From contig NZ_LGKN01000003.1 in NCBI RefSeq assembly GCF_001306175.1, positions 434,001 through 498,000 on the forward strand: a DNA stretch of 64,000 bases, read 5' to 3'. The translations under genes were made by a program, and so were the position numbers. This DNA comes from Ardenticatena maritima (lineage in GTDB: Bacteria > Chloroflexota > Anaerolineae > Ardenticatenales > Ardenticatenaceae). Of this stretch, positions 1 to 64,000 are shown piece by piece. Within the stretch, counting starts at the first letter, position 1. Every line of letters begins with the position of its first letter. A model generated the notes under the pieces. That model saw only the letters and a program-made list of their open reading frames with translations. It was not told the DNA's origin and made no database searches.

Positions 1-2
1 AA

Positions 3-647
3 ATTCCCGGTGCGCTCACGGGGGGCGCGCTGGGGGCGCTCTTTGGCGCATCGGTGGGGGAACTTTTTATGGAACTTGAACGCTCGCGGTTTGGCGCACT
101 GGCGCTTGGCGGCGTGCTTGGCGGTGTCGGTGCGGGGGCGTTTTTCGCGCTCCGCTTGCCGCCGGAGCAAATGGGGGGCGCTATTCTTGCCGCTTTCACG
201 GGCGCCGTCGCCGGCGCAATTCTCGCGTCCATGCTGGTCTGGGTGCGCCGTGATGGACCGGCACTCTGGCGCGCTTTTCTGGCAACCACTGCCACGCTCG
301 ACACGGATGCGCCCGTGCTCAACCGTTTTCGCCTGACCGTCGCCCTCAGCGGCATGGGGGCGTTTTTGGCGCTGCTGAGCGGCTGGCTTCAGCGGATGGC
401 GTTGCCGGTGGTGGCTGGGTTGGCGCTGGTGGGGCTGGCGCTCGGATTCGTGAACGGGTACGGCGGCACGCGCACGGTGCGCGGCACCGCGTTGGGGACG
501 TTCGCCGGGCTGGTGCTGGGGCTACTGGGCGGCGTGCTGGGTGTTGGGGCGTCGTTTTTCGCCACGCTCATCTCCGGGCTTGCGCTGGGCATGTTGTTGG
601 GCGGCGTGGGCGGCATGCTCTTCCCGATAGGTGGACGCCATGAATGA
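3..647 (+). CDS. Glycine-rich multi-pass membrane protein, 5'-truncated by window edge
   Basis: The frame is already open at base 3 and continues upstream of the window, so the N-terminus is missing. The first internal start would be GTG at 54. The visible part alternates hydrophobic Gly/Ala/Leu-rich segments (for example GGVLGGVGAGAFFAL and LLGGVLGVGASFFATLISG) with short polar loops, giving roughly five membrane spans or glycine-zipper helices. No catalytic motif is visible and I do not recognise a family. It overlaps the next gene by eight bases (methyltransferase ATG at 640, stop TGA at 645-647), so the two are probably translationally coupled. Function unknown. Confidence 0.7.
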   Translation: MPGALTGGALGALFGASVGELFMELERSRFGALALGGVLGGVGAGAFFALRLPPEQMGGAILAAFTGAVAGAILASMLVWVRRDGPALWRAFLATTATLDTDAPVLNRFRLTVALSGMGAFLALLSGWLQRMALPVVAGLALVGLALGFVNGYGGTRTVRGTALGTFAGLVLGLLGGVLGVGASFFATLISGLALGMLLGGVGGMLFPIGGRHE

Positions 648-1374
648 CGTGCGCTACTACCAAACCCGTGGGCGCTGGTTGGCGGGCGCTATTCGCGCGG
701 GCACATTCACACCCGAAGACGCTCAGCCGCGTTTCGAGTTTCTCATGCAGACCCCCATTGCGCGGGCGCGCCGTCTGCTGCACATTGGCAGCGGCACAGC
801 CGGCGTGAGTTTGCTGCTTGGGCGGCATGGTTTTCGCCCCGTGGCGGTTGAATTGTCGGCAGACCTTGCCGCGCTCGCGCGTGAAGCCTCGCTGGCGCGT
901 GGGTGGGCGGTGGCGGTGTTGAACGAAGATTTCCGCACGTTAGACTTTCCGCCCTACTTCGACGCGATTTTGGCTGACGGTATGTTGCCCTTTGGGCAGC
1001 CTTCCGAAGCCGAAACCGTCGAAGCGGTGCAAAAAGTGGCGGATTTGCTGCGACCAGGCGGCTATTTGCTCTTTGGCTCGCCTGAATGGCGACCAGCGCC
1101 GACGTGGCGACGCCGCTACACCACGCCGCAAGGCGAGGTACTGGAAGAAGCCGTTTTCGACGCCGAGACGCGCACCGTCCTGCGCACGTTGACCCCGCCG
1201 GAGGGGGAACCGCTGACACTGCGTCGGCGGTGGCAGACGCCGGCTGAAATGCGCGCCATGCTCGAAACAGCCGGGTTGGTGGTGGTTCAGCAGTGGCGTG
1301 CTTTCGACCCACAAGCCGCCTGGCAAGAGGCGGAAGATGGGACGGGGCTGGTTTGGTTGGCGCGTCGTCGCTAG
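640..1374 (+). CDS. Class I SAM-dependent methyltransferase
   Basis: 244 residues. Motif I reads LLHIGSGTAGVSLLLG (about residues 46-61). An acidic motif II (AVELSADL) and the post-motif LLRPGGYLLFGSPEW (about 140-155) follow, as in Rossmann-type methyltransferases. The substrate is not evident. ATG 640 is chosen because it overlaps the preceding stop; an upstream in-frame GTG at 631 is less likely. The last 101 bases of this gene (1273-1373) recur at 12580-12683, on the far side of the Rhs island and next to the def promoter. The ancestral order was therefore probably methyltransferase then def, and the island now separates them. Confidence 0.85.
   Translation: MNDVRYYQTRGRWLAGAIRAGTFTPEDAQPRFEFLMQTPIARARRLLHIGSGTAGVSLLLGRHGFRPVAVELSADLAALAREASLARGWAVAVLNEDFRTLDFPPYFDAILADGMLPFGQPSEAETVEAVQKVADLLRPGGYLLFGSPEWRPAPTWRRRYTTPQGEVLEEAVFDAETRTVLRTLTPPEGEPLTLRRRWQTPAEMRAMLETAGLVVVQQWRAFDPQAAWQEAEDGTGLVWLARRR
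1273..1373 (+). repeat. Left copy of 101-bp direct repeat flanking the Rhs island
   Basis: This is the 3' end of the methyltransferase gene. It matches 12580-12683 except for a 3-base CAA insertion and two substitutions in the right copy. The two copies differ at the stop codon, TAG here and TAA on the right. They bracket everything Rhs-like in the window. Confidence 0.9.
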
Positions 1375-1382
1375 TACGACAA

Positions 1383-1396
1383 CCGCACTTGTGCGG
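1383..1396. repeat. Short perfect palindrome beside the island's left edge
   Basis: CCGCAC-TT-GTGCGG lies nine bases after the methyltransferase stop, at the left boundary of the island. It could be part of a lost element end or a weak terminator. No T-run follows it. Confidence 0.4.
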
Positions 1397-1514
1397 ATAG
1401 AGTTTCTCGACTGTGATAGCGGTAAAGCCAAGGGGAGAGCGGACTGGACGAATTACGAAGTGCGTTCCTGACACAGTTGGTACCGGTATATCATGCTCTC
1501 CATGATGGCCATGC

Positions 1515-1661
1515 ATGGTTCGTCTCTCCGCTGCCGGGCAACGGAAAAAAGGGGCCAAGTTGGGATTGGCCGACCTGACGGTGCTGGAAGTGCGTCGGCT
1601 GCTGGCGGTGACGTTCCCCCTCCCCCCGCATTCGGTGGAGCTGTGGTATAAACCCCGATAA
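1515..1661 (+). pseudogene. Possible transposase C-terminal remnant
   Basis: A 48-codon open stretch whose core (LADLTVLEVRRLL) resembles the conserved C-terminal segment of several DDE transposases, in which a 'LTxxEVRRLL' helix precedes the end of the protein. Nothing upstream extends it, and no terminal inverted repeats could be paired. It sits in the 520-bp gene-poor stretch 1375-1895, which otherwise holds only a short palindrome and a promoter. The identification is weak and rests on a short pattern. Confidence 0.3.
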
Positions 1662-1725
1662 GCGCGGTTGTAGTAATAGGCAATTGGTATTATCCACTGC
1701 TCTTCGAGCACTTCCCTTGGGCGAT

Positions 1726-1752
1726 TTGACAATGTCACCAACGGCGTATAAT
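1726..1752 (+). promoter_or_regulatory. Consensus sigma-70 promoter
   Basis: Perfect TTGACA (1726-1731) and TATAAT (1747-1752), separated by 15 bases, which is slightly short. It lies about 145 bases upstream of the GGAGG and ATG at 1896, and would drive the first toxin-tip/immunity pair of the island. Divergence from the surrounding GC-rich sequence makes it stand out. Confidence 0.6.
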
Positions 1753-1895
1753 AGCGCCCGTTTTTGAAGCAGAAAGGCCGCGGCATCGCGGCATATCCGC
1801 AAACACTTCGGTCGTCTTCTTGTCGTCTTCGAGTCGTTCTCTGCAAAGGCTGCTGCTGTCAACCACATATAACTTTCACTCCCGGAGGAAATCTT

Positions 1896-2133
1896 ATGGT
1901 GCATTTACGCCAGCTTGTACGTGTGGGGTTCATTAGCACTACCGGACTATAACTCAGCTACTCGCATCTCCGTTTTCAAGATTTCTGCAGGCACAACCAT
2001 TATCCGAGGAAAGGTAGCTTCACAAGTTCAAGACCCGCGTTTTGGTCCCTATGCAACGGGGGGCGGAATACAGATTTACCTTCCCAACCCCGAAAGTGCT
2101 ATGTTGCTTGGCCCTCTTGATGTAACCAAGTAA
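1896..2133 (+). pseudogene. Module 1: truncated, frameshifted Rhs-type toxin tip
   Basis: A good ribosome binding site (CGGAGGAA) precedes ATG 1896, but that frame stops at 1952. A second frame, open from 1915 to 2133, carries the recognisable sequence. That sequence ends with an AGTTIIRGKVASQ strand and a GGGIQIYLPNP motif. This arrangement occurs at the C-terminus of polymorphic toxins with an ADP-ribosyl/TNT-like fold (family resemblance only). No Rhs core is left in front of it. I read it as the last 70 or so residues of a toxin tip with one frameshift near 1915. A small acidic gene in the immunity position follows 11 bases later. Confidence 0.45.
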
Positions 2134-2143
2134 GAGGAATGCC

Positions 2144-2440
2144 TTGGAAGAGAGAACTGTGGAAGAGAAAATTAAGGCGCTACTCGCTCAAGCCAAGGAC
2201 GCTGCTCAGGAGCCTCAATCCCACTGGCTTCTGCCCCACGTTATTAATGTACTTGAGGCGATGCTAGATTGTCTTCCAGATCAAAAGGCCCTTTTAGGAG
2301 CAGCTGGTGCGCTAGGACGGATTGTGACCGATGATTACGCCTTTTCCGAGAGTCCACTAGGAGGTGAACTGCTTGACCTTGTCACCGAGATCGTTTCTCA
2401 ATGCGACCCTCGGTTCCGAAGAGTGAGTGGCGAAGAGTAA
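2144..2440 (+). CDS. Module 1: small acidic protein, candidate immunity protein
   Basis: 98 residues starting at TTG 2144, after AAGAGGAATGCC. It is acidic, soluble, probably all-helical, and has no signal peptide. It follows the toxin-tip remnant directly, the usual position of a cognate immunity gene. No named Imm family is recognised. Because it has no export signal, it would act in the cytosol, which would fit an ADP-ribosyl or nuclease type target. The function is inferred from position only. Confidence 0.5.
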   Translation: MEERTVEEKIKALLAQAKDAAQEPQSHWLLPHVINVLEAMLDCLPDQKALLGAAGALGRIVTDDYAFSESPLGGELLDLVTEIVSQCDPRFRRVSGEE

Positions 2441-2556
2441 CGGAGTAGATTGTACATTTGAATGTACCTTAACAACCGAATCCGTCTTTCCCTGCAGAGG
2501 CCTATCACACCGCCAGCTGACCGCAGAGGCTGGTCGGCTTCCTGGGAGAGGGCTGG

Positions 2557-3642
2557 GTGACGGACGAAAGCTGCCCTCCAGAGGGCGGCGTGCTGTATTA
2601 CTTCCTCCCCGACCACCTGGGGTCCACGGTCACGCTGGCGAATGCGGATGGCACGGTCAGCGGCCGGTTGTGGTATTATCCCTACGGGGAGGCGCGAGCG
2701 GGCTGGGGGAGTGTTCCCACGCCACCGCTTCACCGGCCAGCGCTGGGATGACGCCCTGGCCTTTATGACTACAACGCCCGCCATTACGACCCCGCCCTCG
2801 GTCGCTTCACGCAACCGGACACCATCGTACCGGAGCCAGGAAACCCGCAGGCGCTGAACCGCTATGCCTACGTCTACAACAACCCGTTACGGTACACGGA
2901 CCCGAGTGGGCATATACCTTGCTATGGGGATCCTCTTCTGGGAGAATGCAGCTGGTCAGGTACAGGCCACCACACTGTCCATCAACGGGGGCGAAGACGC
3001 GATATCGCGACGTACACTCGTTTCATTTTACGTGAAGTGCGCAATCCGGATGCTGGCGTGACCGACGTAGAAGCTTTTGCCCAAATCCTCAACTTCGCTG
3101 CTGGCTTTGGGACGGACACCCAAGCATGGGCCGATGACATCACGGCTGTCATCTTGGGCACCGCCGGACCCTGGACGCTCATCACGGCTTTACCCGTTAA
3201 ATTTCGCGAGTGGCGTGGAGGCCCCCGTCTACCGGAGTTTGGTGATACCGGATTCCATGAGGCTTATCAAGATGGGCACAATCAAATCTACCATTGGTGG
3301 GCATATGTGAACACAGCCATTCAGGGCGGATGGGTTGGTGCCATCCTTGTGGGTATACCTGCGAATGACATACATGAATTCGTGGACTTCACAGAATCTC
3401 TCAAACCGCCCAAGGAGCGAGGAGCGTCGTGGCAAGACTACGCGCTTTCCTACAACGGCCTGGCTTTTGGGTTAGCCCTCTATGAAGGGATAATTACACC
3501 GGATACTGCCGCAGATGCTGCACGGCGGGCCTTGATAACAGACCTACGCGATCCGGTGACTCGCTGGCTGGCCTCGACAGGCAACAGTTGGCTACCTCCT
3601 AATGTGGTAGGTGCCGGACTGGATCGGTTACTTGGTCGATAG
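2557..3642 (+). pseudogene. Module 2: Rhs core plus unclassified C-terminal effector, two compensating indels
   Basis: The frame starts at GTG 2557 and encodes a typical Rhs core (YYFLPDHLGSTVTLANADG, then PYGEA). It loses two bases near 2722 and one near 2757 compared with the intact cores at 7560-7600 and 9405-9450, and runs into TGA 2749-2751. After the second deletion it returns to the original frame through DPALGRF, NRYAYVYNNPLRY and TDPSGH (2870-2912) and stays open to 3642. The tip (about 240 residues) contains HEAYQDGHNQIYHWW and NDIHEFVDF segments with conserved-looking His/Asp/Asn residues. It matches no toxin family I can name. The lipoprotein gene immediately downstream suggests an envelope target. 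Confidence 0.65.
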
Positions 3643-3652
3643 GAGGGGAACC

Positions 3653-4174
3653 ATGAGAGTGCGGAAGTGGTGGCTAGTTCCATTGCTGCTATTGCTGGTG
3701 TTGGGAGGGGGGTGTCAACGGATAGCAGAAATACAAGAGGCGAGACGAGCGGCTGCCACGGCCAAAGCGGAGCGATATCCTTGGGCCGTGTATCCCATCA
3801 GCGAAGAGAGCAAGCAAGTGCTGTGTGATGCACTGGATTTGCCTGCTGGGGACCCATTCTGCGAGCCGGGACGTCCTGTCGACCATTGGGATGTGTACAA
3901 AAAGGTGAAAGCACTTTTTCCTCCGGGCACGCCCTATGCGGAGGTGGAGGCGAAGTTGGGGCGCTTCCCTCATGTGAAGGAGGAAAGTCGACAGCCCGAT
4001 GGGACATTAGTGGGACTCCGGTATGTTTATCAACTCACGGAATACGAAGGAGCATGCATATATTTCCAGCTAGATTTAAAGAGCAAAAAATTGGTCACGA
4101 GGGTTTATGCGACGACCTTGGGCAGCGGCCCTCAACGGATCAAATGCGGCCCGGCGGATAGACCGAAAAAATAG
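3653..4174 (+). CDS. Module 2: lipoprotein, candidate immunity protein
   Basis: 173 residues. ATG 3653 has an AGGAGGGG site seven bases upstream and lies ten bases after the effector stop. The N-terminus MRVRKWW, a Leu-rich segment and LGGGC (Cys21) form a lipoprotein signal. The mature part has four further Cys residues and no recognised domain. A surface-anchored lipoprotein in the immunity position implies protection against a toxin acting outside the cytoplasmic membrane. This is inference from position and signal type. Confidence 0.65.
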   Translation: MRVRKWWLVPLLLLLVLGGGCQRIAEIQEARRAAATAKAERYPWAVYPISEESKQVLCDALDLPAGDPFCEPGRPVDHWDVYKKVKALFPPGTPYAEVEAKLGRFPHVKEESRQPDGTLVGLRYVYQLTEYEGACIYFQLDLKSKKLVTRVYATTLGSGPQRIKCGPADRPKK

Positions 4175-4340
4175 GGAGGTTTCAACAGTTTGATTGCTCA
4201 ACCATCCAGCACACAACAGAGGGATAAACGAGCTGCTATTCTTCCATTAACTTTCTCAACCCATCTACGCCGGAGGAAGAAAGCCAGGGCGGGGGCGGGG
4301 CATTCGGCTGGAGGGAGAATGTCCTGCAGAGCTGCAAAGT

Positions 4341-5023
4341 CTGAACCGCTACGCGTACGTTAACAACAACCCGTTGCGGTACTCGGATCCGAGTGGGCAT
4401 GCTGCTATTTGCGGTGTAGTAGGTGAGTCCTGTGAAGGTCCGTTTAAGGCAACACTTGTTTCTCCTGAGAGTAAGATAGCCGAAATCGACCGTTTGCGTC
4501 GTAGGGTGACCGGTCCTATATTTGGTCAACTAAATGTTATCGACAAATTGAGCGTATTGGACTCAATATAACCGGATATCCCTGGATGGACGCAGATCTC
4601 TGGAAATACGTCCTCACAGGAGAGGCCAGTATAGGCGTGGGTCAAGTACGAGTTGATACGGCTATGAAATTAGAAACAAAAAATCTTGTCATCCCCTACA
4701 CACCAAATGTACTTCTCATCGGGCGGAGAGGAGCAATCGCTCTGCGGTTGAGTGTTGATCCGGCTAATATTCAATATATTGCCGCTAACATCTTAGATAT
4801 TCAAACTACTGTCCATAGATATGCAGCAGATTTGAACCTAACTACAGAACAGCAGCGAGTTTTGATAATCAATGGTTATAATGTAGGAAAAGAAAATATT
4901 GAGAAGGCCTTGATAGAAGCACAGCAAGGTTCTCCTCAAGCCTTGAGCGATTATTTGGCATGGCCTTATGCACATCGGGGGATTTTTTCCATCTACTATT
5001 CCTTTCGGAGTAACGCACCATGA
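4341..5023 (+). pseudogene. Module 3: Rhs tip with lysozyme-like domain, frameshifted
   Basis: LNRYAYVNNNPLRY and SDPSGH (4341-4400) mark the end of an Rhs core. That frame continues to TAA 4569-4571. The protein resumes in another frame (continuous from before 4586 to 5023), so one frameshift lies near 4560. The second part has TGEASIGVGQVRVDTA followed by DPANIQYIAANILDIQ and INGYNVG. This is the order seen in lysozyme/transglycosylase-like domains: an active-site Glu, then the 'GVGQ..TA' strand, then the 'NI.Y.A' helix. It is probably a peptidoglycan-cleaving toxin. The local GC content is clearly lower than in flanking housekeeping genes. Confidence 0.55.
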
Positions 5024-5652
5024 GAGTTAAACCATATATTGGGGCTATTGTATTCCTGCTTCTCTTCACAACTGCCTGTGGCTTGATGGAAAGGGAAAAG
5101 ACCAAGCCATTGCTCCCCAACTTTACTATGGAACGGATAAAAGACGGCTACTCCTTGGCTCTTAGTGAAGCCCGAGAGTGGAGTCACAAGGCGTACTTAG
5201 AGTCCGTTGATGCTATTTACCGAAGAGATCGTGAGGAGTGGAAGATATCAAAAGCATCATATACGTTTGTGGATAAAGATACAAAGACTTACATCGTTAT
5301 AGAAATTAACAAAGCAGAGGGAGAGTTGCTTATTACTCCCCCTGGTCGTATTGGTGTCAGCACCAGTATAGTCACTACTTCCCAATTTTATCTCGAACGT
5401 AACAAGGATGAGACAGAGGCGTTGTACAAATCCATCGCTATTCTGGGGGATATGACAGAAAAATGCGGAATTGAAAAGGTAATTATCGCCGGAGCACCTT
5501 ACGCATATCAAGGATGGGATGTCCGTTTTGTCAACCCACGGTGGATTACTTTGTCGCCCCTCTTTCTTGCAGAGATTTATGTGAATGCAGAAACCGGTGA
5601 TATAGTCAGAAGAGACCTCAGTAATCTGTGGAAAATTTGTAATACAAAATAG
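5020..5652 (+). CDS. Module 3: lipoprotein, candidate immunity to lysozyme-like tip
   Basis: 210 residues. ATG 5020 overlaps the effector stop (ATGA), so the pair is translationally coupled. MRVKPYIGAIVFLLLFTTAC gives a lipoprotein signal with Cys20. The mature region is mixed alpha/beta with no named family. An extracellular lipoprotein is what a peptidoglycan hydrolase toxin would require of its immunity protein. The gene is AT-rich compared with the chromosome, suggesting acquisition by transfer. Confidence 0.65.
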   Translation: MRVKPYIGAIVFLLLFTTACGLMEREKTKPLLPNFTMERIKDGYSLALSEAREWSHKAYLESVDAIYRRDREEWKISKASYTFVDKDTKTYIVIEINKAEGELLITPPGRIGVSTSIVTTSQFYLERNKDETEALYKSIAILGDMTEKCGIEKVIIAGAPYAYQGWDVRFVNPRWITLSPLFLAEIYVNAETGDIVRRDLSNLWKICNTK

Positions 5653-5689
5653 TGATGTAGAGCCTGGTTGCTGTTTTGGGATGTATTCA

Positions 5690-5788
5690 CCCACATAACG
5701 TTCGAGGCGTTAGAGCGGGCGCTGCGGGCTATAGACGAACGGATGGACCTGCGTCTTGGCAAGTCCAAGCCCCTTAAGCAAAACGCTC
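5690..5788 (+). pseudogene. Short C-terminal remnant, possibly transposase
   Basis: An open stretch ending at TAA 5786-5788 reads VFTHITFEALERALRAIDER and then LGKSKPLKQNAP. It is hydrophilic, helical and basic at the end, and has no start codon or upstream domain. It sits between two Rhs modules and ends in an inverted repeat, so a mobile-element tail is plausible. I cannot name a family. Confidence 0.25.
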
Positions 5789-5800
5789 CTTAAGGGCTTT
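5767..5800 (+). terminator. Terminator-like hairpin
   Basis: AAGCCCCTTAAG and CTTAAGGGCTTT form a stem with one bulged base around a ten-base loop, ending in TTT. It overlaps the end of the short remnant frame and separates module 3 from the module 4 core fragment. Confidence 0.45.
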
Positions 5801-5874
5801 GCTCTCTACCGGCCAGCGCTGGGATGACGGATGAGGGCCCTCACTCACCTCTCAGCTCGTCTGCGACGGGCTTC

Positions 5875-5912
5875 CCCTCCTCCCTCTCCCAACCTTGGGA
5901 GAGGGAGGAGGG
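5875..5912. repeat. 18-bp-arm palindrome inserted in Rhs core (copy A)
   Basis: The left arm (5875-5892, CCCTCCTCCCTCTCCCAA) and right arm (5895-5912) are perfect complements around a CC centre. They sit inside a larger CCCTCAC...GGGGAGAAGG element that replaces about 36 bases of Rhs core. It resembles the dispersed 'CCTCTCCC' palindromes found in several Chloroflexota and cyanobacteria. Confidence 0.75.
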
Positions 5913-6044
5913 CCGGGGAGAAGGTCAGGTACGGGCCGACGTTTATATGGAGGGAGAGGGCACGACCCCGCCCTCGGTCGCTTCACGCAACCGGACACCA
6001 TCGTACCGGAGCCAGGAAACCCGCAGGCGCTGAACCGCTACGCT

Positions 6045-6064
6045 GGGCGCACAGCCATGCGCCC
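6045..6064. repeat. Short palindrome in Rhs NRYA/NNPL codons (copy A)
   Basis: GGGCGCA-cagcca-TGCGCCC replaces the YVRNNP codons of the core and shifts the frame. The same element is at 7819-7838 and, with GGGCGCG arms, at 12528-12547. Confidence 0.7.
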
Positions 6065-6084
6065 CAACGTCCCCGCTGCGGTAC

Positions 6085-6810
6085 ACGGACCCGAGTGGGC
6101 ACGCAGTATGTATTGATATACAATGTGACCTTGTTCAAACACCCATAAGTAGCAGGCCCACCCTGCGGGGCATTATTCCACCGCCGATTCAGTATATTTA
6201 CAAGGAGATGGTACACAATGCGCAGAGTTCGCTGGTAAAGGCTATGCAATTAGCGAATGCCGTGTCCCGGTTTGGTGGTTTTAGCACATTGTTAGGCAAA
6301 GCCGCCACCTACAGCATTTGGGCGTCCCAAGTTATGGATGCGCGAATCAAAAAGTATGCTGGGCCTTTAGCCCCGAAAATTGCAAACTGGGACCACAAGC
6401 CCATTTTGCTTGATGAGGTAAACTCACCTGTACCAGAGATTCCCGACGAAAGTCCCGGAAAGCCTAAGGGGTGATCAACTGTTGGATCACTTCTATATCG
6501 ATTCGACATATGGTCGAACATTCACTACGGGTACGTGGGTCGGGCCTCTGATTTCTCTCAACTTGAGTTGACAGGAGAAGCGGGGATCGAGCAGATTGGC
6601 TCGAATTTGTATAACAAGACTGTATCGCATCGTTCTTCGGGGGCTGACAATTGGGCAGCTTCCTGGGATGATCCGTCGGACAACGCAGCCATTCAGATAG
6701 GTATTCAACTGTGGAACAAATACGGGTTGGCGGTGAAACCAGCCGATCTTTACTTGGCTGTGTTAGAGGAGCCTCGTCTGGCTACACAACCGTTGGGAGG
6801 TACACCATGA
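6085..6810 (+). pseudogene. Module 4: Toxin-44-like Rhs tip with one in-frame TGA
   Basis: After the palindromic insertion, one frame runs from TDPSGH (6085) to 6810 with a single interruption, TGA 6472-6474. On either side of the stop the sequence reads like one domain: NWDHKPILLD before it, and SNIHYGYVGRASDFS, AGIEQI and DDPSDNAAIQIGIQLW after it. The order WDHKP, HYGYVG, AG..Q and DDP.D is that of the 'bacterial toxin 44' family as I remember it. The stop makes the gene a pseudogene unless it is read through. It overlaps the next gene's start by ATGA. Confidence 0.55.
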
Positions 6811-7463
6811 GTGAGCGGTGGCGTGTAGGGTGTATGTTATATATGCTTATGTTGCTTCTAGGTGGACTCGCTTTAGGGGGATGCGTGGCGCGGTATTATC
6901 AATCTACGCAGAGGGAACCAGAACTCCCTGTAAACCAGTTCCTGCAAAAGCAATTCGAGGCTTTGCCACCTGGATGGACTTTTCATAAGGTAAGCGCCTC
7001 GGATATATGGACCGACACCGATTTCACCAGGGCACGGTGGGCTGTTGCGAGCGGATTCCAGTATGAGGTCACGTTAGAAACGTACAGGCGGAACCAGATC
7101 CACGAAGAGATCCATGTCTTCTGGAATTCCTTCGCTGCTAAAGTAAACTCGCGCCCTTCACCATCAAGTGTGAATGCAGGGAAAGGATACGTTCCGAAAG
7201 GATGGATATATCACCCACCCAATGCCAATCAATTCGAGTTTGGTTGTGAGGGTGGAGATGGAGTTGCCCAGCCAGAATGGTGTAGATTAATCCTACGTTA
7301 CGAAGAGTATGTCATCGTTCTTTCCACCCCTATTGCAGACTACATGACTCTTGAGGACTTGAAGCAATTGCTGGAAGTGATCGATCGAGAGATGGTCGAT
7401 TTTCTGCGACATTCCGCCCTGCGTCCCGGGCCACGCAAAGTGCCGGAGTTACTTGACCCTTGA
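6807..7463 (+). CDS. Module 4: lipoprotein, candidate immunity protein
   Basis: 218 residues. ATG 6807 overlaps the toxin-tip stop and has GGGAGG upstream. A long hydrophobic segment ends in LALGGC (Cys26), a good lipobox. The mature protein is soluble with an extra Cys pair (GCEGG and WCRL). It would sit on the outer face of the membrane. No named immunity family is recognised; the role is inferred from coupling and position. Confidence 0.65.
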   Translation: MSERWRVGCMLYMLMLLLGGLALGGCVARYYQSTQREPELPVNQFLQKQFEALPPGWTFHKVSASDIWTDTDFTRARWAVASGFQYEVTLETYRRNQIHEEIHVFWNSFAAKVNSRPSPSSVNAGKGYVPKGWIYHPPNANQFEFGCEGGDGVAQPEWCRLILRYEEYVIVLSTPIADYMTLEDLKQLLEVIDREMVDFLRHSALRPGPRKVPELLDP

Positions 7464-7494
7464 TTCATAGGACCTACCACTCCGTGGGAACGCC

Positions 7495-7583
7495 TCAAGG
7501 CCGGATGGCACGGTCAGCGGCTGGTATCCCTACGGGGAGGCGCGAAAGGGTTGGGAGCGTGTGCCCACGCCCTACCGCTTCAC
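7495..7583 (+). pseudogene. Module 5: Rhs core fragment
   Basis: DGTVSGWYPYGEA-type core sequence followed by RVPTPYRFTGQRWDD, with a short internal deletion compared with 2640-2700. It leads directly into the repeated core fragment at 7584. No start codon with a ribosome binding site is evident. It shows the undeleted CCCACGCCCTACCGC version of the site where module 2 lost two bases. Confidence 0.6.
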
Positions 7584-7648
7584 CGGCCAGCGCTGGGATG
7601 ACGGATGAGGGCCCTCACTCACCTCTCAGCCCGTCTGCGACTGGCTTC

Positions 7649-7686
7649 CCCTCCTCCCTCTCCCAACCTTGGGAGAGGGAGGAGGG
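7649..7686. repeat. 18-bp-arm palindrome inserted in Rhs core (copy B)
   Basis: Same perfect inverted repeat as 5875-5912, at the identical place in the core. Confidence 0.75.
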
Positions 7687-7818
7687 CCGGGGAGAAGGTC
7701 AGGTACGGGCCGACGTTTATATGGAGGGAGAGGGCACGACCCCGCCCTCGGTCGCTTCACGCAACCGGACACTATCGTGCCGGAGCCAGGAAACCCGCAG
7801 GCGCTGAACCGGTACGCT

Positions 7819-7838
7819 GGGCGCACAGCCATGCGCCC
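7819..7838. repeat. Short palindrome in Rhs NRYA/NNPL codons (copy B)
   Basis: GGGCGCA-cagcca-TGCGCCC, as at 6045-6064. Confidence 0.7.
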
Positions 7839-7855
7839 CAACGTCCTCGCTGCGG

Positions 7856-8518
7856 TACACGGACCCGAGTGGGCACACGCCATGGGACATTGGTGATGCC
7901 ATCTTCTTCGCCATCAGCGCCTACGAGTTTGCCACCAACCCTTCCTTGACCAATGCTGGTTGGCTAGTTCTAGACACAATAAGTCTGCTACCGGCTCTGC
8001 CCTCGATAGGGTATCTGCGGTATGGCGATGAGGCTTCGGAACTTTACCACCGGATTACTCGTGTTGTGGGACGTGGTGGTTTACAGGTCGGTGATGACCT
8101 ACTACAGGCCGTGCGACGCTTTGGCGGGGGCAACCAACTGTTTCCCCCCGGCGCGCGGGTGGAGCGACTGCTGCGGTCATTGGCGACAGTACGATTTCCG
8201 CAGGTGAAGGGGTACGTCTTTCAGATGGAGTGGATTGCGATGCATGCCACCGAGGTAGTGGAGATCGAGAGGAGTCTTGGCGGTGGGCGGTCCATTGATG
8301 TGGTGTTGAAGGATGGAACGTTTGTGGAGTTGAAGAACTACGATTGGAGTAAGTGGGATGAGAGGGGATTGAGATATCTTGCTGAGAAGTTCGCAGTGCA
8401 ACTTAAGATTTATCAACAGCATGCTGATCAAGTAAAGTTCATTTTCCAGAACAGTGTTCCGAATATCGTACGTCAGGAACTTGAATCTCTCGGTGCCATT
8501 GTTGAGGTGTATCCATGA
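7856..8518 (+). pseudogene. Module 5: Rhs tip with PD-(D/E)XK nuclease-like toxin domain
   Basis: The frame is open from TDPSGH (about 7856) to 8518, but the palindrome upstream puts it out of register with its own core. The C-terminal part contains the spaced motif IDVVLKDGTFVELKNY (about 8293-8340). Its Asp followed by Glu-x-Lys is the catalytic signature of the PD-(D/E)XK restriction-endonuclease fold, common in Rhs and CdiA DNase tips. A preceding MHATEVVEIE helix fits that fold. Translation could start at TTG 7946 or an internal start, giving a free toxin domain without a shell. Its partner overlaps by ATGA. Confidence 0.6.
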
Positions 8519-9264
8519 GCGAGGTTGTTCTGCGATTTTATCAGGCGAAAGATTTAGGAAAACCTGGAAGCCTAGAGGCGATCCTGGACACTCTTCAGGC
8601 GTTAGGGCTTCCACCAGATTCGGTGCAGATAGGAAGTTCCCTTGTGACCGAATCGATTGTTTGGTGGGACCATTACGATGAGAATGTGCGCCGCCAACTG
8701 GGGGTGGCCTATAAGCACCGACACTTACATATCTTAGTGGTACAAGACCAGAGTGACGAATACAACCAGTTGGCCTTTCGGCTAGATCTGAAGTGGGAAT
8801 ACAGTCCAAATGAGACGCCTATGAAGACACGCGTCTATCTTCGCACTCACGATGCCTGGATGTTCAACAAAGCGAGATATCCTCGCGAATACTACGCTCA
8901 ACTCATGTTGCGCTTGGGAAAGGCATTATACGCCATCTTGCATCCCGTGTTTGGCAGCATCGACTTTTGCAGCAACCGCATACGGGAGAAGGATGTGCAG
9001 GCATTGGAAATCCCCCACATTTACTGGGCCAACTTCTTTGGGCAGGAGTACGTGGAAAAGTACGGCAAGGAGTACTTTCTGAAGGCACCGGGTTGGTTGC
9101 ATGAAGAATTGGATGATGGTGGGATACTGTATGTGCTGGCTCCGGTGATGGCGCGCCGGATCAAAGGCTACAAAGCGTTGGCGGAGGAAGTGAAAGCGTA
9201 CTTTGGTGTGGAGTCGGTGCGTTGTGAGAAGAAGCGAAGGTCCAAGGGGCGGAAGAGGGGCTGA
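8515..9264 (+). CDS. Module 5: cytosolic candidate immunity protein
   Basis: 249 residues, starting at ATG 8515 that overlaps the nuclease stop. It has no signal peptide or membrane segment, consistent with neutralising a nuclease in the cytosol. The part around IPHIYWANFFGQEYVEKYG followed by DDGGILYVLAP recalls Imm52-type immunity proteins, but I cannot confirm this. The C-terminus is very basic (KKRRSKGRKRG). Confidence 0.6.
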   Translation: MSEVVLRFYQAKDLGKPGSLEAILDTLQALGLPPDSVQIGSSLVTESIVWWDHYDENVRRQLGVAYKHRHLHILVVQDQSDEYNQLAFRLDLKWEYSPNETPMKTRVYLRTHDAWMFNKARYPREYYAQLMLRLGKALYAILHPVFGSIDFCSNRIREKDVQALEIPHIYWANFFGQEYVEKYGKEYFLKAPGWLHEELDDGGILYVLAPVMARRIKGYKALAEEVKAYFGVESVRCEKKRRSKGRKRG

Positions 9265-9360
9265 AGGTTTGGCCGGACGGGACAACCCGGCGTTGGAGTG
9301 GGTGGAGGTGAAGATGGACGTATAGCCTGCACGGCGGTGAGCACCTTGACAATCGGATAA

Positions 9361-10245
9361 CTGAGCGGGGGGAACGGCGTCCTCCCCACCGACCGCCAGT
9401 ACACCGGCCAGCGCTGGGATGACGCCCTGGGCCTTTACGACTACAAAGCCCGCTATTACGACCCCGCCCTGGGCCGTTTCATCCAGCCCGACACCCTTGT
9501 CCCCCGGCCCGGCGACCCGCAATCCCTCAACCGCTATGCCTATGTGCGCAACAACCCGCTGCGGTACACGGACCCGAGTGGGCATTGCTGGGGAGTAGCG
9601 AGTTTCATCCGCGGACTTCCAGGTTACGATGTCACCTGCAACAACCTGGATATGGCCCTCACCATCGTCCAAAGCGACCGGGCTACAGCCCAGCAAAAAA
9701 CTCTGGCATGGGGGTACATTACGCTGGAAGGGGGTGCTCATGCGGCTCTTCTGGTGGGTACGGGCATACTGGCTTGGGAAGGGACCGCAGCCGCGATTGG
9801 GGCACTCAGTACCGGCGAAGGGACCGCGGTCGCCAGCACGACTGCCACCGCCGCCTGCGCCGATGGGGATTGTGCGAATGAGGCCAAGATAGTTACACAC
9901 GGCTTTTGGTCAGGAGGTGAAATAGTCAAAAATGCAGCTCAGCAATGGGCCTTAGAGAATAATGGAATCACATTGGAGATGACAGACATCGGAAAGCAAT
10001 TGGAGCAGATTTCACAGGTGCTAGACTGGTTTACCGAAGCACGCCCATTGTGGATACAGGCTTCGCGGAATTTTGCTTTAGAGGCGAGTGGGGAAGTACA
10101 TGTATTTCAGGTGGCTGAACGAGGAGTCAGTCTACAGAGTATCTGGGCTACAATAGAGTATCCCACGCTCCTCACCAATCCTCGCGTCACCGCCATCATT
10201 TACCATGTGGTGATGCCCGATGGAAACGTTATTACCCTGCCATAA
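9361..10245 (+). pseudogene. Module 6: intact orphan Rhs core tip plus toxin domain, no start codon
   Basis: This is the cleanest orphan tip. The frame opens after TAA just before 9361, has no convincing ATG or ribosome binding site, and reads YTGQRWDDALGLYDY, ARYYDPALGRF, NRYAYVRNNPLRY and TDPSGH without interruption. A Gly/Ala-rich pre-toxin region follows (about 9660-9890), then a compact C-terminal domain of about 115 residues. That domain has WSGGEIVKNAAQQWALENN, TLEMT, EASGEVHVFQ and SIWATIEYP. It looks like a polymorphic toxin domain I cannot name. Such tips normally gain a start only after recombination onto an Rhs shell; an internal GTG at 9544 could still start translation. Confidence 0.65.
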
Positions 10246-10255
10246 GGAGGACGTA

Positions 10256-10534
10256 ATGTTTACTATACCGCGCCCCAACGTTATTCAGAGCTCGGAAGGC
10301 TTCACCGTTGAAGTCGTTGGGCGGAGTAGGATTTTATATACGGAGCCTGGCAAAAAACTTTTTATTGATGCCGAACTCCTGGCCGGGCCTTCCGGTTTAG
10401 TCATTTATACCGATTCCATAAATACTTGGGATGCACCTACTGGCGAGAAAATCACGGAAGAGGAAAAACACCGAATCATTGAGAACATTCGCAAAGCCTT
10501 TCGTTTCAGAGGTATTGAGATTGAAATGCAGTAA
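10256..10534 (+). CDS. Module 6: small candidate immunity protein
   Basis: 92 residues. AAGGAGG lies seven bases before ATG 10256. It is small, soluble, without a signal peptide, and has an YTEPGKKLFIDAELL strand pair, a SINTWDAP segment and a C-terminal helix with ENIRKAF. This recalls the Imm74-type immunity fold, but the assignment is tentative. It follows the intact module 6 tip by ten bases. Confidence 0.6.
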   Translation: MFTIPRPNVIQSSEGFTVEVVGRSRILYTEPGKKLFIDAELLAGPSGLVIYTDSINTWDAPTGEKITEEEKHRIIENIRKAFRFRGIEIEMQ

Positions 10535-10555
10535 ATTTGCTAACCGGGCTAAACC

Positions 10556-11079
10556 GCGATTGGGGCATTCAGTACCGGCGAAGGGGCCGCGGTCGCTAGC
10601 GCGGCCCCTTCGCTGCCTGCGCCGATGGGGATTGCACGAATGAGGCCCGAGTCATCACTCAGGCAGGGACAAATGTTTGGGATTTGCCGCCTCTTCAACG
10701 AGGGATTGCGGTTGAAAAAATATTGGGACGAAGCCGGTTCCTGAGCCCCAATTTCCCGGTGATTGACCGTTTTGAGAACGGTGTGGCAACGAGCATCAAA
10801 AGTCTGGACTTGAACGCAGCCACTTACCAGAACCCTACACGGTTGGCCAGCACGGTCATGCGCTACGTGCGGACGCTGGCGCAGTGGGAGGGGCAAGCTG
10901 AAGCATGGGGCCAGATTCAAATTGCTCCTTCGCAAATAAATGAAATATGGAAGCAAATACAAGATGCTGGCACACACATGGGATTTATGGACTATGCAGA
11001 TCCCCAGTATGACGATCTTATGTGGCGTCTCCAGCAACAGATGCTGACCCTTGTGGAGTTAATACGTCGCAATTCGTGA
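10556..11079 (+). pseudogene. Module 7: pre-toxin duplicate fused to CDI-type nuclease domain, no immunity gene
   Basis: 10557-10646 repeats the module 6 pre-toxin sequence (9794-9885) but is two bases shorter, so the pre-toxin and toxin frames do not join. The toxin frame, open to 11079, reads DLPPLQRGIAVEKILG, NFPVIDRFENGVATSIKSLD and a TYQNPTRLASTV helix. This is the arrangement in CdiA C-terminal nuclease domains ('PxxRG..IE..LG' followed by 'F..G.A.SIKS.DL'). No gene in the immunity position follows. The next module begins about 20 bases later. Confidence 0.6.
10578..10613. repeat. Perfect 14-bp inverted repeat created in module 7
   Basis: GCGAAGGGGCCGCG (10578-10591) and CGCGGCCCCTTCGC (10600-10613) are exact complements around an eight-base loop. 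The homologous module 6 sequence has the left arm (with one mismatch) but not the right. The right arm looks copied from the left by a template switch. Confidence 0.75.
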
Positions 11080-11099
11080 AGCAAACACACTAAGCAAAT

Positions 11100-11924
11100 T
11101 TACCCGAAGCCAGGGAACCCGCAGGCGCTGAACCGGTACGCTGGGCGCAACAACCCGCTGCGGTACAATGACCCCACAGGGCATTGCCCCTCGTGCATTT
11201 CCATTGGCGTCGGGGCGTTGCTCGGCGCTGGGGTCACTTATGGCGTTCAAGTTGCCGCCAACATCAGCCAGAACGGTCTCAACGTTCAGGCCTTTACCCA
11301 GGTCAACTGGGCCGCCGTGGCCGCCGGGGCCGTGGCCGGCGCGGTGGGCGGCGCCACGTTTGGTTTAGGCACCGCCGTACTCGGAACCGGGGCGGCAGGC
11401 ACCATAGCCTCCGGGGCCATCAGTGGAGCCGTGGCGGGCAGGCGGCCATTGCCACGGAGAACGCGCTCACCGGGCAGGCTATCACCGAAGGCCTGGGTAG
11501 ACCGGAGGATATTCTTCGCGATGCAGCGGTGGGCGCCGTAGTTTCCGGCGTGGGTCGAAGTATGGACCTTGCCCTCATTCGGGCACGATATCCAGGATAT
11601 TACAGCCGTTATATCTCGGAGGGCGAATTGCAAGCCATTGAAGAAACAGGATTGCTTCGCGGTGGTCGCCCGGGTGAGACTTATTTCACTACAGACATAT
11701 ACAAGTCGGCTAAGGAAGCCACTTCTCGTTTAGCTTTACCTAATACTCCTCAATACAGAATAGATTTTCAAATCCTAAATCAGCCTCGCATCTTTGGGCC
11801 ACGAAGAGTTCAACCCTGGGTTTGGCCCTTACGGCCGGGCTTCCGTGCAGGCTTTGGAGTAGAGTATTGGACAGTAGATCCTGTTCAAGTCAAAATACTC
11901 CGCCTTGAAAAATTGGTTAGGTAG
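11100..11924 (+). pseudogene. Module 8: Rhs tip with TreTu-like ADP-ribosyltransferase-type domain, frameshifted
   Basis: The core end reads NRYAGRNNPLRYNDPTGH. A Gly/Ala-rich pre-toxin (GVTYGVQVAANISQNG, AAVAAGAVAGAVGG) runs to about 11440, where one base is missing and the frame changes. The second frame reads QAAIATENALTGQ, then RYISEGELQAIEETGLLRGG, TYFTTDIYKSAKEA and RLALPNTPQYRIDF, ending in GFGVEYWTVDPVQVKIL. This pattern matches, from memory, the TreTu-type Rhs toxin domain that ADP-ribosylates EF-Tu. The frameshift separates the tip from its core. Confidence 0.6.
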
Positions 11925-11941
11925 TAGGGAGGAGTACTTTG

Positions 11942-12181
11942 ATGGCACATGTAAAAGTAGTTGTGATTGAGCCATATGAAGCGTACGAGATTCTAACAGG
12001 AGAAGTGGGCTGGCTGCCCTTCTCCCTCAAAACCGAGGACGGACGCAAATTTTCCCTTTTTCCACATCACGGCCTATTTGACATAATACGCTGGCTGAAG
12101 GAAGGACACCTTGTCGTCGATATGCGCGATACACAAACCGGGAAATTACTCCGTGGCTCAATGACTAAAACAAAAAGCTGA
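11942..12181 (+). CDS. Module 8: small candidate immunity protein
   Basis: 79 residues. GGGAGGAG precedes ATG 11942, which lies 17 bases after the toxin stop. It is soluble with no signal peptide, as expected for neutralising a cytosolic target. No recognised family. The role is assigned from position only. Confidence 0.55.
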   Translation: MAHVKVVVIEPYEAYEILTGEVGWLPFSLKTEDGRKFSLFPHHGLFDIIRWLKEGHLVVDMRDTQTGKLLRGSMTKTKS

Positions 12182-12273
12182 ACAGGCGTATGAAGTACAT
12201 GCCGCTTTGACAAGCAGTCCATTCCCACTGTAGAAATGGAACGGTGTCCTTTTACAAGGGATAATCCCATCTC

Positions 12274-12579
12274 TTGGGCAGCGCCAGCCTGGTGGTCTCG
12301 GCCACGGGGCAGGTGGTGGCGCAGCAGCGTTACCTGCCCTTCGGTGAGGTGCGCTGGCGCAGCGGCACCCTTCCTACCGACCGCCGCTTCACCAGCCAGC
12401 GCTGGGACGACGCCCTGGGGCTCTACTTTTACAACGCCCGCTACTACGACCCCGCCCTCGGTCGCTTCATCCAGCCCGACACCCTCGTCCCCCGGCCGGC
12501 GCCCCTCAGGCGCTGAAGCGGTACGCTGGGCGCGCAGCCGTGCGCCCCAACGTTTCCGCCGGGGATGCCCGCGGGCGCT
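12274..12579 (+). pseudogene. Module 9: Rhs core remnant joined to the right island boundary
   Basis: Reads LGSASLVVSATGQVV, YLPFGEVRW, FTSQRWDDALGLYFYNARYY, DPALGRFIQPDTLVPRP, then loses frame and ends (TGA 12514-12516). Homology to the NRYA region continues out of frame to a third copy of the short palindrome (12528-12547). It then stops abruptly where the methyltransferase repeat begins at 12580. It has no toxin tip. Confidence 0.7.
12528..12547. repeat. Short palindrome in Rhs remnant (copy C)
   Basis: GGGCGCG-cagccg-TGCGCCC, a variant of 6045-6064 and 7819-7838 at the same position of the core. Confidence 0.6.
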
Positions 12580-12683
12580 GGGTTGGTGGTTGTTCAGCAG
12601 TGGCGTGCTTTCGACCCACAACAAGCCGCCTGGCAAGAGGCAGAAGATGGGACGGGGCTGGTTTGGTTGGCGCGTCGTCGCTA
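12580..12683 (+). repeat. Right copy of methyltransferase 3'-end repeat
   Basis: 104 bases matching 1273-1373 with a 3-base insertion and two substitutions. The reading frame (ending LVWLARRR, stop TAA) is preserved. It is followed immediately by the def promoter region, so this copy probably marks the original downstream neighbour of the methyltransferase gene. Confidence 0.9.
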
Positions 12684-12712
12684 AGCGGCTATTTTCGCCC
12701 CATGTGGGAGTA

Positions 12713-12721
12713 TGCTAGAAT
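12713..12721 (+). promoter_or_regulatory. Extended -10 promoter for def
   Basis: TGC-TAGAAT, 45 bases before the def ATG, with only a weak TTTCGC at the -35 position. Confidence 0.4.
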
Positions 12722-12765
12722 GCTGGCGGACGTCAGCAAGAGGAATGAAGTAAGGAGCAAAACCT

Positions 12766-13308
12766 ATGCCGTTGCGTGAAATCGTGACTGTTCCAAATGA
12801 CGTGTTGCGTGAAAAAGCCCAGCCGGTGGAAACGTTTGGCCCCGAATTGCGGGCGCTGGTGCGCGATATGATTGAAACGATGCGCGCGGCGCACGGCGTG
12901 GGGCTGGCTGGTCCTCAGATTGCCGAATTGAAGCGGGTGATTGTCGTCGAAGTCCCCGCCGACGAAGAGGATGAGGGAGCGAATGTCGGCAGCCCCTGGA
13001 TTGGCAAACCGTTCGCGCTGGTGAACCCGGAAATTGTGGAAGCAAGCGAAGAGATGGAAGCGGGTATCGAGGGGTGTCTGTCCATTCCCGGCTACGTTGG
13101 TGAAGTGATGCGCCACACGCGCATTGTGGTGATTGGACGCAATGAGTGGGGCAAACCGCGCCGCATTGAAGCCGAAGGGTTCTTGGCGCGTGTCTTGCAG
13201 CATGAAATTGACCACTTGAACGGCATTCTCTACACCGACCGCCTGACGTCGCCAGACCGGTTTTGGGAAGTGCAAGAAGGCGAAGAGGAAGAGACAGTCG
13301 CCGAATAA
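12766..13308 (+). CDS. def: Peptide deformylase
   Basis: 180 residues. Removes the N-formyl group from new proteins using a bound metal ion. All three family motifs are present: GVGLAGPQI (about residues 45-53), EGCLSIPGY (about 103-111) and QHEIDHLNG (about 145-153). The Cys and two His ligands and the catalytic Glu are intact. The Gly-Pro in motif I in place of Gly-x-Ala-Ala is common in this phylum. An acidic tail extends past the usual end. TAAGGAG precedes ATG 12766. A strong terminator follows, so it is probably monocistronic. Confidence 0.95.
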   Translation: MPLREIVTVPNDVLREKAQPVETFGPELRALVRDMIETMRAAHGVGLAGPQIAELKRVIVVEVPADEEDEGANVGSPWIGKPFALVNPEIVEASEEMEAGIEGCLSIPGYVGEVMRHTRIVVIGRNEWGKPRRIEAEGFLARVLQHEIDHLNGILYTDRLTSPDRFWEVQEGEEEETVAE

Positions 13309-13327
13309 GCCGAGCAATCGTCTCTGT

Positions 13328-13356
13328 GAGGGCGCACCTGGATGCGCCCTCTTTTC
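13328..13356 (+). terminator. Rho-independent terminator of def
   Basis: GAGGGCGCA-cctgga-TGCGCCCTC followed by TTTTC; perfect nine-base-pair stem. Confidence 0.85.
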
Positions 13357-13358
13357 AT

Positions 13359-13386
13359 TTGACGAACGTGGGGGGCGGTCTATACT
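13359..13386 (+). promoter_or_regulatory. Promoter for the GT2 gene
   Basis: TTGACG (13359-13364), 16-base spacer, TATACT (13381-13386), immediately after the def terminator and 35 bases before the GT2 start. Confidence 0.65.
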
Positions 13387-13420
13387 CCCCTGTCGCATGT
13401 GGTGAAGGAGGAACAAGCCA

Positions 13421-14428
13421 ATGACTCAAACAGCGGTTTCGACAACTGATATTCACACCGCCGAGCAGGCGTCTGCGCCATACATCTCGGTGGTGATTCC
13501 CCTTTATAACGAAGAAGAAAGCATCCCACACCTTTATGAGAAACTGACCGAAGCCCTTGAAGCATACGGCAAGCCCTACGAAGTCATCATTGTGGATGAC
13601 GGCTCGACCGACGGCAGTTATCCCCTGTTGCGGCAAATCGCCGAAAAAGACAAGCGGTTCAAGATTGTGCGGTTGCGCCGCAACTTTGGGCAAACCGCCG
13701 CTTTTGCCGCCGGATTCGACCATGCGCGGGGTGAGGTCATCATTACCATGGACGCCGACTTGCAAAACGACCCCGCCGATATTCCCAAACTCATGGCAAA
13801 AATCGAAGAGGGGTACGATATTGTGAGCGGCTGGCGTATCAACCGCCAAGACCGCTTTTTGGACCGCAAATTGCCCTCGATGATTGCCAACCGCCTCATC
13901 TCGAACGTGACCGAAGTGCGCTTGCACGATTACGGGTGCTCGCTCAAAGCCTATCGCGCCGAGGTGCTGCGCGAAGTGCGCTTGTACGGCGAATTGCACC
14001 GCTTCATTCCGGCGCTTGCAAGCCAGGTGGGTGGGGCGGTCACCGAGGTGCCCGTCAATCACCATCCGCGCCGCTTTGGCAAATCAAAGTATGGCATTAG
14101 CCGCACCATTCGCGTGATTCTCGACCTGATTACGGTCTGGTTTTTGGGGACGTACTCGACGCGCCCCTTGCACGTTTTCGGGACGATGGGGCTGGTTTCA
14201 GCGGGCATTGGTGTTCTGTTGGGGCTGTACCTTTCATTTTTGAAAATTGTTGAAGGTCAGAATATCGGCGGACGCCCCTTGCTGTTGCTGGCTGTCTTGC
14301 TGGTGGTCGTTGGGGTGCAGTTGATTACCATGGGCTTGCTGGCGGAGATGATTATCCGCACGTACCACGAAAGCCAGGGCAAACCTATTTACGTTGTACG
14401 CGAAGTGCTCAACGCCGATGAAGCGTGA
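13421..14428 (+). CDS. GT2 family glycosyltransferase (DPM1/GtrB-like)
   Basis: 335 residues. The N-terminal GT-A domain has VVIPLYNEEESIP, IVDDGSTDGS, RRNFGQTAAFAAGFDHARGE and the metal-binding MDADLQNDP (about residues 108-116). SGWRINRQDRF and the QxxRW-equivalent region follow. Two C-terminal membrane helices (about 245-310) anchor it. Such enzymes transfer a sugar from a nucleotide donor to polyprenyl phosphate, supplying membrane-bound donors to GT-C enzymes like the one encoded next. AAGGAGGAA precedes ATG 13421. Confidence 0.9.
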   Translation: MTQTAVSTTDIHTAEQASAPYISVVIPLYNEEESIPHLYEKLTEALEAYGKPYEVIIVDDGSTDGSYPLLRQIAEKDKRFKIVRLRRNFGQTAAFAAGFDHARGEVIITMDADLQNDPADIPKLMAKIEEGYDIVSGWRINRQDRFLDRKLPSMIANRLISNVTEVRLHDYGCSLKAYRAEVLREVRLYGELHRFIPALASQVGGAVTEVPVNHHPRRFGKSKYGISRTIRVILDLITVWFLGTYSTRPLHVFGTMGLVSAGIGVLLGLYLSFLKIVEGQNIGGRPLLLLAVLLVVVGVQLITMGLLAEMIIRTYHESQGKPIYVVREVLNADEA

Positions 14429-14452
14429 GCCGCTTGCGTCTCAAAGCCACGC

Positions 14453-14484
14453 AACGGCACAGGCACAACACCTGTGCCGTTTTG
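14453..14484 (+). terminator. Rho-independent terminator after GT2
   Basis: AACGGCACAGG-cacaaca-CCTGTGCCGTT followed by TT; perfect 11-base-pair stem. Confidence 0.75.
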
Positions 14485-14503
14485 CACGTTTGGAGGCAGG
14501 AAG

Positions 14504-16966
14504 GTGAACGTCGAAGCAACAGACGCAACAGAAAAGCCGGTTTCGCTTGCACCGCGCACCTATGGCGTCTTGCTGGCGCTCTTTCTTGCAGTTGCGGCGT
14601 GGGTGCGCTGGCAGTACGCGCGTGAAATCAGCCTCTTTGTGGACGAATTTACCACCATGTGGGCGGCAAAGCGCATTTTGGAATTGGGCGTGCCGCGTAT
14701 GCCGAGTGGTGTGCTCTACACGCGCGGTATTCTCGCCTCTTACGTCGAAGCGGCGTTCCTGGCGTATCGGTACGACCCGCTGGTCGCGCGCATTCCCAGC
14801 ATCCTGTTTGCGTTGGCAACGATCGTCACCGTCTATCACGTGGGGCGTCGGCAGTTTGGCGCGCGGGTGGGGTTGGTTGCCGCGGCGCTGATGGTGCTGG
14901 CGCCCGAAGAAATTGTGTGGGGCGCGCGTGCACGCTTCTACATGCAGTTGCAACTGTTCGTCCTGCTGACGGCGTGGGTGACGTATGCCTCGGTACGGGC
15001 GCAAGACCCCCGACGCCGGGCGCGCCTGCATGTCTGGTTTGTGGTGCTGTTTGTGCTGGCGTTGTTCAGCCAGGAAGAAACGATTTTGCTCTATCCGGCG
15101 CTGGTGGCGGCTATTGTGGCGTGGCGGGGCGTGCGTTTCTTCCGCCACCCCGATGCCGTGCTTGCCCATGTGGGGGCGTGGATTGCCATGGGGGTGCGCT
15201 ACCTGATCGAGAAAGTCGGGCAGCCCGGCTACTTCGAGACCATTCAGGCGCGCCGCCCTTACGTGGGGTTGATTTTCGACATTCGCGGGGCGTGGGAGGA
15301 GTACGGTCCTTTCTTTTATGAACCCGCGCGGCTTGTGCTCACGCTTTTCGTGCTGGTGGCGCTGGTGATGGCTCTGCGCGAAGCCCGCCGCGCCTGGCGT
15401 TTCGATTCGTGGCGTACATGCCTGCTGGATGGATGCGCAGCCCTGCGCACCATTGCCACGTCCTATCAGGCGACGCTCTACTACCTCTGGCTTTTTGGCG
15501 CTGTGTTTGTGGTCATTCTGCTCTTTGTGGGGCAAACCTGGCGCGAAATGCGCTACATCTTCATGATTGTGCCCTTCTGGTTTTTGCCGGCTGCGGCGGG
15601 CATCGTCTGGACGTGGGACCGCTTTGTCCGCTCGCCGCGCCTGCGTGAACAGGGCGCGCTTGGGCTCGCAATCGTGGCGATGGCGCTCTTCGTTCCCGAT
15701 GCGGTGCGCACGTTGCGCCAGCAGGTGGAAGGCTACGACCTGGCGCTGGCGTACATTGCCGAACACCGCCAACCGGGCGACGCCGTGCTGACGCCGCAAC
15801 CGCCGGCGTGCGCCGCCGTCTTTGGTCCTTGCGACTACTACGCCATTCAGAAAGATTACGAGGAGTATGTCATTCGGCGCGATGGTGTCTGGGTTGACCG
15901 CTGGACAGGTGCGCCCTTGCTGAACACGGTTGAACAATTGGAAGAGGTCATCCGCACACATCCGCACACCTACTTTTTGGTTGACGGGTATCGTCTGGCG
16001 ACACGCTACGAACCCGCGTTTGTGCGCATGGTGGTGGAACAGATGGACGTGGTTTTCATGGACCGGGGTATTGCCGTCCTGCGGGCGGATGGTTGGCGCG
16101 ATGTGCCGCCGCGTCCGGTGGTGCACACCTATGAGCCGCCTGTCAATTTCAAGAACGAAGTTGGCTTGCGGCGCGTCGAATTGACCGGCGACCATGTGAT
16201 GCCCGGTGAAACGCTCAACGCCATGCTGGCGTGGACGGCGTTGGGCAAGGTGTGGGACGAATACAACGTCTTCTTCCATCTGGAAGCGCCCGACGGCAGC
16301 CTGCTTGCCCAGGATGATGCGCCGCCGGTGGACGGCGTGATGCCGACGTGGTTGTTCCACATTGGCGAGCAGCCTGAGTATCCTGATGAGCATACGCTTG
16401 CCATTCCGGCGGATGCACCCACGGGGCGGTATCGCTTGCAGACCGGCTTGTACCTGCTCGATACGCTTGAACGATTGCCTATTTTGAACGCGGAAGGCGA
16501 GCCGGTGGGCGACGCCTGGACGGTGGACTACATTTGGGTTGGGGAGCGTCCACCCCTGCCGCCTGTGGCGCTGAACGCCGCCTTTGAGGGCGGATTGGTG
16601 CTGGTGGCGCAAAACGAACGCCCCGCACGCCTCACACCTGGCAGCGAAATTGCCATAACGCTTGCCTGGCGCGCCGACGCGCCTCTGGCGCGCGATTACA
16701 CCTTCTTTGTGCAGTTGCTCAACGCCGATGGTGTGCTCGTCGCGCAGAACGACCGCCAACCCGAAGGCGGCTTTTACCCCACCACGGCGTGGGATGTGGG
16801 CGAGGTGGTGCAAGACACCTACCGTCTCACCATTCCCGCTGATGCGCCGCCGGGCACCTATCGCCTGATTGCTGGGGCGTACTGGTGGCAGACGGGTGAA
16901 CGTCTGCGCCTGCCCGATGGGAGCGATGCGGTTCTGCTCGGTACAGTTGAGGTGGTTGCTCCCTGA
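14504..16966 (+). CDS. GT-C membrane glycosyltransferase with two C-terminal beta-sandwich repeats
   Basis: 820 residues, starting at GTG 14504 with GGAGG upstream. The N-terminal half has ten or more membrane helices. The first extracytoplasmic loop has SLFVDEFTTMW (about 40-50), whose Asp-Glu pair is the catalytic acidic motif of ArnT/PMT-like GT-C enzymes. From about residue 540 to the end are two related domains of about 130 residues, each with the pattern LAW...Y..F..L...DG.L.AQ.D..P..G..PT..W..GE...D.Y.L.IP...P.G.Y. These occur on Chloroflexota GT-C proteins and face outside. With the adjacent GT2 it probably decorates a surface glycan or protein. Acceptor unknown. Confidence 0.8.
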   Translation: MNVEATDATEKPVSLAPRTYGVLLALFLAVAAWVRWQYAREISLFVDEFTTMWAAKRILELGVPRMPSGVLYTRGILASYVEAAFLAYRYDPLVARIPSILFALATIVTVYHVGRRQFGARVGLVAAALMVLAPEEIVWGARARFYMQLQLFVLLTAWVTYASVRAQDPRRRARLHVWFVVLFVLALFSQEETILLYPALVAAIVAWRGVRFFRHPDAVLAHVGAWIAMGVRYLIEKVGQPGYFETIQARRPYVGLIFDIRGAWEEYGPFFYEPARLVLTLFVLVALVMALREARRAWRFDSWRTCLLDGCAALRTIATSYQATLYYLWLFGAVFVVILLFVGQTWREMRYIFMIVPFWFLPAAAGIVWTWDRFVRSPRLREQGALGLAIVAMALFVPDAVRTLRQQVEGYDLALAYIAEHRQPGDAVLTPQPPACAAVFGPCDYYAIQKDYEEYVIRRDGVWVDRWTGAPLLNTVEQLEEVIRTHPHTYFLVDGYRLATRYEPAFVRMVVEQMDVVFMDRGIAVLRADGWRDVPPRPVVHTYEPPVNFKNEVGLRRVELTGDHVMPGETLNAMLAWTALGKVWDEYNVFFHLEAPDGSLLAQDDAPPVDGVMPTWLFHIGEQPEYPDEHTLAIPADAPTGRYRLQTGLYLLDTLERLPILNAEGEPVGDAWTVDYIWVGERPPLPPVALNAAFEGGLVLVAQNERPARLTPGSEIAITLAWRADAPLARDYTFFVQLLNADGVLVAQNDRQPEGGFYPTTAWDVGEVVQDTYRLTIPADAPPGTYRLIAGAYWWQTGERLRLPDGSDAVLLGTVEVVAP

Positions 16967-16989
16967 GGGGGAGATACGTGGCAGAAAAC

Positions 16990-17020
16990 AAAAACGCCCG
17001 CCGCGCTGGCGGGCGTTTTT
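16990..17020. terminator. Bidirectional terminator
   Basis: AAAAACGCCCGCC-gcgct-GGCGGGCGTTTTT lies between convergent genes (GT-C on plus, ctaA on minus) and serves both. Confidence 0.9.
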
Positions 17021-17043
17021 GTGTATGGTTCAGCGTTGGGTTC

Positions 17044-18129
17044 TCAGGTGTGGGCGCGTTGTTGCGAGGAAACCGGCACAGCGACCGCAGCCGGTGCGGC
17101 GCGGCGCAGACGGTGAAGCAGGAAAATGGTTGTGCCAAGCAGGAGCACAGCGGTGCCTTGGTGGGCGATCGCCAGCCATTTGGGCACGCCAAAGATGACG
17201 ACGCTCACGCCCAGCGAAATCTGCACAACCACCAGCGCCAGCAACAGGTTGGTGCTGGCAATCACTTCATCATCGTATCCCTGTCGGCGCACGGCGACCG
17301 CGAGCGCAACGACGACTGCCGCGACGACAAACGCAAACCAGCGGTGAATGAAGTGCACCGTCAGCGGCGTTTCAAACAAGTTGACCCACCACGGTTCCAT
17401 CACCGACAGCAGTTTGGGCGGCACAAGATAGCCGAACATCAGCGGCCACGTGTCCGAAACGTGCCCCGCTTTGAGCCCGGCAACCAGCCCGCCATAGGCG
17501 ATTTGCACCACCAGCACCACCAGCAGCGCCCACGCCAGCCGTGTCAGCGTGGGTGAGGCGGGGCGGCGGATGGTTTCGTCGGCGTAGATGCGATTGAACG
17601 CCATCCAGAGCGTGAGGGCGAAAAGCGTGAGGGCGGTCAGCAGGTGAATGGTCAGGCGCAAATGGCTCACCGCGGGGCGATCCACCAGCCCACTCGCCAC
17701 CATCAGCCAGCCAATCAGCCCTTGCACGCCAAACAGGGCGGCGATGAGCCAGTACCGCCACGATTCGCGCCAGGGGATGATGCCGCGGATGCCGTACACA
17801 ATCAGCGGCACCACAACCAGCAACCCCGCAATGCGCCCCACCAGACGGTGGAACCACTCAATGAGGAAAATTTCCTTGTATTCTTCCAGCGACATGCCTT
17901 TGTTGACCAGTTGGTACTCCGGCGTCTGCTGATACTTGGCAAATTCTTGTTGCCAGGCTTCTTCACTCAGCGGCGGCACCACGCCCGTGATGACGTTCCA
18001 CTCCACGATCGAAAGGCCGGCGCGTGAGAGGCGCACGTAGCCGCCCAACACCACCATGAAGAAGGTGAGAAACGCCACCAAAAGAAGCCAGGCCGTGATG
18101 GGGTCTTTGCGAATGGCACGGATGCTCAT
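17044..18129 (-). CDS. ctaA: Heme A synthase, COX15/CtaA family
   Basis: 361 residues, about eight membrane helices. Converts heme O to heme A for cytochrome c oxidase. Signature GGYVRLSRAGLSIVEWNVI near residue 30 and IEWFHRLVGRIAG near 90 supply the conserved Glu/His. Paired His residues appear in later helices (SHLRLTIHLL and VHFIHRWFAF). The long loop with EEAWQQEFAKYQQTPEYQ is typical of the COX15 rather than the Bacillus CtaA type. It implies aerobic respiration with an aa3-type oxidase. It starts 12 bases after the M32 peptidase stop, so the two form an operon. Confidence 0.92.
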   Translation of the reverse strand: MSIRAIRKDPITAWLLLVAFLTFFMVVLGGYVRLSRAGLSIVEWNVITGVVPPLSEEAWQQEFAKYQQTPEYQLVNKGMSLEEYKEIFLIEWFHRLVGRIAGLLVVVPLIVYGIRGIIPWRESWRYWLIAALFGVQGLIGWLMVASGLVDRPAVSHLRLTIHLLTALTLFALTLWMAFNRIYADETIRRPASPTLTRLAWALLVVLVVQIAYGGLVAGLKAGHVSDTWPLMFGYLVPPKLLSVMEPWWVNLFETPLTVHFIHRWFAFVVAAVVVALAVAVRRQGYDDEVIASTNLLLALVVVQISLGVSVVIFGVPKWLAIAHQGTAVLLLGTTIFLLHRLRRAAPAAVAVPVSSQQRAHT

Positions 18130-18141
18130 GGTTTGCCTCCT

Positions 18142-19662
18142 TTATGCCTTGACGGCTTCCGGATAGAGTTCGCCATATTTGCGGCGCAGATAGGCAATGT
18201 AATCGGCAATGTCCAAAGGTTTGCCGGTTGCGCGTTCGATGAGTTCCAGCGGCAAGAATTTTGCGCCGTGGCGGTAAATGTTTTCGGTGAGCCACGTGCG
18301 CAGGGTTTCAAACTGCCCCTGACGAATCTCATCGGGGATAGAGGGATGTGCGTTGACGGCGGCGTTGAAAATTTGTGCGCTCATGATATTGCCCAACGTG
18401 TAGCCCTGGAACGCCCCACCGACAACCCCGCCAAACCAGTGCACATCTTGCAACACACCGTGGGCGTCGTCCGGCGGCGTGATGCCCAAATCGCTTTCAT
18501 AGCGTGCGTTCCAGGCGTCGCGCAAATCTTTGACCGCGAGCGAGCCTTCCAGCAGTTGGGCTTCCAGGTCGAAACGAATCAGCACGTGCAGATTGTAGGT
18601 AACTTCGTCAGCGTCGGTGCGGATGAGCGAGCGCTGGACTTTGTTGATGGCGCGGTAGAACGTATCCAGCGAGACGTCGCCAAGTTGTTCGGGGAAAGTG
18701 GCTTGCAAGTGCGGGTAGTAGTGCTCCCAGAAGGGGCGACTACGCCCCACCAGGTTCTCCCACAGCCGCGATTGGCTTTCGTGCACGCCGCTTGATGCGC
18801 CGTTGGCGAGCGGTGTGCCTTCGTATGCCCAATCCACATTTTGCTCGTAGAGCGCATGCCCCGCTTCGTGCAGCGTGCTGAACAGACCTTCGCTCAGGTC
18901 GTTTTCTTTGAAGCGGGTGGTGATACGCACGTCGCCAATCGAGAATTTGATCATGAACGGGTGGGCGGTTTTATCTTGCCGCCCGCGGTTGAAATCGTAA
19001 CCGAAGGCGCGAATGACGCGCTCGCCGAATTCGCGTTGCCGGTCTTCCGGATAGGTGCGGTGCAGGCAACTGTCGTCGGCGGGTGGATGGGCGGTAATGG
19101 CTTCCACAAGCGGCACCAGGTTGTCGCGCAGTTTGGCGAACAGTGGGCGAATCGTCGCCACCGTCATGCCGGGGTCGGCCCACTCAATCAACGGGTCCAT
19201 TGGGTGCTCATATCCGGGGAAGCAATCGGCAATGCGGCGGCTCAACTCAACGGTTTTTTCCAGAAGCGGCACCATGCGCGCCCAGTCGTTTGCCGGGCGG
19301 GCTTCCACCCATGCCGCATAGGATTGCGAGATGTGCGCCGACAATGCCGCCACCAGGTCTTGCGGGATTTTGGTTGCGCGTTCGTACTCGCGGCGGGTGA
19401 CGCGGATGAGCGCGGCGTCGTCATGGTCGTAGGGCAGGCTTTCGGCGTAGGCTTGCAGGTCGTCCAGCAAGCGCCCAATGGCGGGGTCGGTGAATTTTTG
19501 ATGCGAGAGTTGTTGCAACGTTGCCAGTTGGCGGGCGCGCGCCTGAGCGCCCCCCGGCGGCATGTAGGTGGATTGGTCCCACGACAACACCGAAGCGGCG
19601 GCGTTGATGTTGTCCACTTCCAGCAAACGGGCTTTGAGTTCGGCAAGTTTTTGTTCGACCAC
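18142..19662 (-). CDS. Carboxypeptidase of the M32 (Taq) family
   Basis: 506 residues from GTG 19662, which has AAAGGAG seven bases upstream. The frame is open further upstream, but that would add an unsupported N-terminus. The zinc motif HEAGH is in TLHEAGHALYEQNVDWA. HESQSRLWEN follows, with the M32-specific IRTDADEVTYNLHVLIRF and GALQDVHW-like GVLQDVHWFGG. It is a cytosolic metallocarboxypeptidase for peptide turnover. The length matches the family (about 500). It is the first gene of a two-gene unit with ctaA. Confidence 0.92.
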   Translation of the reverse strand: MVEQKLAELKARLLEVDNINAAASVLSWDQSTYMPPGGAQARARQLATLQQLSHQKFTDPAIGRLLDDLQAYAESLPYDHDDAALIRVTRREYERATKIPQDLVAALSAHISQSYAAWVEARPANDWARMVPLLEKTVELSRRIADCFPGYEHPMDPLIEWADPGMTVATIRPLFAKLRDNLVPLVEAITAHPPADDSCLHRTYPEDRQREFGERVIRAFGYDFNRGRQDKTAHPFMIKFSIGDVRITTRFKENDLSEGLFSTLHEAGHALYEQNVDWAYEGTPLANGASSGVHESQSRLWENLVGRSRPFWEHYYPHLQATFPEQLGDVSLDTFYRAINKVQRSLIRTDADEVTYNLHVLIRFDLEAQLLEGSLAVKDLRDAWNARYESDLGITPPDDAHGVLQDVHWFGGVVGGAFQGYTLGNIMSAQIFNAAVNAHPSIPDEIRQGQFETLRTWLTENIYRHGAKFLPLELIERATGKPLDIADYIAYLRRKYGELYPEAVKA

Positions 19663-19905
19663 GGGACACTCCTTTGTGAACTTTTTTGCAATGCCTCGCA
19701 TTGTATCCAGGTTTGGCAGTTTGTCCATGCACCTTGTCTGTTTTGGGAGATTGTTCCTGCGGTTCACCCAAGAGTACCATTGTCTTTTTTTGAAAAAAGT
19801 GCTTATGCTCCCCCTCGTGTACACCGGCGTACTTCTTCGACGTAACCAATTGCTTTACTCCGTCGTCTTATCAACCCAACGCTGGATAAAAGGAGGCCTA
19901 TTCTC

Positions 19906-21171
19906 ATGCGTCGTACACGCCTATGGTTGATAGTCTTCATGGCAGTTTTGAGTTTGTGGAGCGTTGCTTGCCAAAATGTAGAAGGCATAGCCATGCAATC
20001 TTCGGGCGAGGCGGCTGCGCAGCCGGAACCGCCCTCGCCAACGCCAAGTCCAACTGCCACCCTGCGCCCGACGTTTACGCCGCTTCCAACAGAAACCCCT
20101 ACCCCAACGGCGACGGCGACCCCCACCAACACCCCTACGCCCTCGCCGACGCCGACGGCAACCATCACCCCCACGCCGACACAGACGGCTACGCCAACGC
20201 CGGTGCCGCCCACCCCAACACCACAGCCGACCCCCACACCGGTGCAGCGGGTAGAACGGGTGGTGTTGGCGAACTATTTTGCATGGTATGATGGTGACAA
20301 GTGGGATGCCTGCAACATCAGCGCGGGCGACCGTCCGCTCGAACCGTACCACTCCGATGACGCCGGGGCGATTCGCCGCCACATTGAACAGGCGCTTGCC
20401 GTCGGCATTGACGGCTTCACGCTCAACTGGTTTGCTCCGGGGGAACGAACCGATCGCAATTTCCAAACCTTGCTGGCGCAATCGGCGGGCACACCTTTCC
20501 GCTCAACCGTTGTCTTCCATCGCCATATCTGGCACGGCTCGCCTGCGCCAAACCAGCAAAACGTCGCCGAAGCCATTGCCTACATTCTCAACACCTACGC
20601 CGGACACCCCAACTTCTTGCGGTTGGCGGGGCGTCCCGTGATTTTCTTCACCGATGTCTATCGCGTTCCCATCACGGGTGGGCAAACCCCGCAAGAAGCA
20701 TGGGCTGCCATTCGCGCCCAGGTGGACCCCAACCATAGCGCCTGGTGGATTGCCGAGGGGCTGGACCCCTCGTTCCTGAGCGTGTTTGATGGCTTGTATG
20801 TGCACAAAATTACGCACGCGAAGTGGCCGAACGACTACGTCAAAATGCCGCGCTGGGCGGGGTGGGTACGCTCGTGGGAACAACAAACCGGCCAGCCCAA
20901 ATTGTGGGTTGCCACGCTGATGCCCGGCTGGGATGATACGCGCGCCGGCTGTAAACCTGACATCCGCGTGCCGAGTGAGCCCCACCGCCGCGACCGCGAG
21001 AACGGCGCGTTCTACCGCGCCACCTTCAACGCGGCGATGCAAAGCCTTCCCGACGTGTTGTGGATCAATTCCTGGAATGAATGGGTGGAGGGGACGTACA
21101 TTGAGCCCAGCGTGCAGTATGGCGACCTCTACTACCGTATGACGGCGGAATTTACAGCGCAATTCAAGTGA
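19906..21171 (+). CDS. Lipoprotein with GH99-like glycosidase domain
   Basis: 421 residues. AAAGGAGG precedes ATG 19906. The signal ends at WSVAC (Cys22). A Thr/Pro-rich linker of about 70 residues (many TPTPTP units) follows, as in Chloroflexota surface lipoproteins. The catalytic region from about residue 115 starts VVLANYFAWYDG and has EPYHSDDAGAIRRHIEQA, GIDGFTLNWFAPG and, near the end, LWINSWNEWVEGTYIEPS. This layout, with a YHSDD and a terminal W-N-E-W-x-E-G-x-x-I-E-P, is that of GH99/GH71-like endo-mannosidases and related proteins. Likely acts on extracellular glycans; substrate not determinable. Confidence 0.75.
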   Translation: MRRTRLWLIVFMAVLSLWSVACQNVEGIAMQSSGEAAAQPEPPSPTPSPTATLRPTFTPLPTETPTPTATATPTNTPTPSPTPTATITPTPTQTATPTPVPPTPTPQPTPTPVQRVERVVLANYFAWYDGDKWDACNISAGDRPLEPYHSDDAGAIRRHIEQALAVGIDGFTLNWFAPGERTDRNFQTLLAQSAGTPFRSTVVFHRHIWHGSPAPNQQNVAEAIAYILNTYAGHPNFLRLAGRPVIFFTDVYRVPITGGQTPQEAWAAIRAQVDPNHSAWWIAEGLDPSFLSVFDGLYVHKITHAKWPNDYVKMPRWAGWVRSWEQQTGQPKLWVATLMPGWDDTRAGCKPDIRVPSEPHRRDRENGAFYRATFNAAMQSLPDVLWINSWNEWVEGTYIEPSVQYGDLYYRMTAEFTAQFK

Positions 21172-21191
21172 AATCGTGCAGGGGTGAAATG

Positions 21192-21224
21192 AAAACGGTG
21201 GGGCTTTATCGCCCCACCGTTTTT
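21192..21224. terminator. Bidirectional terminator between GH99-like gene and greA
   Basis: AAAACGGTGGGGC-tttatc-GCCCCACCGTTTTT. Confidence 0.9.
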
Positions 21225-21244
21225 GTTCTGCTTCGTGGTCTGAA

Positions 21245-21721
21245 TTATTCGATGGCGACAATCTCGAACACAATGGTGCCGCCCGGCGTTTGCACTTCTA
21301 CACGGTCGCCCACTTTGTGCCCCAGCAACGCCTTGCCAATGGGCGATTCATTGGAAATGCGTCCGTTGGCGGGGTCGGCTTCGGCTGAGCCGACGACGGT
21401 GAAGCGCTCCTCAGGACCACCCTCTTCGCGCACCACCACCGTTGAGCCAATGGTGACGACGCCTTGCGCTTTGGCGGCCTCATCAATCACCTGCACGTGG
21501 CGCAACAGCTCTTCCAGTTGCTGGATGCGCCCTTCCACAAAGGCTTGCTCCCGCTTGGCTTCATCGTAGCCAGCGTTTTCGCGCAAGTCGCCTTCTTCGC
21601 GTGCGCGGCGAATCATCTCCGCAACTTCGGGGCGGCGCACTTCTTTCAGGTAGCGCAATTCTTCTTCGAGCTTGGCTTTCCCCTCTGGTGTCAACAAAGT
21701 GGGTTTTTGGTGCGTGCTCAT
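21245..21721 (-). CDS. greA: Transcription elongation factor GreA
   Basis: 158 residues. It rescues backtracked RNA polymerase by stimulating transcript cleavage. The N-terminal coiled coil has LTPEGKAKLEEELRYLKEVRRPEV and, at the tip, RRAREEGDLRENAGYDEAKREQ, which carries the catalytic acidic pair. The C-terminal FKBP-like domain ends SPIGKALLGHKVGDRVEVQTPGG. ATG 21721 is chosen (GAGAGGA upstream); the frame is open further upstream across the promoter. A long leader with a strong hairpin precedes it. Confidence 0.96.
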   Translation of the reverse strand: MSTHQKPTLLTPEGKAKLEEELRYLKEVRRPEVAEMIRRAREEGDLRENAGYDEAKREQAFVEGRIQQLEELLRHVQVIDEAAKAQGVVTIGSTVVVREEGGPEERFTVVGSAEADPANGRISNESPIGKALLGHKVGDRVEVQTPGGTIVFEIVAIE

Positions 21722-21754
21722 AGCCGATAATCCTCTCTCTATCTGCTGAAACAA

Positions 21755-21782
21755 GAGAACTGAGGGACGCCCCTCAGTTCTC
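21755..21782 (-). promoter_or_regulatory. Perfect 12-bp hairpin in greA leader (possible attenuator)
   Basis: On the minus strand GAGAACTGAGGG-gcgt-CCCTCAGTTCTC is followed by TTGTTT. It lies between the greA promoter and start codon, so it is transcribed in the 5' leader. The T-rich tail makes premature termination possible. Confidence 0.5.
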
Positions 21783-21809
21783 ACAACGCTTTTGGCGAAG
21801 ACGGCGCTT

Positions 21810-21837
21810 ATTATATCGAATAGCGTCTTTTGGTCAA
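21810..21837 (-). promoter_or_regulatory. greA promoter
   Basis: On the minus strand TTGACC (21837-21832), a 16-base spacer and TATAAT (21815-21810). It gives a leader of about 80 bases. Confidence 0.7.
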
Positions 21838-21961
21838 TTGATATCGCAGAATAGACCATCGTCGAGGCTTCAAATGGTTGGTTGTCAACCTCTTTTCTTC
21901 GTGATATTCTTCACATGCTGCTTGGGCTTGTCGAACCAAAACCGTGCATGGAGGAAGAACA

Positions 21962-22597
21962 ATGCATGCCTTCCGTGAGCAGACGATTGGAACGTTTTTG
22001 GACGCATTGGCGAGCGACGCCCCAGCGCCGGGCGGCGGTGCGGCTGCCGGTTTGGCGGGGGCTATGGGCGCGGCGCTTATCTCGATGGTCACGAACCTCA
22101 CCATTGGGCGGAAGAAGTACGCCGATGTTGAGGAAGAGATGAAGGCCATTCGCGAGCAGGCGGAGGCGATTCGTGTGGAATTGACGGCGCTGGCGGAATT
22201 GGACGCGCAGGTGTTTGAGCGTGTGATGGAGGCGTATCGCCTGCCGCGCGAGACCGATGAGCAGAAAGCCGCTCGCAAACAAGCGATTCGCGAGGCGCTG
22301 AAAGAAGCGACGGAGGTGCCGCTGCGCATGGCTGAACAGGCGGCGCGCCTGTTTGAGTTGGCGGTGCCGCTTGCCGAAAAGGGCAACAAGAACGCTATCA
22401 GCGACGCCGGCGCCGGTGTGCAGTTGGCGAATGCGGCTTTTGAAACGGCGTTGCTCAACGTGGCGATCAATCTTTCGTTGTTAGATGATGAGGCGTTTGC
22501 CGCGCAGGTGCGCGAGCGTGTCGAAGCCTTGCGTGCCGTGCAGGCTGAATACAAAGACAAAGCCGTGGAAACGGTCTATCGCCGCATTTTGGGGTAG
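21962..22597 (+). CDS. Cyclodeaminase/methenyl-THF cyclohydrolase family protein (FTCD domain)
   Basis: 211 residues. ATG 21962 with GGAGGAAG upstream; an ATG 18 bases earlier lacks a site. APAPGGGAAAGLAGAMGAALISMVTNLTIGRKKY near the N-terminus is the conserved start of the all-helical FTCD C-terminal domain. DAGAGVQLANAAFETALLNVAINL near the end is its second hallmark. Members act as formimino-THF cyclodeaminase or methenyl-THF cyclohydrolase in one-carbon metabolism. Which activity applies here is not visible, as no formiminotransferase is nearby. Confidence 0.85.
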   Translation: MHAFREQTIGTFLDALASDAPAPGGGAAAGLAGAMGAALISMVTNLTIGRKKYADVEEEMKAIREQAEAIRVELTALAELDAQVFERVMEAYRLPRETDEQKAARKQAIREALKEATEVPLRMAEQAARLFELAVPLAEKGNKNAISDAGAGVQLANAAFETALLNVAINLSLLDDEAFAAQVRERVEALRAVQAEYKDKAVETVYRRILG

Positions 22598-22602
22598 CGC
22601 CA

Positions 22603-22965
22603 ATGCTGGATGGTATCACCATTACCGTCTTTGGGCGTTCGGTGACGGTGCTCAACAATTGGATTGAGCCGCGCCTGGCGGTGGCCTATTTTGCCTGGAT
22701 GGTGCTTGCCTTTATGGGGCTTATGCAGGTGGCCGCCGGCTACTGGCAACGCCCGACGCTGCGCTGGCTCCCTGAACGCCTGGCGATTCCCGCCGGGGCG
22801 GTGCTGTGGGGGGGCGCGTTGCTGGCTTTTTTCCTGACCAACCAGCGCTGGCTACGCGCCCCTGGGCCGGCGACGGCGGAAACGGCTATTTTGTTGGCGA
22901 GCGCCTATCTCGTGGCGCTTGTGCTGACGCGCCTGCTGGCGTGGGGCGGCGCACGGGTGGAGTGA
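22603..22965 (+). CDS. Small membrane protein, unknown
   Basis: 120 residues with three likely membrane helices (about 28-48, 60-80 and 93-113). No family is recognised. It lies between the FTCD gene (five bases upstream) and the PAP2 gene (four bases downstream), so it is a middle member of a short operon. Confidence 0.6.
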   Translation: MLDGITITVFGRSVTVLNNWIEPRLAVAYFAWMVLAFMGLMQVAAGYWQRPTLRWLPERLAIPAGAVLWGGALLAFFLTNQRWLRAPGPATAETAILLASAYLVALVLTRLLAWGGARVE

Positions 22966-22969
22966 GCCA

Positions 22970-23542
22970 ATGGGTGCTTTGGATTGGATGCTCTTTCGCC
23001 TCATCAACGGGTTGGCGGGGCAGTGGCCGCCCCTTGATGGGGTGATGTTCTTCCTGGCAACCGATTACATGTTGCCGACGATGGCGTTCAGCGTGCTGGT
23101 CTTCTTCTGGCTTAGCGGCCGCGACCGCGAGCGTGTGATGGCGTTCAGCGGGTTGGTGGCGTTCGTGTGGGCGAATATCGTTGTGAAGGCGCTCAACCTG
23201 ATGTGGCGGCGTCCTCGCCCATTCACCACACATGATGATGTGGTGTTACTCTTCTACCGCCCCAGCGACCCCTCGTTCCCCGCCAATTCCGCCACGGCGC
23301 TGGCGGCGTTGGGCTGGTTGGTGTGGCGACACAACCGGCGTGTGGGGGGGCTGTTGCTCTTGCTGGCGGTGGCGATGGGGGTGGCGCGTATCTACGTCGG
23401 CGTGCATTACCCGTTCGATGTGATTGGTGGGTGGGTGTTGGGCATTGCGGCGGCGGAAACGTGGTATCGCTATGGTGAGCCGCGCGCGTTGCCTGTGATG
23501 CAAGGCGTGGCGCGGATGTTGGCACGTCTCGGATTGGCGTAA
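22970..23542 (+). CDS. PAP2-superfamily membrane protein with altered motif 2
   Basis: 190 residues, about five membrane helices. Motif 1 is KALNLMWRRPRPF (about residues 64-76) and motif 3 RIYVGVHYPFDV (about 136-147), both with expected Lys/Arg/His residues. Motif 2 reads PSFPANSATA where active family members have SFPSxH or PSGH, so the motif-2 His is replaced by Ser. Family activity would be dephosphorylation of lipid phosphates such as undecaprenyl pyrophosphate. The substitution puts catalysis in doubt. Confidence 0.75.
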   Translation: MGALDWMLFRLINGLAGQWPPLDGVMFFLATDYMLPTMAFSVLVFFWLSGRDRERVMAFSGLVAFVWANIVVKALNLMWRRPRPFTTHDDVVLLFYRPSDPSFPANSATALAALGWLVWRHNRRVGGLLLLLAVAMGVARIYVGVHYPFDVIGGWVLGIAAAETWYRYGEPRALPVMQGVARMLARLGLA

Positions 23543-23636
23543 GGCAAATGGCATTGGACGAATGCGCTAATTTTGGTAGAGTATGCGGCTGGTGCTGGCG
23601 CACGCCCGCGAAAACGTTGAAGGAAGGAGTAGAGCC

Positions 23637-24152
23637 ATGGATCATCTGAAAGCACTCATCCGTGATGTGCCCGATTTCCCCACCAAAGGGATTTTGTTCA
23701 AAGATATTACGACCTTGCTCAAAGATGCCGACGCTTTTGGTGAAGTGATTGACCGCATGGCGTCCCGTTATGTGGATGATGAAATTGACCTGGTGGCGGC
23801 GATTGAGTCGCGCGGCTTTATTTTTGGTGCGCCACTGGCATATGAGTTGGGGCTTGGCTTTGTGCCCGTGCGCAAGTTGGGGAAGTTGCCCGCGGAAACG
23901 ATTGAGCAGGAGTACACGCTGGAATATGGCAGCAATCATCTGGAAATGCACGTGGATGCGGTTCAGCCTGGCCAGCGGGTTTTGATTGTGGACGATTTGC
24001 TGGCAACGGGCGGCACGGCTAAAGCGACGGCGCAGTTGGTCGAACGCTTGGGCGGCATTGTGCACGGGTTTGCCTTCATGGTGGAATTGACGTTCCTGAA
24101 TGGTCGTTCGCGGCTGGAAGGGTACGATGTGTTTACGTTGATCCAGTATTGA
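23637..24152 (+). CDS. apt: Adenine phosphoribosyltransferase
   Basis: 171 residues. Salvages adenine to AMP using [21 protein letters not shown] is the family start, [17 protein letters not shown] the substrate loop, and [16 protein letters not shown] the PRPP-binding motif. ATG 23637 follows GAAGGAGT; upstream open codons lack a site. A terminator follows at 24171, so it is a single-gene or last-gene unit. Confidence 0.95.
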
Positions 24153-24170
24153 TGTTGGGCTGGCAGACGG

Positions 24171-24202
24171 AAGCGCCCCGCAGGCAACGGGGCGCTTTTT
24201 TT
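24171..24202 (+). terminator. Rho-independent terminator of apt
   Basis: AAGCGCCCCG-caggcaa-CGGGGCGCTT followed by seven T. Confidence 0.9.
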
Positions 24203-24222
24203 ATTTGCTCCAAGTTGCCCAA

Positions 24223-24250
24223 TTGACATTCCCTTTTCCCATGCTACACT
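24223..24250 (+). promoter_or_regulatory. Promoter of the SDR pair
   Basis: TTGACA (24223-24228), 16-base spacer, TACACT (24245-24250). Confidence 0.7.
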
Positions 24251-24254
24251 TGCG

Positions 24255-24270
24255 TTGAATGAACGTTCAA
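24255..24270. promoter_or_regulatory. Putative TetR-type operator at the transcription start
   Basis: TTGAATGAACGTTCAA holds the perfect ten-base palindrome TGAACGTTCA and a TTGAA/TTCAA pair. It lies five bases past the -10, where a bound repressor would block initiation. The sequence resembles the TGAATGAACGTTCA sites of many TetR-family regulators. No regulator gene is adjacent. Confidence 0.45.
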
Positions 24271-24293
24271 TCTAAGAAAAAGGAGGGGGCGAT

Positions 24294-25220
24294 ATGGCCG
24301 CCAAATGGACAGCCGCCGATATGCCCGACCAAACCGGTAAAATCATCATCGTCACAGGGGCGAACAGCGGGATTGGGTACGAAACCGCGCGCGCACTTGC
24401 CCACAAAGGCGCGCATGTGGTGATGGCGTGCCGCAGTCGCGAGCGTGCCGAAGCCGCCGCCGCTCGCATCCGCGCCGAAAACCCGCGCGGCGAGTTGGCG
24501 GTGCTTGACCTGGATCTCGCTGACCTGGCGTCGGTGCGGGCGTTTGCCGACACTTTCACCCAGCAGTACGACCGCCTGGATGTGCTTGTGAACAATGCGG
24601 GCATTATGGCACCGCCCCAGCGGATGACGACCAAAGATGGCTTTGAAATTCAGTTTGGGGTCAACCATTTGGGGCATTTTGCGCTCACGGGGTTGCTCAT
24701 CGGGCGTTTGCTGGCAACGCCCAAGTCGCGTGTGGTGACGGTGAGCAGTGGCGCGCATCGCTTTGGCACAATCAACTTTGACGACCTGAACTGGGAGCGC
24801 TCTTATTCGCCCTGGAAAGCGTATGCGCAAAGCAAACTGGCGAACTTGCTCTTCACGTTTGAATTGCAGCGCCGCCTGGAAGCCAAGGGCGCGGAAACGA
24901 TTGCGGTTGCCGCCCACCCAGGCTATACCAACACCAATTTGCAGCGCTACACACGCTCCTTCTCGCTCCTCAACAAACTGCTGGCGCAGTCTCCCGAAAT
25001 GGGGGCGCTGCCCACGCTCTACGCCGCCACCATGCCCGATGTGCGCGGCGGCGACTACTTCGGTCCCGACGGCTTCATGGAAATGCGCGGCTACCCCAAG
25101 CGCGTGCAGGCGAAGCCCGAAGCCTACGACCCGGAGACGGCGCGGCGGCTGTGGGAAGTCTCGGAGCAGTTGACGGGTGTTGCGTACCTTGACGATGTGC
25201 CTGCGGCGCGTGAAGCGTGA
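24294..25220 (+). CDS. Short-chain dehydrogenase (retinol dehydrogenase-like)
   Basis: 308 residues. VTGANSGIGYETARAL (cofactor loop, about 20-35), NNAGIM (about 99-104), a catalytic Ser (VSSGAHRFG) and YAQSKLAN (about 179-186) are all intact. HPGYTNTNL follows. An Arg after the second strand (ACRSRERAE) favours NADP. Closest in style to the RDH/WWOX-like SDRs; the substrate is unknown. AGGAGGGGG precedes ATG 24294. First gene of a pair with the next SDR. Confidence 0.88.
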   Translation: MAAKWTAADMPDQTGKIIIVTGANSGIGYETARALAHKGAHVVMACRSRERAEAAAARIRAENPRGELAVLDLDLADLASVRAFADTFTQQYDRLDVLVNNAGIMAPPQRMTTKDGFEIQFGVNHLGHFALTGLLIGRLLATPKSRVVTVSSGAHRFGTINFDDLNWERSYSPWKAYAQSKLANLLFTFELQRRLEAKGAETIAVAAHPGYTNTNLQRYTRSFSLLNKLLAQSPEMGALPTLYAATMPDVRGGDYFGPDGFMEMRGYPKRVQAKPEAYDPETARRLWEVSEQLTGVAYLDDVPAAREA

Positions 25221-25229
25221 GGTGGAACG

Positions 25230-26003
25230 ATGGCAACGGCATTGATTACGGGGGCGTCGAGTGGCATTGGCATGGCGTTGGCGCGCGTGCACGCCGAGCA
25301 TGGAGGCGACCTGGTGCTGGTGGCGCGCCGCCGCGAACGCTTAGAAGCGCTCAAAGCGGAGTTGGAAGCCGCGCATGATGTGCGCGTTTGGGTCATCGTG
25401 GCTGACCTGGCGCAAGATGGCGCGCCGCGCAAGGTGTACGACCTGGTACGCGAGTTGGGGCTTGATGTGGACATTCTGATCAACAATGCGGGGTTTGGGT
25501 TGCATGGGTTGTTCCACACGCAAGACCCCGAACACCTTTCGCAAATGGTGCATGTGAACGTGCTGGCGACGACAATGCTCACGCGCCTGTTTGTGCCCCA
25601 CCTGATTGCACGCGGGCGAGGGCATATCATGAATGTGGCTTCGGTGGCGGCTTTCATGCCGGGACCATGGCAAGCGGTCTATTACGCCACCAAAGCCTAC
25701 GTGCTCTCTTTCAGCGAAGCGCTGGCGGATGAGTTGCGCACCACGGGCGTCACCGTGACGGCGTTATGCCCAGGCGCGACGGAAACCGAGTTCAAGGAGC
25801 GCGCACGCATTGGGCGGGTGCGCGGCTTTGAGATGGGCGCGATGTCGGCGCGAGAGGTGGCTGAATATGGCTACCGCGCCATGCTGGCGGGCAAGCGGGT
25901 GGTTGTGCCTGGCTGGCGCAATCGCTTGCTCACGTTTTTGCCGCGCATCTTGCCCCGCTCATGGACGGTGGTGATGTCGCGCATTGGCATGGAACCGCTC
26001 TAA
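25230..26003 (+). CDS. Short-chain dehydrogenase (DltE/SadH-like)
   Basis: 257 residues. TGASSGIGMALARVHAEHG at the N-terminus, NNAGFGLHG (about 84-92), NVASVAAFMPGP with the catalytic Ser, and YYATKAYVLSFSEAL with the Tyr-x-x-x-Lys pair. CPGATETEF follows. RRRERLEAL after the second strand suggests NADP. Starts nine bases after the previous SDR. Substrate unknown. Confidence 0.88.
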   Translation: MATALITGASSGIGMALARVHAEHGGDLVLVARRRERLEALKAELEAAHDVRVWVIVADLAQDGAPRKVYDLVRELGLDVDILINNAGFGLHGLFHTQDPEHLSQMVHVNVLATTMLTRLFVPHLIARGRGHIMNVASVAAFMPGPWQAVYYATKAYVLSFSEALADELRTTGVTVTALCPGATETEFKERARIGRVRGFEMGAMSAREVAEYGYRAMLAGKRVVVPGWRNRLLTFLPRILPRSWTVVMSRIGMEPL

Positions 26004-26025
26004 ACCGTCCACGCATCCAGACGGC

Positions 26026-26058
26026 AACGCCCCTAAGGCAACCCTTAGGGGCGTTTTT
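26026..26058. terminator. Bidirectional terminator
   Basis: AACGCCCCTAAGG-caac-CCTTAGGGGCGTT with T on both sides, between the converging SDR and iron-operon genes. Confidence 0.85.
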
Positions 26059-26476
26059 GCATCGCGGCGTCCATCAGGCGGTCGCGCAGATGTTCCGCCA
26101 ACGGGACGACCTCATCTGCGGGCGCCTCTGCTTCAACCCGCGCCTGCAACTCAGCCAAATCGCGCGCTATGCTTTCCGCGACGGCGGGGTCCAGTGCAGG
26201 GCGGGCGCGTTCAAAGGCTTGGGTGGCGCGTTCGAGTACGGCTTCCGCGCCGCGACGTTCCACGCCTTCCCCTGCTTGCGGATACTCGATGAGGAAGACT
26301 TCCAGCCCTTGGGCGGCTTCTTCAAGGGCTTGTTCCGCTTCGGATGGGGCGGCGGGGGCTTCTGTTCGCCAGAAGAGCCAGCCGATGATGACGATGAGAG
26401 CGAGTAATCCCAACAAACCAGCCCATATCCAGATGTTTTCATGCCATGCTTTTTTCTGAACGCGATAGATTGTCAT
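26045..26476 (-). CDS. Single-pass membrane protein, unknown
   Basis: 143 residues: a short basic N-terminus, one membrane helix (IWIWAGLLGLLALIVIIGWLF, about 14-35), then an acidic, Ala/Glu-rich helical region likely forming a coiled coil. No family recognised. It starts three bases after the hydantoinase-like gene ends and is the last gene of the iron-operon stretch. Confidence 0.6.
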   Translation of the reverse strand: MTIYRVQKKAWHENIWIWAGLLGLLALIVIIGWLFWRTEAPAAPSEAEQALEEAAQGLEVFLIEYPQAGEGVERRGAEAVLERATQAFERARPALDPAVAESIARDLAELQARVEAEAPADEVVPLAEHLRDRLMDAAMQKRP

Positions 26477-26479
26477 GGC

Positions 26480-28579
26480 TCATCCTCCTACAATGGCAAT
26501 CACGCGCTTGTTGTCCAGTGGTTCAACAATGGTGCGAATGGTTTCCAACAGCGAGGTGGTCGGTTCACCCACCGCCGTCAGGTCAATCAATTGCCCGTCA
26601 ATGAGCAGGCGCACGTCGGGCATGAAGTGCGCGGGGGACGCCCCCAGCAGATGTTGCATGCGTTCGAGCAGGTGGGGCGGTGTACCGAAAACAACGTGCG
26701 CTTTCCCCGAAAAGAAGCGCACACCACCCCGCACGTCCACCACCGCCAGGCGCGGCGCACGCCACCAGTGGCGCGGCACGCGGAAGACGTGAAACACGTC
26801 GTTCGTCGCAAGGAGTTCCAGGCGGTTGGGCGGCATGCCGCAGGCTTCAGCCGCAAGGCGCTGTGCTTCTTCTGGTGTCATGCGCAGGTCGTGCGTGGGG
26901 GTTGCCAGTGCCGCTTGCCCCGTGGCGATGGCGCGCAACATACCGCGCTGTTCGTCGCGTTCGACCACCACGCTGACCGTGTGGGGCGCCGCGCCTGAAC
27001 GGATAGCCGCGGCGCGGGCTTCACGCACCAGGTCGTGCCCGTTATCGTGCCCGCGCATGGGCTGTTCCACCACTTCGCGCACCCATGCCAGCGCATCACC
27101 CAGCGACGAGATAACCTCGGCGTGGCGTGGAAGCGTGTACGTGATACCCAGCGCCTGCGCAACAGGCGGCACAAGCGCCCCCGCTCCGCCACCGCCCCCA
27201 ATGAGAAGCAGGCGGTCGTGCGGGACTTTGTACTCGCGTGTCATCTGCCGAATGGCTTCGGCGATCCGCGCGGTGGCTTGGTTGAGTACCGCTTGCGCGG
27301 CTTCTTCCGCAGACATGCCCCACATTGCGCCAAGCAGATGAAACGCGCGCAAAGCGGCGTCGCGATGGCCTTCGGCATACGCCCCGCGCGGCACCCACCC
27401 CAGCGCGTTGGCGGCGCAGGTGAGCGTCAGCGCCCAGCGGCGACCTTGCTCATCGGCAAGCACAACGTAGTCGTCGGGGTCGTCGGGGGTGGGGGAGCAG
27501 GTTTCCAGCCGCAGGTGGGCGGCGTCGAGCACTGCAGGGTCGAAGCAGGCGTAGGGCAGTCCGGCGATGTGCGCGGAGCGGGGACCAACGTCCACCAAAC
27601 CGCGCGCGCCGCTGCGAATCATCGAACCGCCCGCAACACCCTGCACGCGCACGTCGAGCGCCTGCACGCAGGTGGGGTGTGACATGACCTTCACGTAGTG
27701 CATGGTGGGCATGCCGTGGCGGATGAGGCTGATGTTGCTGCTGGTGCCGCCGATTTCCAGAAAAACACCGAAGACCACGCGCCCGGCAAGCAGCGCCCCC
27801 GCCAAACTCGCAGCGGGACCCGAAAAGAGCGTGAGAATCGGGCGCTGGCGCATGGTCGCAAGGTCGGCTAGCCCCCCGTCGCCGCGCATGAGCATGAGCG
27901 GCGCATGAATGCCGTACTGCCGCAAGCCCTGTTCCACATGGCGCGCGGTTTCCAGCATTTTGGGCAAGAGCGCCGCGTTGATGGCTGCCGTGACCGTGCG
28001 CACTTCCAGCCCATAGGCGCCTGTCATCTGGTGGGCGGCGACCGCGGGAACGCCCATTTCCGCCGCCACGTCGAGCACCAGGTTTTCGTGGGTGGGGTCT
28101 TCCACGCTGAACGCTTCACTGGCGACAATCGCTTCGGCGCCTTGCGCTTGCAACTGTTGAATCGCCTGGCGGGCGGTTTCACGTGTCAGCCCGTGGGTGG
28201 TTTCCACAAAGAGGTGTCGGGTTTGCAATGTATGTTCCGGCGCAAGCGTGATGTCGCCGATGTGGGTGCGTTTGGCGGCTTCCAGCACGTCGCGCCCGCG
28301 CCCCATGCCCAGAATGCCCACGGTGGCGGTGTCGCCTTCCAGCAACGCATTGACGGCTTGCGTGGTGCTGTGCGCCACCAGCGCCACGTCTTCGGGCACG
28401 ATGGCGTGGCGTTCCAGCAGGCGGCGCAGAACCGCCACAACGCCAGCCGCTACCCCTTCGGGCGCGTGGTGTGTGGTGGGGACGAGCGCCTGCCCAAGCA
28501 GGTGCAGGGTATGCGCGTCCACCGCCACGGCTTTGGTGAACGTCCCGCCGACGTCAATACCAATGCGGACGCGCGTCAT
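26480..28579 (-). CDS. Hydantoinase/oxoprolinase-family protein
   Basis: 699 residues. It starts RIGIDVGGTFTKAVAVD, the ATP-binding motif of the hydantoinase A/acetone carboxylase beta family. It continues with VAHSTTQAVNALLEG, RGDGGLADL, LFSGPAASLAGAL and LEIGGTSSNISLI, ending the family region with LIGGGGGAGALVPPVA. Members use ATP to open 5-oxoproline, hydantoin or related rings, or to carboxylate ketones. No hydantoinase B partner is next to it. Its place behind an FTR1 iron permease is unexpected. AGGAGGTGAAGC precedes ATG 28579, inside the end of the upstream small gene. Confidence 0.8.
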   Translation of the reverse strand: MTRVRIGIDVGGTFTKAVAVDAHTLHLLGQALVPTTHHAPEGVAAGVVAVLRRLLERHAIVPEDVALVAHSTTQAVNALLEGDTATVGILGMGRGRDVLEAAKRTHIGDITLAPEHTLQTRHLFVETTHGLTRETARQAIQQLQAQGAEAIVASEAFSVEDPTHENLVLDVAAEMGVPAVAAHQMTGAYGLEVRTVTAAINAALLPKMLETARHVEQGLRQYGIHAPLMLMRGDGGLADLATMRQRPILTLFSGPAASLAGALLAGRVVFGVFLEIGGTSSNISLIRHGMPTMHYVKVMSHPTCVQALDVRVQGVAGGSMIRSGARGLVDVGPRSAHIAGLPYACFDPAVLDAAHLRLETCSPTPDDPDDYVVLADEQGRRWALTLTCAANALGWVPRGAYAEGHRDAALRAFHLLGAMWGMSAEEAAQAVLNQATARIAEAIRQMTREYKVPHDRLLLIGGGGGAGALVPPVAQALGITYTLPRHAEVISSLGDALAWVREVVEQPMRGHDNGHDLVREARAAAIRSGAAPHTVSVVVERDEQRGMLRAIATGQAALATPTHDLRMTPEEAQRLAAEACGMPPNRLELLATNDVFHVFRVPRHWWRAPRLAVVDVRGGVRFFSGKAHVVFGTPPHLLERMQHLLGASPAHFMPDVRLLIDGQLIDLTAVGEPTTSLLETIRTIVEPLDNKRVIAIVGG

Positions 28580-28757
28580 GCTTCACCTCCTCCGGCATGG
28601 TTTCGTTGAGCAAGCGTTCCAGAACATGCATGACAATGTCCGTTGCCAGCGGTACGAGGTGTACCAGCCGCTCGGTTTGCGCGCCGTCGAGGGCGAGCGT
28701 TTCCCATTCGGTTTGCACCAGGTGGCGCACGGGCGTGCGTGCCTCAGCCCCGTTCAT
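28554..28757 (-). CDS. Small protein between FTR1 and hydantoinase-like genes
   Basis: 67 residues, start ATG 28757 overlapping the FTR1 stop (ATGA). It overlaps the next gene by 26 bases and contains that gene's ribosome binding site. No family or motif is recognised. Coupling on both sides argues that it is translated. Confidence 0.5.
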   Translation of the reverse strand: MNGAEARTPVRHLVQTEWETLALDGAQTERLVHLVPLATDIVMHVLERLLNETMPEEVKHDARPHWY

Positions 28758-29989
28758 GACGCGACCTCCTCGCGTACGAGTGAGACAGTGCGGGCGCGCC
28801 GCCAGCGTTCCACCAGCCAGCCGACGCCGTACACGGTGAGCATGGCGAGTTGGGCGCTGATGGTTTCCAGCGTGGGGTGGTAGCCGGTGAATTCGGCGAG
28901 CGTGCGGGGCAGGCGCGGCAGTTGCGTGAGCAGGGTGGCGTCGAGGAAGCCGGCTTCTTGCAATTCACGCACGCCTTTGCCCACCACGAAGACCGAGAGC
29001 AACGCCATCATCACCACAGCGGCGCGCAAGAATGTGCCGAGCGGCAGGCGGCGACCGGATTGCAGAATGAACCACGCCACAACCGCGAGCACCACCAGCC
29101 CAAGCGCCAGCCCATACGCCACATGTTGTTGCGTGTGGGGTCCCAGGCTGAAGAGCACTTCATAGAAGAGCACGGTTTCCAGCCCTTCGCGATACACGGC
29201 GGTGAACCCCAGCGCAAGCAATGCCGTGGTGCGCCCACCTGAAAGGGCTTCCCAGGCGCGGGCTTGCAAAAATTCGAGCCAGCGCCGATGATCGAGCCGC
29301 CGCGAGAGCCAGAACGTCGTCCAGAAGAGCAGGCCGACCGCGAGGAAAGAGACCACCGCTTCCAGCAGTTCGCGCGTGACGGGGGCGACGTTGAAGATGA
29401 AGCGGAAGAGCGCCCATGTGGCGAGCGTCGCCCCCAGCGCCAGCCCTACGCCCATGAGCAGTGTGCGGCGGTGCGCCGCGCCGCCCGGCACCTGGCGCAG
29501 ATACCCGAGCAACGCTGCCAGCACGAGCACGGCTTCAATGCCTTCGCGCAAGATGATGACGAACGCCGCGCTGAAAATCAGCGTTGGCGTGATGGCGCCG
29601 TTGTCCGCAAACATGGCTTCAATGCGGTCTAGCCCGTCGCGGATGGCTTCCAGCGGCGTTTCAACCTCCTCAGCCGGCGCACCGACTTTCATTTTGTTGC
29701 GCATTTGCGCGAATTGGTATTCGAGTTCCAGTGTCATATCGGGGTCCACAGCACGCAGGGGGATTTCAACCGCCTCAAAGTGGTCCAGATAGGCGGCGCG
29801 TGCCAGACGATACGCTTCTTCATAATCGCCTGTACGGTAGGCGCGCATGGCTTGCACCAACAGCGTGTCAATGGCTTGCAACTCGGCGGCAACGTCCACG
29901 GTGGGCGTGCCGCCTTGCGCCGCGGCGGGCGTGGCGGAGAGTGCCATCAGCAACACCAGCAACACGATGTGCATGAACCGTTTGAACAT
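28754..29989 (-). CDS. FTR1-family iron permease with N-terminal extracytoplasmic domain
   Basis: 411 residues from ATG 29989 (AGAGGAGG upstream). A signal peptide (FMHIVLLVLLMALSATPAAA) is followed by an extracytoplasmic domain of about 110 residues, then seven membrane helices. The two family motifs are REGIEAVLVL (about 168) and REGLETVLFY (about 263), whose Glu residues bind iron. The extracytoplasmic domain is homologous to the C-terminal domain of the lipoprotein encoded upstream (shared pattern A.Y..GD...AY.LA..AYLD.FE..E). It probably imports iron together with that lipoprotein. Confidence 0.88.
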   Translation of the reverse strand: MFKRFMHIVLLVLLMALSATPAAAQGGTPTVDVAAELQAIDTLLVQAMRAYRTGDYEEAYRLARAAYLDHFEAVEIPLRAVDPDMTLELEYQFAQMRNKMKVGAPAEEVETPLEAIRDGLDRIEAMFADNGAITPTLIFSAAFVIILREGIEAVLVLAALLGYLRQVPGGAAHRRTLLMGVGLALGATLATWALFRFIFNVAPVTRELLEAVVSFLAVGLLFWTTFWLSRRLDHRRWLEFLQARAWEALSGGRTTALLALGFTAVYREGLETVLFYEVLFSLGPHTQQHVAYGLALGLVVLAVVAWFILQSGRRLPLGTFLRAAVVMMALLSVFVVGKGVRELQEAGFLDATLLTQLPRLPRTLAEFTGYHPTLETISAQLAMLTVYGVGWLVERWRRARTVSLVREEVAS

Positions 29990-30097
29990 GACAATGCCTC
30001 CTCTGGTTGTTCTGTCAACGGTGAGGGGGCGACACGCCATTGTGCCGCCCCAACGCGAGAGGGGAGAGGTGAGCCGTTGGTGAGAACGGGTGTGTCG

Positions 30098-31267
30098 TTA
30101 GTTGGTGTCAACACCGTTTTCTTCCGCCAGAACAGCGCGAACGCGTGCCAGGTTTTCTTCGATGGCGTCTTCAAGGGCTTCCAGTTCACTCACCGGAGCG
30201 CCCGCCTGGATCTTGTCGCGCAGGTCTTTGAATTGGACTTCGACCGTTTCCACCAGTTCGGGGTCTTTTTGCAGCAACTTCCCTTCCAGGTGCTCGAAAC
30301 CGTCCAGGTAGGCGGACGCCGCCAGTTCGTAGGCTCTATCGCTGTCGCCCGCTTCGTAGGCGGCGATGGCGGCTTCGATCTGGTCGTGGATGAAGACTAG
30401 CAACTCCGTATCGCTGGCTTCGACAACCTGGAAGCCGTAGAGTTCGCTCAACTCGGCGATGGCTTCTTTGCTTGCATTTGCCACCATAACGCCTTCCACA
30501 ACAGCGGCGGGCGGTTGGACGGCGGGCAGCCACTCGGCTAATTCATCCAGCGCATGGGCGATTTCTTCGGCTTCTTCGGCATTGCGGGCTTGGGCGTCGG
30601 CGGCGATGGTCTCGTAAAGCCTGCGCGCCACCTGCAAGAAGCCGTAAGCGTCCTGGTATTCTTCGGTGTTGGTCAGTTCGCCGTTTTGCACAGATTCGGC
30701 GTACTCTTCGGCGACGCCCTCCAACAAGCCGGCAATCACTTCCGCGGTGAAGTCGGGGGTGTTCCAGGCGTCGCCCGCTACCGTGCGCGCGGCGTCGTCA
30801 ATCGCGGCGAAAGCGCGGTCGTAGGCGGCGGCAACCGCTTCGCGGTCGTCGCTTTCGGCGACAAGTTGCGGCAGGGGGTCGAGGGCGGCGAGGAAGGCGT
30901 CAGTGTCAACGCCCGCTTCGGCAAGCGCCGAGGCGACGACGTGGTACAGTTCGCTCTTGGGGTGGGCGGCGTGGGCGGCAGCCATGGGATCGTTCATTTC
31001 CCAAAGTTCGCGGCTACTGGTGAGGTGCCCTTTCATCTGCATCAGGCGCACAACGGTTTCAGCGGGTGTTTTGGCTTCGCTCAATTCTTCGTGCTCGTGT
31101 TCCTCATGCGCTTCGCCTTCTTCGGTGTGCGTTGCGCTTGTTTCTTCCGTCGTCTGCGCCTGCTCCGCTTCGGTAGGCGGTTGCTCTTGCGATTGACCAC
31201 CGCACGCGGTCAGCGCCATCAACAGCATGATGAATGTCAGCAGTGCGAGATGTTTTTTGAGTGCCAT
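30098..31267 (-). CDS. His/Glu-rich lipoprotein of the FTR1 iron uptake system
   Basis: 389 residues. Signal ending MALTAC (Cys22), an acidic linker, then THTEEGEAHEEHEHEE, a plausible metal-binding segment. A helical middle region follows, then a C-terminal domain (about 285-385) related to the N-terminal domain of the FTR1 permease. Role inferred: captures iron outside the membrane and passes it to the permease, comparable in position to EfeO/EfeM. It begins the permease part of the operon. Confidence 0.75.
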   Translation of the reverse strand: MALKKHLALLTFIMLLMALTACGGQSQEQPPTEAEQAQTTEETSATHTEEGEAHEEHEHEELSEAKTPAETVVRLMQMKGHLTSSRELWEMNDPMAAAHAAHPKSELYHVVASALAEAGVDTDAFLAALDPLPQLVAESDDREAVAAAYDRAFAAIDDAARTVAGDAWNTPDFTAEVIAGLLEGVAEEYAESVQNGELTNTEEYQDAYGFLQVARRLYETIAADAQARNAEEAEEIAHALDELAEWLPAVQPPAAVVEGVMVANASKEAIAELSELYGFQVVEASDTELLVFIHDQIEAAIAAYEAGDSDRAYELAASAYLDGFEHLEGKLLQKDPELVETVEVQFKDLRDKIQAGAPVSELEALEDAIEENLARVRAVLAEENGVDTN

Positions 31268-31296
31268 ATGTCAGTCCTCCCTTTGCGTGAATGGTG

Positions 31297-31689
31297 TTAG
31301 TTTGTTGAAAATGGAATGTTGAGCAGCGAATCAATGGGCGGCGCTTTGGTTGTATCTTCAACCAGGTCTGTTTGGGCGAGCGCCCCATTGGCGAGCAACA
31401 ACATGTTGCGAAACAAAATCATGTCCATCACGGAAAACCAGCAGACGAGCATGCCAACGTGGAGTTGAAACAGCCCGTCATCCCGAAAACGCAGGCGATA
31501 CGCTTCTTGCTCAACGGGACCGTCAAAAGGCTTGCTGGTGCCTTCCACCAGAACCGTGAGCAAGTGGCGAAACCCCGAAAGCGGCAAGTGAAACGAAAAA
31601 TAGTTCCAGCGAATGTGTAGGACGCCATGTCGGCAGAGTGCCACCCAGCGATGTTCATCCACGTAGGCAAGGCGGTGATGATGGCTCAC
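31297..31689 (-). CDS. First gene of iron operon, unknown function
   Basis: 130 residues from GTG 31689 (GAGGAG eight bases upstream); an in-frame start at 31728 has no such site. The N-terminus is VSHHHRLAYVDEHRWVALCRHG, rich in His, and LHIRWNYFSFHLPLSGFRHLL follows. FQLHVGMLVCWFSVMDMIL lies in the middle. No family recognised. It is the promoter-proximal gene, divergent from the DtxR-type regulator, so metal-dependent control is likely. Confidence 0.6.
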   Translation of the reverse strand: MSHHHRLAYVDEHRWVALCRHGVLHIRWNYFSFHLPLSGFRHLLTVLVEGTSKPFDGPVEQEAYRLRFRDDGLFQLHVGMLVCWFSVMDMILFRNMLLLANGALAQTDLVEDTTKAPPIDSLLNIPFSTN

Positions 31690-31715
31690 ACAACGCTCCT
31701 CCTCTCTATTGTTGA

Positions 31716-31733
31716 GTAAGTTTGTCAACTTAC
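31716..31733. promoter_or_regulatory. Inverted repeat 1 in the iron/dtxR control region
   Basis: GTAAGTT-tgtc-AACTTAC, perfect. It covers the -35 of the regulator promoter and lies just downstream of the opposing iron-operon promoter, so one bound dimer could repress both. Confidence 0.6.
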
Positions 31734-31750
31734 GCGGGAAAGTTTATACT
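31722..31750 (+). promoter_or_regulatory. Promoter of the DtxR-family gene
   Basis: TTGTCA (31722-31727), 17-base spacer, TATACT (31745-31750). Confidence 0.6.
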
Positions 31751-31769
31751 GCGCGGCATCAGGGTTCAA
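31743..31769 (-). promoter_or_regulatory. Promoter of the iron operon
   Basis: On the minus strand TTGAAC (31769-31764), a 15-base spacer and TATAAA (31748-31743). Its -10 overlaps the -10 of the divergent promoter. Confidence 0.45.
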
Positions 31770-31777
31770 GGCCCCAA

Positions 31778-31797
31778 GTTGTGATTCTCTTCACAAC
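31778..31797. promoter_or_regulatory. Inverted repeat 2 in the iron/dtxR control region
   Basis: GTTGTGA-ttctct-TCACAAC, perfect 7-6-7 repeat, upstream of the iron-operon -35. Confidence 0.5.
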
Positions 31798-31800
31798 CTG

Positions 31801-31820
31801 GTTGAAAACAGCGTTTCAAC
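31801..31820. promoter_or_regulatory. Inverted repeat 3 in the iron/dtxR control region
   Basis: GTTGAAA-acagcg-TTTCAAC, perfect 7-6-7 repeat, ending just before the ribosome binding site of the regulator gene. It could act as an operator or an mRNA hairpin. Confidence 0.45.
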
Positions 31821-31833
31821 GAGGGTGATTACA

Positions 31834-32508
31834 ATGTGCAACCATCCGGACATTACCGAAGGGATGTGCTTGTACGCATCGGAGATTTTTCGCTTGCAGG
31901 AGACGTTCGCTTTTGTGCCGCCGTCGGAATTGGAGTACTCGCTCAACGTGTCCGCCCAGGCGGTGGCGCGGATGTTGCGGCGCATGAAAGCGGCGGGATT
32001 GGTGGAGCATGTGCGCTACAAAGGCGTGCGCCTGACGCCGAAAGGTGTCGCAGCGGCGTTGCCCTGCATTCGGCGGCATCGGCTGACAGAGGTCTTTTTG
32101 GTGGACGTGATGGGGTTTGGATGGGATGAAGTACACGACCTTGCAGACCGTTTTGTACAGGGCGTGGATGATGTGCTGGAAGCGCGTATGGCGGAGATGA
32201 CCAACCACCCCACACGTTGCCCACACGGCGAGCCTATCCCCACACCAGAAGGCGAAATGCCGCCACTGAATGACGAACCGTTGGCGGGCGTTGACGTTGG
32301 GCGGCGATTGCGTTTGAGCCGCGTGCGCACGCACGACCGCGAGATTCTGCGCTATTTGGGCGCGTTGGGGTTGCGTCCGGGGGTGGAAATGCGCCTTGAA
32401 GCCCGCGCCCCCTTCGATGGTCCCGTGCGTTTGCGCTATGCGGGCAACCGCGAAGCCGTGTTGGGGCAGGCGGTGGTCTCGGTATTGTGGGTTGAGCGGC
32501 TAGATTGA
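31834..32508 (+). CDS. DtxR/MntR-family metal-dependent regulator with FeoA-like domain
   Basis: 224 residues. ATG 31834 has CGAGGG at the right distance; GTG 31825 is an alternative. The N-terminal winged helix (SAQAVARMLRRMKAAGLVEH, then RLTPKG) is followed by the metal/dimerisation domain (RHRLTEVFLVDVMGF, EVHDLADRFVQG, CPHGEPIP). A C-terminal SH3-like FeoA domain runs from about 150 to 224. Such proteins bind operators when iron or manganese is plentiful. It is divergent from the iron operon and probably represses it and itself. Its 3' end overlaps the convergent Nudix gene by nine bases. Confidence 0.88.
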   Translation: MCNHPDITEGMCLYASEIFRLQETFAFVPPSELEYSLNVSAQAVARMLRRMKAAGLVEHVRYKGVRLTPKGVAAALPCIRRHRLTEVFLVDVMGFGWDEVHDLADRFVQGVDDVLEARMAEMTNHPTRCPHGEPIPTPEGEMPPLNDEPLAGVDVGRRLRLSRVRTHDREILRYLGALGLRPGVEMRLEARAPFDGPVRLRYAGNREAVLGQAVVSVLWVERLD

Positions 32509-33447
32509 CCCCTGTGCGACGGCGTCCTGGACCAGGCGGGCGTTGCCAAAACGGGTATCGAGAGGGGGAAGGGCGTGGGGAGCGAAAAACGCCACCTCCG
32601 GCGCGTGGGGTGGTGGAGGAATGTGAACGGCGCGGCAGGCAAAGAGCAGCGTGATGAAGCGCGTTTCGCACCCGTTTTCATGGCGAACTGTCCACTCGGA
32701 CGGGTTGGAATAGACCGCCAACAGGCGCGCGGGTTCGGCGAGCACGCCGGTTTGTTGGGTGGTTGTGCGGACCGCCGTCATGTCGAGGCGTTCGCCCAGG
32801 TGCATCTCCCCACTGGGAAGCGCCCACAAGCCGCTCTCGCGGCGGCGGTAGAGCAGCAGCCGCCCCTGCGTATCCCACACGGCGGCGACGGCGCGGGGCT
32901 GAATGAGGCCGATGGGGCCCAGCAATCGGCGGAGCGTGTGCATCTCCGCTTCACCAACGGCGCGGCCGGGGCTTCCACGGTCGAATGTGGGCGTGGGCAG
33001 GCGCGCCGCCCAGTCGCGCGCCATGGCGATGTACCAGGGCGCAGTGGCGGGGCGCTCATCCGGCGCAAACCAGGCGAGGGCGCGCGTTTCGTCGCCGTCG
33101 CTGGTCAACGTGCCGCCGATGAGGCGGCAGGCGTAGCAGAAGGTGATTTGCTGGACTTCATCGCCGTTGGGGTAGCGCACGTCGTAATCGGGCGATGAAT
33201 AGACGCCGACCAGCCGCGTCGGCGTTACGTGCAAGCCTGTTTCTTCGTACACCTCGCGCACCACGCAGGTTTCCAGGTCTTCTTCATATTCAAGCACGCC
33301 GCCCGGCAACCCCCACCAGCCGAAATCGCCGCGTTGTTGCCAGAGCAAGCGGCCTGCGTCATCTTCGACGCAGGCCGAGGCATAGACCAGCGGGATTTTG
33401 CGGTGTCCCACACGCGAGCGAATGCGGCGCAAATAGTCGAGCGGCAT
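32500..33447 (-). CDS. Tandem Nudix hydrolase with a degenerate second domain
   Basis: 315 residues from ATG 33447, four bases after the CitE stop. Domain 1 (about 15-150) carries a full Nudix box, GGVLEYEEDLETC followed by VVREVYEETGL, with the REVxEE core. Domain 2 (about 170-310) has the same frame (SGEMHLGERLDMTAVRTTTQQTGV), but the catalytic RE and EE are RT and QQ. Domain 2 is therefore probably non-catalytic. Substrate (a nucleoside diphosphate derivative) unknown. Last gene of a three-gene unit. Confidence 0.8.
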   Translation of the reverse strand: MPLDYLRRIRSRVGHRKIPLVYASACVEDDAGRLLWQQRGDFGWWGLPGGVLEYEEDLETCVVREVYEETGLHVTPTRLVGVYSSPDYDVRYPNGDEVQQITFCYACRLIGGTLTSDGDETRALAWFAPDERPATAPWYIAMARDWAARLPTPTFDRGSPGRAVGEAEMHTLRRLLGPIGLIQPRAVAAVWDTQGRLLLYRRRESGLWALPSGEMHLGERLDMTAVRTTTQQTGVLAEPARLLAVYSNPSEWTVRHENGCETRFITLLFACRAVHIPPPPHAPEVAFFAPHALPPLDTRFGNARLVQDAVAQGSI

Positions 33448-33451
33448 GGGG

Positions 33452-34318
33452 TTATTGCTCGCGGGCGCGTGCCAACACCCATTGCGCGGCGCGCACGATG
33501 GGCATATCCACCATTTTGCCTTCGTAGGCGAACGCGCCGCGCCCTTCGGCTTTGTGGGCTTCAAAGGCTTCGAGCAGTTTGCGCGCCCGTTCCACCTCTT
33601 CGGGCGAGGGGGTGAAAACGTCGTGAATAACGGGCACCTGGCGCGGGTGAATGGCTAGCTTGCCGGTGTAGCCCAGTTGCAGTTCAAACTCAGCTTCGGC
33701 GCGGAAAGCGTCCAGGTCGTGCAAATCAATGAAGACCGTGCCAATCGCCTGGCGTCCATACGCGGCGGCGGCGGTGACAACGTGGCTCCGCGCGTAGAGA
33801 ATTTCCAGGCTCTCGCGCGTGCGTATCGCGCCGACGTCCCCCGCGTAATCTTCCGAACCGAAGGCGAGCGCGTCAATACGGTCGTCTGCGGCGGCGATGG
33901 AAGCCGCGTTGAGCACACCGCGCGCCGTCTCAATCAGCAAGACCAGGCGGATGGAACCGACTTCCCAGCCGTGGCGTCGCTCGGCGGCGGCGAGCCAGCG
34001 GCTGACCCAGCGCACCTGTTCGGCGCTTTCCACTTTGGGGATGACATAGCCGTCGGGTTTCCCGCCAACGGTGGCACGCAAATCATCCACTTCCAGCCCC
34101 GACCCGATGGGGTTGATACGCACCAGGCGCTCCGTTTGCCCAAAGTCCACCGTTTCCAGTGCTTCGCGAATGGTGCGGCGGGCTTCCTCTTTGCGGTCTG
34201 GCGCGACACCGTCCTCGATATCCATGATGACGGCGTCGGGACCGAGTTGCGCCCCTTTGAGAATTTTGCGCATTTCATTCCCGGGCATGAAGAGCAGAGA
34301 ACGTCGAATGCGAATCAT
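33452..34318 (-). CDS. HpcH/HpaI/CitE-family lyase (malyl- or citramalyl-CoA lyase type)
   Basis: 288 residues. RIRRSLLFMPGNE at the start, VIMDIEDGVAPDRKEEAR with the metal-binding acidic residues, VRINPI, a catalytic-site Glu in LLIETARGVLNA, and FGSEDYAGDVGA are the CitE/MclA hallmarks. Cleaves a beta-hydroxyacyl-CoA to acetyl-CoA or pyruvate plus a second product. Together with the MaoC gene three bases upstream it suggests hydration and cleavage of a mesaconyl- or methylmalyl-type CoA ester. The precise substrate is inference. Confidence 0.85.
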   Translation of the reverse strand: MIRIRRSLLFMPGNEMRKILKGAQLGPDAVIMDIEDGVAPDRKEEARRTIREALETVDFGQTERLVRINPIGSGLEVDDLRATVGGKPDGYVIPKVESAEQVRWVSRWLAAAERRHGWEVGSIRLVLLIETARGVLNAASIAAADDRIDALAFGSEDYAGDVGAIRTRESLEILYARSHVVTAAAAYGRQAIGTVFIDLHDLDAFRAEAEFELQLGYTGKLAIHPRQVPVIHDVFTPSPEEVERARKLLEAFEAHKAEGRGAFAYEGKMVDMPIVRAAQWVLARAREQ

Positions 34319-34321
34319 CGT

Positions 34322-34795
34322 TTATGCTCCTGTTTCGGTTGGTTCTGTTGGGCGGCGTTTGAACATGACCGTGCGTTCAAGTTCCACCACGATCTCGCCG
34401 TGCTGGTTGCGCCCGATATGCTTGAGCCGCACAATACCGCATTCCGGGCGCGACTTGGATGGACGTTTGTCCAGCACTTCTGTCTCGACATAAATTGTGT
34501 CACCGTGAAAGACCGGTTTGGGGTGGACCACACGTTCGTAGCCCAGGTTGGCGATGATCGTGCCTTCGGTCAGTTCGGGCACCGTCAACCCAACCACCAG
34601 CCCCATGGTGAAAATGCCGTTGACGATACGGCGTCCAAAGGGCGTGGTGGCGGCAAAATCTTCGTTGAGATGGAGCGGTTGCGTGTTCATCGTCAGGGCG
34701 CAAAAGAGCGTGTTATCGGCTTCGGTGATGGTGCGCCCCAGCGTATGTTTGATACGCTGACCGACTTCCAGGTCTTCGTAATACTTGCCAGGCAT
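34322..34795 (-). CDS. MaoC-like hydratase/dehydratase
   Basis: 157 residues from ATG 34795 (GAGAGGAGGG upstream). Hot-dog fold with YYEDLEVGQRIKHTLGRTITEAD, the hydratase motif region CALTMNTQPLHLNEDFA (Asp/Asn-His pair), and a GIFTMGLVVGL helix. GDTIYVETEVLDKRPSKSRP follows. Single-domain enoyl- or mesaconyl-CoA hydratase type. First gene of the unit MaoC-CitE-Nudix. Confidence 0.85.
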   Translation of the reverse strand: MPGKYYEDLEVGQRIKHTLGRTITEADNTLFCALTMNTQPLHLNEDFAATTPFGRRIVNGIFTMGLVVGLTVPELTEGTIIANLGYERVVHPKPVFHGDTIYVETEVLDKRPSKSRPECGIVRLKHIGRNQHGEIVVELERTVMFKRRPTEPTETGA

Positions 34796-34961
34796 TGGTC
34801 CCTCCTCTCTGGATGGAATCGCGCCAGCAGTGTATCGCAAATGGGCAAGACTACAAGAGGCAAAGCGATGTGTTCGCCGGTTTTCGGGATTTGCTCAATC
34901 GTGAGCGCATGGTATGTTGTTCAGCGCGCCAACCAAAACGACTTCGGGGAGAAGATGTTTT

Positions 34962-36206
34962 ATGCGCATTGGCTTCATTTCAACGCGCCTCAACGGCACT
35001 GACGGCGTTTCGCTGGAAGTCGAAAAATGGGACAAAGTCCTGCGCCGCATGGGACACGAGACGTTTTACTGCGCGGGGGAATTGGGGGGCTATGCCGCCG
35101 GCGGTACACTCATCCCGTTGTTGCACTTCAACCATCAGTCCATTTTGTCATTAGGACGGCGTGCATTTGGTCCCAACGGCGATGAATCCCCTGAGCAAGT
35201 CATTGACGACATTTACCGTATTGCGGATGAAATTCGACCGCCGTTGCGTGATTTCATCCGCAAAAACAAACTCGATCTCATCATTGTGCAGAACGCCTTG
35301 ACCATTCCGATGAACTTGCCGCTTGGCGTGGCGCTCACCGGCTTGATTGCGGAATTGGGCATCAACACCATTGCGCACCATCACGATTTCTATTGGGAGC
35401 GCGACCGCTATCAGGCGGCGCGTATTCTGCGCCTGTTGGATACAAACTTCCCTGCGCGATTGCCCACCATTCGCCATGTGGTCATCAACAGCATTGCCCA
35501 AAAGCGCTTGCTGGCGCGGCGCGGCATTGAATCTGTGGTTATCCCCAATGTGTTCGACTACTCGACGCCGCCGCCGGGCATTGACGAGTACAACCGTGAT
35601 TTTCGGCAGGCGATTGGGCTGGCGGATGAGGATTTGTTTGTGCTCCAACCCACGCGCATTATTCGGCGCAAGGGCATCGAGATGGCGATTGAGTTGGTGC
35701 ATCGTTTGCGCAATCCACGCGCCAAATTGGTGATCACCCATTCGGCGACGGATGAGGGCTTGGACTATTGGCGCTGGTTGCAAAGTGAAGCGAAGATGAT
35801 GGGCGTGGATATGCGCCTGGTTGACCATCTCATTCGCCCTGAGCGGACGATGGAAGAGGGGCAAAAGCGGTATTCGCTCTGGGACGCCTACGTGCACGCC
35901 GACCTGGTCACCTATCCGAGCATCTACGAAGGGTTTGGCAACGCCTTGCTGGAAGCCATTTACTTCAAAAAATTGATTGTGGTCAACCGGTATCCCGTCT
36001 ATAACGCTGATATTCGCCCATTGGGGTTTGAATTCATCGAGTTGGACGGGTTTGTGAGTGAAGAATCGGTCGAGATGACGCGCGAACTCCTGGCAAAGCC
36101 GGATGTCGTGCGCATGATGGCGGAAAAGAACTTCGAGATTGCGCGGCAACATTTTTCGCTGGAAGTGCTGGAAGAAAAACTGCGCCAGGTGCTGGCATCG
36201 TTTTAG
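34962..36206 (+). CDS. GT4-family glycosyltransferase
   Basis: 414 residues from ATG 34962. GT-B fold: the N-terminal part has NGTDGVSLEVEKWDKVLRR and a HHHDFYWERDRY segment. The C-terminal part has LFVLQPTRIIRRKGIEMAIELV, the donor-binding ADLVTYPSIYEGFGNALLEAIYF with the EX7E motif, and RYPVYNADI. It acts on a cytosolic-side acceptor in glycan or glycolipid synthesis. Immediately followed by another GT4. Confidence 0.85.
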   Translation: MRIGFISTRLNGTDGVSLEVEKWDKVLRRMGHETFYCAGELGGYAAGGTLIPLLHFNHQSILSLGRRAFGPNGDESPEQVIDDIYRIADEIRPPLRDFIRKNKLDLIIVQNALTIPMNLPLGVALTGLIAELGINTIAHHHDFYWERDRYQAARILRLLDTNFPARLPTIRHVVINSIAQKRLLARRGIESVVIPNVFDYSTPPPGIDEYNRDFRQAIGLADEDLFVLQPTRIIRRKGIEMAIELVHRLRNPRAKLVITHSATDEGLDYWRWLQSEAKMMGVDMRLVDHLIRPERTMEEGQKRYSLWDAYVHADLVTYPSIYEGFGNALLEAIYFKKLIVVNRYPVYNADIRPLGFEFIELDGFVSEESVEMTRELLAKPDVVRMMAEKNFEIARQHFSLEVLEEKLRQVLASF

Positions 36207-36232
36207 ATGACGAACGAGCGGAGAGATTGACA

Positions 36233-37465
36233 ATGCGGATTGGCATGGTGCATTACGCAGGACCGCCGTTTGTGGGGGGCGTCGAACTGACGATTTTTCA
36301 CCACGCGCGCATATTGCTCGCTTTGGGGCATCAAGTGGTGGTGGTGGCGGGGCGCGGCGAGGCTTGCTTGCCCGGCATGGTCTTCCACCACGTCCCACAA
36401 GTGGGGTCGCGGGGGGCGCGTATCGAGGCGCTCAATGCGGCGCTGGCACGCGGCGACATTCCCGACGACTTTGAGCCGCTGGTGGCCGAAATCCGCGAAG
36501 CCTTGCGCACCACATTGCACGGGTACGATGTGGTAATTGGACATAACTTCTTCACCTTGCACAAAAACCTGGCGCTGACGACCGCCGTCTATCGCATGGT
36601 GTTGGCGGGCGAAGGACCACCGTGGATTGCTTGGCATCATGATTTTGCCTGGTTGCGCCCGCAGTATCTGCCAGAACTGCATCCGGGCGAGCCGTGGGAG
36701 TTGTTGCGCCGCCCCTGGCCCGGCGTGCGGCATGTGACCGTCAGCGCCGCCCAGCGCACCGATTTGGCGCGGCTGTATGGCGTGGATGAAGCGCGCATTG
36801 CGGTTGTGCCGCCGGGGGTCGAACCGTCCACGTTGTGGCGCTTGCCCCCACGCATCGCCACCCTGGTTGAGCAGTGGGGGCTTTGGCGGGCGGATGTCGT
36901 CTTCCTGCTTCCCGCGCGTATCACGCGGCGCAAACAGATTGAGCGGGCGCTGGAATGGCTGGCGGCGTTGCGCGCACACACGGGCGAAGATGCGCGGCTG
37001 ATTGTGACGGGACCGCCTGGTCCACACAATCCCGCCAATCAAGCCTACTTTCAGGAATTGCTGGCATTGCGGGCACGCCTGGGAATCACCGAAGCGGCGC
37101 ATTTTGCCTACGAAGCGGGCGTTGAACCAACCGATGAAGAAGTCGCGGCGCTCTACCAGGTCGCCGATGCCCTCATGTTCACCAGCAAGCAGGAAGGGTT
37201 TGGCATTCCAGTGCTGGAAGCGGGATTGTTGCGATTGCCGATTTTCGCCACCGATTTGCCCCCCTTCCATGAAAGTGTCGCGCCTGATGCCTTCTTATTC
37301 GCTCCCGAAACGCCGCCCGAACAGGTCGCCTCTGAAATTGCCGAAGCCTTACGCAACGACCGCGCGCTTCGCTTGCGCAAGCGCATGTTGCGCGAGTTTA
37401 CGTGGCGGCGCATTGTGGAAGACCGCCTTTTGCCGCTTGTGCAGGCACAGGCGCACACCGCTTGA
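36233..37465 (+). CDS. GT4-family glycosyltransferase
   Basis: 410 residues from ATG 36233 (GGAGAG upstream). N-terminal HYAGPPFVGGVELTIFHHARIL and WHHDFAWLRPQYL; C-terminal VVPPGVEPSTLW, FLLPARITRRKQIERALEWL and ADALMFTSKQEGFGIPVLEAGLL with the EX7E motif. It follows the first GT4 by 26 bases. Both probably serve the same glycan. The HHHDF/WHHDF segments in both suggest a common ancestor. Confidence 0.85.
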   Translation: MRIGMVHYAGPPFVGGVELTIFHHARILLALGHQVVVVAGRGEACLPGMVFHHVPQVGSRGARIEALNAALARGDIPDDFEPLVAEIREALRTTLHGYDVVIGHNFFTLHKNLALTTAVYRMVLAGEGPPWIAWHHDFAWLRPQYLPELHPGEPWELLRRPWPGVRHVTVSAAQRTDLARLYGVDEARIAVVPPGVEPSTLWRLPPRIATLVEQWGLWRADVVFLLPARITRRKQIERALEWLAALRAHTGEDARLIVTGPPGPHNPANQAYFQELLALRARLGITEAAHFAYEAGVEPTDEEVAALYQVADALMFTSKQEGFGIPVLEAGLLRLPIFATDLPPFHESVAPDAFLFAPETPPEQVASEIAEALRNDRALRLRKRMLREFTWRRIVEDRLLPLVQAQAHTA

Positions 37466-37543
37466 CGCCCAGACGAAAACGGGGGCGGGGCGACGAAAAC
37501 CGTGCATGCCAAACGCCGACAACTACCACCGATTTGAAAGGTG

Positions 37544-37552
37544 TGCTATAAT
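37544..37552 (+). promoter_or_regulatory. Extended -10 promoter of tRNA-Arg
   Basis: TGC-TATAAT, 12 bases before the tRNA 5' end. No good -35 is seen. Confidence 0.55.
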
Positions 37553-37564
37553 CGCGCCGCCTGT

Positions 37565-37637
37565 GCCCCGGTAGCTCAGCGGACAGAGCAGCGGCCTTCT
37601 AAGCCGTTGGTCGGGGGTTCGAGTCCCTCCCGGGGCG
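37565..37637 (+). tRNA. tRNA-Arg (anticodon TCT)
   Basis: 73 bases. The acceptor stem GCCCCGG pairs with CCGGGGC, with discriminator G. The D arm starts TAGCTCAGCGGACAGAGC. The anticodon stem GCGGC/GCCGT encloses loop CTTCTAA, giving anticodon TCT (codon AGA). The T arm carries TTCGAGT. CCA is not encoded. Confidence 0.93.
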
Positions 37638-37656
37638 CTCATTTGACCGCAATGTC

Positions 37657-37689
37657 ACCTGTCAGGCGGAGACCAGCCTGGCAGGTTTT
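37657..37689 (+). terminator. Terminator after tRNA-Arg
   Basis: ACCTGTCAGGC-ggagacca-GCCTGGCAGGT (one G-T pair) followed by TTT. Confidence 0.65.
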
Positions 37690-37743
37690 GATGTTGTCGG
37701 TCTGTCAAAGCAACCCAACCAATCCGAGCATGAGGAAATCACA

Positions 37744-38961
37744 ATGAGCCTTTCTGTTGACGAGCAAGTACGCCTGCTGATGCAGGGGACGCAATTTGGC
37801 GATGAACAGACCCGCGAACGCATGGAAGCCGAACTGCGTGAACGCCTTGCCGAAGGGCGGCCGTTGCGCGTCTATTTGGGGGTTGACCCCACCGCTCCCG
37901 ACCTGCATTTGGGGCATACTGTGCCCATGCGCAAGCTGGCGCAATTCCAGCAACTTGGGCACACCGCTATCTTCCTGATTGGCGATTTTACCGCCTTGAT
38001 TGGCGACCCAAGCGACAAGGACAAAACACGCCCCCAGCTGACGCCCGAACAGGTGCAAGCCAACGTCAAAACCTACACCACGCAGGCGTTCAAAATTCTC
38101 GACCCGGAGCGCACGGTCATTCGCTACAACAGCGAGTGGCACCAATCACTGACGTTTGCCGATGTGATCAAACTCGCCAGCAACTTCACTGTGGCGCAAT
38201 TCCTCGAACGCGATAATTTCGCCAAGCGCTACGCCAAAGGCGACCCCATCTACCTGCATGAATTCTTTTACGCGCTCATGCAGGGGTACGACGCCGTCAT
38301 GCTCGAAGCCGACGTGCAATTGGGTGGCACCGACCAGACCTTCAACATTCTGGCGGGGCGTAAATTGCAAGAAGTCTTTGGGCAGAAGCCGCAAATTATG
38401 CTCACGACGGCGATTTTGCCCGGCACGGACGGGCACATGAAGATGTCCAAGAGCCTGGGGAACGCCATTCCGGTGGATACGACGCCGGAAGACATGTACG
38501 GCAAACTGATGAGCATTCCCGACCACGTGATGCGGACCTACTTTGAACTGCTGAGCACCTTCAGCCCGTCCGAAATTGACGCCATTTTTGCCGATTTGGA
38601 AGCCGGACGCCGCCACCCGCGCGATGTCAAAATGTTGCTTGCCCGCAACGTGACGGCGATTTTCCACGGCGAAGAAGGCGCACGGCGTGGCGAAGAGCAC
38701 TTTGTGACGGTCTTCCAACAGCGCGAATTGCCCGATGAAATGCCGCGCCACACATTGCCGGAACCCAAAAACATTGTGGACCTCATCGTCGAATTGGGGC
38801 TGGCGTCATCCAAAAGCGAGGCGCGCCGTCTTGTGCAACAGGGGGGCGTGCGCCTGGATGGCGAGCGCATTACCGATATTGACTACACCGTTCAACCTGA
38901 CGGAGCAAGCCACGTTCTGCGCGTTGGCAAACGCAAATTTGTTGAACTGGTGCCCGCATGA
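37744..38961 (+). CDS. tyrS: Tyrosyl-tRNA synthetase
   Basis: 405 residues. Class I signature HLGHTVPM (about residue 57) and KMSKSLGNAI (about 233). LGGTDQTFNILAGR binds tyrosine. The C-terminal S4 RNA-binding domain begins near SSKSEARRLVQQGGVRLDG. The HLGH spacing matches the TyrZ-like bacterial subgroup. The stop overlaps the next start (ATGA). No T-box leader is visible in the 54 bases after the tRNA terminator. Confidence 0.97.
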   Translation: MSLSVDEQVRLLMQGTQFGDEQTRERMEAELRERLAEGRPLRVYLGVDPTAPDLHLGHTVPMRKLAQFQQLGHTAIFLIGDFTALIGDPSDKDKTRPQLTPEQVQANVKTYTTQAFKILDPERTVIRYNSEWHQSLTFADVIKLASNFTVAQFLERDNFAKRYAKGDPIYLHEFFYALMQGYDAVMLEADVQLGGTDQTFNILAGRKLQEVFGQKPQIMLTTAILPGTDGHMKMSKSLGNAIPVDTTPEDMYGKLMSIPDHVMRTYFELLSTFSPSEIDAIFADLEAGRRHPRDVKMLLARNVTAIFHGEEGARRGEEHFVTVFQQRELPDEMPRHTLPEPKNIVDLIVELGLASSKSEARRLVQQGGVRLDGERITDIDYTVQPDGASHVLRVGKRKFVELVPA

Positions 38962-39776
38962 GCCGCAAGCGCCTGAGCCGTGAGGACGTGCTCGACCTGC
39001 TCGAACGCATTGCCGAAGGCGACGAGAGCGCCTTGCACGCCTTGCTGGCGTTTGTCGAAAACGAAGGCGCCGCGACCCGCGTGCTCTTGCTTGAAGCGCT
39101 TGCCGAAGAAGACGAAGAGACCATGCTTGAAGCCGTGCTGCTGACACTGTCCGGCGAGGGGTTGCCCGAACACGCGCCCCTCGCCGACGATCTTTCTTCT
39201 CCATCCCCACATGTTGAAGATCTGTATGCACCCGACTTCAAAACGCGCTTGCAAGCCGTGCGCCGCCTCATCGCCGACCCCGACCCGCGCGCCATCCCCG
39301 ATTTGACGGCGCTACTTGCCGAGGAGAGCATTGTGGCGGGCGAAGCCGCCGAGGCGCTCATCGCGTTGGGGCGCCAGGTCGTCCCCGCCATGCTGGACTT
39401 GTTGCGCACCCAAACCAACGCCCAGGTGCGCCGGCTTGCCGCCCGCGTCCTCAGCCATACCGCTGACGAGCGCGCCATTCCCTTGCTCCTGGAAACGCTC
39501 GCCGATGCGCATTCAGGCGTGCGTTGGCTGGCGGCGGAAGCGTTGGTGCATATCGGCACAGCGGTTGTCGAGCCGCTATTGCTGCACCTGGCAACGACGA
39601 AACCGAGCGCCTGGCGTACCGAGCGCGCGTATCACGTGCTCCACAAACTCCAAGGCGGCAATGAAACCCAAACCGCTTGGCTGCGCGAGAGTGCCCACCG
39701 TATCAAAAACACGCGCCGCGCCGACCTGGCATTGACGGCGCGGCAGTTGTTGGACGAATGGCGGCAGATGCAATGA
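38958..39776 (+). CDS. HEAT-repeat protein
   Basis: 272 residues. Four or more helical repeats of about 31 residues, for example DPRAIPDLTALLAEES, VVPAMLDLLRTQTNAQVRRL and ERAIPLLLETLADAHSGVRWL. These form a HEAT scaffold for protein binding. It is ATGA-coupled to tyrS upstream and to the exonuclease gene downstream. No enzymatic motif; partner unknown. Confidence 0.8.
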   Translation: MSRKRLSREDVLDLLERIAEGDESALHALLAFVENEGAATRVLLLEALAEEDEETMLEAVLLTLSGEGLPEHAPLADDLSSPSPHVEDLYAPDFKTRLQAVRRLIADPDPRAIPDLTALLAEESIVAGEAAEALIALGRQVVPAMLDLLRTQTNAQVRRLAARVLSHTADERAIPLLLETLADAHSGVRWLAAEALVHIGTAVVEPLLLHLATTKPSAWRTERAYHVLHKLQGGNETQTAWLRESAHRIKNTRRADLALTARQLLDEWRQMQ

Positions 39777-40672
39777 CCAGCCCACCGCGTACCATCTTGC
39801 TTGTTGATGGGCACTCGTTGGCCTTTCGGGCGTTTTACGCTCTTCCGCCAACCTTCCGCGATACCCAGGGGCGACCCATCAACCTCATCTATGGCTTCTT
39901 GATGATGTTGTTTCGCTTGTTGGAAAGCGAAGCGCCTGACGCCGTGGCGGTTGTTTTCGACCTGGACCATTCGTTTCGTGAAGAGATGTACCCCGCTTAC
40001 AAGGAAGGGCGGCAGACCATTGACCCCGCCGTGGCGGAGCAGGTCGAACGGCTGCGCCCTTTGCTGGAAGCCCTGGATGTTCCACTGTACACCGCGCAAG
40101 GCTACGAAGCCGATGATGTGTTGGCGACACTGACGCGCCAGATAATCGAACGCAGCGACGCCCATGTGCTCATTGTCAGCGGCGACCGGGATATGTTCGC
40201 CTTGTTGCACCCGCGTGTGCAGTTGCTCTATCCCACCCGTTCCCTGCAACAGGCGGAACGCTACACGCCTGAACGCCTGTACGAGCGCTGGGGCATTCGT
40301 CCCGAACAAGTGGCGCACTTCAAAGCACTGGTGGGCGACCCCAGCGACAACATTCCCGGCGTGCGGGGCATTGGAGAGAAAACAGCCGCCCGCTTGTTGC
40401 AGCGCTTCCCCACGCTGGACGCTATCTACGCCCATCTGGACGATTGTTCGCCGGCGGTGCGCCGTAAATTGGAGGCTGGACGTGATATGGCGCTGCTGAG
40501 CCTGCGCCTGGCGCGCCTGGTGGATGATGTCCCCACCATCGAATACAACTTCACGCGCCTCGGGCTGCGGTATGACCCGGCGCAGGTTGAAGCACAGTTT
40601 GCGGTACTTGGTTCGCAAAGTTTGCTGGATGCTCTTCCCCCACCTCGCCGAGCAAACGGGGTGGAGGGATGA
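39773..40672 (+). CDS. 5'-3' exonuclease (PolI N-terminal domain type)
   Basis: 299 residues from ATG 39773, overlapping the HEAT stop. ILLVDGHSLAFRAFYAL, VVFDLDHSFREEMYPAYKEGR, GYEADDVLATLTR and IVSGDRDMFALL carry the metal-binding acidic residues. The helix-hairpin-helix region GDPSDNIPGVRGIGEKTAARLL follows. It is a stand-alone version without polymerase domains. Probable role in RNA primer or flap removal. Confidence 0.92.
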   Translation: MTSPPRTILLVDGHSLAFRAFYALPPTFRDTQGRPINLIYGFLMMLFRLLESEAPDAVAVVFDLDHSFREEMYPAYKEGRQTIDPAVAEQVERLRPLLEALDVPLYTAQGYEADDVLATLTRQIIERSDAHVLIVSGDRDMFALLHPRVQLLYPTRSLQQAERYTPERLYERWGIRPEQVAHFKALVGDPSDNIPGVRGIGEKTAARLLQRFPTLDAIYAHLDDCSPAVRRKLEAGRDMALLSLRLARLVDDVPTIEYNFTRLGLRYDPAQVEAQFAVLGSQSLLDALPPPRRANGVEG

Positions 40673-40724
40673 CCGGCTGTTGCCGGAGAAAAGCCGTCGC
40701 TCATTGTTGTGTTGAGGAGGAACG

Positions 40725-41027
40725 ATGCCGACACCTGAACCGGGCGCTGTTTACCTTTCACCCGAGCAGGAAAAAAACATTGATGCACGCCTTGCACGTA
40801 TTGAGGGGCATGTGCGCTCTATTCGGCGCATGCTTGCCGACCATGAGGATTGCAACAGCCTGCTGGTCCAAATGTCCGCCGTGAAAGCGGCCATGAATCA
40901 AGTCATCATCAAGGTGCTTGAAGCGCACATTGAATCGTGCATTGTGGCGTGTGCCGACGAAACCGAGCGCGAGCAGGCGCTGGAAGATTTGAAGCATGCG
41001 CTGGCAATGGTGTTGCGCCGCTCGTGA
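40725..41027 (+). CDS. CsoR/RcnR-family metal-sensing repressor
   Basis: 100 residues, all-helical. RIEGHVRSIRRMLADHEDCNSLLVQMSAVKAAMNQV carries the first Cys, and VLEAHIESCI carries the His and second Cys. That gives the Cys-His-Cys set of Cu(I)-type CsoR proteins. The DNA-binding Arg/Lys residues of helix 1-2 are present. GAGGAGGAA precedes ATG 40725. No copper pump is in the window. It ends three bases from the convergent next gene. Confidence 0.88.
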   Translation: MPTPEPGAVYLSPEQEKNIDARLARIEGHVRSIRRMLADHEDCNSLLVQMSAVKAAMNQVIIKVLEAHIESCIVACADETEREQALEDLKHALAMVLRRS

Positions 41028-41030
41028 ACC

Positions 41031-41816
41031 TCAGGCCGCTTCTTCCGAGTAATCCGAATAGTGGTCGGCTTGGGCTTGCGCTTGCAGGATGAGTTGTTGT
41101 TCGGAGCATGCCGCTTCGTGCGCGCGATCACCCATCGCGCCCTGGATGCGTTCGTCTAACTCCGCCAGCAGGGAAGCGCGCCCGTAGAGGATGAGCGTAT
41201 CGCCGGGCAGGATGCGCGTGCGTCCGGTAGGCGCCCCGACATACGTGCCATCCGGTCGCACAATCCCCAGAACTTGAATGCCTTCCTCGTTGAGTTGTAA
41301 TTCCGCCAAGGTCTTGTGCGCGACCCAATCGCCCTCTTCCACAAAGAGTTCGATAATTTCATACTCGCCTGAGAGCCGCAGAAGCGCCGCGTAATCGCGT
41401 ATATCCAGGTCAGTCCAGCGAGAAAGTGCGACCTCGATGGCGTGTGAAATGAAACGCTCCAGCCGCCGACTATGCGCCAGATACCAGAGAAGTGCCAGAC
41501 CACCCCCCAGCATTCCCATCCGTTCCAACTGTGTGCGTCCGCTTACGCCGAGAAATGCCAGCATGAGCGAGGAAACACCCGTGACAATCCCGATGTTCCC
41601 AATCCACATGAGCGTTAGCGCGATGCGGCGGCGGACGGGATGGTCCACAATCATCTCGGATTCGTTGGTTGTGAAGCCTACGCCGGTAAAGGCGGATGTC
41701 GCTTGGAAGATGGCCACATCTTCAGCCACACCCGTCAGCGTGAGAGCCACCGCCGCGATGCGGATGATGAAGTAAGAAAGCACCACAATGAGCAAAACTG
41801 AAACAACGGCACTCAT
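41031..41816 (-). CDS. One-pore K+ channel-like protein with RCK_C domain
   Basis: 261 residues. A first membrane helix is followed by FQATSAFTGVGFTTNESE, a pore loop with a TGVGF filter like a single repeat of TrkH/KtrB. Two further helices follow (TLMWIGNIGIVTGVSSLMLAFL and MGMLGGGLALLWYLA). From about 140, YEIIELFVEEGDWVAHKTLAELQL through GDTLILYGRASLL is a TrkA-C (RCK_C) ligand-binding domain. It is much shorter than TrkH (about 480), so it may assemble as a tetramer of single pores gated by a cytosolic ligand. Ion selectivity is inference. Confidence 0.65.
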   Translation of the reverse strand: MSAVVSVLLIVVLSYFIIRIAAVALTLTGVAEDVAIFQATSAFTGVGFTTNESEMIVDHPVRRRIALTLMWIGNIGIVTGVSSLMLAFLGVSGRTQLERMGMLGGGLALLWYLAHSRRLERFISHAIEVALSRWTDLDIRDYAALLRLSGEYEIIELFVEEGDWVAHKTLAELQLNEEGIQVLGIVRPDGTYVGAPTGRTRILPGDTLILYGRASLLAELDERIQGAMGDRAHEAACSEQQLILQAQAQADHYSDYSEEAA

Positions 41817-41850
41817 TGTTTCCTCCTTGTCCTGGTAGTGGGCATGTCAT

Positions 41851-41888
41851 GAAAAAAGAAGGCGAGCGCAAAGCGGTGGCGCTCGCCT
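41851..41888 (-). terminator. Terminator of der
   Basis: On the minus strand AGGCGAGCGC-caccgcttt-GCGCTCGCCT is followed by TCTTTTTTC. Confidence 0.8.
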
Positions 41889-41908
41889 GTGCTCGTCTCC
41901 ACGTCTGG

Positions 41909-43288
41909 TTAGCGTTTTTTGGCGCGCGCTTTTTTCTTGGGCTTTTGGTCTTCTTGGGCGTCGCTACCGCGATAACGGAAACGCAAGGGCGTGCCTAAAA
42001 AGGTGTAGCGTTCACGAATCTGATTTTCGAGATAGCGCGCATAACTGAAATGCATCAGGTCGGGATGGTTCATAAACAGAACGAATGTGGGCGGGTCAAC
42101 CTCGGCTTGGGTACCGTATTTGATGCGCAGTTTGCGTCGTCCTTCACTGGGCGGGGCATGGCGGGCTTGCGCCTCAGTGAGTAAGCGGTTGAATTCACCC
42201 GTCGGGATGCGCTTGAAGCGTTCTTCGTACACAGCCAGAGCGAGATCCAGAATTTTGGTGACCCGTTGCCCCGTTTTGGCGGAAACAAAGATCAGCGGCA
42301 CATAATCCATGAAGTTGAGCGCCGCGCGGATACGTTGCTCGTATTCCAGCATGGTGTAGGTATCTTTTTCAATCAGGTCCCATTTATTGACAACCACAAT
42401 CACGCTTTTGTAGGCATCTAAAATGTAGCCCGCCACGTGAGCATCTTGGGCGGTGACGCCTTCGGTGGCGTCAATCACCAGCAACGCCACATGGGCGCGG
42501 TCAATGGCGCGCATGGAGCGCAAGACACTGTATTTTTCGATACCGCGCTCAATACGCCCACGGCGGCGAATACCCGCCGTGTCAATCAGCGTCATCGGGC
42601 GGCCGTAGTAGGTAATGCGTGTGTCAATGGCGTCGCGTGTCGTGCCGGGCACTTCGCTGACAATGGAGCGTTCTTGCCCCAGGATACGGTTGAGCAGGCT
42701 TGATTTCCCCACATTGGGACGCCCGACGATCGCAATGCGCACACTGTCGTCCTCTTCTTCATCGAAGGCGTCCAGGCGGCCGGGCGGGAAGTAGGCGACC
42801 ACGGCATCCAGCAGGTCGCCGGTGCCCATGCCATGCAACGCCGAGATTTCGATTGGTTCACCAAGCCCCAACGCATAAAATTCGGCGGCGTTGAGGCGGC
42901 GTTCTTCGTTTTCGGTTTTGTTGACGGCAAGCACAACGGGCTTGTCGGTGCGGCGCAGGAGTTCCGCTACCTCTTCATCGGCGGCGGTCAACCCTTCGCT
43001 CCCATCCACCATGAAGACAATCACATCGGCTTCATCCATCGCCATCAACGCCTGTTCGCGGATATGCGGCGTGAAGGCGTCATCGTCTTCGGGGGCAAGC
43101 ACAAGCCCGCCGGTATCAACCACATTGAATGTGCGCCCAACCCACTCGCTTTCACCATACACACGGTCGCGCGTTGTGCCTGGCACGTCCTCAATAATCG
43201 CTTTTTTCTCGCCAATCAGGCGATTGAATAACGTTGATTTCCCGACATTCGGGCGACCAACGAGGGCAACCAATGGTTTTCGCTTCAT
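41909..43288 (-). CDS. der: Ribosome biogenesis GTPase Der (EngA)
   Basis: 459 residues. Two GTPase domains in tandem: GRPNVGKSTLFNRL (about residue 11), DTGG and NKTE; then GRPNVGKSSLLNRIL (about 187), DTAGIRRRG and NKWD. A C-terminal KH-like domain has QARHAPPSEGRRKLRIKYGTQ. Required for 50S subunit maturation. A short acidic linker joins the domains and the tail is Lys-rich. No operon partner beyond the upstream zinc-ribbon gene. Confidence 0.96.
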   Translation of the reverse strand: MKRKPLVALVGRPNVGKSTLFNRLIGEKKAIIEDVPGTTRDRVYGESEWVGRTFNVVDTGGLVLAPEDDDAFTPHIREQALMAMDEADVIVFMVDGSEGLTAADEEVAELLRRTDKPVVLAVNKTENEERRLNAAEFYALGLGEPIEISALHGMGTGDLLDAVVAYFPPGRLDAFDEEEDDSVRIAIVGRPNVGKSSLLNRILGQERSIVSEVPGTTRDAIDTRITYYGRPMTLIDTAGIRRRGRIERGIEKYSVLRSMRAIDRAHVALLVIDATEGVTAQDAHVAGYILDAYKSVIVVVNKWDLIEKDTYTMLEYEQRIRAALNFMDYVPLIFVSAKTGQRVTKILDLALAVYEERFKRIPTGEFNRLLTEAQARHAPPSEGRRKLRIKYGTQAEVDPPTFVLFMNHPDLMHFSYARYLENQIRERYTFLGTPLRFRYRGSDAQEDQKPKKKARAKKR

Positions 43289-43324
43289 TGAACAACTCCG
43301 TTTGAGATTCGTCTTCCTGCATGC

Positions 43325-43702
43325 TTATTCGATGATGATATCTTCCTCGCCCCATTCGCGCAGCCCATTCTGGTCGCCCCACGCCCACCGTCGGCGGATA
43401 TGCAAGGTTGTTTTGAGCGGCGCTTCTGCAGATTGGGATTTTGGCTGAATGGCGGTTGACGTGCGCGTCTCACGGCGCGCCAACCAGGTATCCCACGCTC
43501 GTTTGACGAGCCATTGCCCCACCCGCAACGTGAGCACTGTTGCGCCAAGCGCCACAGCCGAAGTGGGCGGCGACCATTTTGTCGGCAGCGCCGATTTCCG
43601 TTCCGCCAGCGGCGCGTGCAAAGGCGCTGCGCAAGCGCCGCAAAACGTGACATTGGGCTCGTTGACGGCTCCACACGTTGGGCAGATATCCACGATACTC
43701 AT
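43325..43702 (-). CDS. Zinc-ribbon protein, unknown function
   Basis: 125 residues. CPTCGAVNEPNVTFCGAC at the N-terminus is a four-cysteine zinc ribbon. A moderately hydrophobic stretch (TSAVALGATVLTLRVGQWL) and a charged tail follow. It lies 36 bases upstream of der on the same strand. No specific role is evident. The 218 bases to the divergent SPFH gene hold nothing recognisable. Confidence 0.65.
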   Translation of the reverse strand: MSIVDICPTCGAVNEPNVTFCGACAAPLHAPLAERKSALPTKWSPPTSAVALGATVLTLRVGQWLVKRAWDTWLARRETRTSTAIQPKSQSAEAPLKTTLHIRRRWAWGDQNGLREWGEEDIIIE

Positions 43703-43920
43703 GGGGCGTCATCCTTTCATTCATCTGCACACAGCGGCGTATAGTATATCGCTTTACACCGCGAAAACAAAGAGCATGCAATGGCACTCAACAGACGCAC
43801 GTCCACTGTTTCTCCAATGCGCCACGTTCTGCTACCATGCGTATGTGCAACCCGCTCATCTCGTCCACGTACTTTTCTTTGCCGCTACTGATTTGCAATC
43901 ACCGAAAAAAGGAGGCTTCC

Positions 43921-45054
43921 ATGTCCAGAGCCATGTCTTTTTTGTTTATGGCGGTGTTTCTGGGTGTTTTTATTACGGTTGTTTTGGTCTCGCTCCAACA
44001 GCGCCAGAAAAAACCCATCAATATCCGCTTAATTATGAGCGCATTTTTGGGGGTTGTCTTGCTGGTGTTGGGATTGACGGCGTTTGCGGACAGTGTTGTT
44101 CAAATCGAAGCCGGAACGGTGGGGGTTGTCAAACGCTTTGGGGATATTGTGGGCGTGTTCAACCCCGGTTTGCACTTCAAAACACCGTTCATTGATGAAG
44201 TTGTGATTTACCGCACGCAAGAAATCATCTACGAGACGTCGGAGAACCCGCAAACGTCGAACGCCGACTATCGCGACTTTGAAGTGGATACGGCTACGTC
44301 CGACGGGCAGCAAATTCGCGCCCGCTACACCGTGCGCTTCCGTATTCGCCCCGAACGAGCGCCTGACATTTTGCGCAATTTGGGCACCGAGCAAGAGGTG
44401 GTTGAGCGCGTGGTCAAGGCGGCGAGCCGCGTGGTGGTGCGCAACACATTGAAAAAATACCCCGCCAGCGATCTCTATTCGGGGAATGTGGAACTTGCCC
44501 AGGAAGAAATTGCCGAAAAGTTGCGCAACGAGTTTGAACGTGCGGGGCTGGAATTGACCTTCTTCGGCTTGCGCTCCATTCAATTTACGGATGAGTACAA
44601 AGCCGCGGTCGAGCGGAAGCAAATCGAAGCCGAAAACATCATCACGAAGAAAAACCTTGCCGAGCAAGCCAAGTTTGACAAGGAACGCTTGATTATCGAA
44701 GCCGAAGCGGAAGCCGAACGCCAGCGCCTCGAACGTATCGGGATTGCCCAGGGTGAAGCCGAAGCGCGCCGTCTGCAAGCTGAAGCCGAAGCCCAGGCGA
44801 TTCTCATTCAGGCGCAAGCCCAGGCGGAAGCCAACCGCTTGATTGCGGAAAGCCTCAGCGAAGCTGTGATTGCCTGGCAGTCGGTGCAGGCATGGAACGG
44901 CGAGTTCCCGTTGATTGTGGGGTCGGGGCAGTTTATCTTGCCGAGCGAGATTTTCACACCGGTGCTCACGCAAGAAATAACACCGTCGCCCCAACCGACG
45001 CCAACACCCGCCCCAGAAGAGGGCGCGAACGAAACGCAACCGACCACGCCATAA
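43921..45054 (+). CDS. SPFH/prohibitin-family membrane protein
   Basis: 377 residues from ATG 43921 (AAAGGAGG upstream); open codons further upstream lack a site. Two N-terminal helices (about 5-25 and 37-58). The SPFH domain follows (VQIEAGTVGVVKRFGDIVG, NPGLHFKTPFIDEV, DGQQIRARYTVRFRI). A long Glu/Ala/Gln-rich coiled coil (about 225-315) and a Pro/Thr tail end it. Such proteins form ring assemblies that organise membrane domains and protease access. Terminator at 45076. Confidence 0.88.
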   Translation: MSRAMSFLFMAVFLGVFITVVLVSLQQRQKKPINIRLIMSAFLGVVLLVLGLTAFADSVVQIEAGTVGVVKRFGDIVGVFNPGLHFKTPFIDEVVIYRTQEIIYETSENPQTSNADYRDFEVDTATSDGQQIRARYTVRFRIRPERAPDILRNLGTEQEVVERVVKAASRVVVRNTLKKYPASDLYSGNVELAQEEIAEKLRNEFERAGLELTFFGLRSIQFTDEYKAAVERKQIEAENIITKKNLAEQAKFDKERLIIEAEAEAERQRLERIGIAQGEAEARRLQAEAEAQAILIQAQAQAEANRLIAESLSEAVIAWQSVQAWNGEFPLIVGSGQFILPSEIFTPVLTQEITPSPQPTPTPAPEEGANETQPTTP

Positions 45055-45075
45055 CGGCGATGGCGTCGTGCATGG

Positions 45076-45108
45076 AAAAGCCGCCCTTCAGTCAGGGGCG
45101 GCTTTTTT
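45076..45108 (+). terminator. Terminator of SPFH gene
   Basis: AAAAGCCGCCC-ttcagtcag-GGGCGGCTTTT followed by TT. Confidence 0.88.
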
Positions 45109-45152
45109 GCGTGTATGGTCTCAGGATGCCCCAAAATAGGCGTTTTATCCGA

Positions 45153-45181
45153 TTGACGTTTTTTTGACGATGTGATACGCT
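45153..45181 (+). promoter_or_regulatory. Possible promoter of the GH16 gene
   Basis: TTGACG (45153-45158), 17-base spacer, TACGCT (45176-45181), upstream of three operator-like palindromes. Confidence 0.4.
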
Positions 45182-45193
45182 TGTGAACAGCCA

Positions 45194-45207
45194 TGAAAGC
45201 CGTTTCA
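45194..45207. promoter_or_regulatory. LacI/CcpA-like operator 1
   Basis: TGAAAGCCGTTTCA, a TGAAA/TTTCA inverted repeat in the GH16 leader. Weakest of the three, because the centre is GCCG. Confidence 0.45.
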
Positions 45208-45227
45208 CATTTCTTTTCACAATATTA

Positions 45228-45241
45228 TGAAAACGCTTTCA
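45228..45241. promoter_or_regulatory. LacI/CcpA-like operator 2
   Basis: TGAAAACGCTTTCA fits the catabolite-responsive element consensus TGNAANCGNTNNCA at every fixed position. Confidence 0.6.
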
Positions 45242-45273
45242 GGATGAGTGGGTGAAAATTTTTTATTCGCGTG

Positions 45274-45287
45274 TGAAATCGATTTCA
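45274..45287. promoter_or_regulatory. LacI/CcpA-like operator 3
   Basis: TGAAATCGATTTCA, perfect palindrome that also fits TGNAANCGNTNNCA, 71 bases before the GH16 start. Confidence 0.6.
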
Positions 45288-45357
45288 TATTTGTCTGGGG
45301 CGCAACGTTGCCATCGGCAACCGAAAGCATGGCAACTGACAGAAAAAGGAGTTTCGT

Positions 45358-48300
45358 ATGCAGCAGAGGTATCGTTTGACGAGTTTCTTCGTTTTTGCCG
45401 TCTTGTTTGCCCTTGTTGGCGTGTTGGCGCTCTGGCAACCGGACGCCACGCCGCGCGCCCAAGCCGCTCCAACAACAGCATTGCCCCTCATTGACGACTT
45501 TGAAAGCGGCTTGCCTGGGACGTGGTTCCAGTACGGGGATTACCAGAACGGGACGTTCATCAACACAACCGTGGTGACCACCAACACCGTGCCAGGGCTG
45601 GACCCCAATTCAGTGCTCAAAATTGAGTACAACTCGGCGGGGTGGGGCGCCGGCACGGGGAATAACCTCGGTGGCCAGGATTGGAGCGCCTACGATGGAT
45701 TGGCGTTTTGGTTCAAAGGCGCGGCAACCGGCGCGACGTTCCGGGTGATTTTGAGCGACAACCCCGACCCGAATGCGTCCGGTGATACCGCCGAACGCTT
45801 TGCTTACGAGTTTGTGGATACGAGCGCGGGCTGGCGGCATATCCTCATCCCGTGGCATGCATTCTTCCGTGATTACGCCTATCAGCCGCCGGGTGCCCCC
45901 AATGACGGCCTGACGTTGACCGATGTGCAAGCCTATGCGCTGGCGTTGCCGGTTGGCACATCGGCGACGGTCTATGTGGACGATGTGCGACTGGTGAAAA
46001 TTCAGGGGGTTGACGACTTTGAAAGCGGCTTGCCTGGGACGTGGTTCCAGTACGGGGATTACCAGAACGGGACGTTCATCAACACAACCGTGGTGACCAC
46101 CAACACCGTGCCAGGGCTGGACCCCAATTCGGTGCTCAAAATTGAGTACAACTCGGCGGGGTGGGGCGCCGGCACGGGGAATAACCTCGGTGGCCAGGAT
46201 TGGAGCGCCTACAATGGTATGGGGTTCTGGTTCTGGGGAAGCAACAGCGGGCAAACGTATCGGGTGATTTTGAGCGACAACCCCGACCCGAATTTGCCCG
46301 GTGATACCGCTGAACGCTTTGCCTATGAGTTTGTGGATGCTTTCGATGGATGGCGGTTTATCAGCATTCCGTGGGATGCGTTCTTCCGTGATTATGCCTA
46401 TCAGCCGCCGGGTGCCCCCAATGACGGCCTGACGCTGACCGATGTGCAAGCCTATGCGCTGGCGTTGCCTGGCGGTACGCGTACAACCTACATTGATAAC
46501 GTGCTCTTGTTTGGCGACGGCAACGTGACGCCTACGGTCAATTTTGTGCAAAATGCGTATAGCGGCAGTGAAGGATTTCCGATTACGTTGACGCTCGGTT
46601 TGAACACACCGCCGACGACAACCGTCACCGTGACGGTGCAAAGCCAGGATGGTACGGCGCTCGCCGGCGTGGATTATGTGCCGCTTTCCACCACGGTGAC
46701 GTTTGGTGTGGGCGAGACCGAGAAAACGGTGGTTCTCACCACACTGGATGACACCAAAACAGAGGACGACGAGACGTTGGCGGTGCTGTTGAGCAATCCG
46801 CAAGGTGTGCAACTTGGGGTGCGCTCCGCGGTGACCGTCACGATTGTGGACAATGATGCGCCGGCAACCGGTGGCGCAAAATTCACGCTGGTGGATGATT
46901 TTGAGCAGAGCGCGTTGCCGTCGGGACAGGATAGCAACGGGATTGGCGTTGGGTATGTGACGTGGAACGCCCCCAGTGCGGCGGCGGCGATTACGCTGAC
47001 GCAGAGCCCGCCTTCGCAGGTGCCGGGCGCGGTGGTCAGCAACACGGTGTTGCAATTGGATGTGACGATTGGCGCCGGGCAGTGGGCTGGGTACACGCAC
47101 GCCTTCACCAACGATGCGGCAGACACATGGGTCTCGCAAGATTGGTCGTCGTATGAGGGCATTTGCTTCTGGCTCTACGGCAACAATACCGGCGGGACGC
47201 TCTTCTTCGACATTCTGGACAACCGCAACCCCGGTTCGACGACTGACGATGCCGAACGCTGGTCATACAGCATTGTGGACAACTTCACGGGCTGGAAACT
47301 CTTTGAGGTGCCGTTTGGCGACTTTGCGCGCAAAGAAATCGGCAACGGCGCGCCCAACGACGGCCTGACGCTGACCGAGGTGTGGGGCTACGCGGTCGGC
47401 GGCTACGGCTCGGTGGACATGGGCACGCGAACCTACTACGTTGATGATGTTGGATTGTTAGTGCGCACGCAGGTTGTGGATGATTTTGAGCAGAGCGCGT
47501 TGCCGTCGGGACAGGATAGCAACGGGATTGGCGTTGGGTATGTGACGTGGAACGCTCCCGGTGCGGCGGCGGCGATTACGCTGACGCAGAACCCGCCTTC
47601 GCAGGTGCCGGGCGCGGTCATCAGCAATACGGTGTTGCAATTGGATGTGACGATTGGCGCCGGGCAGTGGGCTGGGTACACGCACGCCTTCACCAACGAT
47701 GCGGCAGACACATGGGTCTCGCAAGATTGGTCGTCGTATGAGGGCATTTGCTTCTGGCTCTACGGCAACAATACCGGCGGGACGCTCTTCTTCGACATTC
47801 TGGACAACCGCAACCCCGGTTCGACGACTGACGATGCCGAACGCTGGTCATACAGCATTGTGGACAACTTCACGGGCTGGAAGTTCTTCCAGGTGCCGTT
47901 TAGCGACTTTGCGCGCAAAGAAATCGGCAATGGCGCGCCCAACGACGGCCTGACGTTGACCGAAGTGTGGGGCTATGCGGTCGGCGGCTATGGCTCGGTG
48001 GACATGGGCACGCAAACCTACTACGTTGATGATGTAACGCTGTATGGCAAAGTGGCTACGGCAATTCCGCTGCAAGTCGCGTTTGCCGACACGAGTTATA
48101 CGGTCACGGAAGGGGAGACGGCGGTGGTGACGGTTGCGCTGAGCGTGACGACCACGGAGACCGTCACCGTGACGTATGTGACGGCGGAGAGCACGGCACG
48201 CCCCTACCGCGATTTTGTGCCGGTGAGTGGGACATTGACGTTTGCGCCGGGGCAGAGCGTTATGACGTTTACTGTGCCCACGCTGGATAACGCCAAGGAT

Positions 48301-49740
48301 GACGGTTCACGCGCACTCATGCTCAACTTGCGCGACGCTATCAACGCCGATTTGGGCTTTGCCGCGCGGGCGATGGTGACGATTGAGGATGATGAGCCGA
48401 CCGACCCGGCGCTGGTGGATGACTTTGAAGGCTGGCACCCGTTTGAAATCAGTGGCACGTTGACACTTACTGTCACCGAGGTGATGAGCGGGAGCCTTGA
48501 GGCGCGCCCCGAGCAGGATACCTACGAACGGCTGTTGGAAGTGGCGTATGACACAACGAACAGCCCCGCTGTGCTGACGCGCCGCTTTGTTGAACCGCAA
48601 GATTGGAGCGAATACGAGGCGTTGAGTTTCTGGTTCTATGGCACGGGGAGCGGTGAAACCTATACCGTCGAATTGCTGGACAACCCGGCGGTGACGACGG
48701 GCGATGTGGCGCCGAGCGATTGGGGGCTGGTGTGGAGCGATGAATTCAACGACCCGGCGGGAACGCCGCCCAACCCCAATATCTGGACGCATGAAATTGG
48801 GGATGGCACCATGTACGGTATTCCGGGGTGGGGCAATGGTGAGTTCCAATTCTACACAGACGACCCCGCGAATGCGAGCACCGACGGGCAGGGCAACCTG
48901 GTGATTTCCCTGCAACCGACCGATCCCAATAACGCGCCGCTTTGCTGGTATGGTCCGTGCGAGTACACCTCGGCGCGTCTGGTAACAGCGCAGAAGCAGG
49001 CTTTCAAGTACGGGCGTATCGAGGCGCGTATCAAAGTGCCCGATGGACCCGCGGGCTTGTGGCCGGCTTTCTGGATGCTGGGCACCAACATTGGCGAAGT
49101 GGGATGGCCGCAGTCCGGCGAAATTGACATAATGGAGTACGTGAGCCGCTTCCCGAACGAAGTCTTTGGCACGATTCACGGTCCTGGGTATTCGGGCGGC
49201 GCCGGTTTTGGCAACACCTACGCCTTTACGACCACCGTGGCGTCCGACTACCACACCTTTGCGGTCGAATGGGGACCGGATGAAATTCATTGGTACGTTG
49301 ACGGTATCAACTACCACAATGCGACGCCGGCGGATGTTGCGCCCAACGAGTGGGTCTTCAACCACCCATTCTTCCTCATCCTGAACATGGCGATTGGCGG
49401 CAACTTTGGCGGCGACATTGACCCGTCCATGCCCTTCCCGCAAGAGTTGAAAGTGGATTACATTCGCGTGTATGGCGCCGCGGATACCGCCGAACGGTTC
49501 GAGGCGCATTTTGTGGATGACACACCGGGCTGGCGCCGGGTGGTGATACCGTTCTCGCAATTTACGCGGAGCGCCACACAGCCGGCTGGCGCGCCCAATG
49601 ACGGTTTGACGCTCTCGGCTGTTTCGGGCTATGGGCTGCGCATGCCGCAAAACAGCGTGGGGACATTCCGCATGGATTGGGTCTATTTGCAGGATTGGTA
49701 CGTGTACTACTTCCCGCTGATTGGGAACAACGGTCCCTGA
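45358..49740 (+). CDS. Secreted multidomain GH16 beta-glucanase with CBM and Calx-beta domains
   Basis: 1460 residues. Signal peptide (1-39). Two near-identical CBM11-like domains follow (about 45-215 and 218-388), then a Calx-beta domain (about 395-502). A second pair of CBM-like domains (about 510-700 and 705-900) and a second Calx-beta domain (about 905-1010) follow. A last CBM-like domain starts DDFEGWHPF, is interrupted after TVELLDN by the GH16 domain (about 1119-1380), and resumes at DTAERFEAHFVDDTPGWRRVVIPF. The GH16 active site is EIDIME with nucleophile E1255 and acid/base E1260. SGGFKYGRIEARIKVP-like and HTFAVEWGPDEIHWYVDG segments flank it. Likely an extracellular laminarinase-type enzyme, under LacI/CcpA-like control. 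Confidence 0.92.
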   Translation: MQQRYRLTSFFVFAVLFALVGVLALWQPDATPRAQAAPTTALPLIDDFESGLPGTWFQYGDYQNGTFINTTVVTTNTVPGLDPNSVLKIEYNSAGWGAGTGNNLGGQDWSAYDGLAFWFKGAATGATFRVILSDNPDPNASGDTAERFAYEFVDTSAGWRHILIPWHAFFRDYAYQPPGAPNDGLTLTDVQAYALALPVGTSATVYVDDVRLVKIQGVDDFESGLPGTWFQYGDYQNGTFINTTVVTTNTVPGLDPNSVLKIEYNSAGWGAGTGNNLGGQDWSAYNGMGFWFWGSNSGQTYRVILSDNPDPNLPGDTAERFAYEFVDAFDGWRFISIPWDAFFRDYAYQPPGAPNDGLTLTDVQAYALALPGGTRTTYIDNVLLFGDGNVTPTVNFVQNAYSGSEGFPITLTLGLNTPPTTTVTVTVQSQDGTALAGVDYVPLSTTVTFGVGETEKTVVLTTLDDTKTEDDETLAVLLSNPQGVQLGVRSAVTVTIVDNDAPATGGAKFTLVDDFEQSALPSGQDSNGIGVGYVTWNAPSAAAAITLTQSPPSQVPGAVVSNTVLQLDVTIGAGQWAGYTHAFTNDAADTWVSQDWSSYEGICFWLYGNNTGGTLFFDILDNRNPGSTTDDAERWSYSIVDNFTGWKLFEVPFGDFARKEIGNGAPNDGLTLTEVWGYAVGGYGSVDMGTRTYYVDDVGLLVRTQVVDDFEQSALPSGQDSNGIGVGYVTWNAPGAAAAITLTQNPPSQVPGAVISNTVLQLDVTIGAGQWAGYTHAFTNDAADTWVSQDWSSYEGICFWLYGNNTGGTLFFDILDNRNPGSTTDDAERWSYSIVDNFTGWKFFQVPFSDFARKEIGNGAPNDGLTLTEVWGYAVGGYGSVDMGTQTYYVDDVTLYGKVATAIPLQVAFADTSYTVTEGETAVVTVALSVTTTETVTVTYVTAESTARPYRDFVPVSGTLTFAPGQSVMTFTVPTLDNAKDDGSRALMLNLRDAINADLGFAARAMVTIEDDEPTDPALVDDFEGWHPFEISGTLTLTVTEVMSGSLEARPEQDTYERLLEVAYDTTNSPAVLTRRFVEPQDWSEYEALSFWFYGTGSGETYTVELLDNPAVTTGDVAPSDWGLVWSDEFNDPAGTPPNPNIWTHEIGDGTMYGIPGWGNGEFQFYTDDPANASTDGQGNLVISLQPTDPNNAPLCWYGPCEYTSARLVTAQKQAFKYGRIEARIKVPDGPAGLWPAFWMLGTNIGEVGWPQSGEIDIMEYVSRFPNEVFGTIHGPGYSGGAGFGNTYAFTTTVASDYHTFAVEWGPDEIHWYVDGINYHNATPADVAPNEWVFNHPFFLILNMAIGGNFGGDIDPSMPFPQELKVDYIRVYGAADTAERFEAHFVDDTPGWRRVVIPFSQFTRSATQPAGAPNDGLTLSAVSGYGLRMPQNSVGTFRMDWVYLQDWYVYYFPLIGNNGP
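45493..45694 (+). repeat. Intragenic direct repeat, CBM pair 1
   Basis: About 200 bases repeat at 46012-46213 with essentially one substitution (offset 519, 173 codons). Similarity then falls off within the same domain. Confidence 0.85.
46891..47455 (+). repeat. Intragenic direct repeat, CBM pair 2
   Basis: About 565 bases repeat at 47476-48040 (offset 585, 195 codons) with only scattered differences. This indicates recent tandem duplication or gene conversion. Confidence 0.85.
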
Positions 49741-49772
49741 GCGTTGAAAGCGTTGAAGCGGCACATGAAAAA

Positions 49773-49805
49773 GGCGGGCGTCATGCGACGCCCGCCTGCG
49801 TTTTT
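49773..49805. terminator. Bidirectional terminator between GH16 and sensor kinase genes
   Basis: GGCGGGCGTC-atgc-GACGCCCGCC with TTTTT on one side and AAAAA on the other. Confidence 0.85.
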
Positions 49806-49818
49806 AGAGTGATGATTT

Positions 49819-50976
49819 TTATGCGCTTTGGCGTGTGGAAACAGCCGCGTGGCGCGTGCTGCGAAGTGGAAGCCGGAGTGTGCATGTTGTGCCCGTGGGG
49901 CTGCTTTGCACGTCGAGCGTGCCGCCATGCAATTGCGCTAGCCGGTATGTCAGATACAGCCCAAGATGAACGCCTTCATGGAGCGCCAGGAGAGAGTGCT
50001 TCTGCGCGACTTGCGCAAATGGGTTGAAAATGTGGGCTCGCATGGTGTCAGGGATACCGGGACCCGTGTCGCGTACAACAAAGCGAATCTGGGCGTCCGG
50101 GGTTGGTTCAACGTGAAGGGTAATGTGTGTGCCGGCTGGCGTATGCCGCCAGGCGTTGTCAAGCAGTTCATCCAGCATTTGCGTCAGGCGGCGCGCGTCG
50201 GCGTAGAGCGTCGGCAATGTTGGCGGATGGATGATTTCAAACGTTTGCTCTTTTTGCGCGTATCGGGGATGCCAGATGTCGTGAAGTATTGTGAGCACGT
50301 CTTTCAGTGCCACGGGCGCAATCAGCAAATGCAGGCGCTCGGCTTCAAGGCGGGTGAGATCGAGCAAACGGGCGGCAAGCGTGTTCAGTTGCTCAAGCCC
50401 TTGTTGGGCGGCGTGGAGCGGGCGGCTCTGTTCTGGGGTGAGCGGCCCGAAATCGCCGTCGAGGAGCATTTCGATGGTGCCGTTGAGGATGGTGAGCGGC
50501 CAACGCAGTTGGTGCGCCAGCGCCGCCAGAAACAAAGTTTTGTGGCGGTGTTGGGCTTCCTGGCCGCGGCGTGCACGTTCCAGCGCGATGCGGTATTCGC
50601 CGATATCGTCCTGGATGCGCTGGTGTTCGGCACGCAGGGCGGTCATGCGCTCACGAAGGCGTTCGTGCTCGGTGATATCGCGCACCACGAGCAGCCAGGA
50701 TCGCGGCTCTTCAACGTAGCGGATTGTGTATTCGAGCCAGCGATGTTCGGGTGGCGCCCCCGATGGAACGACCATGTGCACAGGGCGACCACGGCGCGCC
50801 ATCATCAGCAAATCGGGTTTTTGAGCAACAAATGGAGCGCATGCCGCCAGGGTTTCACCTGGGGGGAGCAAATGGGGTTCACCACCTTCTTCAATTTTTG
50901 CCCCTTGTGGTGTAAAGCGAATGTAGGCAAATGAAAGTGTTTCCGCCAATGTTTCAAGCAGGGCATGCACCGGCAT
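49819..50976 (-). CDS. PAS-type histidine kinase
   Basis: 385 residues from ATG 50976. The N-terminal PAS-like domain ends in WLLVVRDITEHERLRERM, then a coiled coil. The H-box is LAALAHQLRWPLTILNG (the usual HELRTPL is HQLRWPL). N-box DELLDNAWRHT, G1 VVRDTGPGIP and G2 HLGLYLTYRLAQLHGG complete the kinase. There are no membrane helices, so it is a cytosolic sensor. It lies 119 bases downstream of the response regulator on the same strand and is its likely partner. Confidence 0.88.
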   Translation of the reverse strand: MPVHALLETLAETLSFAYIRFTPQGAKIEEGGEPHLLPPGETLAACAPFVAQKPDLLMMARRGRPVHMVVPSGAPPEHRWLEYTIRYVEEPRSWLLVVRDITEHERLRERMTALRAEHQRIQDDIGEYRIALERARRGQEAQHRHKTLFLAALAHQLRWPLTILNGTIEMLLDGDFGPLTPEQSRPLHAAQQGLEQLNTLAARLLDLTRLEAERLHLLIAPVALKDVLTILHDIWHPRYAQKEQTFEIIHPPTLPTLYADARRLTQMLDELLDNAWRHTPAGTHITLHVEPTPDAQIRFVVRDTGPGIPDTMRAHIFNPFAQVAQKHSLLALHEGVHLGLYLTYRLAQLHGGTLDVQSSPTGTTCTLRLPLRSTRHAAVSTRQSA

Positions 50977-51095
50977 AATCCGCCTCAATTGGGTTGTATG
51001 TTGAGATATATGGAGTATGCGTGGGGAGTATTACAACACCTATTACAACAGGGGGAAGCAAAGATAGTTGAGGAAGAACCGGCGCTGCGGGAAAA

Positions 51096-51836
51096 TTAGT
51101 CGGGTTCGACGGCGAAACGATAGCCAATACCACGTTCGGTTTTGATGTAGCGCGGCTTTGATGGGTTGGGTTCGATTTTGTGCCGCAAGCGATGGACATG
51201 AACGCGGAGTGAATCTTCAAAGACGTCTTCCATAGGCCAGAGGCGGCGAATCAGAAAATCGTACGAAACAGGACGCCCGGCGTTCCGCATGAGAATGTGC
51301 AGCAACTTGGTTTCGGTTGGGGTGAGCGGCACTTCTTTACCGTTCACGAACGCGCGTTGATGCCCAAAGTCAATCGCCAGATGCTCATCCACCTGGATGA
51401 TGGGATTGAGCGTATAGCGAAAATCGCCGATACGGCGCAACACGCGGTCAATGCGCGCTACCAATTCGCGCGGGCTAAAAGGCTTGGTCACGTAATCTTC
51501 GGCGAAAAGCCGTATGCCTTCGACAATCGTATCCTCTTCGTCAACGGCTGTCAGGAAAATGACGGGCACATCACTGAATTCCTGCAAGCGCCGGCTCAAC
51601 TCAAAGCCATCCATTTCAGGCATGTTGATATCGAGCAACGCCAGGTGCGGAAGCCCTTTTTGCTGAATCAGGGCAAGGGCTTCTTTGCCCGATACGGCAC
51701 TCAACACATCAAACCCCGATTGTTCGAGTTTGCGACGCACCAATTCCAAAATGAAAGGGTCATCGTCAACAATCAAAATGCGGTAGAATGTCGCGGGGGT
51801 GTTCATTTGTGATGAAAGCAATCTGGCGTCGCTCAT
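51096..51836 (-). CDS. OmpR/PhoB-family response regulator
   Basis: 246 residues from ATG 51836; an upstream in-frame ATG at 51869 is possible. Receiver domain with RILIVDDDPFILELV, phospho-acceptor Asp in LALLDINMPEMDGFE, FLTAV and YVTKPFSPREL. The C-terminal winged helix has LTPTETKLLHILMRN and SLRVHVHRLRHKIEP, ending RYIKTERGIGYRF. The targets are unknown; neither operon partner nor a nearby regulated gene is evident. Confidence 0.92.
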   Translation of the reverse strand: MSDARLLSSQMNTPATFYRILIVDDDPFILELVRRKLEQSGFDVLSAVSGKEALALIQQKGLPHLALLDINMPEMDGFELSRRLQEFSDVPVIFLTAVDEEDTIVEGIRLFAEDYVTKPFSPRELVARIDRVLRRIGDFRYTLNPIIQVDEHLAIDFGHQRAFVNGKEVPLTPTETKLLHILMRNAGRPVSYDFLIRRLWPMEDVFEDSLRVHVHRLRHKIEPNPSKPRYIKTERGIGYRFAVEPD

Positions 51837-51976
51837 ACGCGTTTCGTTCTCCTTTGAGCGAGTTTTCATTCTGGAACCGGGTTGGCAAAAGTATAAAACG
51901 CTTTGCGGGATCTGTCCATATGCCTTTTGGGCCATAAAAGATAAGGTTATATCTGTTTGCAAGAAATGTTTTGAGA

Positions 51977-52005
51977 TTGACAGCCGTTTGTATCTTTGTT
52001 AGCAT
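51977..52005 (+). promoter_or_regulatory. Promoter of the BMP transporter operon
   Basis: TTGACA (51977-51982), 17-base spacer, TAGCAT (52000-52005), giving a leader of about 75 bases. No purine riboswitch fold is recognisable in that leader. Confidence 0.65.
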
Positions 52006-52087
52006 ACCAAACACTACATTCTCGCCGTGGCCGTACGTTTTGCCTCCGGGTGTGCCTGTCTCTTGTCATAAATGAAAGGAGCCTGCT

Positions 52088-53392
52088 ATGCGTGCCATTT
52101 CTTCTGCTTCAACTTTGCGCCGTTTTTCCGTGTTGTTCCTCTTGTTGCTCGTGGCATTGACGACCACCATGTGCGGCGGTTCTTCCAGTGGGGGGGAAGA
52201 AGCCTCATCGTCGGGAGAAGCCTCTTCGCAGGAAAGTGCGCCTTCCATGGAATCGGTGGCGACGCTCGCGATTGAGCATTTTAGCGTTATCGAAGGCACC
52301 ACCTGGTCGGGGGCGCACCACCGCGCCGGCAAGCGCGTGGCGGAAAAATATCCCACTGTGGAATATGTGTACCGCGAAGAAGTGGGTCCCGACAGCACCG
52401 TTCCTTTCGCCGAAGAACTCATCACAGGCGAAGGGGCTGACATTGTTGTGGGTAATGCCGAGTTTATGGGCTTGCCGCTCGTCGAACTCGCCGATAAGTA
52501 CCCGGACGTTTATTTTGGCTCGGTGATTGCCAGCGATTTGACGACGCGCCCCAATTTCATCCGCTTCTTCCCGCGGCAGTATCAGGCGCTCTATCTCGAA
52601 GGCTTGATTGCCGGCGCGCTCACGCAAACCGGCAACATTGGCGTTGTCTCCGCCTTCCCCTCGGTGCAGGTGATTCGCCGTCAGGCCGGGTTTACGCTGG
52701 GTGTGCAAGATGCGGCGGCGTTGCTGGGTAAAGAAGTCAACATCTACGTCAAGTATGTGGGCGATTGGTACAACCCCACAGAAGAGCGGGACATTGCCAC
52801 AACGTTGGTGGAACAGTACAACGTGGACGTGCTCACCCAACAAACCGATTCCGGCTCGCCGCTGGACGTTGCGGTCGAACAGGGCATTTGGTACGTCGGC
52901 AAGGATATGGACATTGTCGGCGAATACGGCTGGGGCGGCTTGGAGACGGTTGCGGTTTCGTTCGATACGCGCTGGGAAGTGATTTACGACCGCATGGTCA
53001 AGGATTGGCTGGCGCGTGACCGGCAACCCATCAACGTGCTCTACCTGGGGATGGATGACCAGATGGTGCTGGCGGACGGCACACGCATTGCCGCGGTGGA
53101 CATCATGAATGATGGCAAAGTCGGGGTGGACGCGATTAGCCCCAACGCTCGCGACCTGATTCCGCAAGAGATTATTGACCTGGTGGCGGCGCGCCGCGAC
53201 CAGATGATGAAAGGCGTGTGGGACCCCTTCTTCGCGCATGAATTTGTCAGCAATGGGACGGGGTTGGAACTGGAAGGCGCGAGCGTGCCGCCGGCGGGTG
53301 AAGTGGTCAAGCCGGCGGACGAGATGCCCGATGACGCCTGGCTGCTCTCCAAATTCAACTTCGACCTGGCGGGTATCACCATCCTCGAATGA
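52088..53392 (+). CDS. BMP-family ABC transporter substrate-binding lipoprotein
   Basis: 434 residues. Signal with TTTMCGG (Cys29; Met at -1 is unusual for a lipobox), then a Ser/Glu linker. The binding domain has TTWSGAHHRAGKRVAEKYP, GADIVVGNAEFMG, YPDVYFGSVIASD, YLEGLIAGALTQTGNIGVVSAFP and GVDAISP. This is the PnrA/Med type that binds nucleosides or purines. It is followed by an ATPase and two permeases. A hairpin behind it (53402) probably raises its expression over the rest. Confidence 0.9.
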   Translation: MRAISSASTLRRFSVLFLLLLVALTTTMCGGSSSGGEEASSSGEASSQESAPSMESVATLAIEHFSVIEGTTWSGAHHRAGKRVAEKYPTVEYVYREEVGPDSTVPFAEELITGEGADIVVGNAEFMGLPLVELADKYPDVYFGSVIASDLTTRPNFIRFFPRQYQALYLEGLIAGALTQTGNIGVVSAFPSVQVIRRQAGFTLGVQDAAALLGKEVNIYVKYVGDWYNPTEERDIATTLVEQYNVDVLTQQTDSGSPLDVAVEQGIWYVGKDMDIVGEYGWGGLETVAVSFDTRWEVIYDRMVKDWLARDRQPINVLYLGMDDQMVLADGTRIAAVDIMNDGKVGVDAISPNARDLIPQEIIDLVAARRDQMMKGVWDPFFAHEFVSNGTGLELEGASVPPAGEVVKPADEMPDDAWLLSKFNFDLAGITILE

Positions 53393-53401
53393 GCATGCGC
53401 G

Positions 53402-53438
53402 ACGCCCCCATGCTGTTGCCTGGCATGGGGGCGTTGGT
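53402..53438 (+). terminator. Intercistronic hairpin between binding protein and ATPase genes
   Basis: ACGCCCCCATGC-tgttgcctg-GCATGGGGGCGT followed by TGGTTTT: a partial terminator or mRNA 3'-end stabiliser inside the ABC operon. Confidence 0.6.
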
Positions 53439-53462
53439 TTTGACCAACGAGTAGGAGAAGCC

Positions 53463-55049
53463 ATGTTCAAACGTCGCACACCTGTGGAAGATTTCGCTGA
53501 AACGTTTTGGGCAAACGTACAGCCCGGCGAGGTGTTGCTCCGCGCACGGGGCATTACCAAACGCTTCCCCGGCGGCGTGGTCGCGAACGACCATGTGGAT
53601 TTCGAGATTCGCGCCCAAGAGGTGCATGCCTTGCTGGGGGAAAACGGCGCGGGGAAAACCACGCTCATGAGCATTCTGTTCGGCTTGCTCCAACCCGACG
53701 AGGGCGAAATTGAACTGCGTGGGCAACCCGTGCGTTTCCATTCACCGCAAGATGCCATCCGGTATGGGATTGGCATGGTGCACCAGCACCGCAAACTGGT
53801 GCCTGCGCATACCGTGCTGGAAAACATCTTGCTGGGGCACCCCAAGGCGCGCGGTCTCTTGAACGAGCGTGAAGCCGCCGAGGAGATTGCCGCGCTTGCC
53901 GAAACCTACGGCTTCAAACTCGACCTGTACGCGCGGGTGTGGCAACTCACCGAAGGCGAGAAACAGGCGGTCGAAATCGTGAAGGCGCTCTACCGTGGGG
54001 CGCACATCCTCATCATGGATGAGCCTACCTCGGCGTTGACGCCGGTGGAAACCGACCGCTTGCTGGAAGCCATCGAACGCATGACGGAGAACAACCTGGG
54101 CGTGGTGCCCTTCATCACCCACAAAATGCCCATCATTTTCCGCATTAGCGACCGCGTGACCATTCTGCGGCGTGGGCGGGTTGTGGCGACACTCCCCACG
54201 CGCGAAACGAACGAGCGCGAACTGGCGCAATTGCTGGTCGGGCGCGAAGTCTTGTTTGACGTGCAAAAGCCCCCCGCAACGCCGGGCGACGTGGTCATCG
54301 AAGTCGAAAATGTGACGGCGCGCAATGACAAGGGGGGGATTGCCCTGGATGGGGTCTCTTTCAGCCTGCGCGCGGGGCAGGTGTTGGGAATCGCCGGCGT
54401 CGCCGGCAACGGTCAGCATGAACTGGCGGAAGTGCTGGCAGGCTTGCGCCCGGTGGAACAGGGGCGCGTGCGCTTTCTGGGGCGGGATATCACCAACGCC
54501 TCGGTGCTGGAACGCTGGCGGTTGGGGATTGGCTATACCCCCGCCGAACGTACCGAAGTAGGCTCGATTGGCGAATTTACGCTGGTGGAAAACGTCGCGC
54601 TGAACTACTACTGGGATGACGCCTACGTCCAGCGGGGGTTTCTGAACGAAAAGAAGTTGCGCGCCCTGACCGAATCCATCATTGAGACCTACCAGGTGGT
54701 GACGCCAAGCCCGGACGTGAAAGCCAAAACGCTTTCGGGGGGGAACTTGCAGAAAGTCATCATGGGGCGCGTGCTGTCGCGCAACCCCAAACTGGTGATA
54801 GCCAATCTCCCCGCGCAGGGGCTGGATATTGGCGCCACCGAATTCGTCCAACGTCGCTTGCTGGACGCCCGCGCCGCAGGTGCGGCGGTCATTCTCATCT
54901 CCGAGGAACTGGACGAGATTTTGATGCTCAGCGACATCATCGCGCCGATGTATGAGGGGCGCATTGTGCAACTCATTCCCGCCGAGCGCGCCGACAAGGA
55001 AACGGTTGGCGCCATGATTGCCGGCGGTCAAGCGAGGACGAACGCATGA
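53463..55049 (+). CDS. BMP-type ABC transporter ATPase (two nucleotide-binding domains)
   Basis: 528 residues. First domain: Walker A GENGAGKTT, signature LTEGEKQAVEI, Walker B ILIMDEPTSALTP. Second domain: degenerate Walker A (GVAGNGQHEL), signature LSGGNLQKV, and VIANLPAQGLDIGA where sugar/nucleoside importers usually have QPTRGLD. This resembles the YufO/NupO group. ATG 53463 follows GTAGGAGAAG; the frame is open upstream without a site. The stop overlaps the permease start by ATGA. Confidence 0.92.
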   Translation: MFKRRTPVEDFAETFWANVQPGEVLLRARGITKRFPGGVVANDHVDFEIRAQEVHALLGENGAGKTTLMSILFGLLQPDEGEIELRGQPVRFHSPQDAIRYGIGMVHQHRKLVPAHTVLENILLGHPKARGLLNEREAAEEIAALAETYGFKLDLYARVWQLTEGEKQAVEIVKALYRGAHILIMDEPTSALTPVETDRLLEAIERMTENNLGVVPFITHKMPIIFRISDRVTILRRGRVVATLPTRETNERELAQLLVGREVLFDVQKPPATPGDVVIEVENVTARNDKGGIALDGVSFSLRAGQVLGIAGVAGNGQHELAEVLAGLRPVEQGRVRFLGRDITNASVLERWRLGIGYTPAERTEVGSIGEFTLVENVALNYYWDDAYVQRGFLNEKKLRALTESIIETYQVVTPSPDVKAKTLSGGNLQKVIMGRVLSRNPKLVIANLPAQGLDIGATEFVQRRLLDARAAGAAVILISEELDEILMLSDIIAPMYEGRIVQLIPAERADKETVGAMIAGGQARTNA

Positions 55050-56146
55050 CACTGGCAGGCTATCGTATCCGCATTGTTCGACGCACGACGTTGCCCGCAT
55101 GGGAAGCCGCCCTGTTCTCGGTGCTGGCGCTGGTGGTGGGGCTTTTCCTGTTTGGCTTCGTCTTCCTGTTCGCCGACGTCAGCCCCCGGCAGGCGTATGG
55201 CGAAATTTTCCGGTATGCTTTCTTCAACCCGAACGGTTTGCGCCTTTCGCTGAGCCGTTTTGTGTTTCTGGCGTTGTGCACTTATGCCTTCATCGTGCCC
55301 TTGCGGGCGGGTGAATGGAACATTGGCATGACGGGGCAACTCTACATCGGCGCTCTCGCAGGCTACGGCGTGGTGTACCTTTTCGGCGGCAAAGCCTCGC
55401 CCGACACGCCCCTTTCTCCTTGGGTGGTGTTGCCGCTGATGATTGGCGCGTCCATGCTGGGCGGGGCGTTGTGGGGGGGCATTGCCGGCTGGCTGAAAGG
55501 GCGCTGGGGCGTCAATGAGATTGTGGTCACGATGATGCTCAACTTCATCGCGTTTTGGGTTGTTTCGCACACCATCAAGGACGGGGGCATTTTCATGAAC
55601 CCCGGTGGGCGTGGAGAAGGCTTTACCTTGCCCACATCTTTGCGGGCGCCGATGGTGGCGGGTGTGCCCTTTACCATCTTTTTTGTGCTGGTGCTGGCGG
55701 TCGGCATTGATGTGCTCTTTCGGCGCACCAGCCTGGGCTACCAAATCCGCGCGGTGGGGTTGGGTCCCAAAGCGGCACGCTATGCCGGCGTGAACATCAC
55801 GCGCATTTCGCTGGTGGTCTTCCTGCTGGGCGGGGCGATTGCCGGCTTGGCGGCGTACCACTACTTTGCGGCTGTGCCCGGCGTTTACAAAATTGCCCGC
55901 GATTACAACACCATCGGCGATTTGGCGTTCTTCGGCATTATTTGCGGCTTGATTGCCCAGGGCAATGCGTTGGCGACGTTGCCCGTGGCGCTTTTGTTTG
56001 GTGGGCTTTCCATTGGCGGGCGGTTTGCCCAAGGAAAATTGCACCTCGGCTTTGGCGTGGATTACGCCCTCATGGGGGTGCTGATGATTATTCTCGTGGC
56101 GTTTCAGTTTTTCTACCGCTATCGCTTCATTATAGACCGTCCATGA
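55046..56146 (+). CDS. ABC transporter permease (BMP/nucleoside type, first)
   Basis: 366 residues, eight to nine membrane helices. NIGMTGQLYIGALAGYGVVYLF and GRWGVNEIVVTMMLNFIAFW are the conserved segments of the larger permease of purine/nucleoside importers. VGLGPKAARYAGVNITR contains the EAA-like coupling helix. Translationally coupled to the ATPase. Confidence 0.9.
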   Translation: MTLAGYRIRIVRRTTLPAWEAALFSVLALVVGLFLFGFVFLFADVSPRQAYGEIFRYAFFNPNGLRLSLSRFVFLALCTYAFIVPLRAGEWNIGMTGQLYIGALAGYGVVYLFGGKASPDTPLSPWVVLPLMIGASMLGGALWGGIAGWLKGRWGVNEIVVTMMLNFIAFWVVSHTIKDGGIFMNPGGRGEGFTLPTSLRAPMVAGVPFTIFFVLVLAVGIDVLFRRTSLGYQIRAVGLGPKAARYAGVNITRISLVVFLLGGAIAGLAAYHYFAAVPGVYKIARDYNTIGDLAFFGIICGLIAQGNALATLPVALLFGGLSIGGRFAQGKLHLGFGVDYALMGVLMIILVAFQFFYRYRFIIDRP

Positions 56147-56158
56147 GAGAGGAAGCAC

Positions 56159-57034
56159 ATGCTCGCTTTTTTCTTGCGCAGTCTTGAAGCCGCGATGATT
56201 TTCACCTTCGCCGGTGTGGGCGAATTGGTAGACCAGCGCGGTGGCGTGCTCAATGTCGGCGTTGAAGGCATCATGCTGTTTGGCGCGACGTTGGGCTTCA
56301 TCGCCACCAAAACCACCGGCAGTTATGCGTTGGGGTTCGCTGTGGGCGTCCTGGTGGGGGCGTTGTTGGGGCTGGTGCATGCGTTCTTCTCCGTCACCTT
56401 GCGGGTAGACCAGGTGGTGAGCGGCATGGGAATCTGGATTTTCGGCTTCGGCATCACCACCTACATCGGCAGCGCCTACACGGGACCGCTGGGGCTGGAC
56501 CGTTTGCCCACCACCTTCGGCATTTCGCCCTTCTTCTTCGTCGCCGTTGTGCTGGTGGTTGTCGTCTGGTTTGTGCTGAACAAAACCAGTTGGGGGCTGG
56601 AAATCCGCTCGGTGGGCGAAACGCCCGACGTTGCCGAAGTCTCCGGCGTCAGCGTGACGCGCATCCGCTACGCCTGCACGGTCTTTGGCGGGGCGCTGGC
56701 GGGGTTCGCAGGGGCGCTCTACGCGCTCTACTACAACCCCGTCTGGAACTACAACTTCCTCATGGGGTGGGGCTTCATCTCGCTGGCACTGGTCTTTTTC
56801 TCCATGTGGAACCCCATCCTGCTGTTGGGGGGCGCTGTGCTCTTTGGCACGCTCTGGCAATTGTCGCTCAACCCCGAATTGGTGCTCCCCGGCTTGTTCT
56901 CGCGCTACATCTGGCGCACAGTCCCGTTTATCGTGACCATTCTCGTGCTGGTGCTCATTTCGACCGATTGGTTCCGCACACGCTGGGGCGCGGCTCGCCC
57001 CCAAGCCCTTGGTGAGCCGTATGTGAAAGAATAG
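56159..57034 (+). CDS. ABC transporter permease (BMP/nucleoside type, second)
   Basis: 291 residues, about eight membrane helices. FTFAGVGELVDQRGGVLNVGVEGIMLFG and TLRVDQVVSGMGIWIFG, then SVGETPDVAEVSGVSVTRIRY as the coupling loop. Smaller partner permease of the same importer, starting 12 bases after the first. Confidence 0.9.
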   Translation: MLAFFLRSLEAAMIFTFAGVGELVDQRGGVLNVGVEGIMLFGATLGFIATKTTGSYALGFAVGVLVGALLGLVHAFFSVTLRVDQVVSGMGIWIFGFGITTYIGSAYTGPLGLDRLPTTFGISPFFFVAVVLVVVVWFVLNKTSWGLEIRSVGETPDVAEVSGVSVTRIRYACTVFGGALAGFAGALYALYYNPVWNYNFLMGWGFISLALVFFSMWNPILLLGGAVLFGTLWQLSLNPELVLPGLFSRYIWRTVPFIVTILVLVLISTDWFRTRWGAARPQALGEPYVKE

Positions 57035-57044
57035 GAGCGATTCA

Positions 57045-58757
57045 GTGTCTCACGTACAAATTGAAATTCGCAAAGGAGCGTACTACGACTCCGTGGTCCT
57101 CATGCAGTTGCAGCGCGCCCTGCTCGATGAGCCGGGTGTCCTCGACGCGGGTGTGGTGATGGGGACAGACGCCAACAAGGAGATTTTGGCGCAAAACAAC
57201 CTGCTCACCGAGGAAGCCCGCTCCGCAAACCCCGAAGACCTTGTGATTGCCATCCGTGCTGAAAGTGAAGAGGCGGCGCGCGCGGCGCTCTCGCGCGTGG
57301 ACGCCCTGCTCCAACGCCGCCAGGCGCAAACCCAATCGCTCTATCGCCCTCGCTCGCTGGAAAACGCCCTTCGCCAGTTGCCCGAAGCCGAATGGGTGCT
57401 CGTCTCTGTGCCTGGGCGCTACGCCGCGGGTGTGGCGCGCGACGCCTTGCGGCTCAACCGTCACGTCTTCCTGTACAGCGACAATGTGCCGCTGGATGAT
57501 GAGATTGCGCTGAAACGCGACGCCGCCGCCAAGGGGCTGCTCGTTATGGGACCCGACTGCGGGACGGCGATTGTCAACGGTGTGGGGCTGGGCTTTGCCA
57601 ACAAGGTGCGCCGTGGCCCGATTGGCATGGTTGCAGCGGCGGGAACGGGCTTGCAGGAAGTGAGCACGCGCATTCACCGCCTGGGCGGCGGCTTGACGCA
57701 CGCGTTTGGCACCGGCACACACGACCTGAGCGCCGCTGTTGGGGCGATCACCACCTTGCAGGCGCTCGACCTGCTTGCCCGCGACCCCAACACACGTGTG
57801 ATTGTGCTCGTCTCCAAACCCCCCGACCCCGTTGTGGTGGAAGAGGTTCTGCGTGCCGCGCGCGCCACAGGCAAGCCGACCGTCATCAACTTCATCGGCT
57901 ACAATGCGCCGCGCGCACAGGACGGCAACCTGTTCTTCACGCGCACCCTGGCTGAAACCGCCGAGCAGGCTGTGCGCCTTGCCGAAGAGACCACCGCCAC
58001 GGTAGAACCGCCCGACACCGCCGGCTTTGCCGCGGAACAACGCTTTTTGCGCGGCTTGTTTTCGGGGGGCACACTGGCTTACGAAGCGCTCTTGCTCCTG
58101 CGCGGCTACCTGCCCGCCGTCTATTCCAACGCACCGCTCGATCCAGCCTACGCCCTCGACGACCCTACCACCACGCGCGAACATACCGTGCTTGACCTGG
58201 GCGCGGACGAGTTTACCGTGGGGCGCTTGCACCCCATGATTGACAACGACCTGCGCATCCGCTTCCTGGAGCGTGAAGCGGCTGACCCCGCTGTCGCCGT
58301 CATCCTGCTGGATGTGGTGCTGGGCTACGGGGCGCATCCCAACCCCGCGGCAGAACTGGCGCCGGCTGTGGAACGGGTGCGCGCCGCCGCCGCATCGGCT
58401 GGTCGGCGCTTGGATGTGGGCGTGGTGGTGGTTGGCACCGACGACGACCCCCAAAAGTACGCGGAACAGGTGGCAATGTTTGAACAGGCAGGGGCGCGCT
58501 GTTTCCCCACCAACGCCGATATGGTGCGCTGGGCGGGGGCGCTGGTACAGCGGCTGACACTGCACCATCGTATCCGTCCCGTTGACCTGGCGCGCATCGA
58601 AAAACCGTTTGCCGCCGTCAATGTCGGCATCGAAACGTTCTATCAGAGCATGGAAGCCCAGGATGTGCCGGTGGTGTGGGTTGACTGGCGACCGCCCGCA
58701 GGGGGCAACGAGCGGCTTATGTCCATCCTGGAACGCATGAAAAAACGCCCATCTTGA
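57045..58757 (+). CDS. fdrA: FdrA family protein (acyl-CoA synthetase-like)
   Basis: 570 residues from GTG 57045. It has VQIEIRKGAYYDSVVLMQLQ, VMGPDCGTAIVNGVGLGFAN, MVAAAGTGLQEVSTRIHRLGGG and IVLVSKPPDP. These are the succinyl-CoA synthetase-like folds of FdrA. In E. coli FdrA (AllF) acts with a DUF1116 protein (AllG) and AllH in oxamate carbamoyl transfer during allantoin breakdown. A DUF1116 gene is found at the right edge here, supporting a related role. It starts ten bases after the second permease. Confidence 0.85.
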   Translation: MSHVQIEIRKGAYYDSVVLMQLQRALLDEPGVLDAGVVMGTDANKEILAQNNLLTEEARSANPEDLVIAIRAESEEAARAALSRVDALLQRRQAQTQSLYRPRSLENALRQLPEAEWVLVSVPGRYAAGVARDALRLNRHVFLYSDNVPLDDEIALKRDAAAKGLLVMGPDCGTAIVNGVGLGFANKVRRGPIGMVAAAGTGLQEVSTRIHRLGGGLTHAFGTGTHDLSAAVGAITTLQALDLLARDPNTRVIVLVSKPPDPVVVEEVLRAARATGKPTVINFIGYNAPRAQDGNLFFTRTLAETAEQAVRLAEETTATVEPPDTAGFAAEQRFLRGLFSGGTLAYEALLLLRGYLPAVYSNAPLDPAYALDDPTTTREHTVLDLGADEFTVGRLHPMIDNDLRIRFLEREAADPAVAVILLDVVLGYGAHPNPAAELAPAVERVRAAAASAGRRLDVGVVVVGTDDDPQKYAEQVAMFEQAGARCFPTNADMVRWAGALVQRLTLHHRIRPVDLARIEKPFAAVNVGIETFYQSMEAQDVPVVWVDWRPPAGGNERLMSILERMKKRPS

Positions 58758-58771
58758 ACAGGGGGCGTGGA

Positions 58772-59350
58772 CTATTGCGCCGCTTGCAAAAGCGTGCGAA
58801 GCCCCAACCGTTGCGCCCACGTTTCGAGATAGGCGCGGTCGAGCGTGTTGCCCTGCGTGTGAAGCATGTCCACCGCATCGTCCCACCAGGCAATCTGCTC
58901 GCCGCCGCTGCGGTTGTACCAGTGGAGACTGCTCAGAATGGCGTCTTCGGGGCTGACAAGCCAAACCAAGCGCCGCCGCCCTAAACCGTGCTCGCGACGC
59001 CGCGCGAGAATTTCGGTCTCAAATGGGGGGCGCGCCAGCCAAATGCGCACGTCGAAAAGTGTCGCCAGCCGTTTCAGACGCAGGGAACGGGGCGGCTGGG
59101 CTGGCTCAGAGCGTTCAACTTCAACATGGAAAAGCGTTTGCGCCTTTTCCTCGAACGCCGCTCTCTGCTCAGGGCGCATCTCGGCGAAAAAAACGGCTTC
59201 ATCCACCTCTCGCGGGTGGCTGCCATACGCCAGGCGTGCGCACGCACCGCCCAGCGCATACGCCACCCCCAGGTGGTCGAAAACGTCGGCGACGGCGTAC
59301 ACCGACGCAAACGGTTCATTATAGCGGTCGTAGGATTGTTGTTGGGTCAT
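58772..59350 (-). CDS. Nucleotidyltransferase-fold protein, unknown
   Basis: 192 residues. VFDHLGVAYALGGACARLAYGSHPREVDEAVFF resembles the start of nucleotidyltransferase-like domains (G-G-A..A..G..R...D), with the second acidic residue less clear. VWLVSPEDAILSSLHWYNRSG resembles the 'sPEdli..Kl.a' helix of MNT/AbiEii-like proteins. It is antiparallel to its neighbours and interrupts the catabolic cluster. Function not assignable. Confidence 0.55.
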   Translation of the reverse strand: MTQQQSYDRYNEPFASVYAVADVFDHLGVAYALGGACARLAYGSHPREVDEAVFFAEMRPEQRAAFEEKAQTLFHVEVERSEPAQPPRSLRLKRLATLFDVRIWLARPPFETEILARRREHGLGRRRLVWLVSPEDAILSSLHWYNRSGGEQIAWWDDAVDMLHTQGNTLDRAYLETWAQRLGLRTLLQAAQ

Positions 59351-59469
59351 AGCACTTCCCGAAGTCGGTTGGGTTGATAGTTCGTCCGCACAACCTCACA
59401 GCGAGCCGCTTCATTGTGTAAAGTCTGTTAGAAAAGCGCAAACGTATATCGTCCATGGAGGATTGCCTT

Positions 59470-60336
59470 ATGAAACCACCGCCGTTTGAGTATGTTGCCG
59501 CACATTCGTTAGAGGAAGCCCTCGACGCGCTGGCAACCCACGGGTGGGACGCGAAACTGCTTGCCGGTGGGCAAAGCCTCATCCCCGTGTTGAACTTTCG
59601 CCTTGCCTCGCCTGCGGTGCTGATTGACCTCAACCCTGTGCGCGAACTGGCGTTTGTGGAAGCCAACGGCGTGTTGCGCATTGGGGCGATGACCCGCCAG
59701 CGCACGCTCGAACGTCACGAACACATTGCACGCTATGCGCCGCTGATCACCGCCGCCATGCCCTTTGTCGCGCACCCCCAAATCCGCACGCGCGGCACAA
59801 TTGGCGGAAGCCTGGCGCATTGCGACCCCGCCGCCGAACTGCCCGCGGTCTGCCTGGCGCTGGATGCGACGCTGGTGGCGCGGAGTCATCGGGGCGAACG
59901 CACCATTCCCGCCCGCGACTTCTTCTTTGGGCTTTTCATGACCGCCCTGGAACCCGACGAAATCCTGACCGAAATCCGCATTCCGCCGATGACGCCCGAC
60001 ACACGCTATGCCTTCCGCGAAGTGGCGCGCCGTCATGGCGATTTTGCACTGGCGGGGGTGGCGCTCACCTTGCGGCTGGACGCTGAGGGGCGCATTCAGT
60101 CGCCGCGCGTGGCGCTGTTTGGCGTGCACGACGCCGCCGTGTTAGCCGAAAGCGCTATGCGCTTGCTGGACGGTGCAACGCCAAGCGAAGAACTGCTGCG
60201 TGAAGCCGCGCACGCCGTCGCCAACGATATTGAACCATCGAGCGATGTGCACGCCAGCGCCGAGTACCGCACCCACCTGGCGCAAGTGCTCACAGCGCGC
60301 GCCCTGCACGACGCCCTGGCACAGACGACCGAGTGA
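59470..60336 (+). CDS. FAD-binding subunit of XDH/CO-dehydrogenase-type enzyme (CoxM-like)
   Basis: 288 residues from ATG 59470 (GGAGG upstream). PFEYVAAHSLEEALDAL, LLAGGQSLIPVLNFRLASP and HPQIRTRGTIGGSLAHCDPAAELP are the FAD-binding segments. The C-terminal CO-deh_flav_C domain follows. Passes electrons from the iron-sulfur subunit to FAD. First gene of the M-S-L order typical of these molybdoenzymes. Confidence 0.92.
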   Translation: MKPPPFEYVAAHSLEEALDALATHGWDAKLLAGGQSLIPVLNFRLASPAVLIDLNPVRELAFVEANGVLRIGAMTRQRTLERHEHIARYAPLITAAMPFVAHPQIRTRGTIGGSLAHCDPAAELPAVCLALDATLVARSHRGERTIPARDFFFGLFMTALEPDEILTEIRIPPMTPDTRYAFREVARRHGDFALAGVALTLRLDAEGRIQSPRVALFGVHDAAVLAESAMRLLDGATPSEELLREAAHAVANDIEPSSDVHASAEYRTHLAQVLTARALHDALAQTTE

Positions 60337-60347
60337 TGAGGTGAACC

Positions 60348-60836
60348 ATGCAAAAACTCACAATTGAAGTGACGGTCAACGGCACAACCTATCGGCGCGA
60401 AGTGGAACCGCGCCGCTTGCTCAGCGACTTCTTGCGCCACGACCTGGGATTGACTGGGACGCATGTCGGCTGCGAGCATGGGGTGTGTGGCGCATGTACC
60501 ATCTTGTTTGATGGCGAACCGGCGCGTTCGTGCCTCATGCTGGCGGTGCAAGCCGATGGGCACACCATCACCACCGTGGAAGCACTCGCCCCGGATGAAA
60601 AACACCTGCACCCGCTCCAACAAGCCTTCCGCGAAGCGCACGCCCTGCAATGCGGCTACTGCACGCCCGGCTTTTTGATGAGCCTGCTCCCCTTCGTGGA
60701 AACGCACGCCAACCCCACCGATGAGGAAATTCGCGAAGCGCTGGCGGGCAACCTTTGCCGCTGTACGGGCTACCAGCACATTGTTGAAGCCGTCAAACTG
60801 GCGTGCCGCCTGATGCACGCCCCCCAAGAGGCATGA
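60348..60836 (+). CDS. [2Fe-2S] subunit of XDH/CO-dehydrogenase-type enzyme (CoxS-like)
   Basis: 162 residues. CEHGVCGACTILFDGEPARSC binds the ferredoxin-like cluster. CGYCTPGF and LCRCTGYQHI bind the second. All eight cysteines are present. Eleven bases behind the FAD subunit gene. Confidence 0.95.
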   Translation: MQKLTIEVTVNGTTYRREVEPRRLLSDFLRHDLGLTGTHVGCEHGVCGACTILFDGEPARSCLMLAVQADGHTITTVEALAPDEKHLHPLQQAFREAHALQCGYCTPGFLMSLLPFVETHANPTDEEIREALAGNLCRCTGYQHIVEAVKLACRLMHAPQEA

Positions 60837-60847
60837 GGAGGCGTTCG

Positions 60848-63190
60848 ATGACTGCACGTGAAACACGCTATTTTGGCAAACCCGTTCGCCGCAACGAAGA
60901 CCCCAAACTGCTCACTGGGCGGGCGCTCTTTGTGGATGATGTGGACTTGCCCGGCATGCTGCATGCCGCCTTCTACCGCAGCCCTTACGCCCATGCGCGC
61001 ATTCGCAGCATTGACGTGTCGGCGGCAAAAGCCATGCCCGGCGTTGTGGCGGTCTACACCGCCGAAGACCTCGGCGACTACTGGCAACCTGGTCCGCTGT
61101 TGGTGCCGCCGCCGCCCGTGCACAAAATGCCCGTCTTCAACAAGCGCACGCAAGTGCCGCTTGCCAAAGACAAAGTGCGCTTTGTGGGCGAACCCATCGT
61201 GCTGGTGATTGCCGAAAATCGCTACATTGCCGAAGACGCGCTCGAACGGATTGACGTTGACTTTGAGCCGTTGCCCGCGGTGGTGGACGTCGAAGCCGCC
61301 CTTGCCCCCGACGCCCCGTTGGTGCACGAAGATGCAGGCACCAATATCGCCGCGCATGTCATTCAGGAAAAAGGCAATTGGGAAGAAGCCGCCGCCGCGG
61401 CTGACCTGATAATCGAACGGCGCTTTTTCTACGACCACGGGCACGCCGCCCCCATGGAAACGCGCGGCATTGTGGCGCATTGGGATACACGGATGCAGAC
61501 GCTCACCGTGTGGGATACAACGCAAGCCCCCATTCCCATCCGCAACGGGCTGGCGGGGATGCTGGGGCTTTCAGAACATCAGGTGCGGGTGATTGCGCCC
61601 TTCATCGGCGGCGGATTTGGCCCCAAAATCATGATGTTCTACCAGGAAGAAGTGCTCATCCCGTGGGCGTCTGTGCAGTTGGGGCGTCCTGTAAAGTGGA
61701 TTGAAGACCGCCGCGAGAACTTCCTCGCCATGACGCAGGAGCGCTACCAGATTCATGAAGCCAAAATTGCGCTCACGCGCGAAGGCAAAATCCTGGGCGT
61801 CTGGGATTCTTTTCTGCACGATACGGGTGCCTACATCCCCTATGGGCTGACTGTGCCGCTCAACGCCCAATGCACCTTGCTCGGTCCCTATGTGGTGCCG
61901 CACTACTACTCCGAATTCAAAGCCGTCTTCACCACCAAAGCCATCGTCACGCCGTACCGCGGCGCGGGGCGGCAGCATGGCGTCTTTGTGATGGAGCGCC
62001 TGCTCGATATCGCCGCCCGCGAGTTGGGAATGGACCGCACCGAGATTCGCCGCAAAAACTTCATTCCGCCCGATGCGTTCCCCTGGGACAACCAAATCAT
62101 CTATCAGGACTTTGCGCCGCTGGTCTATGACAGCGGTAATTACGAACCCGCGCTCGACAAAGCCATGGAGATGATTGGCTATCGGCGCTTTCTGGAAGAG
62201 GAAAAAGCCCGCTACCGCGCCGAAGGGCGGCATGTGGGGCTGGGCATTGTGGCGTATGTGGAAGGTACGGGCATTGGACCGTACGAAGGGGCGCGCGTGC
62301 AGGTGCAGCCGAACGGGAAAGTGATTGTGGCGACGGGCGTCGGTACGCAGGGGCAAGGGCACTTCACCTCGTTTGCGCAGGTGGTGGCGGAGCAATTGGG
62401 CGTCCCCGTGGAGGATATCACCGTTGTCACGGGCGACACCGCCGAGTTTCACTGGGGGACGGGCACGTTCGCAAGCCGTGGGGCGGTGGTGGCAGGCAGC
62501 GCCATTTACGAAGCCGCCAAAGCCGTGCGCGAAAAGGTGCTCAAACTGGCGTCCGAGGAACTGGAAGTTGCGCCTGAGGATTTGGAACTCGCTGACGGCA
62601 AGGTGTTCGTGCGTGGGGCGCCCGACCGCGCCTTGGCATTGGGCGACCTGGCGGTGAAAGCCAACCCCTTGCGCGGCGCGGTAGCGCCCAACACGGAGCC
62701 GGGGCTGGAAGCCACGCGCTATTTTGGTCCCCCGCGTGGTTCAACCGCCAGCGGTGTGCACGCCATGCTCCTGGAAGCCGACCCCGAAACGGGCTTCGTC
62801 AACATTCTGAAATACGTCGTCGTCCACGATTGCGGCACCGTCATCAACCCGCTCATCGTTGAAGGACAGATTCATGGCGGCGTGGCGCAGGGGATCGGCA
62901 ACGCGTTCTACGAGCAGATTGTGTACGATGAAAGCGGGCAGTTGCTCACCGCTTCCTTTATGGATTACCTGGTGCCAACCGCCATGGAAGTGCCGCCCAT
63001 AGACGTGGCGCATGTGGAGACCCCTTCCCCTTGGAATCCCTTGGGTGCGAAAGGTGTGGGCGAAGCCGGCGCCATTCCTGTGGGGCCCTTGTTTGCGCAG
63101 GCGCTGGAAGATGCGTTCGACAACGCTTTCGAGGTGACCGAAATCCCGCTCTCGCCGCAGAAGGTGTGGGCGTTGATTCATGGCAAGTAG
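60848..63190 (+). CDS. Molybdopterin-binding subunit of XDH/CO-dehydrogenase-type enzyme (CoxL-like)
   Basis: 780 residues from ATG 60848 (GAGGAGG upstream). FGKPVRRNEDPKLLTGRALF starts the family region. FIGGGFGPKIMMFYQEE and VTPYRGAGRQHGVFVMERL line the cofactor site. VGTQGQGHFTSFAQ binds molybdopterin and LGAKGVGEAGAIPVGP holds the catalytic Glu. The active-site loop lacks the CoxL CO-dehydrogenase signature (AYRCSFR), so it is a hydroxylase of the xanthine/aldehyde type rather than CO dehydrogenase. Neighbouring BMP transporter and FdrA genes favour a purine substrate. Confidence 0.9.
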   Translation: MTARETRYFGKPVRRNEDPKLLTGRALFVDDVDLPGMLHAAFYRSPYAHARIRSIDVSAAKAMPGVVAVYTAEDLGDYWQPGPLLVPPPPVHKMPVFNKRTQVPLAKDKVRFVGEPIVLVIAENRYIAEDALERIDVDFEPLPAVVDVEAALAPDAPLVHEDAGTNIAAHVIQEKGNWEEAAAAADLIIERRFFYDHGHAAPMETRGIVAHWDTRMQTLTVWDTTQAPIPIRNGLAGMLGLSEHQVRVIAPFIGGGFGPKIMMFYQEEVLIPWASVQLGRPVKWIEDRRENFLAMTQERYQIHEAKIALTREGKILGVWDSFLHDTGAYIPYGLTVPLNAQCTLLGPYVVPHYYSEFKAVFTTKAIVTPYRGAGRQHGVFVMERLLDIAARELGMDRTEIRRKNFIPPDAFPWDNQIIYQDFAPLVYDSGNYEPALDKAMEMIGYRRFLEEEKARYRAEGRHVGLGIVAYVEGTGIGPYEGARVQVQPNGKVIVATGVGTQGQGHFTSFAQVVAEQLGVPVEDITVVTGDTAEFHWGTGTFASRGAVVAGSAIYEAAKAVREKVLKLASEELEVAPEDLELADGKVFVRGAPDRALALGDLAVKANPLRGAVAPNTEPGLEATRYFGPPRGSTASGVHAMLLEADPETGFVNILKYVVVHDCGTVINPLIVEGQIHGGVAQGIGNAFYEQIVYDESGQLLTASFMDYLVPTAMEVPPIDVAHVETPSPWNPLGAKGVGEAGAIPVGPLFAQALEDAFDNAFEVTEIPLSPQKVWALIHGK

Positions 63191-63224
63191 AACGAACCGA
63201 ACGAACAACACAAAGGAGTGAGCC

Positions 63225-64000
63225 ATGATTGACATTGAAAAAGCCAATGCGGAAGCCGTCGAACGGATGATGGAAGCGCGCCCCGTGTTGGTGGGCATGG
63301 GCAAAGCCCGCGACGTCATCCCCGGCATGCGCGACAACCTGCTCTTGCATGCTGGACCGCCGATTACGTGGGAGCGCGCCAGTGGTCCGCTGCGTGGCGC
63401 GATTATCGGCGCGTTGCTTTTCGAGGGCTTGGCGCAGAACGAAGAAGAAGCCATCGCCATGATGGAGCGCGGCGAGATTGACCTGGAACCGTGCCACCAC
63501 CACAACGCCGTTGGTCCCATGGCGGGGGTGACATCGCCGTCCATGACGGTCTACATCGTCGAAAACCAGACGCATGGCAACATCGCCTACTCAAACATGA
63601 ACGAAGGCTATGGCAAGGTGCTGCGCTATGGCGCATACAGCGATGACGTGCTGGCGCGCTTGCGCTGGATGGAAGACGTGATGGCGCCCATGCTGCGCGC
63701 GGCGATTGAACGCAGCGGTGGAATTGACATAAAGGCGCTGATTGCCGAAGCGTTGCACATGGGCGACGAGGGGCATAACCGCAACAAAGCGGGCTCGATC
63801 CTCTTTTTGAAGGCGCTGGCGCCCCATTTGGCGGCGGTTGCCACCGATAGCGACCAACTCGCCGAGGTGTTGCGCTTCATCGGCGAGAATGCGCTGAGCG
63901 TGCTCAACCCGGTGATGGCGGCGTGCAAAGCCATGGCGGACGCCGCGCATGGGGTGGAAGGCAGCACGCTGGTGACGACGATGGCGCGCAACGGAACCGA
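63225..64000 (+). CDS. DUF1116 protein (YlbE/AllG-like), truncated by window edge
   Basis: 258 codons are visible and the frame is open at base 64000. AAAGGAG precedes ATG 63225. RDVIPGMRDNLLLHAGPPITWE, GAIIGALLFEGLA and GEIDLEPCHHHNAVGPMAGVTSPSM are characteristic of DUF1116. EALHMGDEGHNRNKAGSILFL follows. In E. coli the equivalent AllG works with FdrA (AllF) in carbamoyl transfer from oxalurate. It starts 34 bases after the molybdopterin subunit gene, as part of the same operon. Confidence 0.85.
   Translation, partial: MIDIEKANAEAVERMMEARPVLVGMGKARDVIPGMRDNLLLHAGPPITWERASGPLRGAIIGALLFEGLAQNEEEAIAMMERGEIDLEPCHHHNAVGPMAGVTSPSMTVYIVENQTHGNIAYSNMNEGYGKVLRYGAYSDDVLARLRWMEDVMAPMLRAAIERSGGIDIKALIAEALHMGDEGHNRNKAGSILFLKALAPHLAAVATDSDQLAEVLRFIGENALSVLNPVMAACKAMADAAHGVEGSTLVTTMARNGT

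Follow-up and report, generated by a model that had tools for sequence, protein, structure and literature searches.

A widespread protein family joining a single TrkH-type pore repeat to an RCK_C domain, possibly as an inverted Trk-type channel

Can a potassium pore of the TrkH type be built from one repeat that carries its regulatory domain on the same chain? The question is raised by a 261-residue open reading frame (ORF) with an ATG start at 41031-41816 (minus strand) of the window, a 64,000-nucleotide stretch of the Ardenticatena maritima genome. From its letters alone, the original prediction described a single TGVGF-type filter with flanking helices, joined to a TrkA-C domain. In PMC4334588 the Trk/Ktr/HKT transporters, which carry four M-P-M motifs, are presumed to have arisen from a simple 2TM channel resembling KcsA; a natural single-repeat relative, whether a surviving intermediate or a reduced descendant, would make that 2TM-to-Trk step testable. 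Taken singly, each component (pore fold, Trk filter, RCK_C) has been described before. The titles and abstract openings that were searched gave no description of a family joining a single TrkH-like repeat to RCK_C, and nothing under the generic name of such proteins, "TrkA C-terminal domain-containing". The TrkA-C protein of PMC4236453, a transcription factor according to that paper, lies outside the family.

The ORF is real and complete. A Shine-Dalgarno-like motif lies 5 nt from the ATG and the open frame, 271 residues in all, closes only about ten codons upstream of it, so no 5' part is missing. A missing 5' part in the true gene, which the original prediction had named as fatal to its proposal, is ruled out by these two features together with the lengths seen across the family (225-290 aa). 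Coordinates of the gene and of its predicted parts are collected in Table 1.

Table 1. Features of the single-repeat gene and its upstream flank, in window coordinates
Feature	Position	Strand	Basis
Complete 261-residue ORF: single TrkH-like pore repeat, third helix, RCK_C	41031..41816	-	
Shine-Dalgarno-like AAGGAGG, 5 nt 5' of ATG	41822..41828	-	read from sequence
M1, residues 2-27	41736..41813	-	AlphaFold2, alignment
Pore helix, residues 32-44	41685..41723	-	AlphaFold2
Filter TGVGFT, residues 44-49, Gly47 invariant	41670..41687	-	alignment
M2, residues 60-89, beginning with invariant R62-R63	41550..41639	-	alignment, AlphaFold2
Third hydrophobic helix, about residues 94-115	41472..41537	-	AlphaFold2, hydrophobicity
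Linker helix, residues 117-134	41415..41468	-	AlphaFold2, hydrophobicity
RCK_C / TrkA_C domain, residues 155-224 (PF02080)	41145..41354	-	Pfam
Predicted C-terminal helix, residues 227-260	41037..41138	-	AlphaFold2
Terminator-like hairpin and U-run between presumed der and the single-repeat gene	41850..41888	-	fold z -1.86, 7/200 shuffles as stable

The architecture recurs far beyond this locus, a spread that the original prediction had overlooked. A scan of a genome collection returned 319 relatives among 360 candidate stretches, of which the best 80 were kept, so that the family figures given here describe the members nearest the query. In plasmid records, tblastn found 19 matching records, 13 of them with at least 80% query coverage; haloarchaea account for 13 of the 19, and 12 of the matches are annotated as "TrkA C-terminal domain-containing protein", in keeping with the generic annotation usual for the family. 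Near full-length match to the family profile selected 87 members, namely the window protein, 78 of the 80 genome loci (L042 and L071 matched incompletely), L031, L016 and six of the 19 plasmid loci; L001, L002 and L015, copies of the window gene or of its nearest relative L032, were left out. A phylum label, taken from the title of the record, is available for 74 of the 87, and these fall in 18 bacterial phyla, many of the sequences coming from metagenome bins. Within Chloroflexota, relatives at E<=1e-10 occur in just 2 of 301 genomes, the window's included. The family tree needs 25 changes of phylum label where 18 phyla require a minimum of 17, and the extra changes may reflect transfer, paralogy or mis-binned contigs. 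Viral contigs searched with the single window protein yielded no relative, and the same contigs searched with a nine-row alignment yielded one among 30 candidate stretches. This diverged 245-residue member (L031:4992-5729, plus strand) lies on a viral contig of 332,864 bases beside a virion structural gene (phrog_18911), and its C-terminal part has no match to Pfam TrkA_C. Phage records that were searched held no match to the family.

Eight positions, G29, Q38, G47, E52, E54, R62, R63 and G212, are invariant in all 87 aligned members, and residue 19, within M1, is mostly R (77 members), otherwise K (8) or E (2). The usual filter string, judged from the 25 commonest among the 87, is F-T/S-G-V/A-G-F-T-T-x-E-S/A-E; the window protein reads TGVGFTT, with no TVGYG-type filter. 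Because Gly47 is identical throughout, TGVGF in the window protein is not a chance motif, and the original description of one such filter and a TrkA-C domain in a single chain of 261 residues was borne out by this glycine and by a confident TrkA_C match (E 1e-11). The four M-P-M repeats per chain that characterize TrkH are absent; there is one.

Comparison of profiles places the membrane part of the family with TrkH and not with canonical K+ channels. Profiles were built from eight TrkH proteins split into repeats (the window genome's own and seven others, 8 of 15 other loci having passed the phmmer cut and one duplicate having been removed), and from 17 canonical K+ channels, these being the loci among 30 that passed a motif and length filter. 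The hhalign probability for the family's membrane part was 91.7% against repeat D4 and 87.5% against D2, falling to 11.8% for D3 and 1.2% for D1, and was 0.6% against the K+ channels; the TrkH repeats themselves scored 4.8-44.3% against the same channels, a difference that weighs against the channel reading given below. Reversed targets gave at most 0.4% in all four cases, and in 400 trials with column-shuffled targets the score never came to 50%, peaking at 26.2%. Twelve comparisons of TrkH repeats with one another ranged from 18.6% to 93.8%, so the family stands about as near D4 and D2 as the repeats stand to each other. In the profile alignment, the family's SAFTGVGFTT lies over SAFSNTGYSL of D4.

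Library models gave fainter signals. No Pfam or NCBIfam model matches the membrane part of the window protein above its cut-off, and the 80 genome members show sub-threshold or scattered matches there; the window protein has a sub-threshold NCBIfam match to TrkH over residues 34-73 (TIGR00933, E 0.07, 12.2 bits against a cut-off of 331.15), the same model matches 12 of the 80 members at E<=0.01 (best E 0.00027), and PF02386 matches one of the 80 weakly. A tree of repeats placed the family beside D4 at 82/89; this result was set aside because the program warned of long branches meeting and of few columns (85). The assignment of the membrane part as a single TrkH-type repeat is well supported; the profiles and the repeat tree accommodate both an ancestral form and a reduced descendant of TrkH.

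AlphaFold2, run without templates, gave for the full chain a helix at residues 2-27, a pore helix at 32-44, helices at 60-89 and 96-115, a linker helix and RCK_C, with a pLDDT of 83.7 that drops below 50 at residues 138-145; the membrane part (residues 1-136), also modelled alone, reached 88.3. That model superimposes on NaK with Z 12.7 and rmsd 2.3 (85 aligned positions, model residues 1-89), on KtrB (7zpr_C, 355-442) with Z 11.8, rmsd 4.2 and 29% identity (87 aligned, model residues 1-90), and on KcsA with Z about 11, values to be read with the caution that Z below about 13 for helical models can mean merely a common arrangement. Foldseek returned no match for the membrane model at E<=0.001; its best E was 0.99, and the first row was the transmembrane domain of an AMPA receptor. 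Since this search was weak, the claim of fold depends on the structural aligner and the sequence profile together, and by these the membrane part is predicted to adopt the M1-P-M2 pore fold of K+ channels. The view of the protein as one TrkH-like pore unit plus RCK_C thus stands on profiles, fold and TrkA_C, although it had overlooked a third helix at about residues 94-115.

The C-terminal domain is more readily recognized. Pfam TrkA_C matches residues 155-224 with 45 bits against a gathering cut-off of 27, and was the sole match in a Pfam scan of the window protein at E up to 10, PF02386 not being listed; NCBIfam adds TrkA-type and antiporter matches in the C-terminal part. The survey of homologues that the original prediction had proposed found the same combination repeatedly: of the 80 proteins in alignment A3, 79 match TrkA_C, and 87 full-length members of the family were aligned. 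No RCK_N/TrkA_N match was found in the window protein, nor was TrkA_N among the 25 listed of the 29 families matched across the 80 members. A separate RCK partner subunit of the kind TrkH uses has no counterpart here, RCK_C being on the same chain. Regarding a ligand, c-di-AMP binds the RCK_C dimer interface of KtrA, according to PMC7288161, and a c-di-AMP cyclase domain is encoded in the A. maritima genome. By numbering inferred from matching of residue lists and chains, the Staphylococcus aureus KtrA c-di-AMP residues R169 and N175 correspond to N176 and Q181 of the window protein, and R and N occupy these positions in 30 and 6 of the 87 members, respectively. The residue mapping does not support c-di-AMP as ligand of this RCK_C domain, although c-di-AMP stays a candidate.

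The genome of A. maritima also encodes, elsewhere, a full-length TrkH followed by a separate TrkA-like gene, so the single-repeat gene is distinct from the standard system; the contrast that had been drawn with TrkH plus separate TrkA can be made within one genome. At G000:C3:246582-247544, matches to Ion_trans_2 and to an RCK_C-like domain share a strand with about 0.5 kb between them, each falling in a 359-residue open frame, and this locus is probably a canonical 2TM K+ channel beside the TrkH/TrkA system and the single-repeat gene.

The neighborhoods of the family's genes differ from locus to locus. Among two heuristic ORFs on each side at 85 loci, no widespread neighbor was found; the three largest clusters cover six loci each, two of them the same six, and no conserved operon partner was found in this span. 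The lack of a widely recurring neighbor fits a self-contained unit. At L085, L089 and L108, mutually similar ORFs abut the gene start, and the one scanned, at L085, is Na_H_Exchanger. A fusion to a Na+/H+ antiporter in Myxococcota was considered and ruled out, since at L085 the family gene and the antiporter-like ORF (3652-5001) occupy different frames; the long frame open upstream of the family gene looks like low-complexity sequence. On a planctomycete and an acidimicrobiial contig, RimK-type ATP-grasp ligases with C-terminal TrkA_C (L080:6382-7623 and L070:6444-8114) are found two ORFs downstream of the family gene. In the window, the upstream gene is presumably a der-like GTPase, as named from its sequence. 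The terminator-like hairpin in between was not listed by a consensus terminator scan with a loop limit of 8, and its U-run ends about 35 nt upstream of the start codon. A scan for sigma-70-type promoters over 40600-42100 found none. A CsoR-like metal-sensitive repressor (PF02583) at 40725-41027 on the plus strand is convergent with the single-repeat gene.

The third helix bears on which way the pore faces. RCK_C domains are cytosolic; TrkH pore loops face outside, and TrkH repeats are not inverted. Three crossings followed by a cytosolic RCK_C would make the pore loop cytosolic as well. Scored for insertion on the octanol scale, the third helix averages 9.2 and M1 8.7, and the third helix is above zero in 87 of 87 members. 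Charges were compared with start codons chosen by script, the choice for L082 leaving no N-terminal segment. The pore loop and C-terminal flank carry on average 11.8 K+R and the other side 1.4, with the same direction in all 87 members and again in all 56 that remain when redundancy is reduced at 60%. The sides differ in length, which makes the evidence weaker than these raw counts suggest; per residue, densities come to 0.155 and 0.066, and 86 of the 87 members keep the direction. The K/R density of the family's pore loop, 0.147, agrees with the values for TrkH cytosolic loops (0.138-0.292) and exceeds those for TrkH outer loops (0.024-0.064). An inverted protein would have the loop that joins M2 to the third helix outside; its density is 0.105, and just 57 of the 87 members have a denser pore loop. 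For the window protein the side densities are nearly level, 0.118 on the pore-loop/C-terminal side and 0.100 on the other; its pore loop has 3 K/R, a net charge of -2 and a density of 0.077, against 0.167 for the M2-third-helix loop. Charge thus favors an inverted orientation family-wide, and does so weakly in the window protein. Sequence comparison and modelling support the third hydrophobic segment and the family charge bias, as they do the single repeat, the pore fold and RCK_C.

The best reading of the locus, which we hold at about even chances, is a homotetrameric, RCK_C-gated, inverted Trk-type channel for monovalent cations; tetramer, K+ conduction, gating and orientation we infer. The gene would encode the subunit of a homo-oligomeric channel, most probably a tetramer, and each subunit would give one TrkH-type M1-P-M2, so that a symmetric filter built from four identical TGVGF loops would stand in for the four unequal repeats of TrkH or KtrB. 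The third membrane helix would return the chain to the pore-loop side, leaving the pore loop and filter in the cytosol and the N-terminus outside, an inverted Trk-type pore much as glutamate receptors are regarded as inverted K+ channels. Dimers would form between the attached RCK_C domains, a tetramer having room for two such dimers, and binding of a small ligand to them may gate the pore through the linker helix at 117-134. In HKT transporters, as PMC4334588 states, serine in place of the filter glycine goes with Na+ selectivity, and K+ permeation is the default guess for a protein with glycine in each subunit.

Against the inverted arrangement stands a single-repeat homotetramer in the usual TrkH orientation, its filter outward and residues 94-115 half-inserted or lying along the inner leaflet. 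Homology to D4 and D2, whose loops face outside, speaks for it, and the inverted reading must assume a flip that TrkH repeats do not show; should the third helix lie in the interface and not cross, the usual orientation returns. The net negative pore loop of the window protein also agrees with it, as do plain counts for two crossings, in which K+R on the inner side exceed those of the loop in 64 of 87 members and equal them in 7. Per residue, however, just 11 of 87 members have that supposed inner side K/R-denser than the loop, and segment 94-115 is as favorable for insertion as M1 in a family where every member scores above zero. We regard the usual orientation as unlikely, though worth serious thought. 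The original interpretation is changed here in that the third helix and the family charge pattern predict a filter facing the cytosol, so that the protein would be more than a quarter of TrkH placed in the membrane in the normal way. Inversion does have a precedent in glutamate receptors, whose pore is regarded as a K+-channel pore turned over (PMC6385376).

The fold might also have been kept in a non-conducting, channel-derived accessory or sensor bound to another transporter, such as TrkH or a Na+/H+ antiporter. The directly upstream ORFs at 3 of 85 loci, one of them scanned as Na_H_Exchanger, would suit such a role, and a same-strand gene lies within 80 bases upstream at 27 of 85 loci and downstream at 26. 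No partner recurs beyond six loci, however, and identity of the filter glycine in all 87 members would be unexpected without selection on a pore; we rate an accessory role as quite improbable. That the protein has one repeat of four could suggest what is left of a longer, disrupted TrkH gene, or else an artifact of assembly, but the SD-preceded ATG, the frame closed upstream and the 88% identity over full length to L032, from a second Ardenticatena genome, oppose this, and the existence of a family with 87 members of 225-290 residues is decisive, leaving a chance close to nil. The broader proposal we put forward tentatively, at somewhat below even chances: that a widespread family, undescribed in the literature searched, consists of homotetrameric single-repeat Trk-type K+ channels set upside down, with filter and RCK_C both cytosolic, and so provides another inverted K+-channel-like pore beside that of glutamate receptors and a living one-repeat relative of Trk/Ktr/HKT.

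Among known systems, TrkH and KtrB of the Trk/Ktr/HKT group share with the family the P-loop/M2 profile (in D4 and D2), the one-glycine filter and the pore fold, but have four repeats and a separate TrkA or KtrA, whereas the family has one repeat, a fused RCK_C, an extra third helix and a predicted inverted orientation. Channels of the MthK type (2TM-RCK) and the pores of NaK and KcsA have the same M1-P-M2 fold, and the former likewise place a C-terminal RCK part on one chain; the window protein differs in lacking the TVGYG filter, in the RCK_N domain, which was not found in it, and in a profile match to such channels of only 0.6%. The RCK_C domains of KhtT, CpaA and KtrA resemble that of the window protein in fold or sequence, but there RCK_C goes with an antiporter or a ring, and here it is joined to a pore-like domain. 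Ionotropic glutamate receptors and GluR0 have an inverted K+-channel-like pore, according to PMC6385376, as is predicted for the family of the window protein, which has no substrate-binding domain and instead a Trk-type filter and an RCK_C domain; if its pore is inverted, the family would offer a prokaryotic counterpart of the inversion that has been proposed for those receptors.
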